Shown piece by piece: positions 1-35,970 of a stretch of 35,970 nucleotides of DNA. The DNA is from Candidatus Gastranaerophilales bacterium (GTDB taxonomy: Bacteria; Cyanobacteriota; Vampirovibrionia; Gastranaerophilales; Gastranaerophilaceae): the NCBI GenBank assembly GCA_944322875.1, contig CALUQI010000009.1:1-35970 (forward strand), read 5' to 3'. The notes beneath the pieces are model-generated. The model was not told the DNA's origin and did no database searches. It saw nothing but the letters and a program-made list of their open reading frames with translations. Positions within the stretch are counted from its first letter, which is position 1, and each line of letters starts with the position of its first letter. A program made the translations under genes and the position numbers.

Positions 1-54
1 AACGATTTCTATTACTTTTTTTCTTAGCATTTTGTTATCCTTTTTAAATATATT

Positions 55-77
55 AAAAAAAAAAAAAAAAAAAAAAA
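55..77. repeat. 23-base poly-A homopolymer
   Basis: An uninterrupted run of 23 A residues lies directly upstream of the trxA -10 element and covers the place where a -35 hexamer would sit. It may act as a bent or UP-like AT tract. Its length is likely prone to slippage in replication or sequencing. Confidence 0.9.
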
Positions 78-81
78 TCTG

Positions 82-90
82 TGTTAGAAT
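82..90 (+). promoter_or_regulatory. trxA extended -10 promoter
   Basis: TGT-TAGAAT matches the extended -10 form TGN-TATAAT. Predicted transcription start is about 97, followed by an AAGGAGA ribosome binding site (about 110-116) before the ATG at 121. No -35 is visible because that place is poly-A. Confidence 0.6.
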
Positions 91-120
91 ATCAATTATA
101 AAAATAGTAAAGGAGAAGTT

Positions 121-444
121 ATGTCAAACGCGATAGAAATAAATGATTCTTCATTTGAACAAGAAGTTTTAAAATCAGGGAAGCCGGTAGTAGTTGATTT
201 TTGGGCACCTTGGTGTGGTCCTTGCAGAAAGCTCGGGCCTATTTTGGATGAAGTTTCCGTTGAACTTGGTGATAGGGTTAAGGTTGTAAAAATTAATACA
301 GATGAAAATTTGAAAACTGCTCAAGATTATTCTATTAGCGGATTGCCAAGCTTGTTAGTATTTAAAGATGGCAAAGCGGTAGAAAGACTTGTCGGTTTAA
401 TGCCAAAGTCAATGATTCTTTCAAATGTAGAAAAACATTTATAG
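121..444 (+). CDS. trxA: Thioredoxin
   Basis: A 107-residue cytoplasmic disulfide reductase of the classical thioredoxin family, which passes electrons from thioredoxin reductase to target protein disulfides. The redox motif WCGPC is at residues 31-35 with the usual VVVDFWAPWC lead-in, and the cis-proline loop is present as SGLPSLLVF. Length is normal for the family. The start follows an AAGGAGA Shine-Dalgarno sequence by about four bases. It is a single-gene transcript: its own extended -10 lies upstream and a strong terminator follows 20 bases after the stop. The residue before the cis-proline is Leu, where Ile or Thr is commoner, which may affect target choice. Identification is secure. 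Confidence 0.97.
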   Translation: MSNAIEINDSSFEQEVLKSGKPVVVDFWAPWCGPCRKLGPILDEVSVELGDRVKVVKINTDENLKTAQDYSISGLPSLLVFKDGKAVERLVGLMPKSMILSNVEKHL

Positions 445-463
445 ATTACAAAAATTATAGAAG

Positions 464-492
464 AGACCGGCATTTTGTCCGGTCTTTTTTTT
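464..492 (+). terminator. Intrinsic terminator of trxA
   Basis: Stem AGACCGG/CCGGTCT (464-470 with 479-485), eight-base loop, followed by a run of eight T. It separates trxA from the giant gene. Confidence 0.92.
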
Positions 493-510
493 GTAACAAT
501 CCGTAACAAT
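493..510. repeat. Direct repeat GTAACAAT x2, upstream of giant gene
   Basis: GTAACAAT occurs at 493-500 and 503-510, a 10-base period (one helical turn). It lies about 40-57 bases before the predicted start of transcription (about 550). The position suits an activator site, but no regulator is known. Confidence 0.45.
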
Positions 511-534
511 GCCTGAAAATCCTTAAAGTTTAAT

Positions 535-543
535 TGTTAAAAT
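535..543 (+). promoter_or_regulatory. Extended -10 promoter of the giant gene
   Basis: TGT-TAAAAT, predicted +1 near 550, then AAAGGAAAGG (about 560-569) as ribosome binding site before ATG 574. No good -35 hexamer is visible. Confidence 0.55.
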
Positions 544-573
544 GTCGTCAATTAACGCAAAGGAAAGGTAACT

Positions 574-3500
574 ATGCGGATAAGCGAAATGAGAAATTTA
601 TATATATCAGATGTGTCAGAAACTTCTGATGATAATTATCAAGAGCGCTTGGATAGTATCGTTCGTTCGCTTAGAGAAAGATATCCGGACACCAATGTTT
701 TTACTGATGAAATTTTACAAAACATGGCTGTTTCAATTATAAGAAGAAATCAAGCTATACATTATGAATATGATTTATACGCTTCTTCTTTATTAGAACA
801 TAATCCTGAACTTGCAGAATGGGTTAAATTTACGTATGAAGAAATTTTACAGATGGAATCAACAGGAGTTTTGATTCCTGAAGAAGTACTTGCTTGGGCA
901 CATGCTATGCAAGATTCTGACACAAGCACTTATGTTGTAAATGATGATTCTTTAGTTGATGAAGAATCTGACAGTGTTACCGAAAACTCAAACCAATCCG
1001 AATTTGCCGAAATGCAAAAAAAAGCGTTGACTTTGAGTAATAAATCCGAATCTACTGAATTACAAATAAATCAAACATTTGAAGAATTTGAAGAAATTGC
1101 AAAACGTGCTGAACAAATAAAAAATGAACAGGAAACTTCAAAAAAAGATTCACTTGAAAAAATTGAAGATTTAACAAAAGAATGGGATGAAATTTCACAA
1201 AAAGTTAAAAGAGGAGACAAACTTACTGACGCGGAACAAGCAAGATACAAAGAGCTAGCCTCAATGTTGAATGGCAAAGACGGCGAGCTAATGACAGAAT
1301 TGCAGGCTTCTTTTGATGATTTGGAAAATTTAATAATATCAATGGACGGCTTAAGTGATGATATAAAATCAAGTGTTGAACTGGGTAATCAGACAGTTGA
1401 TATTGCAAAACAGCTTTCAGGTTATGAGGCAGGATATCAGCCAGAAACTGTAACTTCATCTTCAATTCCGGATGTAACAACTGGAGATATAAGAAATATT
1501 TTGGCAGGAGCTGAAGGGCAAAGTATTGCCGAAGATGCTTTGGATAATGGAAATAGTTTGATTGAATTTTCCGGTTATCTCAATGATCAATTAATGATGA
1601 ATCAATACGCATCTTTGTATGATTTTGCAAAGACTTTCACACAAACATCTTCTGAAACCATAAATAATACAAAAGAAGTTTTGGGCGATGATTTCAACAA
1701 AACTACTGAAGAATTAAACGAACAAATTGATGCCTTACCTGATATGACGAATGCTGAGAAAGATGAAGCTTCACTTAATGATATGGGTATCGGGTTATTA
1801 GGTCAAACTCTATATTTTGCAACAAAGAGTATTATGGAAACATCTAATTCAAGTGAAGCTATGTTTATGCTTTCTAATATTCAAATGTTGGCAAAAAGAG
1901 AACAAAAAAATAGCCAATTAATGACAGATACGATTGTTAATCAAATGACTTCAAAATCAGAAGAAGCCGATAGTCTGACAGAAAAGAAAGAAAGAGCAGA
2001 AGAAAATAATGAGGTAATGGAACAAAAAATAGATGATATTTCAAATCCAACCAGTGAAGAAGAGGCAAAAGAACTTGAACAAATTTACAATGAAAGTGAA
2101 GCAAATCCCGAAGAAGAATTTACGGAAGAAGATGAACGTAATCTTAATAATTTAAATGATGAGTTAAAAGAATCAGGTGATTTAGGACAACAAAAATTAT
2201 CACAATCTTATGCTACTATTTCCGGTTTAAGGGATAATATAACTGAGAATGACCTCAGTGGTAATAATGCTATTGAATATGGTGAAATGTCGATTCAGAA
2301 GAGTGAGTATTTATCCAAAACATTATTACTATACGGTCCTTTATTCTTTTTCGCTTATTCTGTGTCAATATTGGGTTATGTCGCCGGACTTGTTGCTCAG
2401 GAAACAGGTGAAGAAAACAATGAAATTTTTGATACTACGTCATCAAATTTGGACATTAGTGAGGCGTCAATAGTACAAAATCAATTATCTATAGAAAATG
2501 TGACTAATGTTTCAGCAATCGGTAATACTTCAACAGGCATGGAAACAACTTCTGAAAATGCAGATGAAACTACAAATACTGATGATACAGAAACTGGTAC
2601 AGATGAGACAAACGAAGAAACATCTGCAATTAACGTAAACGAGTCCGATGTAGTTGTTTCAGGTAATTTCCGTTCAATGAATGCAGGTGAAGTAGTATTA
2701 CCAAGTAATAATTCAGAAACCTCAAATGAGGTAGGAATTGAGACAGGTGCTGCTGCTAATGTCTCAAATGCAGGACAAAACAGTAATTCAAATTCATCCG
2801 GTGCAGCATCAGATAATAGCGTTAACGAGGATATGTCTGCCGACCAAGCAGCTTCTGAAGGTGATTTGCAGCAGGAAAATGCAAAAGATAGTCAGTCACA
2901 AGTTAATGATGCTATAAAAGATGCGGATTCGGCTCAAAAGGAATCTCAAGGTGTTAAAAAAGATAGTGAAAAAACAGAAGCTGAACTTGCAAGAGAAATG
3001 AAAAATATTGAGAACAATAATGAAAAAGATACAGAAAATATCGAAAAAACAGCAAATGATTCAAAAGATGCACAAGAAGAACAAATTCAACTTGCAGAAG
3101 AATTTGAAGCCTTAGATGCCGAAAATCAATCAATTATTGCTTCTCAGAGTCAGAATAATAATTCTCCCGTACAAAATAATAATTTCAATGGAGGTGGTTT
3201 ATTAGCACCTCTTACATCAGGACAATCTAATGCAGGTAATATGGAAATACAGCAAGCAACATTGGTTTCTAATAATGCAAGAATTCAGACAATTGCATCA
3301 AGATTTCAAGTTTTAACTGCCAGGATTATGAAAAATAGATTACAGATAACAAAGACGATTGGTACTATAAATCAAAGAACTAATAAGTTTGAAAAGCTTG
3401 CTAAACAGAAATTAAAAATACAACAAACTTTGCAGAAAAAAGAGGCAGAGAAACAAAAACAAATTCAGGTGGCCAGTTCTGTAATAGATATTTGTAGTAG

Positions 3501-5373
3501 TGTTTTTTCGATTGTGACTGCGGTTGGCACAATAATTGGTGTTGTAGGAAAAACGCTTATATCAACAGGTTCAGCAATGGTAATTGCCGGTGGGGTTTCA
3601 ATTGCAGCTGGAACTGTAATGTGTAGTAACCCATTTACATTTATCCCAGGGGTAGCACTTATAGCAGCAGGTACTGCTCTTAAAGTTTCGGGTGGAATAA
3701 TGACCGCTACGGGTGGAGTTTTAGAAGGGGTTGGTGAAGCTCTAACTATAGCAGGTGTTTCAGGTATTGGTGCTTGTGGTGTTGCTAAGGGTTCAATTTT
3801 AGCAGCAACGGGAGACATCCAAGGAGCACTTACAACCTTATTGTCAACAATTGCATCTATTGCAATGTCGTTTATTCCAGGTGCTGGTGCTGCTGCATCA
3901 ACTGCAACATCTGTGGCTCAAACTGCTTTACAAATCACATCTTCAGCTTTAAATATTGCAAGCTCAAGCGCAAATATAGCATCTTCTGCGTTGACCTTAC
4001 AAGGAAAAGATAACACTGATGCAAATATGGTAAGTTCAATTTTCGGTGCCGCTTCTGCACTTGTAGGGGTTGGCAGTGGATTTGCTGGCTCCGGCGCAAA
4101 TAGCGGTTTTAGCAGCGGCGCTTCTGCTGCTCAAAAAGCTGGTGCTGCTTTCCAAGTTATTAGTGCCGTAGGATCTACTGCTTCAACTACTGCTCAGATT
4201 AGTACAATTATAAAACAGGCTAATGGCGAAAATCCGGGTGAATTGGAAAATATCTTGAATATTATTGGCTTTTCACTTTCAACAGCAGCTGCATTGGGAC
4301 AAATGGGTATACAAATTTCTGATACGGTCCAAAAAAATAAAGATAATACCGAAAATGTTTCTGTTGACTCTGATGCTGAAAGTGCTAATTCTGATAAATC
4401 CGCAAAAAACATTAAAGCGTCTGATAAAAAAGTAAATAATATGAGTCCTCAAGAGAAAGCATCTATGGCATTTAACATAATTAATGGTGTAGGTCAAACT
4501 GTTACATCAATTGCTCAGATTAGTGCTCAAATTAAACAAATGCAAGGTAAAGAAACCGGTAAATTTGAAAACATTATGGGTATTATTGGCGGTTCTCTTT
4601 CAGGTGTTGCATCTGTTGGAATGCTGGGTACACAAATTGCTCAAGTGTCCGAAGCAAATAAAATTGAAAAAGCTGCTAAGACAGACAATTCATCTGATGA
4701 ACAAAATAAAGATGATAAAAATAAAAAAGAATCTGATCTCGCTGATGTTGAACAAAATAAAGAAACACAAGACGAATCAACTAAAAAGAAGATTGATAGT
4801 GATATTCCTGTGGAAAATATTGTAAATATGAATGCTGATAATACATTGGGAATTTCATCTGACGTAGCTGAAATCTCTGATACCTTAGAAGATATTGGCG
4901 ATTTAGAGCTTCCGGAAATTGAACTGCCAAGTTTATCGGTTAATATTTCTGATACTGGTGAAGATATTGTTGGTTCAATTGACGATATCAGGTTAAATAG
5001 TGCCAAAAAAGTTGCATCAGAGGTTGATGTTAACGTGGGTGTCCCTAAAAAGGTTGCAGGCAAAACTTTTGAAATTACTGAAGACGGTTATTATATGGTT
5101 GATAATAAAAAAGTTACACCTGGAGAATTTAAAGATACTTTTGATGAAGCTAAAAAAACCAGAACAGGTCAAATCCTACAGACTATAGCTGATTCCGCTA
5201 ATATGACAAAGCAGGTTTATGAACAAACTCAAAATTTGGAAGAAACCGATACAGAGTTATCTGCTTCGGAAACGAGAGAAATTGACATTGCAACCCTGAG
5301 AAGAGGCAGAGATTTAATAAATAAAATTGAAAAACGTAAAAAAGCGTTATTGAAATATGCAAGATATGCTTAA
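574..5373 (+). CDS. Giant multi-domain protein of unknown function (coiled coil, hydrophobic block, repeats)
   Basis: I do not recognise this 1599-residue protein. Visible parts in order: a globular start (about 1-115); acidic heptad-like coiled-coil stretches (about 140-250 and 480-540); one isolated hydrophobic segment at about 584-609; a Ser/Asn/Thr/Glu/Gln-rich linker (about 610-890); a basic coiled coil (about 906-966); a long Gly/Ala/Ile/Val-rich hydrophobic block (about 967-1110) with several possible membrane helices; three degenerate repeats (about 1114-1172, 1185-1249, 1292-1357); a charged linker; and a basic end finishing in KRKKALLKYARYA. There is no signal peptide and Cys is scarce. 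A coiled coil followed by a hydrophobic block resembles the layout of pore-forming translocator proteins of secretion systems (IpaB/SipB-like), but I see no sequence match, so this is only an analogy. It has its own promoter and is monocistronic. The reading frame is intact over 4.8 kb, so it is under selection. Confidence 0.93.
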   Translation: MRISEMRNLYISDVSETSDDNYQERLDSIVRSLRERYPDTNVFTDEILQNMAVSIIRRNQAIHYEYDLYASSLLEHNPELAEWVKFTYEEILQMESTGVLIPEEVLAWAHAMQDSDTSTYVVNDDSLVDEESDSVTENSNQSEFAEMQKKALTLSNKSESTELQINQTFEEFEEIAKRAEQIKNEQETSKKDSLEKIEDLTKEWDEISQKVKRGDKLTDAEQARYKELASMLNGKDGELMTELQASFDDLENLIISMDGLSDDIKSSVELGNQTVDIAKQLSGYEAGYQPETVTSSSIPDVTTGDIRNILAGAEGQSIAEDALDNGNSLIEFSGYLNDQLMMNQYASLYDFAKTFTQTSSETINNTKEVLGDDFNKTTEELNEQIDALPDMTNAEKDEASLNDMGIGLLGQTLYFATKSIMETSNSSEAMFMLSNIQMLAKREQKNSQLMTDTIVNQMTSKSEEADSLTEKKERAEENNEVMEQKIDDISNPTSEEEAKELEQIYNESEANPEEEFTEEDERNLNNLNDELKESGDLGQQKLSQSYATISGLRDNITENDLSGNNAIEYGEMSIQKSEYLSKTLLLYGPLFFFAYSVSILGYVAGLVAQETGEENNEIFDTTSSNLDISEASIVQNQLSIENVTNVSAIGNTSTGMETTSENADETTNTDDTETGTDETNEETSAINVNESDVVVSGNFRSMNAGEVVLPSNNSETSNEVGIETGAAANVSNAGQNSNSNSSGAASDNSVNEDMSADQAASEGDLQQENAKDSQSQVNDAIKDADSAQKESQGVKKDSEKTEAELAREMKNIENNNEKDTENIEKTANDSKDAQEEQIQLAEEFEALDAENQSIIASQSQNNNSPVQNNNFNGGGLLAPLTSGQSNAGNMEIQQATLVSNNARIQTIASRFQVLTARIMKNRLQITKTIGTINQRTNKFEKLAKQKLKIQQTLQKKEAEKQKQIQVASSVIDICSSVFSIVTAVGTIIGVVGKTLISTGSAMVIAGGVSIAAGTVMCSNPFTFIPGVALIAAGTALKVSGGIMTATGGVLEGVGEALTIAGVSGIGACGVAKGSILAATGDIQGALTTLLSTIASIAMSFIPGAGAAASTATSVAQTALQITSSALNIASSSANIASSALTLQGKDNTDANMVSSIFGAASALVGVGSGFAGSGANSGFSSGASAAQKAGAAFQVISAVGSTASTTAQISTIIKQANGENPGELENILNIIGFSLSTAAALGQMGIQISDTVQKNKDNTENVSVDSDAESANSDKSAKNIKASDKKVNNMSPQEKASMAFNIINGVGQTVTSIAQISAQIKQMQGKETGKFENIMGIIGGSLSGVASVGMLGTQIAQVSEANKIEKAAKTDNSSDEQNKDDKNKKESDLADVEQNKETQDESTKKKIDSDIPVENIVNMNADNTLGISSDVAEISDTLEDIGDLELPEIELPSLSVNISDTGEDIVGSIDDIRLNSAKKVASEVDVNVGVPKKVAGKTFEITEDGYYMVDNKKVTPGEFKDTFDEAKKTRTGQILQTIADSANMTKQVYEQTQNLEETDTELSASETREIDIATLRRGRDLINKIEKRKKALLKYARYA

Positions 5374-5387
5374 TTGTGTGCAAATAT

Positions 5388-5918
5388 CTAATAATCGCTG
5401 ACCGAATTATCTTCTTCATCTTTTAAAGAAGATAAGTCACTATGGGTAGTTGCATCAAAATCATCCGGCAGTAAATCATCATCAGGCCATATTGTGTCTT
5501 CATCATACCTTGAGGAGTTTAAATTGTAGCAACCTGTAAAATCTGAGTTGCTTAAATTTGTTTCTGAAAAGATACAACCTGCTAAATCACAATCGGTAAA
5601 GTTGCAATAAGTCATTTCGGCATAACTACAATCTGCCCCTGTCATAAGGCTTTCTGTAAAATCACATTCAAGTACTCCGGCTCTGGTGAAGTCTGCTGAA
5701 GTTAAATCGGCATTAGTAAAATTAACAAAAGATAAACTGCAATCTGCAAAAGAACTTGAGTTTAAATCAGCGTTTGAAAAATCAATCTCTCTTAATACTA
5801 TTCCTGAAAAATCAACCTCACTTAAGTCTATTTCATCTTGATTTTGTTTCCATTCGTTGAATTTTTCGGGATTTTTTTGCAACATTTCAACTAATTCTTC
5901 TTTTGTATAATCTATCAT
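5388..5918 (-). CDS. Pentapeptide-repeat protein
   Basis: A 176-residue protein. After a short helical start (about 1-32, with EELVEMLQKNPEKFNEW) come about 18-20 tandem pentapeptides of the A(D/N)LXX type, seen as phenylalanine- or leucine-centred units such as VDFSG, IDFSN, ADLNS, VNFTN, ADLTS, ADFTR and CNFTD (about 33-135). These fold as a right-handed quadrilateral beta-helix. The repeat ends in DTIWPDD, as in many family members, and a very acidic tail follows. Function cannot be assigned: family members range from DNA mimics that protect gyrase to structural scaffolds, and the acidic tail does not decide it. AAGGAGAATAT precedes the ATG. The gene converges with the giant gene, with only 14 bases between stop codons and no clear terminator. 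Confidence 0.9.
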   Translation of the reverse strand: MIDYTKEELVEMLQKNPEKFNEWKQNQDEIDLSEVDFSGIVLREIDFSNADLNSSSFADCSLSFVNFTNADLTSADFTRAGVLECDFTESLMTGADCSYAEMTYCNFTDCDLAGCIFSETNLSNSDFTGCYNLNSSRYDEDTIWPDDDLLPDDFDATTHSDLSSLKDEEDNSVSDY

Positions 5919-6282
5919 TATATTCTCCTTAATATTTGCTTTTATAGTCAGTAGTTATGAGTATTTATGGTTTCTTTTTGATACTGTATTGATGAGTTTT
6001 TAATTTTATGATTCTCAGCTATTTTTATATTGCCGACATTGGGAGTCATTTCTATGACTTCTTTTAGGGTGGTTGGCTTTATAAAGTTTCGGGTAAAATC
6101 CTTCTAATTCTCCCGTTTTAGAATTGCCTTTATTCTTACTGTAAGACTTTTAAACAAAAACGGCGGAGTCCTTGTCAATATTGTTTTTTTATATTAGACA
6201 TTATTGCCGTTTTTATTATAGCAAGAATATCTTTTGTTGCAATACTTTTTTCATTTCTTGTAAAGTTTTTATTATACCTTGG
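5919..6282. other. 364-base intergenic region with inverted repeats
   Basis: No gene is seen on either strand. It holds a small hairpin AGTCAT-TTCT-ATGACT (6044-6059) and a 9-base inverted repeat AAAAACGGC/GCCGTTTTT (6156-6164 with 6206-6214) around a 41-base interior. On the minus strand the latter ends in a T run and may be a weak terminator for the response-regulator operon. A TATAAA on the minus strand (5941-5946) could be the -10 of the pentapeptide gene. A small RNA cannot be excluded. Confidence 0.4.
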
Positions 6283-6930
6283 TTATACAATTTTATTTTT
6301 AAGGGCTTTCAATGCGGCTTGCAATCGATCTTCAACTTCCAGTTTTTGTAAAATATTAGCTACATGTGCTTTTGTTGTATTAACACTTATAACCAGCATT
6401 TGAGCAATTTCCATATTACTATACCCTTCAGTCATAAGTTTTAAAATTTGAGCTTCACGTGTTGTCAAGTCATAATTTTTATGATTATCACCGGTACTTA
6501 AGTCGGTTGTATTAGCACTAGCTTTAAGTACTATATGTGCTATACTTGGGTCAAACCAAGCTGCACCGTCGGCTACTGATTGAACTACTCGAACCAGCCT
6601 TTGAGGATTAATTTCTTTTGAACAATACGCATTTGCACCAGCTTTTAAGCTGTTTAGTACATCTTTTTCGTCATTGTGGGATGTCAGCATTATTATACGA
6701 ACGTCTTTATTTTTATTGCGAATTTGCCGTGTAGCTTCAATCCCATTCATTTTAGGTAGGCCCAAATCCATTATTATTATGTTTATGTCATTATTATCAA
6801 ATATATCTATAGCTGTTTCTGCTGAATCTGCTTCAAAAATTTTGTCTACATATTCGACCCCTTCAAAAGTTGTTTTTAATCCGAAACGTGTTAGTTCATG
6901 GTCTTCCACTATAAGGATATTTTGCTTCAT
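6283..6930 (-). CDS. NarL/FixJ-family response regulator
   Basis: A 215-residue two-domain regulator. The receiver domain (1-125) has the acidic pocket E9/D10, phospho-acceptor D55 in IIMDLGLP, T83 and K105. A linker (about 125-148) leads to a LuxR-type helix-turn-helix (about 150-210: LTTREAQILKLMTEGYSNMEIAQ, then NTTKAHVANILQKL). It should bind DNA as a dimer when phosphorylated. It is the last gene of a three-gene operon: its ATG overlaps the TGA of the TPR gene as ATGA, and an AAGGAGG ribosome binding site lies inside the end of that gene, so translation is probably coupled. No histidine kinase is in the window, so its partner is unknown. Targets cannot be inferred. Confidence 0.95.
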   Translation of the reverse strand: MKQNILIVEDHELTRFGLKTTFEGVEYVDKIFEADSAETAIDIFDNNDINIIIMDLGLPKMNGIEATRQIRNKNKDVRIIMLTSHNDEKDVLNSLKAGANAYCSKEINPQRLVRVVQSVADGAAWFDPSIAHIVLKASANTTDLSTGDNHKNYDLTTREAQILKLMTEGYSNMEIAQMLVISVNTTKAHVANILQKLEVEDRLQAALKALKNKIV

Positions 6931-8471
6931 ATACTTAATTCCTCCTTTGCAGGTGCATAGTCCGGGTTTAGCATTAGGCTTTTTCGGAAACTCCTTTTTG
7001 CATCTCCGGTCAGACCTTTCGTTTTGTAAAATAGTCCTTGATAATAATAATATCTGTAGTCATTTTCGTCAATATATCTAGCTGTAGCTAAATATTTTGA
7101 AGCTGAATCCGGCTTGTTTCGCTCTAATTCTAATCTTGCCAAATCTATCCATCCGTCTTTATAACGATTGTTGATTGCCACTGTTTTCTTTAAGTAATTT
7201 TCTTCACGGGTTTTATCCAGTAATGCTGTTTGATAATATGCTTCGTAACAGTCTGAGTGATTTTTTAGGATTTTTTCATAGATTTCTTTGGCTTTCTTAT
7301 TATTACCGAGTTTTTGATATGTTTTGGCAATGTTTATTTCTGCCTGATATGAATTCTTTTCATTTGACGCTGCATTTTCGTAATGTTTTAGTGCCGTTTT
7401 GTAGTCACTCTTACGGTATGCTAAGTCACCCAGAACCATTAGTGCAATAGAATTCCCGTGATCAAGTTTGTATGATTTTTCGGCATTATCTCCTGCTTTT
7501 TCGTATTCTTTCATATCATAATATACTCTAGATAATAGTGCATATATATTCCTATTATTACTCTTTTTTGTGTTGAATGCGGTTTGAAGAGTACGCATTG
7601 ATTTATTTAGTTCATTTTCATAATAAAAATAATTTGCCAAGTGGTATTTTTTATCAAATTCGTTTTTTGATGTTTTGTATAAAGTGTACTCTTCAATGGA
7701 GTTAATTTTCTTTCTAAATTCTGTCGTCAAAACAGGCTGTGATTTTATCTCTGCAACTATTTTAAGTGCATTTTGAGGTTTTTTTGTCTGGGTTAAAATT
7801 TCGGCTTTTAGTTTTTTGTAATTAAGATTTTTAGGGTTTTTTGATATAGCTATATTAATGTATTTTTCTGCTTCCGGTATATTGTTTGATTTATAGTAAC
7901 CCAATGCGGCTATATAATTTGCATAATCATACTTGTTTAGTAATGAGGTATTTTTGATTAATTCTGCTGTAACTTCTCTTGATTGGTCGTTGTATATAAT
8001 GTTAGAAAACATTTCTGCCAGATATATTTCGTCTTCTGTTGATAATTTTACGGCAGGAAAATAAAAACGTTTAACATCTTCACAATGCAGGTAAGAGATA
8101 TCCTCATCAGAAGTTTTGGACATTGCCAGTTCAGAAAGATTGAAAAGTCCCAGGTCGGCCATTTTTTCTGATATTTGTAAATAGATGTAATCAAGTGGTG
8201 AAATATTTTCAATCATCATTTCAAAATCTTTGTATGAGGATTTGACATTACTTTGTATAAATCGATTTAAGGCTATTGCATATTGATTATGAACATCATT
8301 TTTTGTCAAAGTAGCTTTTTGTGGAACTGAGAAAACATCACGAATTACGGGTATAGGCTGCTCTAACGGATTTGCAGGCTTTAATAGGTCATTAATTCCT
8401 GCACTTTGTGCATTAAGACCAATGATATAGACTAATATAAGAAATATTAAAACGGGTATTTTTTTTATCAT
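6927..8471 (-). CDS. Exported TPR-repeat protein
   Basis: About 514 residues. The start carries a signal peptide (KK, then a strongly hydrophobic stretch IPVLIFLILVYIIGL, likely cut after LNA). The rest is helical, with clear tetratricopeptide units from about residue 180 to the end (for example YYKSNNIPEAEKYINIAISKNP, where A, Y/W and P fall at TPR positions, and YRKSDYKTALKHYENAA). A role as a periplasmic or envelope scaffold that binds other proteins is inferred. I chose ATG at 8471 because it overlaps the upstream TGA as TGATG with GAGG before it; a TTG one codon upstream (8474) also exists. It sits between an HD-GYP protein and a response regulator, which suggests a joint signalling job, perhaps sensing at the envelope. 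Confidence 0.92.
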   Translation of the reverse strand: MIKKIPVLIFLILVYIIGLNAQSAGINDLLKPANPLEQPIPVIRDVFSVPQKATLTKNDVHNQYAIALNRFIQSNVKSSYKDFEMMIENISPLDYIYLQISEKMADLGLFNLSELAMSKTSDEDISYLHCEDVKRFYFPAVKLSTEDEIYLAEMFSNIIYNDQSREVTAELIKNTSLLNKYDYANYIAALGYYKSNNIPEAEKYINIAISKNPKNLNYKKLKAEILTQTKKPQNALKIVAEIKSQPVLTTEFRKKINSIEEYTLYKTSKNEFDKKYHLANYFYYENELNKSMRTLQTAFNTKKSNNRNIYALLSRVYYDMKEYEKAGDNAEKSYKLDHGNSIALMVLGDLAYRKSDYKTALKHYENAASNEKNSYQAEINIAKTYQKLGNNKKAKEIYEKILKNHSDCYEAYYQTALLDKTREENYLKKTVAINNRYKDGWIDLARLELERNKPDSASKYLATARYIDENDYRYYYYQGLFYKTKGLTGDAKRSFRKSLMLNPDYAPAKEELSI

Positions 8472-10180
8472 CAATCCTCGCTGCCTGAATAATAGTGATT
8501 AAATAAATTTACAATCTGTTCGCTAGATCCATCATTAATAAAATTATATATATCTAAAAGGCTATATTTACTCATTAATTTACGGTCTTGATCTTTGAAA
8601 ATAATATGGCTTTCTGTTAAAAACACATTAATAATTTTGTCAACAGAAATGGAAAGGAAAACATCTACAATATTCTTGTCAAAATGAGAACCTGAATCGT
8701 TAATTAATATTTTTATAACATTAGCAATCGGCATTTTGTCACGGTAGTGTCGTTTTGAAGTTATAGCATCAAAAACATCGGATACGGCCAGAATACGCCC
8801 TCCATACGGAATATTTTCTCCGCTTAAATGTCGGTAATAACCTGTTCCGTCCCATTTTTCGTGATGCGAGCAGGCGATTTCAGTAATAAGTTTGAAGTCG
8901 TCTGACATATGAATTTTTTCTAATATGTCGTGTGTAATTTTAACGTGTTGTTGAATATGTGCATATTCTTCGGGGGTAAGTTTGCCTTCTTTTTGCAAAA
9001 CTACATCTTTAATGCCTATTTTACCTATATCATGAAGTATTGCAGCTTTTTCAATAATTTCTTTGTCGTGGGTATCTAATTTAAGCGCATCAACTATCAA
9101 CATTGAATATAATTTAACTCTGCTTGAATGTCCAGAAGTAATTTTGTCCCTGGCATCAATTGAAGTGGCAAGTGTGTCAATAAAACTTTCAAATAGTTGC
9201 TTTTGTTCTTTGTATAGTTCTTTTTGCTGTTCAAATAACTGGGCATTTTCTAAAGCAATGCTGGCACTTCCTCCAACTGCAACAAGTAAATCTTCGTCAT
9301 TTTTAGTGAACACACCGTCAAGCTTGTTTAAGACTTGAAATGCACCAATTATTTCCTGATTATTATTTTTTATTGGCATACAGAGGATGGATTTTGTGTG
9401 GTATCCGGATTTGCTGTCAACATCCTTGTTAAATCTAGGGTCATTGTATGCATCTGCTATGTTAACACTTTCTCCTGTTTTAACAACATATCCTGCTAAA
9501 CCTTTATCTGCAGGAAAACGGATTTCTTGACTTTCCATTCCCAAAGCTATTTTAGACCATAATTCATCTTTTTCTTTATCATATAGGAACACAGTGCATC
9601 TGTCCGCTTGAATTGCGTTTTTTGTTTCTTCTGCTATAACTTTTAATAATACATTTATATCTGTCAATGCATTAATGGATCTGCCGATTTTTACAAGCGA
9701 AACTAAAGGATCACTTTTCATGGGTAAAGATATTTCCATACCGCTTCTAATTTGGTTGATTCTTGTATTAATGTAGTCTGACATGAAAAATTCGTCTTCT
9801 GAATCAGCTATATCTTTTGCGTTATTGTAATGTAAAATTGCAACTTCAGGGTTATTTTCTCCAAAATTTATATCTCCTTGAGCTATTTCTGCAAAAAGTT
9901 GTGCTGTCTTATTTTTTGAAATCCCAGCCATATAAATTGCATCATCAATTATTTGTATGGCCAATTTGTATTTCTTGTTATCTAACAGATATGAAGTCAT
10001 ACCTGATAAACTCATACATACAGATATATATCCGGAATTTTTCGCTACAGTAAATTTCTTTTGTGCTTCAAAAAAGTCTTCTTTTGCATTTTCGTAGTCT
10101 TTATCGTTAAGAGCCGCAATCCCTTTTCTGATAAGATCTTTTCCATCTGAAATTAATTGTGTATCTAAAATCTCAATCAT
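8471..10180 (-). CDS. TPR-GAF-HD-GYP signalling protein (possible cyclic-di-GMP phosphodiesterase)
   Basis: A 569-residue cytoplasmic protein: TPR-like helical start (about 1-150), GAF sensor (about 175-310, with QADRCTVFLYD and GLAGYVVKTGESVNIADAY), short coiled coil (about 312-335), then an HD-GYP domain (about 336-515). HD-GYP residues seen are H351 (TSGHSSRV), HDIGKIGI with H383/D384, HHEKWDGTG with H439/H440, and the VSDVFDAITSKRHYR motif. The GYP triplet that names the family reads GYY (447-449), so the proline is lost; activity or partner binding may differ. The family breaks down cyclic di-GMP or related dinucleotides. It is the first gene of the operon, with a good promoter and AGAAGGTGA ribosome binding site. 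It carries no receiver domain, so it is not itself a response regulator. Confidence 0.93.
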   Translation of the reverse strand: MIEILDTQLISDGKDLIRKGIAALNDKDYENAKEDFFEAQKKFTVAKNSGYISVCMSLSGMTSYLLDNKKYKLAIQIIDDAIYMAGISKNKTAQLFAEIAQGDINFGENNPEVAILHYNNAKDIADSEDEFFMSDYINTRINQIRSGMEISLPMKSDPLVSLVKIGRSINALTDINVLLKVIAEETKNAIQADRCTVFLYDKEKDELWSKIALGMESQEIRFPADKGLAGYVVKTGESVNIADAYNDPRFNKDVDSKSGYHTKSILCMPIKNNNQEIIGAFQVLNKLDGVFTKNDEDLLVAVGGSASIALENAQLFEQQKELYKEQKQLFESFIDTLATSIDARDKITSGHSSRVKLYSMLIVDALKLDTHDKEIIEKAAILHDIGKIGIKDVVLQKEGKLTPEEYAHIQQHVKITHDILEKIHMSDDFKLITEIACSHHEKWDGTGYYRHLSGENIPYGGRILAVSDVFDAITSKRHYRDKMPIANVIKILINDSGSHFDKNIVDVFLSISVDKIINVFLTESHIIFKDQDRKLMSKYSLLDIYNFINDGSSEQIVNLFNHYYSGSED

Positions 10181-10197
10181 TAATCACCTTCTATACT

Positions 10198-10226
10198 ATT
10201 GTACAATATTTTTTAAAAAATTTCAA
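10198..10226 (-). promoter_or_regulatory. Promoter of the HD-GYP/TPR/response-regulator operon
   Basis: On the minus strand TTGAAA (10226-10221), 17-base spacer, TACAAT (10203-10198). Predicted start is near 10191, with AGAAGGTGA just before the ATG at 10180. The -10 lies in the palindrome ATTGTACAAT. Confidence 0.6.
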
Positions 10227-10285
10227 AAATAGTTACAATTTTGCAAAAAAATAATTTAATTATATGATGAAGAAATAATTTAATA

Positions 10286-10294
10286 TGTTAGGAT
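10286..10294 (+). promoter_or_regulatory. Extended -10 promoter of the zinc-ribbon gene
   Basis: TGT-TAGGAT, predicted +1 near 10301, leader of about 16 bases containing AGAGGTG as ribosome binding site. Confidence 0.45.
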
Positions 10295-10316
10295 TCGATA
10301 CAGGTAGAGGTGTAAT

Positions 10317-10832
10317 ATGTCGGATAATTTTAAACAAATTAAGTGCCCAGCATGTCAGAAGGAAATGGTAAAGGTTTTTATTCCGTCTCAGGGAGTGAAT
10401 GTTGATGTTTGTATAGACGGCTGCGGTGGAGTTTATTTTGATACAAGAGAATTTAAGTATTTTGATGAGCCTGATGAGAATATAGATGAGCTAATAAAAA
10501 TAAAAGAGTCAAAAGTTTTTACGCCTGTGGATGAAAGTTTGCCAAGAACTTGTCCGGTTTGCGGAGCAAGAATGGTCAAAAATTTTGCAAGTATAAGGAA
10601 AGAAGTGCAAGTAGATGAATGCTATTCTTGCGGAGGAAAGTTTTTGGATCATAGTGAATTAAAAAAAATCAGGGCTCAATATGATAGTGAGGAAGAAAGA
10701 AGTGCTGATATAATATCAGAACTTTATGCAACTGTTGGTGTTGAAATTAAGAAAATGGAAGCAGAAAATGCAGAATTGCGCGCAAAAAGATCCTGGCTTA
10801 AAAAACTTTTTGATAAAATGATATATGGTTAA
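10317..10832 (+). CDS. Zinc-ribbon protein (zf-TFIIB-like, two copies)
   Basis: A 171-residue protein with two TFIIB-type zinc ribbons. The first has C10/C13 (CPAC) and C32/C36 (VCIDGCGGVYFDTREF); the second has C79/C82 (CPVC) and C102/C105 (ECYSCGGKFLDHSEL). Each is followed by the family's aromatic-acidic signature (GG-x-(Y/F)-(F/L)-D). A charged coiled coil and a basic amphipathic end (RSWLKKLFDKM) follow. The family is common in bacteria and its function is not known; binding to nucleic acid or protein is possible. The first ribbon has spacing Cx3C in its second pair where the second ribbon has Cx2C. The stop codon overlaps that of the convergent phosphohexomutase gene, and no terminator lies between them. 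Confidence 0.9.
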   Translation: MSDNFKQIKCPACQKEMVKVFIPSQGVNVDVCIDGCGGVYFDTREFKYFDEPDENIDELIKIKESKVFTPVDESLPRTCPVCGARMVKNFASIRKEVQVDECYSCGGKFLDHSELKKIRAQYDSEEERSADIISELYATVGVEIKKMEAENAELRAKRSWLKKLFDKMIYG

Positions 10833-12199
10833 ATTGATTTTTTCAAGATTTCAATTTTTTCAGGACTGTCACTTTCAAAATATATTCTTAAAAGTGGTTC
10901 AGTGCCGCTGGGACGTATAAGAATCCAGCTGTTATTGTCTTCAAGGTAGAGCTTAACACCATCTTTAAAGTCCTTTTTAATAACTTTCATAGATGCAAAT
11001 TTGTCGGCAGTTTTAAATTTGTTAGTAATTTTTTCTATATCTTCTATTCTATCAAGTTTCATATCAATTCTATCATTGTAAAATTTGCAGCCGACTATAT
11101 TGTTTAATTCTTCTTGTAATTGAATCAATGACTTATTTTCACAAGCCATCATTTCTAAAATAAGCAGATTTGCTAAGATTCCATCTTTTTCAGGGATATG
11201 TCCGCGAATACTTAATCCGCCGGATTCTTCTCCGGCAATAATGGGGTTAAATTTTCTCATTGCTTCGCCTACATGTTTAAAGCCGACAGCAGTTTCGATT
11301 ACTTCAATTCCATATTTTTCAGCTATCTTATCAAGTAATAAACTTGCTCCTACTGTTTTAACAATACATCCGTCCATATTCTTATGTTTTTTAAGATGTA
11401 TCATCAGCATAGCAATGATTTCATTTGGTGTTACATAGTTTCCCTGCTCATTTATTACGCCAAATCTGTCTCCGTCACCATCATTTGCAAAACCAACTGA
11501 ATTGGGAGTTTTCTTTATATATTCCATTAAATCTTTCAAAAACTGAGGTTTAGGTTCGGGCATGCCGCCACCAAAATTTGGGTCGTGAATCATATGTATA
11601 CAGTTTAATTTTACGTCTTCTTCACACAGTAACTTGTCGAAATAGCCGATAGTTGCAGAATATAAACCGTCAAAAATAATGTTCTTATTTAAATGTCTTA
11701 TTACCTTAAAATCTATTAAAGACCTCAGATGAGCAAAATAGGCTTCAGAAAAATCGACCTTTTCTATAGAACCTATAACCCCGGTTTTGATTTCATATCC
11801 GAGGTTTGACATTATTTCATCGGTAATGTCGCTTGTTGCAGGCCCTGCATAATCCGGAATAAACTTTATTCCAAGATATTCAGGTGGATTATGTGATGCC
11901 GTAAACATAATGGCACAGGCATCTTTTATTTTTGCATTATAGGCAAGTATCGGTGTTGGAACCACTTTTTGACTGTATAAAACGTTAAATCCCAAGTTCG
12001 ATAAGATTTCTGCACATTGCCATGAAAATTCAGTTGCCATATTCCTTGGATCATAGCCAACCAGGATTTTTTTGTATATCCCAAAATTGTCAAAAACATA
12101 TTTTGCAATAGCTTTAGTTACTTTTTCAACATTTTCACAGTTGAAATCCTTTCCAACTATTGCTCGCCAACCATCTGTTCCAAACTTTATTATTGTCAT
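10829..12199 (-). CDS. Phosphoglucomutase/phosphomannomutase family protein
   Basis: 456 residues, the usual length of the alpha-D-phosphohexomutase family, which moves phosphate between C6 and C1 of a hexose. All four family loops are visible: phosphoserine loop FTASHNPPEYLG with S102, metal loop NDGDGDRFG, sugar-binding loop GEESGG, and phosphate-binding loop RPSGTEPLLRIY near the end. The substrate (glucose, mannose or glucosamine phosphate) cannot be read safely. The start region FGTDGWRAIVGKDF is typical of cyanobacterial-like members. An AAAGGG element precedes the ATG. It diverges from pheA with 60 bases between starts. Given the GH57 glycosidase in this window, a role in glycogen or sugar-nucleotide supply is plausible. 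Confidence 0.95.
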   Translation of the reverse strand: MTIIKFGTDGWRAIVGKDFNCENVEKVTKAIAKYVFDNFGIYKKILVGYDPRNMATEFSWQCAEILSNLGFNVLYSQKVVPTPILAYNAKIKDACAIMFTASHNPPEYLGIKFIPDYAGPATSDITDEIMSNLGYEIKTGVIGSIEKVDFSEAYFAHLRSLIDFKVIRHLNKNIIFDGLYSATIGYFDKLLCEEDVKLNCIHMIHDPNFGGGMPEPKPQFLKDLMEYIKKTPNSVGFANDGDGDRFGVINEQGNYVTPNEIIAMLMIHLKKHKNMDGCIVKTVGASLLLDKIAEKYGIEVIETAVGFKHVGEAMRKFNPIIAGEESGGLSIRGHIPEKDGILANLLILEMMACENKSLIQLQEELNNIVGCKFYNDRIDMKLDRIEDIEKITNKFKTADKFASMKVIKKDFKDGVKLYLEDNNSWILIRPSGTEPLLRIYFESDSPEKIEILKKSI

Positions 12200-12222
12200 T
12201 ATATTGCCCTTTTCGTTATTTC

Positions 12223-12231
12223 TGCTATAAT
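12223..12231 (+). promoter_or_regulatory. pheA extended -10 promoter
   Basis: TGC-TATAAT, a perfect -10 with TGN extension. Predicted +1 near 12238, then CGGAG (12245-12249) as ribosome binding site before ATG 12260. Confidence 0.7.
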
Positions 12232-12259
12232 TTTAACTGAAATACGGAGTTTAGTAAAT

Positions 12260-13114
12260 ATGGAATTCAAAAATGTTTTAAATATTGCATATCTTGGTCC
12301 GGAAGCATCGTTTTCAGAAATGGCGCGGGATGCTTTTTGCCGTAAATACAATATTAATGCATTTTCAACTCCATTAAAAACTATTCCTGAGGTAATTGAA
12401 TTTGTTGATAAAAATCCATTTACTCTTGGAGTAGTACCTGTGGAAAATTCAATTGATGGAACATTAAGAGCTGCATTTGATAACCTTATGTCATCTCAAA
12501 ATCCCAATATTCGTATTTTATCGGAAATTGTACTTCCGATTGAATATTGTCTTCTGTCGAGAACTACTGAATTTTACAGTATAACAGGCATCATAGGAAC
12601 GCCGTACCTTTTAGGTAAATGTCAAGAATTTATCAAAAATGAGATGCCTTTACATCTAAACATAGTAGAAAATACAAATATGGCTGAATGTGCCAGAAAT
12701 CTTTCTAATTACAATCTTACATATGGTTCTATCGGTAACAGAAAAACGGCAGAAACTTATCATCTAAATATATTGAAGGAAAATATAAATGATGATAAAA
12801 CAAATCGGACAAGGTATATTTTATTTGGGAATTATGAAACTCCGATAACTGGAAACGATAAGACATCAATCGCTTTTGCAGTTAATGACAGCCCCGGAAG
12901 TTTATTGGAAATCCTGCAAATATTTTTAGAAAATAATATAAATTTGACGTATATATCTTCACAGCCATCAAAAGACGATTTGGAAGAATATATATTTACA
13001 GTAAACTTTAATGGACATATACGAGAGCCAAGAATATCAAATGTTTTGAATATTATAAAAACAAAAACAGTATTTTACAGATTTTTGGGCTCATACGAAA
13101 AAAATCATATATAG
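12260..13114 (+). CDS. pheA: Prephenate dehydratase
   Basis: 284 residues, a monofunctional enzyme that turns prephenate into phenylpyruvate in phenylalanine synthesis. The catalytic domain (about 8-190) opens with AYLGPEASFSEMA, has VPVENSIDG at 59-66 and the catalytic TR(F) motif as T184-R185-Y186. An ACT regulatory domain follows (about 202-280). The two phenylalanine-binding motifs are changed: GALV reads GSLL (213-216) and ESRP reads SSQP (233-236). Feedback inhibition may therefore be weaker or different; this is inference. Transcribed alone from its own promoter. The next promoter begins one base after its stop codon. Confidence 0.95.
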   Translation: MEFKNVLNIAYLGPEASFSEMARDAFCRKYNINAFSTPLKTIPEVIEFVDKNPFTLGVVPVENSIDGTLRAAFDNLMSSQNPNIRILSEIVLPIEYCLLSRTTEFYSITGIIGTPYLLGKCQEFIKNEMPLHLNIVENTNMAECARNLSNYNLTYGSIGNRKTAETYHLNILKENINDDKTNRTRYILFGNYETPITGNDKTSIAFAVNDSPGSLLEILQIFLENNINLTYISSQPSKDDLEEYIFTVNFNGHIREPRISNVLNIIKTKTVFYRFLGSYEKNHI

Positions 13115-13144
13115 TTGACGGAAACTTAAGTTATATGTTATAAT
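13115..13144 (+). promoter_or_regulatory. Strong promoter of the tail-fibre-like cassette
   Basis: TTGACG (13115-13120), 18-base spacer ending in TGT, TATAAT (13139-13144). It is the closest match to the sigma-70 consensus among the promoters seen here. Just downstream is a small inverted repeat ATTGG/CCAAT (13143-13147 with 13154-13158). Confidence 0.75.
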
Positions 13145-13191
13145 TGGATATTGCCAATTGCTCATGTAATTTGCCGGAAAGGTAAAATTAT

Positions 13192-14208
13192 ATGACAGAA
13201 CCATTAATACCCTACACATTTGTTCCGGGAACAAAAGCAAAAGCTCAGGAGGTTAATGCCAATTTTTTGTCATTAGCCGAGCAAATTCAAGATGTTCAGT
13301 CTTCTGCTACATCTCAGGTAAGTGATTTACAAACCGTTTTAGAAGGTCAGATAGAAGAAGTTGAAGAAAACATTGCTAATAATTATTCTTCTAAAGATTT
13401 ATCAAATAGCGGGATGATTACTAACACAATACTCGAGGCTCCAAACGGGGTAGTATCTTATGAAGGTAATATTATAACGGTTGCATCAGGTCTGAAAGTT
13501 CTTATGCCAAATGGACGAACTGATGATGATAGGTTGCAAAATATTGAGTATATTACAGAATCAGCAATCGAAAAAACATTTACCAATTTATCAAATGCAG
13601 CGACAACATTATTTCTTAACAATGATGGAACTGTAGAAGCAGTATACAGGAATTATATTTATTTTAAAAGTTCAACACCTACAACTCTTAGTGAGAATGT
13701 TCGTTGGTACAATACAACAGAAAACAAGTGGTATAAATACAATGTGACAGAATCTTCATGGCAAACAATAGTAACTACACCAATAGCTACAGTTGATTGG
13801 GATGCAAGTAGTTATGTATCTTCTCTTGTGGCGAGTCAGCCATTAAATTTGGTAAAATTGACCGATTTAAACGATTTTTATACAATACGTGGTATTTTAC
13901 CGAGGAATTTAGATTATGTAATAGAACGATATCAAAACAGTTGGAGTTTTTATACTTTATACAAGTCGGGCTGGGTAAAGCAGGGCGGCTGTATAGAAGG
14001 TTCAGGAGGGGCTATAGCAAACTTTTATTTTGCTATAAATCCGGGTTATCATATATCCATAGCAAGAACATCAGGTGCTGGAACAACATCAGATATTGGT
14101 GTTTGGGTTCGTGAAGTACAGCCGAGTTATATACATGTGTATTCACCAAGTAATACAGGTAAGGTTTGGTGTACTGAAGGTTTTAGAACAAGTATAGAGG
14201 AGTATTAA
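13192..14208 (+). CDS. Phage tail-fibre-like protein
   Basis: 338 residues, not identified to a named family but with phage tail-protein hallmarks. The start FVPGTKAKAQEVNANFLSL (about 10-28) has the (A)xxVNxNF motif common at the front of tail or fibre proteins. A helical stretch follows (about 28-65). The middle (about 145-185) holds YIYFKSSTPTTLS and a WYNTTENKWYKYN unit, as in fibre spacers. The end (about 240-338) looks like a beta-rich tip, with SGWVKQGGCIEGSGGAIANFYFAINPGY cut here to its key residues W, QGG and Y/F, and a final WCTEGF. There is no signal peptide. GGAAAGG precedes the ATG. It is read from a strong promoter with one small gene behind it. Adhesin-like or receptor-binding function is inferred; no other phage gene is nearby. 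Confidence 0.8.
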   Translation: MTEPLIPYTFVPGTKAKAQEVNANFLSLAEQIQDVQSSATSQVSDLQTVLEGQIEEVEENIANNYSSKDLSNSGMITNTILEAPNGVVSYEGNIITVASGLKVLMPNGRTDDDRLQNIEYITESAIEKTFTNLSNAATTLFLNNDGTVEAVYRNYIYFKSSTPTTLSENVRWYNTTENKWYKYNVTESSWQTIVTTPIATVDWDASSYVSSLVASQPLNLVKLTDLNDFYTIRGILPRNLDYVIERYQNSWSFYTLYKSGWVKQGGCIEGSGGAIANFYFAINPGYHISIARTSGAGTTSDIGVWVREVQPSYIHVYSPSNTGKVWCTEGFRTSIEEY

Positions 14209-14210
14209 AA

Positions 14211-14576
14211 ATGAAATTATTATCAAAACCATATACACAGATGCAATATAATGCTTTTGTTGACGAGTGTAACAGTGACGGTAAATTAAGAATTGAAAGG
14301 CATAATGGTAATGCTTATGCAATGTATGATTATGAAGTTTATCAAGATGGTGAAGTTATAGATTTACGTAACACCCCAGAATATCAAGCATTGCAAGAAG
14401 AAACGGCAAGACAAGAAAGGATAGAAGAAATACAAGCAGAACTAACCGAATTAGATCAAAAACGTATTCGTGCGATATGTGAACCTGAAGGAGTTCGTGA
14501 AGATGGTACAACTTGGTTAGAATATTACAACGAACAAGTTGCTGCTCTCAGAACAGAATTAAATAGTATTCAATAA
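14211..14576 (+). CDS. Small tail-fibre-associated protein (possible assembly chaperone)
   Basis: 121 residues. It starts with a compact domain (about 1-60, YTQMQYNAFVDECNSDGKL, then DYEVYQDGEVIDLRN), then a charged helix (about 62-85) and an end reading LTELDQKRIRAICEPEG, then TTWLEYYNEQVAALRTEL. Similar 'LDxKxIRAxxEP...WLEYYNEQ' endings are known to me from small genes that follow tail-fibre genes in gut phages, so a fibre assembly or capping role is inferred, not shown. It lies two bases after the fibre gene with GAGGAG (14197-14202) inside that gene's end, so the two are surely co-translated partners. A strong terminator follows 14 bases after the stop. Confidence 0.78.
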   Translation: MKLLSKPYTQMQYNAFVDECNSDGKLRIERHNGNAYAMYDYEVYQDGEVIDLRNTPEYQALQEETARQERIEEIQAELTELDQKRIRAICEPEGVREDGTTWLEYYNEQVAALRTELNSIQ

Positions 14577-14590
14577 ATAACTATTTTAAT

Positions 14591-14627
14591 GTGAGCCGGT
14601 TTAAGCCGGCTCACAATTTTTATTTTT
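14591..14627 (+). terminator. Intrinsic terminator of the tail-fibre cassette
   Basis: Nine-base GC-rich stem GTGAGCCGG/CCGGCTCAC (14591-14599 with 14606-14614), six-base loop, then a T-rich tract to 14627. It ends two bases before the tyrS extended -10. Confidence 0.93.
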
Positions 14628-14628
14628 C

Positions 14629-14637
14629 TGTTATAAT
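14629..14637 (+). promoter_or_regulatory. tyrS extended -10 promoter
   Basis: TGT-TATAAT, predicted +1 near 14644, leader of about 14 bases with GAGGGG (14647-14652) as ribosome binding site. There is no T-box leader, which many Firmicutes tyrS genes have. Confidence 0.7.
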
Positions 14638-14657
14638 TATACCAAAGAGGGGAAATT

Positions 14658-15884
14658 ATGGAAATAAGAGAAGAATTTATAGAACAATCTAAAAGATTGT
14701 CAAGAGGTGCAGAAGTTTTACCCGGCGGTATTGAGGAATTAGCAGTAAAATTGCAACATTCAAAAGATACAAATACTCCATTGAGAGTAAAATTGGGTAT
14801 GGATCCAACAAGACCGGATCTTCATCTTGGTCATACAGTAGTTATGCGGAAATTAAGAGAATTTCAAAAATTAGGTCATAAGGTTGTTCTAATAGTAGGT
14901 GGAGCCACAGCAATGGTCGGTGACCCGTCAGGGAAGTCTGAAACACGCCCGTCGCTTACAAAAGAACAAGTAGAGGAAAATGCTAAATCATATTTTGAAC
15001 AGATGTCTAAAGTTGTTGATGTTCAAAAGGCCGAGGTTGTTAATAATGCAGATTGGCTTCATAAAATGAGTTTTGTTGATCTTTTGAAATTAGCGGCACA
15101 GATGACCGTTGCACAAATGATGACTCGTGATGATTTTTCCAAACGTTATTCTGAGGGGAAACCTATTTCTATTCACGAATTTTTCTATCCGCTTATGCAA
15201 GCATACGATTCTGTGGTTGTGGATGCCGATATTGAGCTTGGCGGCTCAGATCAAAGATTTAATACTCTTTTAGGCAGACAAATTCAGGAGGCTTATGGCA
15301 AAAAATATCCGCAGATGGTGATGCTTTTGCCACTTATAGAAGGTACTGACGGACTTGTTAAAATGTCCAAAACTTATCCTGAACATTGTATTTCTTTAAC
15401 TGACAGTGCTAAAGATATGTTTGGTAAGTTAATGAGTATTCCTGATACTTTGATTTTAAAGTATTACACCCTTTTGACTGATGTTGACGATATTGTCTTA
15501 AAGGAAATTGAGTCAAAACTTATTGACCAAACATCAAATCCCAGAGATTTGAAAATGGAATTGGCACACCTGATAACAGAAGAATACCACGGTAAAGAAG
15601 ATGCGGATAATGCTCAGAAAGAGTTTATCAATGTAGTGTCAAACAAAGGTATCCCCGAAGATATTCAAGAAGTTAAGATAGAAGCAGGAAAATTACTTTT
15701 AGATTTACTTATGGAATTAAATTTTGTTTCTTCCAAAAGTGAAGGTAAACGGCTTATCTTAGGTGGCGGGGTAAAGGTTAATGGCGAAAAAATTACCGAT
15801 ATTACTTATATCTTAGAATTTGAAGATAGTGTAATATTGCAAGCAGGGAAAAGAAAATACGCAAAATTGGTAAAAAATGTTTAA
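14658..15884 (+). CDS. tyrS: Tyrosyl-tRNA synthetase
   Basis: 408 residues, class I aminoacyl-tRNA synthetase that charges tRNA-Tyr. The ATP-binding HIGH motif is HLGH at 56-59 and the second signature is KMSKT at 235-239, which places it in the KMSKS-type (TyrZ-like) group and not the KFGKT group of E. coli TyrS. An S4-like RNA-binding domain ends the protein (about 340-405, with NFVSSKSEGKRLILGGGVKVNG). The length is normal. cysE starts eight bases before its stop codon, so the two form an operon. Confidence 0.97.
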   Translation: MEIREEFIEQSKRLSRGAEVLPGGIEELAVKLQHSKDTNTPLRVKLGMDPTRPDLHLGHTVVMRKLREFQKLGHKVVLIVGGATAMVGDPSGKSETRPSLTKEQVEENAKSYFEQMSKVVDVQKAEVVNNADWLHKMSFVDLLKLAAQMTVAQMMTRDDFSKRYSEGKPISIHEFFYPLMQAYDSVVVDADIELGGSDQRFNTLLGRQIQEAYGKKYPQMVMLLPLIEGTDGLVKMSKTYPEHCISLTDSAKDMFGKLMSIPDTLILKYYTLLTDVDDIVLKEIESKLIDQTSNPRDLKMELAHLITEEYHGKEDADNAQKEFINVVSNKGIPEDIQEVKIEAGKLLLDLLMELNFVSSKSEGKRLILGGGVKVNGEKITDITYILEFEDSVILQAGKRKYAKLVKNV

Positions 15885-16536
15885 ACTAATAAAAAGAGGG
15901 ATAATAAAAGTAAAAGAAGACATACAGGTTATTTATGATAAAGATCCTGCAGCTACAAATATATTTGAAGTCTTATTGTGTTATCCGGGTTTGCATGCAT
16001 TAATAGCATATCGTTTTGCGCATAGGCTCCATAAATGGCATATTCCCCTTTTGCCCAGAATAATCTCTTATATAACCAGAATAATTACCGGGATAGAAAT
16101 TCATCCCGGAGCCAGAATAGGCCGAAGATTTTTTATTGATCACGGAGAAGGTGTCGTTATAGGAGAGACTACGACGATAGGGAATGATGTATTAATATAT
16201 CAACAAGTAACATTGGGAGGTACCGGTAAAGAACACGGCAAAAGACATCCGACGTTAGGTAATAATGTAATAGTCGGAGCCGGAGCTAAAGTACTTGGTA
16301 ATATTAAGTTAGGAGATTTTGTCAGAGTTGGCGCCGGTTCTGTTGTTGTGGAAGATGTTCCTGAATATTCGACGGTGGTAGGAATTCCTGGGCGAATAGT
16401 ACAACGCAAAGTTCTTGACGAAAACGGTATTTTGATGCATAACAGGATTCCGGATCCGGTTAAATGCGAAATCAACCGCCTAAAATATGAAATAAAAGAG
16501 TTAAAAGAAAAAATAAAAGATATATTACAAATGTAA
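15877..16536 (+). CDS. cysE: Serine O-acetyltransferase
   Basis: 219 residues. It makes O-acetylserine from serine and acetyl-CoA, the first step of cysteine synthesis. The start (KVKEDIQVIYDKDPAATN) is the family's helical domain; a left-handed parallel beta-helix follows from about residue 72 (hexapeptides such as IHPGAR, IGRRFF, VVIGET, VIVGAG). Catalytic D88-H89 lie in FIDHGEGVVIGE, and the second family histidine region GKEHGKRHP is present. The C-terminal charged helix (about 195-219) lacks an obvious Ile-ending cysteine-synthase-binding peptide; it ends in LQM. It overlaps tyrS by eight bases and has no strong ribosome binding site, so coupled translation is likely. O-acetylserine sulfhydrylase (cysK) is not in the window. 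Confidence 0.95.
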   Translation: MFKLIKRGIIKVKEDIQVIYDKDPAATNIFEVLLCYPGLHALIAYRFAHRLHKWHIPLLPRIISYITRIITGIEIHPGARIGRRFFIDHGEGVVIGETTTIGNDVLIYQQVTLGGTGKEHGKRHPTLGNNVIVGAGAKVLGNIKLGDFVRVGAGSVVVEDVPEYSTVVGIPGRIVQRKVLDENGILMHNRIPDPVKCEINRLKYEIKELKEKIKDILQM

Positions 16537-16574
16537 ATATTTTAAATCTACTAGCAATTTGGTTGAATAAAAAA

Positions 16575-16594
16575 ACTTTATATACATGTAAAGT
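16575..16594. repeat. Inverted repeat upstream of the unknown gene at 16612
   Basis: ACTTTA (16575-16580) and TAAAGT (16589-16594) around the core TATACATG. It lies 18-37 bases before the ATG, where it may be an operator or part of the promoter. A clear -10 could not be chosen here. Confidence 0.35.
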
Positions 16595-16611
16595 GTATAG
16601 GTGTGTAGATT

Positions 16612-17166
16612 ATGTCAAATCCGATTTCATCGATAATATTTGCTTATAGAAATGTTGACAAGACCCAAAAAGGTGAGATAGGCAGGGCTCCTGTTGCTGC
16701 AGCACAAGGTATGAATGTTTTAAGTGAACTCGCAAAATATAATAAGTTAATAGCAAAAGGTGCAAACGCAACGACCAGTTTTTTAGAAAAATATGCAGCC
16801 AAAAGTGACATAGTTAGATATTCATTAAATGGAGTTAATTGGGCAACAAAAAATGTGAATCCATTAATATGCATATCGGGCGGTGCTAAAGTAATCATGT
16901 CTGATAATAAGTTGGAGACAGGTATAAATGAAGCTTGTTCTTTATCAACTATGTTTGCAGGTGAAGCTATTGCTAAAGAAATATTGCCCAAAATTATTAA
17001 AAAATTACCGGTAGGGAATAAAGTTGGCGGCATAATAAACGGATTATTGTTTGTCGGAGCATCAATCGGTTCTTATTCTTTAGGTTCATTCATTGGTAAA
17101 GATATATCAAAAGATTTGACTTCAAAGCTCGGAGTAAAATCTTCGAAAATCGACCAAATAGCCTAA
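16612..17166 (+). CDS. Unknown protein with hydrophobic C-terminal segment
   Basis: 184 residues, not recognised. It is rich in Ala, Ile, Lys, Ser and Gly. A basic, helical first half (about 1-85) is followed by moderately hydrophobic stretches: one around NPLICISGGAKVIM (about 84-97), and a Gly-rich one at about 137-165 (KVGGIINGLLFVGASIGSYS) that could insert in a membrane as a hairpin. There is no signal peptide. AGGTG lies nine bases before the ATG. It is flanked by cysE and the SpoIID-like gene but has its own upstream region. Its composition recalls the hydrophobic block of the giant protein at 574-5373, although I could not align them. Confidence 0.85.
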   Translation: MSNPISSIIFAYRNVDKTQKGEIGRAPVAAAQGMNVLSELAKYNKLIAKGANATTSFLEKYAAKSDIVRYSLNGVNWATKNVNPLICISGGAKVIMSDNKLETGINEACSLSTMFAGEAIAKEILPKIIKKLPVGNKVGGIINGLLFVGASIGSYSLGSFIGKDISKDLTSKLGVKSSKIDQIA

Positions 17167-17185
17167 GTATTATGAGTTTGTAATA

Positions 17186-17194
17186 TGCTATAAT
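17186..17194 (+). promoter_or_regulatory. Promoter of the SpoIID-like gene, leaderless
   Basis: TGC-TATAAT ends six bases before the ATG. With normal spacing transcription starts at 17201, the A of the start codon, so the mRNA has no leader. No Shine-Dalgarno sequence is present upstream. Confidence 0.7.
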
Positions 17195-17200
17195 GATATT

Positions 17201-18079
17201 ATGAGAAAGGTTTTTATAGTATATTTTAGTTTTATCCTGTCATTGTTAATTTCATTGCCGAGTTATGCAATAAAAATAGGTCTTCAAACCTCAGTAAAAG
17301 AGATAGGAGTTGGTGCAAGTACCGGAGCAGTGATAACTGACGCAAATACAAATAGAAATATTTGTGTACTTGAAGCAATGAAAGGTTATGAGATTCGTCC
17401 TTATAAGAACAAAATGGCGATAAAATACAATGGCAAATTTTATAAGATAGACAGCGATAATATTGTATTAAAAACGGAACAAGATGGTTTTGTGAGTGTA
17501 AAAAGCAAATGGTATCGGGGGAATTTGATGATTCAAAACAAAGGAGGCCAGCTCACAGTAATAAATGATGTGAATATAGAAGATTATATAAAAGGTGTAT
17601 TGCCGTCAGAAATGCCATCAGGTTGGGAGACAGAGGCTTTAAAGGCACAAGCGATTGCCGCCAGAAGTTATGCGTTGGCAAATTTAGGAAAACGTGCTAA
17701 GGATGGTTACGATCTAAACGATACAACAGAAGACCAAGTATATGGAGGTGCTTCTGTAGAAACGGAAAAAACGAATAGAATTACTGAGGATACCAAGGGT
17801 ATAGTCTTAATATACGATTTAAAAATTATCCCGGCATATTACTCTGCATCAGCAGGCGGACAGACTGTTAATGCTTCTGCAGCTTGGGGTAATGATTTGC
17901 CTTTCATTCGTTCGGTACCTTCATATGACGATGATGTTAAAAAGAATGGTCATGGAGTAGGTATGTCTCAGCATGGGGCAAATAATCTCGCTAAACAAGG
18001 CTATAATGCATATCAAATTTTACAATATTTTTACAAAAATGTAAGGTTTGCACGTATTAATCCTGAATATTATCATTAA
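17201..18079 (+). CDS. Exported SpoIID/LytB-domain protein (short form)
   Basis: 292 residues. A signal peptide (RK, then VFIVYFSFILSLLISL, likely cut after SYA) sends it across the inner membrane. The SpoIID domain (about 120-285) acts on peptidoglycan glycan strands as a lytic transglycosylase in known members. The catalytic glutamate motif GVLPSEMP, AQAIAARSYAL and YYSASAGGQT are present, as is the closing GHGVGMSQHGA...QGYNAYQILQYFYKNV. Two oddities: the zinc-ligand region reads YYSASAGG where YHSxxGG is usual, and the stretch between FIRSVPSYDD and GHGVGMSQ is only a few residues, where relatives I recall have about 60-80. The protein therefore lacks a middle lobe. The start is fixed by the signal peptide. 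Sporulation is not implied, since cyanobacteria carry such genes too. Confidence 0.92.
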   Translation: MRKVFIVYFSFILSLLISLPSYAIKIGLQTSVKEIGVGASTGAVITDANTNRNICVLEAMKGYEIRPYKNKMAIKYNGKFYKIDSDNIVLKTEQDGFVSVKSKWYRGNLMIQNKGGQLTVINDVNIEDYIKGVLPSEMPSGWETEALKAQAIAARSYALANLGKRAKDGYDLNDTTEDQVYGGASVETEKTNRITEDTKGIVLIYDLKIIPAYYSASAGGQTVNASAAWGNDLPFIRSVPSYDDDVKKNGHGVGMSQHGANNLAKQGYNAYQILQYFYKNVRFARINPEYYH

Positions 18080-18172
18080 TCGTAGATAGGGTTAAATGCT
18101 TTCAGAGAGCGTGTTTTGAGCTAATGTTCAGGCGTATATGCACGATATATTTAAAAAAATAAAAATAAGGGC

Positions 18173-18200
18173 TTGTCAAAAGCGAAAAAAGTGATATAAT
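18173..18200 (+). promoter_or_regulatory. HU gene promoter
   Basis: TTGTCA (18173-18178), 16-base spacer ending in TGA, TATAAT (18195-18200). Predicted +1 near 18207 gives a leader of about 74 bases, the longest clear leader in the window. Confidence 0.75.
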
Positions 18201-18267
18201 AAGTTTTGTCGAGATACATGAGCATGCGGAGAGAAAATGGTTTCTTTTTACCGTAGGCAAAAGGAAG

Positions 18268-18275
18268 AAGGAGGT
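18268..18275 (+). promoter_or_regulatory. Perfect Shine-Dalgarno of HU
   Basis: AAGGAGGT, fully complementary to the usual end of 16S rRNA, five bases before the ATG. This fits very high expression. Confidence 0.85.
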
Positions 18276-18280
18276 TCGTA

Positions 18281-18553
18281 ATGAACAAAGAAGAATTAGT
18301 AAAAGAAGTATCAAAAAAAGCAAAAGTTTCTCAAAAAGCTTCTGCAGACGTAATCGCTGCAACTTTAGAAACTATTCAAAAAACTGTAGCTAAAGGTAAA
18401 AAAGTTACTTTAGTTGGTTTTGGTACATTTGAACCACGTAAGAGAGCTGCTAGAACTGGTAGAAACCCACAAACTGGTGCAGTATTGAAAATCGCTGCTA
18501 AAACTGTTCCTGCTTTCTCAGCTGGTAAAAAATTCAAAGAATTAGTAAAATAA
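18281..18553 (+). CDS. hup: HU-family histone-like DNA-binding protein
   Basis: 90 residues, the exact HU length. It is a nucleoid protein that bends and compacts DNA as a dimer. The first half is the two-helix dimer domain (KEELVKEVSKKAKVSQKASADVI), then VTLVGFGTFEPRKRAARTGRNPQTG (here cited by its key part GRNPQTG, about 61-67), the beta-arm that enters the minor groove, and the closing VPAFSAGKKFKELV. Codon use looks biased towards strongly expressed codons (GCT, GGT, AAA, ACT), unlike the neighbours. It has a strong promoter, a perfect ribosome binding site and its own terminator. Confidence 0.97.
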   Translation: MNKEELVKEVSKKAKVSQKASADVIAATLETIQKTVAKGKKVTLVGFGTFEPRKRAARTGRNPQTGAVLKIAAKTVPAFSAGKKFKELVK

Positions 18554-18570
18554 TTCTGATTATGGATTTG

Positions 18571-18602
18571 AAAAGCACCTGTTAAACGCAGGTGCTTTTT
18601 TT
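18571..18602. terminator. Bidirectional terminator between HU gene and rsmD
   Basis: Eleven-base stem AAAAGCACCTG/CAGGTGCTTTT with a seven-base loop; seven T follow on the plus strand and the A-rich side gives four T for the minus strand. It overlaps the stop codon of rsmD by two bases, so it serves both convergent genes. Confidence 0.93.
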
Positions 18603-19116
18603 ATACAGATAAAAATGTAATAAATTTATCTCCGTATTTTTTTTGTTTTATAAAATTAAAATCATCAAAATTTAAATCAGTAACGTGTTCAATTATAATA
18701 AATTTTGCGGCAATATCTTTTACGGCTTCAAGACTTTTTTCATAATTTCCGGCAAAATAAGGTGGATCAATGTAGATTACATCAAATTTTGTATCAAATT
18801 TAGTAATAATTTTCAAGCAGTCTCCAATTATTAATTGAGGAGGTTCAGGAACTTTTTTAAAATTAGATTTTATAACAGAAACCGCTTTAATATTTTTTTC
18901 AATAGCTACAGCATTTTTAAATCCTCGAGAAATTGCTTCTAATCCCATAATACCTGAACCGGCATACATATCCAAAAAAGTTTTCCCCTCGAAACTTGTT
19001 AATGACTGCAAGGTATTGAAAATACTCATTCGAACTTTTGATAGAGTAGGTCTTGTAATTTCTTTTTGCGGGGAATCAATTTTATATCCCTTATATTTTC
19101 CTGCAGTTATAATCAT
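18601..19116 (-). CDS. rsmD: 16S rRNA (guanine966-N2)-methyltransferase
   Basis: 171 residues from ATG 19116. RsmD methylates G966 of 16S rRNA in the assembling 30S subunit, using S-adenosylmethionine. The start MIITAGKYKGYKI matches the family's usual front; the frame is open to 19236, but that would add a non-homologous 40-residue extension running into fixC. The SAM-binding motif is LDMYAGSGIMGLEAISRG (about 47-64), followed by AIEKN and the catalytic DPPY motif of N-methyltransferases (YIDPPYFAG, about 117-125). Normal length. Its predicted promoter overlaps that of fixC base for base. A shared terminator lies at its end. Confidence 0.93.
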   Translation of the reverse strand: MIITAGKYKGYKIDSPQKEITRPTLSKVRMSIFNTLQSLTSFEGKTFLDMYAGSGIMGLEAISRGFKNAVAIEKNIKAVSVIKSNFKKVPEPPQLIIGDCLKIITKFDTKFDVIYIDPPYFAGNYEKSLEAVKDIAAKFIIIEHVTDLNFDDFNFIKQKKYGDKFITFLSV

Positions 19117-19123
19117 ATTACCT

Positions 19124-19154
19124 ATTTTACAACGAACAGAATTTATTGTATAAT
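19124..19154. promoter_or_regulatory. Overlapping face-to-face promoters of fixC (+) and rsmD (-)
   Basis: Plus strand: TTTACA (19126-19131), 17-base spacer, TATAAT (19149-19154), +1 near 19161. Minus strand: TATACA (19152-19147), 17-base spacer, TAAAAT (19129-19124), +1 near 19117. Each -10 lies on the other's -35, so only one polymerase can sit there at a time. Leaders would be about three bases (fixC) and one base (rsmD). Confidence 0.55.
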
Positions 19155-19163
19155 TAACAAGCG

Positions 19164-20471
19164 ATGGCAGAAAAAAATAAGACAGATGTAATAGTAGTAG
19201 GCGGCGGTCCGGCAGGGATATCGTGTGCAATAACAATAGCGCGTTCGGGTAAAAAGGTTGTTTTGATTGAACGAGGGAATTTTGCCGGAAGTAAAAATGT
19301 CTTTGGCGGAGCTATATATACACAACCGACAAAAGAATTGTTTCCGGATTTTGAGATTTCAGCTCCTTTAGAGCGGCGAAATGTAGAACATAAATTCGCT
19401 ATTTTAGGGGACAATGACAGTACTGTAATTTCATATAAAAATAATACAGAGGTTTTAGGCAGTTACACGGTGATTCGCGCAAAATTTGATCGTTGGATGG
19501 CCGAAGAAGCCAAAAAAGCGGGGGTGTATCTTGTTGAAAAGACCGTTGTCCGTGAACTCTTAACAGAAAAAGGCAAAGTGATCGGCGTTAAAACCGAACT
19601 GGAAGATTATTATGCAGATATTGTTGTTCTTGCTGATGGTGTAAATTCCCTTTTAGCTAAACAAATAGGTTTGAGAAGTGATATTAAACCTGAGGATGTT
19701 GCTTTAAGCGTTAAAGAAGTTATAAAATTAGATAAAGAAAAAATAAACGACAGATTTAATATTTCAGATGAACAAGGTTGTATATATGAGATTTTTGGCG
19801 GACCTATGCTTGGGATGCTTGGTCTTGGTTTTGTATATACAAATGAAAGTTCAGTTACGATAGGCCTTGGGGTTACACTAAACGAGCTTATTGAACGTGG
19901 TATAAAACCTTATGAATTGCTGGAACAATTGAAATCTCATCCGACAATTTCACCATTAATTAAAGATGGGGAATTGGCAGAATATTCAGCACACCTCATT
20001 CCGGAGGGCGGATATAAAAAGATTCCAAAGCTTTTTTCAGATGGGGTTATGGTAATAGGTGATGCTGCTATGCTTGTTAATAATTTGCATTGGGAAGGTA
20101 CCAATTTAGCAATGATAAGCGGAAAACTGGCTGGTGAAGTAGCTGTTGATGCACTTTTGAACCGTGATTTCTCTGCAAAATTTCTGAGTAAATATCAGGT
20201 AAAATTGCAGAATTCATTTGTGTTAAAGGATTTAAAAACTTATAAAGACCTAATGGAAATAGCACATAAGAAAAGTGGTGCTTTTCTTGATTATTATTTG
20301 CGGAAAATAAATTCGTTTTTCAATATGTTTACCACTGTTGATAGTATTCCAAAACGTAAAAAATATTATGATTTTATTAAAACATTCTTTGCGGAACGAA
20401 AATTTACCAATATTTTCAGCGACTTTTTATATGGAATGAAACTTGTTTGGAGTATCTTAAAATGGTATTAG
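19164..20471 (+). CDS. fixC: FixC-type electron-transfer flavoprotein:quinone oxidoreductase
   Basis: 435 residues, a FAD protein of the FixC/ETF-QO group. With FixX it takes electrons from a FixAB-type electron-transfer flavoprotein to quinone or another acceptor, and in bifurcating FixABCX systems it is the exergonic branch. The dinucleotide fold is VVGGGPAG (11-18); the ETF-QO region with NVFGGAIY, the FDRWMAEEA segment and VIGDAAMLVN (second FAD motif) are visible. The C-terminal part is hydrophobic to amphipathic and basic, fitting peripheral membrane attachment. The start is fixed by the FAD motif at residue 13. No ribosome binding site is seen; the transcript should be almost leaderless. 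It overlaps fixX. FixA and FixB are not in the window, so its electron donor is not known. Confidence 0.93.
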   Translation: MAEKNKTDVIVVGGGPAGISCAITIARSGKKVVLIERGNFAGSKNVFGGAIYTQPTKELFPDFEISAPLERRNVEHKFAILGDNDSTVISYKNNTEVLGSYTVIRAKFDRWMAEEAKKAGVYLVEKTVVRELLTEKGKVIGVKTELEDYYADIVVLADGVNSLLAKQIGLRSDIKPEDVALSVKEVIKLDKEKINDRFNISDEQGCIYEIFGGPMLGMLGLGFVYTNESSVTIGLGVTLNELIERGIKPYELLEQLKSHPTISPLIKDGELAEYSAHLIPEGGYKKIPKLFSDGVMVIGDAAMLVNNLHWEGTNLAMISGKLAGEVAVDALLNRDFSAKFLSKYQVKLQNSFVLKDLKTYKDLMEIAHKKSGAFLDYYLRKINSFFNMFTTVDSIPKRKKYYDFIKTFFAERKFTNIFSDFLYGMKLVWSILKWY

Positions 20472-20737
20472 AAGATAAATTATTCACAGTTAAATACGTG
20501 CCAGATACAATTTCACATTTGCAGCCGGATAACGAAAAATGCAAAACTTGTGAAAATAAGGCTTGTACAATTGTTTGTCCTGCAAATGTTTATGAATGGG
20601 ATAATGTACAAAATAAACTTATTGTGAATTATGAAAATTGTTTAGAATGTGGAGTTTGCAGGATTGCTTGTGCTAAACATTCATTAAAATGGGAATACCC
20701 AAAAGGCACAAAAGGTGTTACTTTTAAATTAGGATAA
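20462..20737 (+). CDS. fixX: FixX-type ferredoxin-like protein
   Basis: 91 residues from ATG 20462 (a TTG at 20447 is also in frame, but GGAG at 20449-20452 serves the ATG). It carries electrons beside FixC. The second half is typical FixX: CLECGVCRIACAKHSLKWEYPKG with C60, C63, C66, C70 for one [4Fe-4S] cluster, and the ending GVTFKLG. The first half has a further set C27, C30, C35, C39 (CKTCENKACTIVCP), which classic FixX such as E. coli's lacks, so two clusters are likely. It overlaps the end of fixC by ten bases and is followed 13 bases later by an unknown gene in the same operon. Confidence 0.92.
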   Translation: MVLEDKLFTVKYVPDTISHLQPDNEKCKTCENKACTIVCPANVYEWDNVQNKLIVNYENCLECGVCRIACAKHSLKWEYPKGTKGVTFKLG

Positions 20738-20750
20738 AAGGAGGTTAGAA

Positions 20751-21119
20751 ATGAAAGAAGAGTATAGTAATCAACAGAGACGCTGGTATGATAAAGACCC
20801 TGTATTATCTCAGGCAGTGAGCACTTTGGAACATAGTGACGATCAAACACAAATAAGAATTGCACTAAATTTAATAAAAATAATCATAGAACATAACATC
20901 GAAGATGAAAAGTTTGAAGCAGTTGAAGATATTATTAACGCAGTGGGTTCAGGTCTTGAGGATAACAGAAAAGGCCGCTGGTATGATATTGACACGACAT
21001 TGAGAACTGCAATGAATATGTTGCAGAATTGTCCGGAAGCGACTCAACACCTTATTGCAAAAGAAATGGCAAAAATGGTTGTAGATAAGATAAAAACTGA
21101 AGATTCCGACGAAGAATAA
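20751..21119 (+). CDS. Small unknown protein with internal duplication, in the fixCX operon
   Basis: 122 residues, not recognised. It is built of two copies of a unit of about 42 residues: RRWYDKDPVLSQAVSTL (from 10) and GRWYDIDTTLRTAMNML (from 75), each followed by an amphipathic helix (IRIALNLIKIIIEHN; IAKEMAKMVVDKI). Between them lies KFEAVEDIINAVGSGLED, and the end is acidic. It is soluble and helical, with one cysteine. It starts after an excellent AAAGGAGG and ends the fixC-fixX transcript before a strong terminator, so a role as a partner or regulator of the FixCX complex is inferred from position only. Confidence 0.87.
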   Translation: MKEEYSNQQRRWYDKDPVLSQAVSTLEHSDDQTQIRIALNLIKIIIEHNIEDEKFEAVEDIINAVGSGLEDNRKGRWYDIDTTLRTAMNMLQNCPEATQHLIAKEMAKMVVDKIKTEDSDEE

Positions 21120-21124
21120 TAATT

Positions 21125-21159
21125 AAAAAAGGTCAAATAAACAGTGTTTGACCTTTTTT
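21125..21159. terminator. Terminator of the fixC-fixX operon
   Basis: Stem AAAAAAGGTCAAA/TTTGACCTTTTTT (21125-21137 with 21147-21159), nine-base loop. Symmetric A and T runs make it able to stop transcription from both sides; the convergent gene ends at 21206. Confidence 0.92.
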
Positions 21160-21205
21160 ACTACCAATAAAATGTTACGATGTAAGAAATCTAAAAAGCT
21201 TAATT

Positions 21206-21772
21206 TTATAAAGCCACAGTTCTAAAAATCATATAATATCTATGTGATCCCCAATATACAACAAGTGATAGAAAATTATTATCCAGATCTGTTGCCTCAA
21301 GATAAGTTTGAGGAGCAGGTTTTCTTTTTGAATTTTTGAAATGTTTACCTACAAAGTCAAGGAAATTAATATGCACACGTTGAGACCAGGTAAGTTTAGG
21401 CTTTGGCAAATTTTCGTCATAGAAGAATTCAGGAGTTATATCTCTATCGTAGACAGGTATTATATATTTAATTTTTCCCTGAACTTTGAAAAGCATATAC
21501 CAATTTCCTTCGTGTTCACGAGGGGTTAAAAGGTAGTAACCCGGCTCCACTGTAATATTTTTGAAAAACAATGGTGCAGTAAGCCTAAAAAGCGGATATG
21601 GCGACCAAGAGGTATCTTTTATGTCGTAGAATTCACCAGGGTCAATGTCGTGTACATAACTGTGTGTTGGAACTTGTAAGTCTCTGTATATTTGTTCATA
21701 GTCAACATCTTTAGCAATAGATGTGATGCTTGTAAGTATTATAAGAAATGAGGTTATAATAATTTTTTTCAT
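21206..21772 (-). CDS. Exported protein of unknown function
   Basis: 188 residues, not recognised. A signal peptide (KK, then IIITSFLIILTSITSIA, cut probably before KDVDY) sends it out of the cytoplasm. The mature part (about 168 residues) is aromatic-rich (many Tyr, Phe, Trp), with alternating beta-like stretches (FRLTAPLFFKNITVEPGYYLLTPREHEGNWYMLFKV is the core, cited for its GYYLL and NWYMLFKV parts). It has no cysteine. This suggests a small beta-barrel or beta-sandwich domain in the periplasm or on the outer membrane. Both GAGG only two bases from the ATG and a TAAAAT exactly six bases before it are present, so initiation is either with an unusually close ribosome binding site or leaderless. 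A perfect inverted repeat covers this start. Confidence 0.87.
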   Translation of the reverse strand: MKKIIITSFLIILTSITSIAKDVDYEQIYRDLQVPTHSYVHDIDPGEFYDIKDTSWSPYPLFRLTAPLFFKNITVEPGYYLLTPREHEGNWYMLFKVQGKIKYIIPVYDRDITPEFFYDENLPKPKLTWSQRVHINFLDFVGKHFKNSKRKPAPQTYLEATDLDNNFLSLVVYWGSHRYYMIFRTVAL

Positions 21773-21782
21773 AACCTCATTT
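21746..21782. repeat. Perfect 12-base inverted repeat over the start codon
   Basis: Arms at 21746-21757 and 21771-21782 (AAATGAGGTTAT read on the minus strand and its exact reverse complement), with 13 bases between. The upstream arm contains the possible -10, the GAGG and the first two bases of the start codon; the other arm is codons 6-9. It may be a DNA operator or, if a leader exists, an RNA hairpin hiding the ribosome binding site. Confidence 0.7.
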
Positions 21783-21843
21783 TAATAAATTTTTATCAAA
21801 AATCAATCATATATGTAACTGAAAATATTACATTATCTCAATC

Positions 21844-23307
21844 TTAAATGTCAGCTAATTTTGTGTAGAAATCATTTGCTCTTTCAAATTTATGTGCTGC
21901 ATTAAATAATTTGGATTCTTGGAGTTGAGGAGCAAGGATTTGCAACCCAATAGGCATTCCATCTTTATCAAAACCCGCAGGAACACTTAATCCCGGTATT
22001 CCGGCCAAGTTAGCACTTATAGTTGCAATATCGGTCAAATACATAGCGAGCGGGTCATTTGATTTTGCTCCCAGTTCAAAGGCCGTATTTGGGCAGGTGG
22101 GAGAAATTAATACGTCTGCTTTTTTAAAGGCTTCTATGAAATCTTGAGTAACAAGTGCTCGCATTTGTTGAGCTTTTTTGTAATAAGCATCGTAGTAACC
22201 GGAACTTAATGCGTAAGTTCCAAGCATTATTCTGCGTTTAACTTCAGGACCAAAACCTTCTGCTCTGGTTTTAGTGTACATTTCCATGAGATTTTTAGCA
22301 TCAGGTGTCCTGTAACCGTATCTTACACCGTCAAATCTTGCAAGGTTTGATGAACATTCTGCTGTCGCAAGAATGTAATATATACCAATAGAATGTTTTA
22401 AATTAGGTAATGATATTTCAACTATTTCAGCACCCAATTTTTTATAACAATCAATAGCTGTTTCCATAGCTTTTTGGACATCAGGTGCAAGCCCTTCTGA
22501 CATAAGTTCCTTGATAACGCCCACTTTTAAACCGGTAATATCGTTATCAAGATTGGCTGAATAATGTTCCACAGGTAAGTTTAATGAAGTTGAATCTTTA
22601 GGATCATGACCTGCTATAACTTCAAGAAGATTTGCCGCATCCTCAACTGTTCTTGCAAAAGGACCTATCTGATCTAATGAAGATGCAAAAGCAATTAAAC
22701 CATATCTTGAAACTCTTCCGTAAGTAGGTTTCATACCAACTATACCGCAAAATGAAGCTGGAAGTCTGATTGAGCCGCCGGTATCAGAACCGAGTGATAG
22801 TGTGACTTCACAAGAGGCAACGCTTGCGGCAGAACCACCGGAAGAACCTCCGGGAACTTTATTTAAGTCCCAAGGATTATGCACTTTTCTGAATGCCGAG
22901 TTCTCGTTGGATGAGCCCATTGCAAATTCATCCAAATTAGCTTTTCCAACAATAGGAACTAAATTATTCAACAGTTTTTCGGTTATTGTTGCGTTAAAGG
23001 GTGAAACAAAATTTTCCAAAATTTTGCTTGACGCAGTTGTTTTTGATCCGATTAGATTCATATTATCTTTTAATGCCAGAGGAATTCCGGCTAATAATGG
23101 TAAGTCTTCTCCTTTTGCTATTTTTGAATCAACTTCTTTCGCTGTCTTTAAAGCTGTTTCTTTGGTTAAGGAATTAAACGCACCTAATTTATCATCAAGT
23201 TCACTTATCCTTTCAAATGCTGCATTGGTTAATTCAACAGCTGAAATTTCTTTATTTTTTAAAGCCTTACTTTGCTCAGTTGCCGATTTTTTTAAAAGCT
23301 CGTTCAT
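21844..23307 (-). CDS. gatA: Asp-tRNA(Asn)/Glu-tRNA(Gln) amidotransferase subunit A
   Basis: 487 residues, normal length. GatA is the amidase subunit of GatCAB, which frees ammonia from glutamine to turn Glu-tRNA(Gln), and often Asp-tRNA(Asn), into the amide form. The amidase signature GGSSGGSAASVA is present. The catalytic Ser-cisSer-Lys triad is readable as K80 (LALKDN), S155 (GGSSGG) and S179 (GSDTGGSIR). The end has the usual PAGFDKDGMPIGLQILAPQ. AAGGAGA precedes the ATG. gatB and gatC are not next to it. It implies that the organism lacks a glutaminyl-tRNA synthetase, as most bacteria do. Confidence 0.96.
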   Translation of the reverse strand: MNELLKKSATEQSKALKNKEISAVELTNAAFERISELDDKLGAFNSLTKETALKTAKEVDSKIAKGEDLPLLAGIPLALKDNMNLIGSKTTASSKILENFVSPFNATITEKLLNNLVPIVGKANLDEFAMGSSNENSAFRKVHNPWDLNKVPGGSSGGSAASVASCEVTLSLGSDTGGSIRLPASFCGIVGMKPTYGRVSRYGLIAFASSLDQIGPFARTVEDAANLLEVIAGHDPKDSTSLNLPVEHYSANLDNDITGLKVGVIKELMSEGLAPDVQKAMETAIDCYKKLGAEIVEISLPNLKHSIGIYYILATAECSSNLARFDGVRYGYRTPDAKNLMEMYTKTRAEGFGPEVKRRIMLGTYALSSGYYDAYYKKAQQMRALVTQDFIEAFKKADVLISPTCPNTAFELGAKSNDPLAMYLTDIATISANLAGIPGLSVPAGFDKDGMPIGLQILAPQLQESKLFNAAHKFERANDFYTKLADI

Positions 23308-23371
23308 ATTTTCTCCTTAAAAGCTATCTTTATGTCAAAATTGTATGACAAAAATATCGGCTTGTAAATGA

Positions 23372-24034
23372 TTATTTCTGTTTTATATTGCCTAAGGTTT
23401 GAGATATTTGTGAATGTAGTCTGTTTGCTTGATAAAGATAGTTTGTGAGTTTCTCATAGTTGGTGTTTTTTTCACCGTATGGAACTCTCATTTCTATTAA
23501 CTCATCCACGTTTTTATTTATTGCAGATAGTTTTTCTAACGTGTCGCCTAAAAATACTATGGAGTTAAATTTCTTTGATACTTTTGCCAAGATATTTCTT
23601 GATAAAAAGGTTTGAGCTTTTCTTATCCACGGTAAGTCTATTATTTCACCGGTCAGAGTTTTAATTGTTTTATTAGAATTGGCAAATTCCCTGTTTAAGT
23701 TAAGCAGTTCTTGTTCTATTCTTTGTCTGCGTACTCGTAAACTCAAAACTTCGTTTTGTGTCCCATATAATTCGGCATTTTTTATCTTGCCGGTTATTTC
23801 AGTTAAATTTTTTTGTTTTTCCGCTATTTTATATTCAAGTTTTAATTTTTCATTTTCAGTTTTAGGCATGGTTTTATCGTTAAGGATGGTTGAATCATAA
23901 CCGTTAAGCCTATTATGCGCAGGACTCGTTACTCCGGATTTGGGTTCGTCGACAAGGTTGTTTGCTCCGGTAAAGGGATTCTGCTTGATTGATTGTATCG
24001 GATTTACATTGAAAAAATTGTCATTTTTATCCAT
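23372..24034 (-). CDS. Unknown coiled-coil protein
   Basis: 220 residues, not recognised. The first 55 residues are disordered, Asn/Pro-rich (FFNVNPIQSIKQNPFTG). A long basic coiled coil follows (about 58-125, with KLKLEYKIAEKQKNL and VRRQRIEQELLNLNREF), then a more globular helical part (about 130-220, DLPWIRKAQTFLSRN). There is no signal peptide and no cysteine. It lies 52 bases behind the LptF/G-type permease gene on the same strand and 64 bases before gatA, so it may be in one transcript with the permease. A TAAAAT lies six bases before the ATG, and GGTG also precedes it. A lineage-restricted scaffold or envelope-associated protein is possible; nothing proves it. Confidence 0.82.
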   Translation of the reverse strand: MDKNDNFFNVNPIQSIKQNPFTGANNLVDEPKSGVTSPAHNRLNGYDSTILNDKTMPKTENEKLKLEYKIAEKQKNLTEITGKIKNAELYGTQNEVLSLRVRRQRIEQELLNLNREFANSNKTIKTLTGEIIDLPWIRKAQTFLSRNILAKVSKKFNSIVFLGDTLEKLSAINKNVDELIEMRVPYGEKNTNYEKLTNYLYQANRLHSQISQTLGNIKQK

Positions 24035-24086
24035 ATCACCATTTTACGACAAAAAAATTAAAAAAATTACCTGCAAAAAGAGGAGT

Positions 24087-25211
24087 TTATTCAATTGTAA
24101 ATACTTTTTTATAATACAGAATTAATCCCCAAATGGTAAGGACAATGTTTGGCATCCAAGCAGCCAAAAAAGGTTCAAGTTTTCCGGATTCGCCAAAAGA
24201 TATTGAAAGCGCTCTTATCAGGTAGTAAACAAATATTATCAGAATACTAAATAAAAATCCCCTGTTGTACCTGACTCTTGGAGGAGTTATTGCAAGAGGA
24301 ACACCTATCAATACAAGCGCTATAGTGGTTATTGGAAGAGCTATTTTATCAAAGAGTTCTATTACTAATATGCGTTTTTGATCAGAAGGAACTACTGTTG
24401 TAGCTAAATATTTGATTAGTTTTGGGAAATTCATTTCTTTTGCAACATTTTTGTTTAATTCCCTTGACATATCAAGCCCAAATTTGATTTTTGAGTCATC
24501 AAAAAGAGTTGTATTCAGAACTTTTCCTTCACTGTCTACGGTGTACAAAGCACCTTTTTCAAAGTTCCATCCTTCAGGTGATGTTTTACCTTCTCTTGCT
24601 TGAAGAACCTGAATTGTCCCTGATTTTGATGTGTCAAGCACGGTTATGTTATAAAGAGTTTTATTTTCACAATAACCGACATAGAATAATCTTTTTAAAA
24701 AACCGTTCTCGCCTAACTCTTTAAATACAAAGTTTTGTTTACCGTCAGGAATGTTTTTTTGTCCAAGTGCCCATAAAGCTAAGTCTTTTGATTGTTTCGT
24801 CATTACAGGAACAATACTTTCGTTAATAACAAAACTGAATATGGACATTATGATGGCAAATATAAATATAGGTTTCGCGATTCTGTTTAAACCTATACCG
24901 CAAGCTCTCATAACAGTAATTTCAGATTTCAAGCTAAGACCGTTTAATGTCATAACTGTAGCTAAAAGTACGCCCATTGGTATTGTCAAAACGATAACTG
25001 ATGGTAAATTTAGAATGATTATCATTAATGCTACTTTAAAGGGAATGCCAAATAAAGATATTTGTTTGATAAGTGTTATGAATGTATCTGAGGCAAAGAT
25101 AATTGAAGTAAATACGCAAACACCCATCAAAAACATTTCAATAACCTGTTTTAAAATGTATTTGTCAAGTAGAGTTATATTTTGAATTTTATCTAAAAGA
25201 TTTTTTAACAT
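24087..25211 (-). CDS. LptF/LptG family (YjgP/YjgQ) permease
   Basis: 374 residues. Members form the inner-membrane part of the LptB2FG transporter, which draws lipopolysaccharide out of the inner membrane towards the outer membrane. The expected layout is present: LLDKYILKQVIEMFLMGVCVF (cut here to LDKYILKQ and the first helix), helices at about 60-80 and 98-125, the long periplasmic beta-jellyroll domain (about 130-270), and three final helices (about 285-365, with PRVRYNRGFLFS). It implies a diderm cell with LPS-like lipid. The two paralogues F and G cannot be told apart. No ribosome binding site is seen before the ATG; TAGAAT lies a few bases upstream. lptB is not present nearby. Confidence 0.93.
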   Translation of the reverse strand: MLKNLLDKIQNITLLDKYILKQVIEMFLMGVCVFTSIIFASDTFITLIKQISLFGIPFKVALMIIILNLPSVIVLTIPMGVLLATVMTLNGLSLKSEITVMRACGIGLNRIAKPIFIFAIIMSIFSFVINESIVPVMTKQSKDLALWALGQKNIPDGKQNFVFKELGENGFLKRLFYVGYCENKTLYNITVLDTSKSGTIQVLQAREGKTSPEGWNFEKGALYTVDSEGKVLNTTLFDDSKIKFGLDMSRELNKNVAKEMNFPKLIKYLATTVVPSDQKRILVIELFDKIALPITTIALVLIGVPLAITPPRVRYNRGFLFSILIIFVYYLIRALSISFGESGKLEPFLAAWMPNIVLTIWGLILYYKKVFTIE

Positions 25212-25247
25212 AAGTTTATGATATTCTAAAAACTGTATTTAATCAAA

Positions 25248-26213
25248 TTAGAATTTTAAAAGAATTTTTAAAGTATCTTTTTGTTTGTTCATTTCAAAAG
25301 CCTCAATAGCTTTATCAGCCGGATATGTTGCGGAAATTAATGGAGAAAAGTCAATTTTTTTTGATTTTAAAAGTCTTAAAGCAGCTCCAAATTGACCGCA
25401 GCGAGAACCCAATACAGTTATTTCATCAATAACAATCGGAGCTAAATTAAATTCTTTAGAAGCCGCAACCGTGCTTTTTAAAACCAGAGTTCCGCGTGGT
25501 TTGGTCAAGGATAAAGCCGTTTCAAATCCTGAAATTGAACCTGTGGCTTCCACAACAACATCGTATATCTTTTTAATTTTAAAATTATTCAACAAAGAGG
25601 TTTCAACTCCCTGAGATTTTGCAATATCAAGTTTGTTTTGATGTTTACCGACAAGCAGGACATCTATATTTTGGGCATTAAGTGTTAATGCTGTTATCAG
25701 TCCCAATTTACCGTCTCCAAGTACAACAACTTTTTCAAAAGGTTTAATATGCAGCTGTTCGGTAATTTCACAAGCGGCAGCAAGTGGTTCTACAAAAACT
25801 GCTTGCTCATCAGGTACGCTATCAGGAACTTCAAATAAAACTTCCAGAGGCATTGTAAAATACTCAGCAAAGCAACCGTCTTTTCCCCATATTCCTAACG
25901 TATGGCGATTTGGACAGTGACGGTATAATTTTTCTGCACAATACTGACAGTTTGGATCTTTACAGCCATAACTTATTTCTGATACAACTCTTTTACCTAA
26001 AAGTGATTGATCAGGGTCATTGATTTCTTCAACTATGCCGACAGCTTCATGACCCAAAATGCCTGAATATCCCATATATCCTTTTGTAATTTCATAATCG
26101 GTATTGCATATCCCGACTAAAGTTACTTTTATTAATGCTTCTCCTTTTTGTGGTATCGGTTTTTTATAATCATTTACAAGTTTCAATTCTTTGTCAAATA
26201 CTACAGCTTTCAT
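25248..26213 (-). CDS. Zinc-dependent alcohol dehydrogenase (MDR family)
   Basis: 321 residues, a little shorter than the usual 340-350. A medium-chain dehydrogenase that should oxidise an alcohol or reduce an aldehyde/ketone with NAD(P). Catalytic zinc ligands are seen in GICNTDYE, in GHEAVG and in the FVEPLAAA glutamate. The structural zinc lobe has four cysteines (CKDPNCQYCAEKLYRHC). The nucleotide fold is VVVLGDGKLG, the form GxGxxG changed to GDGKLG. The true substrate cannot be read. A perfect AAAGGAGG precedes the ATG. It diverges from the GH57 gene, and the permease gene begins 36 bases after its stop on the same strand. Confidence 0.94.
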   Translation of the reverse strand: MKAVVFDKELKLVNDYKKPIPQKGEALIKVTLVGICNTDYEITKGYMGYSGILGHEAVGIVEEINDPDQSLLGKRVVSEISYGCKDPNCQYCAEKLYRHCPNRHTLGIWGKDGCFAEYFTMPLEVLFEVPDSVPDEQAVFVEPLAAACEITEQLHIKPFEKVVVLGDGKLGLITALTLNAQNIDVLLVGKHQNKLDIAKSQGVETSLLNNFKIKKIYDVVVEATGSISGFETALSLTKPRGTLVLKSTVAASKEFNLAPIVIDEITVLGSRCGQFGAALRLLKSKKIDFSPLISATYPADKAIEAFEMNKQKDTLKILLKF

Positions 26214-26233
26214 ATCTTAATCCTCCTTTGTAA

Positions 26234-26242
26234 ATTTTAACA
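26234..26242 (-). promoter_or_regulatory. Alcohol dehydrogenase extended -10 promoter
   Basis: On the minus strand TGT-TAAAAT, predicted +1 near 26227, leader of about 14 bases holding AAAGGAGG. Confidence 0.6.
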
Positions 26243-26321
26243 TAAAAAGATTTTGTGTAACAGTTGATGAAATTACGCTCTATTGTCCGTATTAATAAAT
26301 TTTTAGATTGCAATGTTTTTC

Positions 26322-26333
26322 TTTGAATTCAAA
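26322..26333. repeat. 12-base palindrome TTTGAATTCAAA
   Basis: A perfect palindrome in the 190-base space between the divergent dehydrogenase and GH57 genes, about 45 bases before the GH57 -10. It could be a site for a dimeric regulator; an AT-rich genome gives such palindromes by chance at times. Confidence 0.35.
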
Positions 26334-26374
26334 ATATTAACTTGTGCAACAATAGTGCCTTATTAAAATAAAAA

Positions 26375-26383
26375 TGTTACAAT
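26375..26383 (+). promoter_or_regulatory. GH57 gene extended -10 promoter
   Basis: TGT-TACAAT, predicted +1 near 26390, just before AAAGGTGG (26387-26394), which would leave only part of that ribosome binding site in the mRNA. Confidence 0.5.
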
Positions 26384-26403
26384 GCTAAAGGTGGTTTAAA
26401 CTT

Positions 26404-28638
26404 ATGATGAGTAAGAACAAAAAATTATCAATTGCTTTTTATTGGCACATGCATCAGCCGGTTTATCAACTTAATCAGGACGGTGATTATCTGATGCCTT
26501 GGGTAAGGCTCCATGCGGTTAAGGATTATCTTGATATGGTTGAGTATGTTAATAAGTTTAAAAGATTGAAATTGAATTTTAATTTAGTACCCGTTCTTTT
26601 AGACAGTATAATAGATTATGCCGAAAGAGGAATGCATGACATCCATTCCAGACTTACGGTTACTCCTGTCGAATTGTTAAATGACGAAGCTAAATTGTTT
26701 ATTATTAATAATTTTTTTGATGCCAGTTATCAGTCAATGATATTTCCAAGAGAGGAATACAACAGGCTGTATCATAAAATTCAGAGCAATCCTTTGGTCG
26801 GGATAGATATATTTTCAGATCAGGAATATTCTGATTTGATGGCATTATTTAATTTGTCTTGGTTTGATCCTTTGCATTTTTCAAAATATCCCGAGCTGAA
26901 AAAACTTGATAAAAAGGGTAAGGGATATAGTTTTGAAGACAGGGTTAAAATAATAGATATTCAGCGGGATATAATGCGGAAAATAATTCCTGCATACAAA
27001 GAGTATTTAAATAAGGGTAGAATTGAAATAACGACAAGTCCTTACTATCATCCTATTTTACCGATATTGTTAGATAACCGAAATATTAAGAAAACCACTG
27101 AAAATGCTCCGCAAAATCTAAAAACGTATTTGGACGGAAAACTTCAGACAAAGATGGCTTTGGACAGAATTGAGGAGATATTTGGCAAGCGTCCAAGGGG
27201 AGTATGGCCTTCAGAACATTGCGTCAATTCAAAAACTCTCGAAATGCTTTCTACATTAGGTGTAGAGTGGACTATTTCTGATGAAGGTGTTTTATCTGAT
27301 TCTATTAATTTTGAGTTTATCCGTGATTTCAAAGGTCATCTTGAAGATCCCTATCATCTGATGAAATCTTACGAATATTCATGCAAAAATAGAAACATCA
27401 AAATAATATTTAGGGATGGAACTTTACCGGATCTAATAAGTTTTGATTATCCAAACCACAACCCAATAGCTGCAGCCAATGACCTTTATGACAGAATTAA
27501 AGTTATACAAAGCAAATTATTATCTTCACCTGATGATAACCATTTGTTAACTATTGCAATGGATGGTGAAAACTGTTGGGAAAATTATTCGCAAGATGGA
27601 TTTTCTTTTTTAAAAACATTATATTCATTAATAGAAGAAGATTCTTCGTTAGAAACTGTTTTAATAAGTGAATATTTGGATAAAGAGACTCAGCATAAGA
27701 AATTGTCAAGAATAAGTTCCGGATCTTGGATAAATCGTAATTTTAAACTATGGATAGATGAGCCTTTAAAAAACTTGGCTTGGACTTATTTGGAAAGAGT
27801 GAGAAATGACTTTTCAAAGTATGTAAAGCTTCATCCTCTTCATCCGGATATTGAAAAAGCTAAAAGAGAACTATTTATTTGCGAGGGAAGTGATTGGTTT
27901 TGGTGGTATGGTGAACCAAATGATTCCGGCAGGGATAATATTTTTGATTATATTTTTAGAGAACATTTAAAAAATATTTATTATATTTTGGGGTTAAAAC
28001 CTCCTGAATACCTTGATGAACCATTAATTGTTGAATTTACAAAACCTTCACGATATCCTAAATGCGAAATAACTCCAATAATAGGAAGCGGTGAAGATGA
28101 TGATTCTTGGATTAATGCAGGTTGTATAAGTATTCCTTATGAGCCGGTTTTAAAAGATTCACGTTTCTTTGACAAGATTTGTTACGGATATGATAAAAAT
28201 AATTTCTACTTGCGTTTTTATTTGAACAAATACATTATTGATAACCCTGAATTAAAGAAAAAAACTTATCAAATGTACGTATACATGCGTAATGCAAGTA
28301 AAAAACATTCAATTTCATCCATCAGATTAATCAATAAAACTGAAAGTGTTTTGCCGCTGTTAAAGGAAAAATTCCATAATGAACTGCAACTCTCAGTTAA
28401 AGATGATGAGCTTAAGTTTATAAGAATAGTAAAATCAATTCCTCCAAATATATGGGCTCTTGAATCTGATAAGACAATTGAAGTTTTTTACGGAAATACT
28501 CTTGATTTGGCTATACCTTTTGATCTTATAGATATTGAGCCTGACGAGATGTTGGAATTTTTGTTTATAAGTGCTAATCTCGGAATAAAAGAATATTGTA
28601 TTCCTTACGAAATGCTTCTTACAGTACCAAGATTGTAA
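26404..28638 (+). CDS. Glycoside hydrolase family 57 protein (alpha-glucan acting)
   Basis: 744 residues, or 743 if the second ATG is used. GH57 enzymes cut or transfer alpha-glucan chains (alpha-amylase, amylopullulanase, 4-alpha-glucanotransferase, branching). Family motifs: HMHQP (14-18) near the start, WPSE with the probable nucleophile E271, and MDGENCWE with the probable acid D387. The catalytic barrel covers about 1-400; helical domain about 410-560; the last part (about 560-744) is beta-rich and may bind glucan. No signal peptide, so it acts in the cytoplasm, probably on glycogen. The exact activity cannot be read from motifs alone. It pairs naturally with the phosphohexomutase at 10829. 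Confidence 0.92.
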   Translation: MMSKNKKLSIAFYWHMHQPVYQLNQDGDYLMPWVRLHAVKDYLDMVEYVNKFKRLKLNFNLVPVLLDSIIDYAERGMHDIHSRLTVTPVELLNDEAKLFIINNFFDASYQSMIFPREEYNRLYHKIQSNPLVGIDIFSDQEYSDLMALFNLSWFDPLHFSKYPELKKLDKKGKGYSFEDRVKIIDIQRDIMRKIIPAYKEYLNKGRIEITTSPYYHPILPILLDNRNIKKTTENAPQNLKTYLDGKLQTKMALDRIEEIFGKRPRGVWPSEHCVNSKTLEMLSTLGVEWTISDEGVLSDSINFEFIRDFKGHLEDPYHLMKSYEYSCKNRNIKIIFRDGTLPDLISFDYPNHNPIAAANDLYDRIKVIQSKLLSSPDDNHLLTIAMDGENCWENYSQDGFSFLKTLYSLIEEDSSLETVLISEYLDKETQHKKLSRISSGSWINRNFKLWIDEPLKNLAWTYLERVRNDFSKYVKLHPLHPDIEKAKRELFICEGSDWFWWYGEPNDSGRDNIFDYIFREHLKNIYYILGLKPPEYLDEPLIVEFTKPSRYPKCEITPIIGSGEDDDSWINAGCISIPYEPVLKDSRFFDKICYGYDKNNFYLRFYLNKYIIDNPELKKKTYQMYVYMRNASKKHSISSIRLINKTESVLPLLKEKFHNELQLSVKDDELKFIRIVKSIPPNIWALESDKTIEVFYGNTLDLAIPFDLIDIEPDEMLEFLFISANLGIKEYCIPYEMLLTVPRL

Positions 28639-28710
28639 ATGTATGTAAATAATAACCGATAAAGCATCAAGTTTTGTAAAATTTTTCCGTTAATTATCTT
28701 GGAGCATGTT

Positions 28711-28899
28711 ATGTCTGACCATCAAGAAATAAAAAATAATTCTTATCCTAAATTACCCGATAATTATTGGGAAATGAACAGGAACGAAAATAATCGGGTC
28801 CAAAACTCCGGTATTTTCGACTATGCTGTGAAAGTAAGTCTCAATGATATTACTAATCAAATATCTATATTCCATGGTTTAAAAGGTAAAATCAAATAG
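28711..28899 (+). CDS. Small unknown protein
   Basis: 62 residues from ATG 28711 with GGAG six bases upstream (a TTG at 28699 is also in frame, but it overlaps that ribosome binding site). Not recognised. It is Asn-rich and soluble, with LPDNYWEMNRNENN near residue 15-28 and a basic end (GLKGKIK). A TAAAAT at 28677-28682 may be its -10. It converges with the double-GNAT gene, with seven bases between stops. Being so short, it could still be spurious. Confidence 0.6.
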   Translation: MSDHQEIKNNSYPKLPDNYWEMNRNENNRVQNSGIFDYAVKVSLNDITNQISIFHGLKGKIK

Positions 28900-28906
28900 T
28901 TTGAGC

Positions 28907-29890
28907 CTACTTTTTTATTGGTAAATAGGACTGCGGGTAGCTGTAATCCTCTTTAAATCCTAAGTGTCTGTACATTTTTAGTGCTTGAAAGTTATTTGTT
29001 TCGGTACAAGTGTTTATTTCAGAAATAGGCTTTTCAGCATTTTCAACCCAACTAATAACTTTGTCAATGGAATGTTTAAGCATTAATTTTGAAAGCCCTC
29101 TGCCTTGATGTTCCTTTTTTATTGCTACGATGGGTATATTTACGATTTGTCCCCCTGTCAAGTTCATAAAACAAAATCCCACAGGGTTATTATCACACAT
29201 CAAAATGCTGGTTGCTTCCGGCAGAAATTCGGCATATACATCTTTGATAATTTTAGTCAGAATATCAAAAGTTCCTTCCAGAGTTTTAAATCTGGGATCA
29301 AATAGTGCATCTGCACTTGTTTCAAATGCCTCTTGAACTATATTAACCGCTTCGTCAAAATATTTTTCATCCCAAGGAATCACCTTGTAACACGAAGGTA
29401 AATTCCTCAAATGAGTCATCCTTAATATTTCTATAGAATTTGTACCATTCATCAAAAATCTTAATACAGCAATTCCGACAAATTTAAAACCAAATCTGGC
29501 AATTTCTCCAATTAAAGTCTTTTGTGCTCCGAGCATAGGATAACATACAACTTTATCCTTTCTTGCCTGTTGTGTTTCTTTTAAGAATTCTTCTATAAGA
29601 TATTTACTTCGCACAAGAAAATTTTCCATATTAAATGAATGGATTATATTAAGTTCAACAGCTTCAGAAATCATAACTGTGTATATTAAAAATGCTGTAG
29701 GAATGCCATCTTCAGTTAGTATAATACATTTTATCAGCTCTTTTTTGACAGAATCTATGAAATCGTCAAAAGATAAAGGCTCCAATTCAAAGTTGTAGTC
29801 ACAAACCGCTCTGTTTCTAAAGTCTTCGTATACTGGGCGAAATCCTTTGAAATCTTCTTCCGATAATAATTTTGCTAAAAATTTACCCAT
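28907..29890 (-). CDS. Double-GNAT acetyltransferase-like protein
   Basis: 327 residues with two GNAT-type halves. The second half (about 165-327) has the acetyl-CoA loop KEHQGRGLSKLML (Q-x-x-G-x-G/A type) and the closing NNFQALKMYRHLGF. The first half (about 1-160) has a similar outline (CIILTEDGIPTAFLIYTVM; GEIARFGFKFVG) but no clear acetyl-CoA loop, so it is probably inactive. This tandem layout is known from mycothiol synthase (MshD) and other pairs. The substrate is unknown. AAGGAAAAG precedes the ATG. It starts nine bases after ribBA and thus belongs to the riboflavin operon. Confidence 0.88.
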   Translation of the reverse strand: MGKFLAKLLSEEDFKGFRPVYEDFRNRAVCDYNFELEPLSFDDFIDSVKKELIKCIILTEDGIPTAFLIYTVMISEAVELNIIHSFNMENFLVRSKYLIEEFLKETQQARKDKVVCYPMLGAQKTLIGEIARFGFKFVGIAVLRFLMNGTNSIEILRMTHLRNLPSCYKVIPWDEKYFDEAVNIVQEAFETSADALFDPRFKTLEGTFDILTKIIKDVYAEFLPEATSILMCDNNPVGFCFMNLTGGQIVNIPIVAIKKEHQGRGLSKLMLKHSIDKVISWVENAEKPISEINTCTETNNFQALKMYRHLGFKEDYSYPQSYLPIKK

Positions 29891-29899
29891 ATCTTTTCC

Positions 29900-31108
29900 T
29901 TAAAGCATGTGATGCATTTTATCTTTTTTTGTTTCCATGTATTTTTTATTATACTTGTTAATTTCCGGTGTTAATCTTATAATTTCATTAACATCAAGTC
30001 CATAGCCTTTAAGGGCTATAATTTTCTTGGGATTATTTGTGATTAAATTAAAAGTTTTAAACCCTAAATCAAGAATGATTTGAGCTCCGTCACCATAGTT
30101 CCTTAAATCAGATTTAAATCCTAAGGAGTGATTTGCTTCTACCGTGTCTTGACCGCATTCTTGAAGTTTATATGCTTTAATTTTGTTAACAAGGCCAATA
30201 CCTCTTCCTTCGTGTCCTCTCATATAAATAACAGCACCTTTACCATATTTATCTATATAGCTCATAGCATTATGAAGTTGAGAGTTGCAATCACATTTAA
30301 GACTGTGGAATATATCACCGGTAAGACATTCACTGTGGACTCTAATTGCCGGTATTTTGTCGCTTCCGTCGTTTTTTACCAGTGCAGCGTATTCCATTCC
30401 TGTAAAGTTGTTTCTGTAACCGTAAATCATAAATTCTCCGAATTGTGTCGGTAAAAAAGCCTCTGCTTCGCGTGTTACAATTCTTTCAGTTCTCAGTCTG
30501 TAAGCAATAAGTTCGGCCACAGAAATAAACTTTATATTATGCTCATCAGCAAATTTTCTTAAGTCATCACGCCGCATCATATGTCCATCTTTGTCCATAA
30601 TTTCGCACATAGGCCCTGCCGGTATGTGCCCGCATAATCTTGCTAAATCAACAACAGCTTCTGTATGTCCTGTTCTTTGTAAAACTCCGCACGGTCTTGA
30701 CACACAAGGAAAAAGATGTCCGGGGCGTCTTAAGTCAGATGGAACAGCATCAGGAGCTGTGGCAACTTCAATTGTCTTTGCTCTGTCAAACGCTGAAATT
30801 CCTGTTGTAACACCATATTTTTCCGATGCATCAATACTGACTGTAAATGCTGTTTTCATGCCTTCATTATTTTGTTCTACCATTTGCGGTAATTCCAATT
30901 TATCGGCAATTTCAGGTGATATTGCAAGGCAGATAAGCCCTCTGGCTTCATTTGCCATAAAGTTTATAATTTCAGGAGTAACCATTTGCGCTGAACAAAT
31001 TAAATCTCCTTCATTTTCACGATCTTCGTCATCAGCTACAATCAGCATTTTCCCTGATTTGAAATCGTTTATTGCATCTTCTATACTGTCAAATCTAAAA
31101 TTATCCAT
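29900..31108 (-). CDS. ribBA: Bifunctional 3,4-dihydroxy-2-butanone-4-phosphate synthase / GTP cyclohydrolase II
   Basis: About 402 residues. It makes both precursors of riboflavin: DHBP from ribulose 5-phosphate (first half) and the pyrimidine from GTP (second half). RibB domain: about 1-200, with DDEDRENEGDL and the RPGHLFP-R-GVL-RTGHTEA segment. RibA domain: about 205-400, with the zinc cysteines of CLTGDIFHSLKCDC and the YMRGHEGRGIGL loop. The start at 31108 (MDNFRFDSIEDAI) fits the family better than the ATG at 31123, which overlaps ribE; it lies one base after the ribE stop. The ribosome binding site is weak, so translation is probably coupled to ribE. The gene order is ribE, ribBA, GNAT; ribD and ribH are elsewhere. 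Confidence 0.96.
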   Translation of the reverse strand: MDNFRFDSIEDAINDFKSGKMLIVADDEDRENEGDLICSAQMVTPEIINFMANEARGLICLAISPEIADKLELPQMVEQNNEGMKTAFTVSIDASEKYGVTTGISAFDRAKTIEVATAPDAVPSDLRRPGHLFPCVSRPCGVLQRTGHTEAVVDLARLCGHIPAGPMCEIMDKDGHMMRRDDLRKFADEHNIKFISVAELIAYRLRTERIVTREAEAFLPTQFGEFMIYGYRNNFTGMEYAALVKNDGSDKIPAIRVHSECLTGDIFHSLKCDCNSQLHNAMSYIDKYGKGAVIYMRGHEGRGIGLVNKIKAYKLQECGQDTVEANHSLGFKSDLRNYGDGAQIILDLGFKTFNLITNNPKKIIALKGYGLDVNEIIRLTPEINKYNKKYMETKKDKMHHML

Positions 31109-31109
31109 A

Positions 31110-31703
31110 CTACATAAACCCATTTTCTATTAAAAAGTTCTCATTAATTTTATTATGTGTTGTTGATAAAAATTTTTCAACATAGCGCCCCAAAATATCT
31201 GTTTCAATATTTACCAAGTCACCTGGTTTTAAATATCGGAGATTAGTGTTTTCAAGTGTATGTGGAATAATAGCTACAGAAAAGACATTCCCCTCAATTT
31301 TGGCGACAGTTAGACTGACTCCATTAACTGTAATAGAACCTTTATAAACAATATACTTACTGTCAGGAACTTCAAAATTCATATTGCCTAAATATTTGGC
31401 AGTCATATCAACGTGGCCTTGTACAATGTGCCCTCCAATTCTCGTTGTTGGTGTAAGTGCACGTTCTAAATTTACAATATCTCCCTTTTTTAAAAGGTGA
31501 AAATTAGTTATATTAAATGTTTCTGGACTTATTTTGGCATAAAAAGTATTTTTGTTTATTTCAACTACTGTTTGACAACATCCGTTAACAGCAATACTAT
31601 CCCCTATAATTGTATCTTCAAGGACTTTTTTGCATTCAATAACCAATGTTTGATTGCTTATATCCCTTATTATGCCTGTTTCTTCAATTATGCCAGTGAA
31701 CAT
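31110..31703 (-). CDS. ribE: Riboflavin synthase (alpha subunit)
   Basis: 197 residues. It makes riboflavin from two molecules of 6,7-dimethyl-8-ribityllumazine. The two similar lumazine-binding halves are seen: MFTGIIEETG with NGCCQTVVEI, and GGHIVQGHVD with VNGVSLTVAKI. Length is typical (about 200). It is the first gene of the operon with ribBA and the GNAT gene. The extended -10 TGA-TACAAT ends exactly six bases before the ATG with no ribosome binding site, so the mRNA is probably leaderless; there is no room for an FMN riboswitch. Confidence 0.96.
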   Translation of the reverse strand: MFTGIIEETGIIRDISNQTLVIECKKVLEDTIIGDSIAVNGCCQTVVEINKNTFYAKISPETFNITNFHLLKKGDIVNLERALTPTTRIGGHIVQGHVDMTAKYLGNMNFEVPDSKYIVYKGSITVNGVSLTVAKIEGNVFSVAIIPHTLENTNLRYLKPGDLVNIETDILGRYVEKFLSTTHNKINENFLIENGFM

Positions 31704-31709
31704 ATCTGT

Positions 31710-31718
31710 ATTGTATCA
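31710..31718 (-). promoter_or_regulatory. ribE operon promoter, leaderless
   Basis: On the minus strand TGA-TACAAT; the last T is at 31710 and the start codon A at 31703, exactly the expected +1. Confidence 0.65.
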
Positions 31719-31819
31719 TAAATAAATTTAAAATTATTTTAGACAATTGTCAGATTAAGAGAGTTTTTTTATTGTTTTTGTAGTATCATGTAATCAATAT
31801 AGAACAGAGGGATTCAATA

Positions 31820-34474
31820 ATGATGAACACAAAGATTAAAATAGAAGATTTACCTACAGTTTATGATGCAAAATCTACAGAAGAAGAAATGTATAAATTT
31901 TGGGAAAGTAACGAAATGTTCAAGGCTGATGAAAAAAGTCAAAAGCCTCCTTATACCATTGTAATTCCTCCTCCTAATGTAACGGGAGTCCTTCATATGG
32001 GGCATGCTTTGGATGAAACTTTGCAAGACATACTTATCAGATATCATCGAATGAGCGGCTATGAAGCACTTTGGATTCCTGGTACGGATCACGCAGGTAT
32101 AGCTACACAAAATGTTGTGGAAAAAAAACTTCGAGAAAAAGGGTTATCTCGTCACGATTTGGGACGTGAAAAGTTCCTTGAGGAAACTTGGAATTGGGCA
32201 AATAAGCATAAATCTGCTATTCTTGATCAATGTAAGCGTTTAGGAGCATCATTTGACAGAACAAGAGAAAGATTTACATTTGATAAAGGATGTTCAGAAG
32301 CTGTTAAAGAAGTTTTTGTAAAGTTATACGAGAAAGGTTTGATATACAAAGGTGCATATATTGTTAACTGGTGCCCTCGTTGTCAATCAGCGATTTCCGA
32401 TGTAGAGACAGAGTATGAAACAGAACAAGGACATTTATGGGAAATTTCGTATCCTTTAAAAGGTGAATCCGGCGCGATAATTGTTGCAACTACCCGTCCG
32501 GAAACAATTTTTGGAGATGTGGCAATTGCTGTTCATCCTACTGATCATAAATATTCTGAATTAATAGGCAAGACAGTGGTTATTCCTCTTTCAGGCAGGG
32601 AGATTCCGATTATTGCTGATGAATATGTCGACAAGAACTTTGGTACAGGTGCCGTAAAAATTACTCCGGCACACGATCCTAATGATTTTGAGGTTGGTAA
32701 GCGTCATGGTTTTAAGCCTTTGTGGGTTATTGACGGACAGGGTAAAATGAAGGCGTGTGGCGAGGTACCGCAGGAACTTCACGGTCTTGACAGATATGAG
32801 GCCCGTGAGAAAATAATAGGAATGCTTTCTTATAATAATTTTTTGCTCAGGACGCGGGATCACGAACATAATGTTGGCAAGTGTCAAAGATGCAATACTA
32901 CGATAGAACCGCTGCTTTCAGAACAATGGTTTGTAAAGATGCAGCCACTTGCAAAAGAGGCTATAGCGGCAGTTAAGGACGGAAGAATAAAATTTATTCC
33001 GGAACGCTGGGAGAAAAACTATCTTGGCTGGATGGAAAATATTCGCGATTGGTGTATTTCAAGACAATTATGGTGGGGGCATCAAATTCCGGCTTATTAC
33101 CATAATCAGACCGGAGAAATGATTGTTGCTAAGGAAAACCCGGATCCTGAAAATTATACTCAAGACAGTGATGTATTGGATACGTGGTTTTCATCAGGAC
33201 TTTGGCCTTTTTCTACTTTGGGCTGGCCGAATACCGATTCAGATGATTTTAAAAAATTCTACCCCACAAATGTCTTGGTGACAGGGTTTGATATAATATT
33301 CTTCTGGGTTGCCAGAATGATAACAATGGGGCTTGAATTCACTAAAAAACCTCCATTTTCAACAGTATTTATTCATGGACTCATCAGAGATGAAAAAGGT
33401 CAAAAAATGTCAAAGTCTAAAGGTAATACTATTGATCCGGTTGTTATTATAGATAAATATGGATCTGATGCACTAAGATTTACCATGACTTCTTTATGTA
33501 CTTACGGCGGCCAAGATATTAAAATTAGTGATGAGCGATTTGAATATGGAAGAAATTTTGCAAATAAAATATGGAACGCATCACGTTTTGTGTTGTTAAA
33601 TTTGGATGGCATTGACAATAGTGATATAGATTATTCAAAATTGACAATTGTAGACAAGTGGATTTTAAATGAACTTAACAATGCGGCAAAAGAAGTTAAT
33701 GAAAATATTAAAAATTACAGAATAGGTGAAATGGCTCATGTACTATATGATTTCTTCTGGAACAAGTATTGTGATTGGTATGTTGAAATAGCTAAAATTC
33801 AACTTCAGGATGAAAATCTAAAACTTAATACCCAAAGGGTTTTACGTTATGTTCTGGATATGTCTTTAAGACTTTTACACCCGATTATGCCGCATATTAC
33901 GGAAAAGGTTTGGCAATTAATACCACAAGAAACCGATTTAAAGGCGATAATGTTGGCTGATTTTCCGGTTTGTTCAGAAAAGTTGTTGTTTGAAAAAGAA
34001 GCACAAGAGATGGAGCTTGTATTTGAAACTATTAAATCTTTACGCAGCGTAAGACAAAGTTTTAATATACCTACTTCACTAAAATTTGATATAGAAATTT
34101 GGGCGGAAGCTTCAGAAAAAACAACATTTGAAGCTATTGAATCTTACATAAAACGTTTGGCAAAAGTGGAAAATATTTCATATTCTCAAGTACTGGGAGC
34201 TGTACCTAAAAAGTCGGCAACTGCGGTTGTTTCAGCTTCAAAAATTGTAGTTCCTCTTGAAAATTTGATAGATTTTAATGAAGAGATTAAACGGCAGAAG
34301 AAAAAATTAGACAAATTAGTGTCCGAAAAAAATTCTCTTTCAGCAAGAATGAGTAATGAAAAATTTGTGGCTAATGCCCCAAAAGATTTGATTGAGCAAA
34401 CTAAAACTCGAATTGACGAAATTTCCGTTCAAGAAAAAAATATATGTGACTTGATAGCCTCTTTACAAGCTTAA
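31820..34474 (+). CDS. valS: Valyl-tRNA synthetase
   Basis: 884 residues, class I aminoacyl-tRNA synthetase that charges tRNA-Val and edits threonine. The HIGH motif is HMGH at 59-62 (PPNVTGVLHMGH), and KMSKS is at 529-533. The editing domain (about 190-350, ATTRPETIFGDVAIAVHP) lies between them. The anticodon domain (about 600-760) and the C-terminal coiled coil that grips tRNA (about 815-884, with KRQKKKLDKLVSEKN) are present. AGAGGGA lies about eight bases before the ATG; a second ATG follows at once. A long hairpin begins at the stop codon. Confidence 0.97.
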   Translation: MMNTKIKIEDLPTVYDAKSTEEEMYKFWESNEMFKADEKSQKPPYTIVIPPPNVTGVLHMGHALDETLQDILIRYHRMSGYEALWIPGTDHAGIATQNVVEKKLREKGLSRHDLGREKFLEETWNWANKHKSAILDQCKRLGASFDRTRERFTFDKGCSEAVKEVFVKLYEKGLIYKGAYIVNWCPRCQSAISDVETEYETEQGHLWEISYPLKGESGAIIVATTRPETIFGDVAIAVHPTDHKYSELIGKTVVIPLSGREIPIIADEYVDKNFGTGAVKITPAHDPNDFEVGKRHGFKPLWVIDGQGKMKACGEVPQELHGLDRYEAREKIIGMLSYNNFLLRTRDHEHNVGKCQRCNTTIEPLLSEQWFVKMQPLAKEAIAAVKDGRIKFIPERWEKNYLGWMENIRDWCISRQLWWGHQIPAYYHNQTGEMIVAKENPDPENYTQDSDVLDTWFSSGLWPFSTLGWPNTDSDDFKKFYPTNVLVTGFDIIFFWVARMITMGLEFTKKPPFSTVFIHGLIRDEKGQKMSKSKGNTIDPVVIIDKYGSDALRFTMTSLCTYGGQDIKISDERFEYGRNFANKIWNASRFVLLNLDGIDNSDIDYSKLTIVDKWILNELNNAAKEVNENIKNYRIGEMAHVLYDFFWNKYCDWYVEIAKIQLQDENLKLNTQRVLRYVLDMSLRLLHPIMPHITEKVWQLIPQETDLKAIMLADFPVCSEKLLFEKEAQEMELVFETIKSLRSVRQSFNIPTSLKFDIEIWAEASEKTTFEAIESYIKRLAKVENISYSQVLGAVPKKSATAVVSASKIVVPLENLIDFNEEIKRQKKKLDKLVSEKNSLSARMSNEKFVANAPKDLIEQTKTRIDEISVQEKNICDLIASLQA

Positions 34475-34501
34475 TAAAACTTCTTTTAAGTTTTATTAAG
34501 C
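34469..34501 (+). terminator. 14-base-pair hairpin at the valS stop codon
   Basis: A perfect 14-bp stem (34469-34482 with 34488-34501) and a five-base loop, starting over the TAA stop. No T run follows, so it is not a classic intrinsic terminator; it may protect the mRNA end or terminate weakly. Confidence 0.55.
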
Positions 34502-34592
34502 CAAAAACCGGTTACGCAAGATGTTTTCTGTTCGTATTTTGCGTTTTGTTCAGTAGTATAAAGCTTTTATCAATTTTAGTTCCCAACCTGTC

Positions 34593-34618
34593 AAAATATT
34601 TGTCCGGACAAATATTTT
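34593..34618. repeat. Perfect 26-base palindrome upstream of rpsA
   Basis: Left arm AAAATATTTGTCC (34593-34605) is followed without gap by its exact reverse complement (34606-34618). It lies 15 bases before a TATAAT (34633-34638). It could be the operator of a dimeric regulator or a weak terminator hairpin with a TGTCCGGACA core. Confidence 0.85.
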
Positions 34619-34632
34619 AACGCACCGATATG

Positions 34633-34638
34633 TATAAT
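34633..34638 (+). promoter_or_regulatory. Possible distal -10 of rpsA
   Basis: TG-TATAAT (the TG directly adjoins the hexamer at 34631-34632), +1 near 34645, giving a leader of about 118 bases. The 26-base palindrome would lie just upstream of or over its -35. Confidence 0.35.
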
Positions 34639-34695
34639 TTTAACTGCGTATAAAATCACCTGAAAATAATAATTGTTAAACAATATTAAGAAAAC

Positions 34696-34724
34696 TTTAC
34701 AGATTGACATAAATTTGTTACAAT
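34696..34724 (+). promoter_or_regulatory. Main rpsA promoter
   Basis: TTTACA (34696-34701), 17-base spacer ending in TGT, TACAAT (34719-34724). Predicted +1 near 34731, leader about 32 bases. A consensus TTGACA also lies at 34704-34709, but at a poor distance from any -10. A second TATAAT (34748-34753) lies ten bases before the ATG. Confidence 0.65.
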
Positions 34725-34762
34725 TATTAATGTAGATATATAGTAATTATAATGGGGTAAAG

Positions 34763-35836
34763 ATGGTATCAAAAGGTAATGATTTAGATTTTGAAGAATT
34801 GTTGAAAAAGTATGATTACAATTTTCAAAAAGGAGACTTAGTAAAAGGTATAGTATGCGGATTTGATGGTCAGGGTGTAATGGTTGATATAGGCGCAAAG
34901 ACAATAGCTGTAGTTCCTACGCGTGAGGCTGTTGATAAAAATGAAAACCTGGAAGATAAGTTTGAAAAAGGTAAAGAATATGAATTTTTAATCATTCGTG
35001 AAGAAGACGAAGACGGAAAGTTCTTATTATCAAAGAAAAAAGTTGATTTTGCATATGCGTGGAAAGAATTAGAAAAAGCAAAATCTGCAGATGAAGTAAT
35101 CTTAGGAAATATTGTCGGTATAGTAAAAGGCGGTGTACTTGTAGAGATTTCCGGTGTTAGAGGGTTTGTTCCGTCATCACAATTGCGTTGTAAAGAAACA
35201 GAGCTTGAAGTCGGCGGACAGATTGAACTTAAAATACTAACACTAGACAGTCAGCAAAATAATTTCATATTGTCAAACAAGAAAGTATATGAAGACAGTG
35301 CTGTAGAAGCCAGAAAGAATGTGTTCTCACAAATTGAGCCCGGTCAAGTAGTAAAAGGAGATGTTGTTAGAATTACTGATTTCGGAGCTTTTATAGATTT
35401 AGGGGGAATAGATGGGTTATTGCCTCTTTCTCAACTTTCTTGGCGTTGGATTGATCATCCCACAGATATATTAAATGTTGGGGATAAGATAGATGTTGAA
35501 GTAATAGCAGTAGACCACGACAAGCAGAGAGTATCATTGAGCTTAAAAAATCTTGAACCTGATCCTTGGTTAGAAGCAGAAAAACAAATTAAAGAAGGTG
35601 ACAAAGTTGAAGGAACTATCACAAGGATAAAACATTTTGGTGCTTTTGTAGAAGTATTCCCCGGAGTTGAGGCCTTACTTCCTCATTCAGAGTTGGCCGA
35701 GTTGCAAAACGAAACCCAAAATATACTACAGGTTGGTGATAAGATCATGACTTATATTTTAAAATTTAATCCAACGGATAAACGTATCGCATTAACTGTT
35801 AAAGAACCAGAAGAAGTAATATCCGAGGAAGAATAA
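34763..35836 (+). CDS. rpsA: 30S ribosomal protein S1 (four S1 domains)
   Basis: 357 residues. S1 binds mRNA and helps the 30S subunit to start translation. Four S1/OB domains are seen at about 21-93, 110-175, 192-263 and 277-348. The third and fourth are the most canonical (VVRITDFGAFIDLGGIDGLLPLSQLS, cited for DFGAFIDLGG, and HFGAFVEVFPGVEALLPHSEL for HFGAFVEV). E. coli S1 has six domains; four- and three-domain forms occur in Firmicutes and cyanobacteria. The end is acidic (EEVISEEE). GGGG lies five bases before the ATG, a weak ribosome binding site, as is usual for rpsA. It has its own promoter(s) and a strong terminator. Confidence 0.94.
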   Translation: MVSKGNDLDFEELLKKYDYNFQKGDLVKGIVCGFDGQGVMVDIGAKTIAVVPTREAVDKNENLEDKFEKGKEYEFLIIREEDEDGKFLLSKKKVDFAYAWKELEKAKSADEVILGNIVGIVKGGVLVEISGVRGFVPSSQLRCKETELEVGGQIELKILTLDSQQNNFILSNKKVYEDSAVEARKNVFSQIEPGQVVKGDVVRITDFGAFIDLGGIDGLLPLSQLSWRWIDHPTDILNVGDKIDVEVIAVDHDKQRVSLSLKNLEPDPWLEAEKQIKEGDKVEGTITRIKHFGAFVEVFPGVEALLPHSELAELQNETQNILQVGDKIMTYILKFNPTDKRIALTVKEPEEVISEEE

Positions 35837-35850
35837 TTTATACATATTGA

Positions 35851-35883
35851 AAAAAAACAGGGAACATTGTTCCCTGTTTTTTT
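35851..35883 (+). terminator. rpsA terminator
   Basis: Stem AAAAAAACAGGGAA/TTCCCTGTTTTTTT (35851-35864 with 35870-35883), short loop, T run at the end. The A run on the other side makes it bidirectional. Nothing is seen from 35884 to the window end. Confidence 0.93.
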
Positions 35884-35970
35884 CATATAAATTATCTAAA
35901 TGTTTTAAAATAGTTTATTTTTTTTTCATATGTTTGTATGATTTTTATTCATTTGATGTGTATATCTGGT

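Follow-up and report, generated by a model that had tools for sequence, protein, structure and literature searches.

A tail-fibre cassette between pheA and tyrS in Gastranaerophilales is probably the outlying fibre module of a domesticated, podovirus-like element that is most likely a gene transfer agent

The window, a stretch of 35,970 nt, comes from a 1.49 Mb assembly of 98 contigs (G000) that belongs to Gastranaerophilales, gut bacteria that are non-photosynthetic relatives of cyanobacteria. The interval between its pheA and tyrS genes contains a promoter, the gene FIB, the gene SM, and a terminator, which together form one unit at 13115–14615 (Table 1). The two genes are separated by two bases and both reading frames are intact, which confirms the proposal of an earlier sequence-only reading that a complete promoter, fibre, partner and terminator unit lies between housekeeping genes. 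That reading also regarded the promoter as the best of the window, and in the stretch that was ranked (11500–16500) it was indeed the best of 29 promoter-like sites, with 11 of 12 positions matched; the mean number of such sites in shuffled sequences was 21.2. The cassette terminator was the strongest of four in the same stretch. The motif TTGAC-N17/18-TGNTATAAT was located 5′ of FIB in seven genomes, which were the window's genome and G013, G005, G003, G014, G021, and G022, and a hairpin followed by a T run, spelled differently in each case, was located 3′ of SM in all five carriers of the genus (G000, G013, G005, G003, and G014). The Rfam scan of the cassette region gave no match, and no further phage genes were met within the annotated portions of the window. 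Elsewhere in the window, a 1599-aa open reading frame at 574–5373 had no significant Pfam or NCBIfam match.

Table 1. Features of the pheA–tyrS interval, in window coordinates
Feature	Position	Strand	Basis or description
pheA (prephenate dehydratase)	12260..13114	+	Pfam PDT 4.5e-38, ACT 5.2e-8; 5′ flank of the fixed locus
Sigma-70-type promoter	13115..13144	+	TTGACG, 18 nt spacer, TG-extended TATAAT
FIB, tail fibre / receptor-binding protein, 338 aa	13192..14208	+	Single copy, AF2 model, PDB matches, Gp53-like_C in orthologues
N-terminal virion-anchor motif of FIB, about residues 5–25, LIPYTFVPGTKAKAQEVNANF	13204..13266	+	Family-wide conservation
FIB long helix, residues 16–64	13237..13383	+	AF2 secondary structure
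FIB central beta domain, residues 79–214	13426..13833	+	AF2, mostly pLDDT above 90
FIB C-terminal head, residues 243–331, presumed receptor-binding tip	13918..14184	+	Prophage-fibre likeness; position of Gp53-like_C in orthologues
SM, small fibre-partner protein, 121 aa, probable tail-fibre assembly factor	14211..14576	+	Gene order, motif, fold match
Intrinsic terminator ending the cassette	14590..14615	+	11 bp stem, 7 G-C, T-rich tail
tyrS own promoter/leader, TGTTATAAT ... AGAGGGGAAATT	14621..14657	+	Same sequence type at empty sites of relatives
tyrS	14658..15884	+	NCBIfam TIGR00234 (tyrS) 2.1e-108; 3′ flank of the fixed locus

The structure of FIB was modelled with AlphaFold2 (AF2) from a 34-sequence alignment, which gave a mean pLDDT of 75.6 and a protein with a flexible N-terminus, a helix at residues 16–64, and beta-rich domains. 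The best PDB matches of the model were the lactococcal phage p2 receptor-binding protein (1zru, E 8.5e-4; 2x53) and R2 pyocin fibres (6ct8, 6cl6), with low TM-scores, since only parts of the structures could be aligned, while its matches in the viral structure library BFVD were tail fibres and podoviral proteins. Structural similarity to fibres, on which the sequence-only reading had staked its assignment, was therefore found. The FIB and SM proteins of the window themselves had no match above cut-off in Pfam (including PF21882), PHROGs, or NCBIfam, and no match was obtained when the phage collection was searched directly with both proteins or when viral contigs were scanned with FIB alone. 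Among FIB orthologues, Gp53-like_C (PF21882) scored above the Pfam gathering cut-off in five (L158, L165, L134, L170, and L196), at the equivalent C-terminal position, and PHROG tail-fibre matches were also obtained. Residues 88–225 of FIB are similar to a prophage fibre in G008, and residues 241–280 to a Mu/P2-like prophage fibre in G006, both from the same genus. The anchor motif, PYxFxPGTKAKAxEVNANF, is near-invariant across the family and also opens fibres that adjoin virion genes on podovirus-like contigs. With its virion-anchoring N-terminus, helical shaft, and beta-rich tip, FIB is, judging from sequence and model, a phage tail fibre, and the description of the gene as tail-fibre-like is borne out by the fold matches and by the Gp53-like_C and PHROG matches of its orthologues. 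The helix at residues 16–64 is presumed to form a trimeric coiled-coil shaft, because known fibres are trimeric.

The C-terminus of SM is conserved (DxKRIRA...TWLEYYNxQIxxLRxEL) and its N-terminus is variable. The C-terminal motif is shared with a protein of phage contig L064 (43% identity), the gene of which is located 3′ of a fibre gene. The best fold match of the SM model (pLDDT 89.2), at E 0.011, was a tail fiber assembly protein from phage ctwVB15, and another ctwVB15 protein was the third-best viral-library match of FIB. The motif in L064 and the fold match agree with the earlier view of SM as a small assembly-like gene of the fibre-partner type, and these sequence and model data are no more than suggestive of a role as tail-fibre assembly factor. 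Prophage-like runs with the gene order fibre, SM-like gene, amidase were observed in genera g31, g39, and g54 (L231, L233, and L234); their amidase resembles that of the domesticated cluster described below, and this gene order is perhaps ancestral.

To determine how widely the cassette occurs, an alignment search with the FIB N-terminus was used. The anchor-bearing gene was detected in 114 of 288 genomes of the family, representing 24 of 41 genera, with exactly one gene per carrier; the window's genome contains FIB only once. In the genus, FIB-SM occupies the pheA–tyrS slot in the window's genome, G013 (70% identity), G005, G003, and G014, and divergent versions are present in other genera. 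Among 80 named loci, SM followed FIB in 75, pheA was located upstream in 66 and tyrS downstream in 56, with both flanks present in 47 and at least one of them in 75. The length of FIB ranges from about 203 to 480 aa and is roughly genus-typical. In cassette-free members of the genus the pheA–tyrS gap is clean, about 25–70 bp long, and retains the same kind of tyrS promoter. On a host tree built from five genes, carriers are mixed in among the non-carriers and the outgroups have the cassette, which makes loss the simpler reading; at least two losses are needed on the best tree, the deep nodes of which are weakly supported. These sequence comparisons indicate that the cassette is ancestral in the family and was most likely lost in the cassette-free relatives. 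A recent insertion between pheA and tyrS is ruled out by the fact that the slot is common to many genera, and hence the earlier description of the cassette as inserted has to be replaced by that of an ancestral fixed locus. In several loci tyrS is missing beside the cassette and cysE is still present (G014 at L024, and L129, L166, L167, L197, and L198); G014 had no strong tyrS match anywhere in its 89% complete genome, and it is possible that tyrS was lost or replaced next to the cassette in loci of this type.

In close pairs of genomes the dN/dS of FIB was 0.1–0.36, and that of SM was also low. The fixed locus, the single copy, and this purifying selection support, at the sequence level, the domestication of the FIB-SM module, which the sequence-only reading had considered. 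It had also proposed to compare the pheA–tyrS space among relatives for presence, absence, or exchange of alleles. Besides the presence and absence described above, this comparison showed that the dS of FIB was more than twice that of tyrS in 17 of 19 close pairs, of which two were saturated and which are not independent of each other, and in one close pair FIB was nearly identical and tyrS was not. This pattern suggests that cassette alleles were exchanged between relatives; tyrS itself may recombine.

The window's genome also contains an intact 12 kb podovirus-type cluster on a separate contig (C10, about 15.9–28.0 kb). A terminase search of the carriers led to the cluster in other genera, from which a capsid alignment was then built; the C10 cluster was missed by PF03237 and recovered with the alignments built in this analysis. 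Its 13 phage-type genes encode a LuxR-type regulator, an amidase, a nozzle-like protein, the capsid, two small proteins, an adaptor, the small terminase subunit (TerS), a further small protein, a GNAT protein, the portal, the large terminase subunit (TerL), and a holin-like protein, and a zinc-ribbon gene is located just upstream (start L224:17962, minus strand). Matches in Pfam and PHROGs were obtained for TerL (1.8e-19), SU10_portal (1.1e-20), TerS (4.9e-16), the major head protein (3.6e-54), the nozzle-type protein (1e-23), the amidase (6.6e-16), and GerE (2e-18). No fibre genes were recognised within the C10 cluster, and no integrase, replication, or lysogeny genes were recognised among the open reading frames around the cluster in the stretches from G000, G101, G179, and G103. 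In genomes of the genus and of g7 the cluster is flanked by FliI-ZIP on one side and the MGLAASQ gene-secA on the other; in g10 its location is different. The site is closed up in most of the non-carriers examined. Another TerL gene of the window's genome (C34:1665-2903, L205) was set aside as a partner, because it is prophage-like, with integrase- and DnaB-like genes nearby. Its product is 59% identical to the cluster TerL, and beyond the integrase- and DnaB-like genes there are sugar-metabolism genes.

The distribution of the cluster was compared with that of the cassette. Among 288 genomes, 105 contained both the capsid gene and the FIB anchor, nine FIB only, 23 the capsid gene only, and 151 neither, where these are raw genome counts that ignore kinship and the Fisher p-values likewise carry no phylogenetic correction. 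In the genus, the capsid gene was present in all five cassette carriers and in none of 11 non-carriers; since the deep branches are weakly supported, the independent co-losses behind this match could number just one or two. Many of the exceptions are softened: the cassette of G280 is at tyrS but has a divergent anchor, a stand-alone cassette, also with a divergent anchor, accompanies the distant capsid gene in genomes of g50, and TerL is present in G080, G239, and G285. The remaining exceptions are genus g31, which has capsid genes and an empty tyrS slot, and genomes of g30, g46, g3, and g52, in which stand-alone cassettes are found at other loci and the capsid gene was not detected. The latter genera would be expected if FIB-SM acted alone, whether in adhesion, as a decoy, or by spoiling infecting phages as a dominant-negative fibre, with the co-occurrence reflecting shared ancestry only; the cassette's own promoter and terminator, and the anchor-bearing fibres found in phages of the same hosts, also fit such a role. 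However, the co-occurrence across the family and the exact match to the cluster in the genus argue against it, as do the fact that the cluster has no fibre of its own, the conservation of the anchor as though it bound a conserved partner, and the start of FIB, which by eye is not signal-peptide-like. We consider a role of FIB-SM on its own quite improbable, and the phage-derived adhesin suggested by the sequence-only reading, being free-standing, explains the co-inheritance with the cluster poorly.

Both halves of the element occur in one piece in short-tailed phages from IMG/VR (L064, L091, and L327), the TerL of which is 55–62% and the capsid 32–44% identical to those of the element. Contig L091 has the capsid (32%), adaptor, nozzle, and GNAT genes together with an anchor-bearing fibre, while L064 has a holin-like gene, a fibre, the SM-like gene, and TerL (55%). 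On L327, from a phage contig of 37.9 kb, TerL (62%), an amidase (62%), a portal, and a capsid (44%) are accompanied by a fibre with a related starting motif, and this contig has many genes beyond those of the element. The capsid gene of the cluster type was also found in about 40 IMG/VR contigs, and those examined correspond to the domesticated cluster, not to free phages. Capsid identity is at least 74% in the cluster-type contigs and no higher than 54% in the phages.

All genes of the cluster are intact in G000 and G005, and essentially the whole set is present in 11 genomes. The distances of cluster genes correlated with those of a host gene (Mantel r 0.54–0.79, 9–10 taxa). TerL is 80–95% identical across genera, with intact Walker/ATPase and nuclease-type motifs, and its mean difference was 14%, compared with 23% for the host ZIP protein. 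The dN/dS values of cluster genes were about 0.05–0.24 where they could be computed; across the cluster genes, SM, and FIB, several dS values were saturated. It could be supposed that the two loci are what is left of an old prophage, slowly decaying and without any function today, as the loss in part of the genus and the decayed remnant in the non-carrier G007 (TerS, a small gene, GNAT, portal, TerL, and a holin-like gene) might suggest. The essentially complete clusters in 11 genomes, the low dN/dS of the cluster and of FIB, and the promoter, frames, and terminator retained across relatives make this highly improbable.

The capsid, the portal, and both terminase subunits also rule out a tailocin that consists of a tail only. 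A contractile injection system or R-type tailocin is disfavoured by the DNA-packaging head genes in the partner cluster and by the absence of Baseplate_J (PF04865), for which the search, suggested earlier for the window's genome, gave no match in G000, G003, G005, or G013. The proposal of a dispersed tailocin or contractile injection system hence stands as far as a dispersed particle system is concerned, but the partner is a short-tailed head–tail system that packages DNA. An intact prophage is not indicated, because integrase, replication, and lysogeny genes were not recognised with the virion genes. The sequence-only reading would have yielded to a larger prophage assembled elsewhere; other virion genes are indeed located elsewhere, but in a domesticated cluster at a fixed locus.

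These data suggest that FIB-SM probably supplies the fibre of a podovirus-like element that has been domesticated and dispersed, with its head, packaging, and tail genes at a second fixed locus, and that this element is most likely a gene transfer agent (GTA). In the sequence, this assignment is carried by the identity of the fibre, the intact partner cluster, the co-inheritance, the fixed loci, the purifying selection, and the lack of recognisable integrase and replication genes. GTAs have been defined by particle proteins derived from caudoviricetes, full endogenization, often at multiple loci, mostly vertical inheritance with host co-diversification, packaging of mostly random host DNA, a head too small for the agent's own genome, and DNA delivery (PMC9662315). 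The element encodes TerL, TerS, portal, capsid, adaptor, nozzle, endolysin, and fibre proteins of caudoviricete derivation, and occupies two fixed loci with housekeeping flanks in several genera. Its inheritance appears mostly vertical from the Mantel correlations and fixed loci, though the fibre cassette shows allele exchange. Packaging of its own genes in one piece is unlikely, because the element is split over two loci.

In the proposed mechanism, the LuxR-regulated cluster would be induced in some cells, and the capsid, portal, TerS/TerL, adaptor, and nozzle would form small short-tailed particles containing host DNA. Trimers of FIB, with SM helping in their folding, would join the tail via the conserved N-terminus, the amidase and the holin-like protein would release the particles, and the variable tip of FIB would determine which cells are bound. 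We infer the production of particles, the attachment of FIB to the particle of the cluster, the random packaging and the delivery of host DNA, and the role of SM. It is awkward for this model that FIB has a strong, constitutive-looking promoter of its own and that no short motif common to the cassette and cluster promoters was found, so that co-regulation of the two loci is unsupported. Just upstream of the zinc-ribbon gene there is an inverted-repeat-like sequence, CCGTAAAATTACG...TACGTA...TACGGAATTGTA, which is conserved in four carriers of the genus and is a possible operator for the cluster.

The main rival to a GTA is a killing particle like PBSX of Bacillus subtilis, built by both loci, which would package host DNA or nothing and use FIB to bind relatives and kill them without delivering genes. 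The structural genes of such a particle would look identical; the R-pyocin-like fold matches of FIB, the endolysin in the cluster, and the fibre alleles that differ among close relatives, as a weapon of competition would predict, are also consistent with it. On the other hand, TerL is among the most conserved genes of the cluster and its ATPase and nuclease motifs are intact, which suggests that packaged DNA matters, and no gene of an immunity type was recognised next to the cassette or the cluster; we regard this rival as rather unlikely. PBSX, which acts as a tailocin and not as a deliverer of DNA (PMC12946183), resembles the proposed particle in being domesticated, phage-derived, and filled with host DNA; compared by description, the element of Gastranaerophilales differs in its podovirus-type genes and in having its fibre gene at another locus.

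The closest parallel to a GTA of this kind is FpGTA of Faecalibacterium, the first podovirus-like GTA, reported in 2026, which has a 10.5 kb operon with TerS, TerL, portal, and capsid genes and, 125 kb away, a second operon with tail fibre/receptor-binding protein and lysis genes, and for which particles and packaged DNA were demonstrated (PMC12946183). Both have a gut host, a podovirus-like main locus, and fibre genes at a distant second one. FpGTA differs in belonging to another phylum, and in Gastranaerophilales the main cluster includes the endolysin, leaving only the fibre and its partner at the second locus. The likeness is drawn from descriptions, between particles that were shown and particles predicted from genes. 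RcGTA of Rhodobacter capsulatus (Rhodogtaviriformidae) is also dispersed, over five loci, and mostly vertically inherited, and its tail fibre rcc00171 has domains related to R-pyocin fibres (PMC9662315; PMC10218006), to which FIB also has fold matches. RcGTA is alphaproteobacterial and its function is proven, in contrast to the SU10/podovirus-type cluster of Gastranaerophilales. It is also longer-tailed. To our knowledge, few GTAs are known outside Alphaproteobacteria, and no report of a GTA in Melainabacteria, Vampirovibrionia, or Gastranaerophilales was found in the open-licence literature.

We give about an even chance to the broader proposal that the element represents an independent podovirus-derived GTA lineage in about half of the genera of the family, with a separately expressed pheA–tyrS cassette that would be swapped between species by recombination in its flanks, such that the range of recipients shifts and the particle stays constant. 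If a GTA is indeed encoded, it could provide one way for genes to be exchanged within a little-cultured gut lineage, and it would add another example of phages being domesticated. Stand-alone tail-fibre cassettes could then be outlying parts of dispersed particles, and one fibre locus and one fibre-less capsid locus, present or absent together, could serve as a search pattern for other such systems. Stand-alone cassettes of a fibre with the same kind of anchor and a partner were also observed at other housekeeping loci in G046, G081, G062, G071, and G068 (L398-L402), genomes in which a capsid gene of the cluster type was not found. These cassettes may supply fibres to a more distant form of the element; in G071 the cassette is followed by a holin-like gene.
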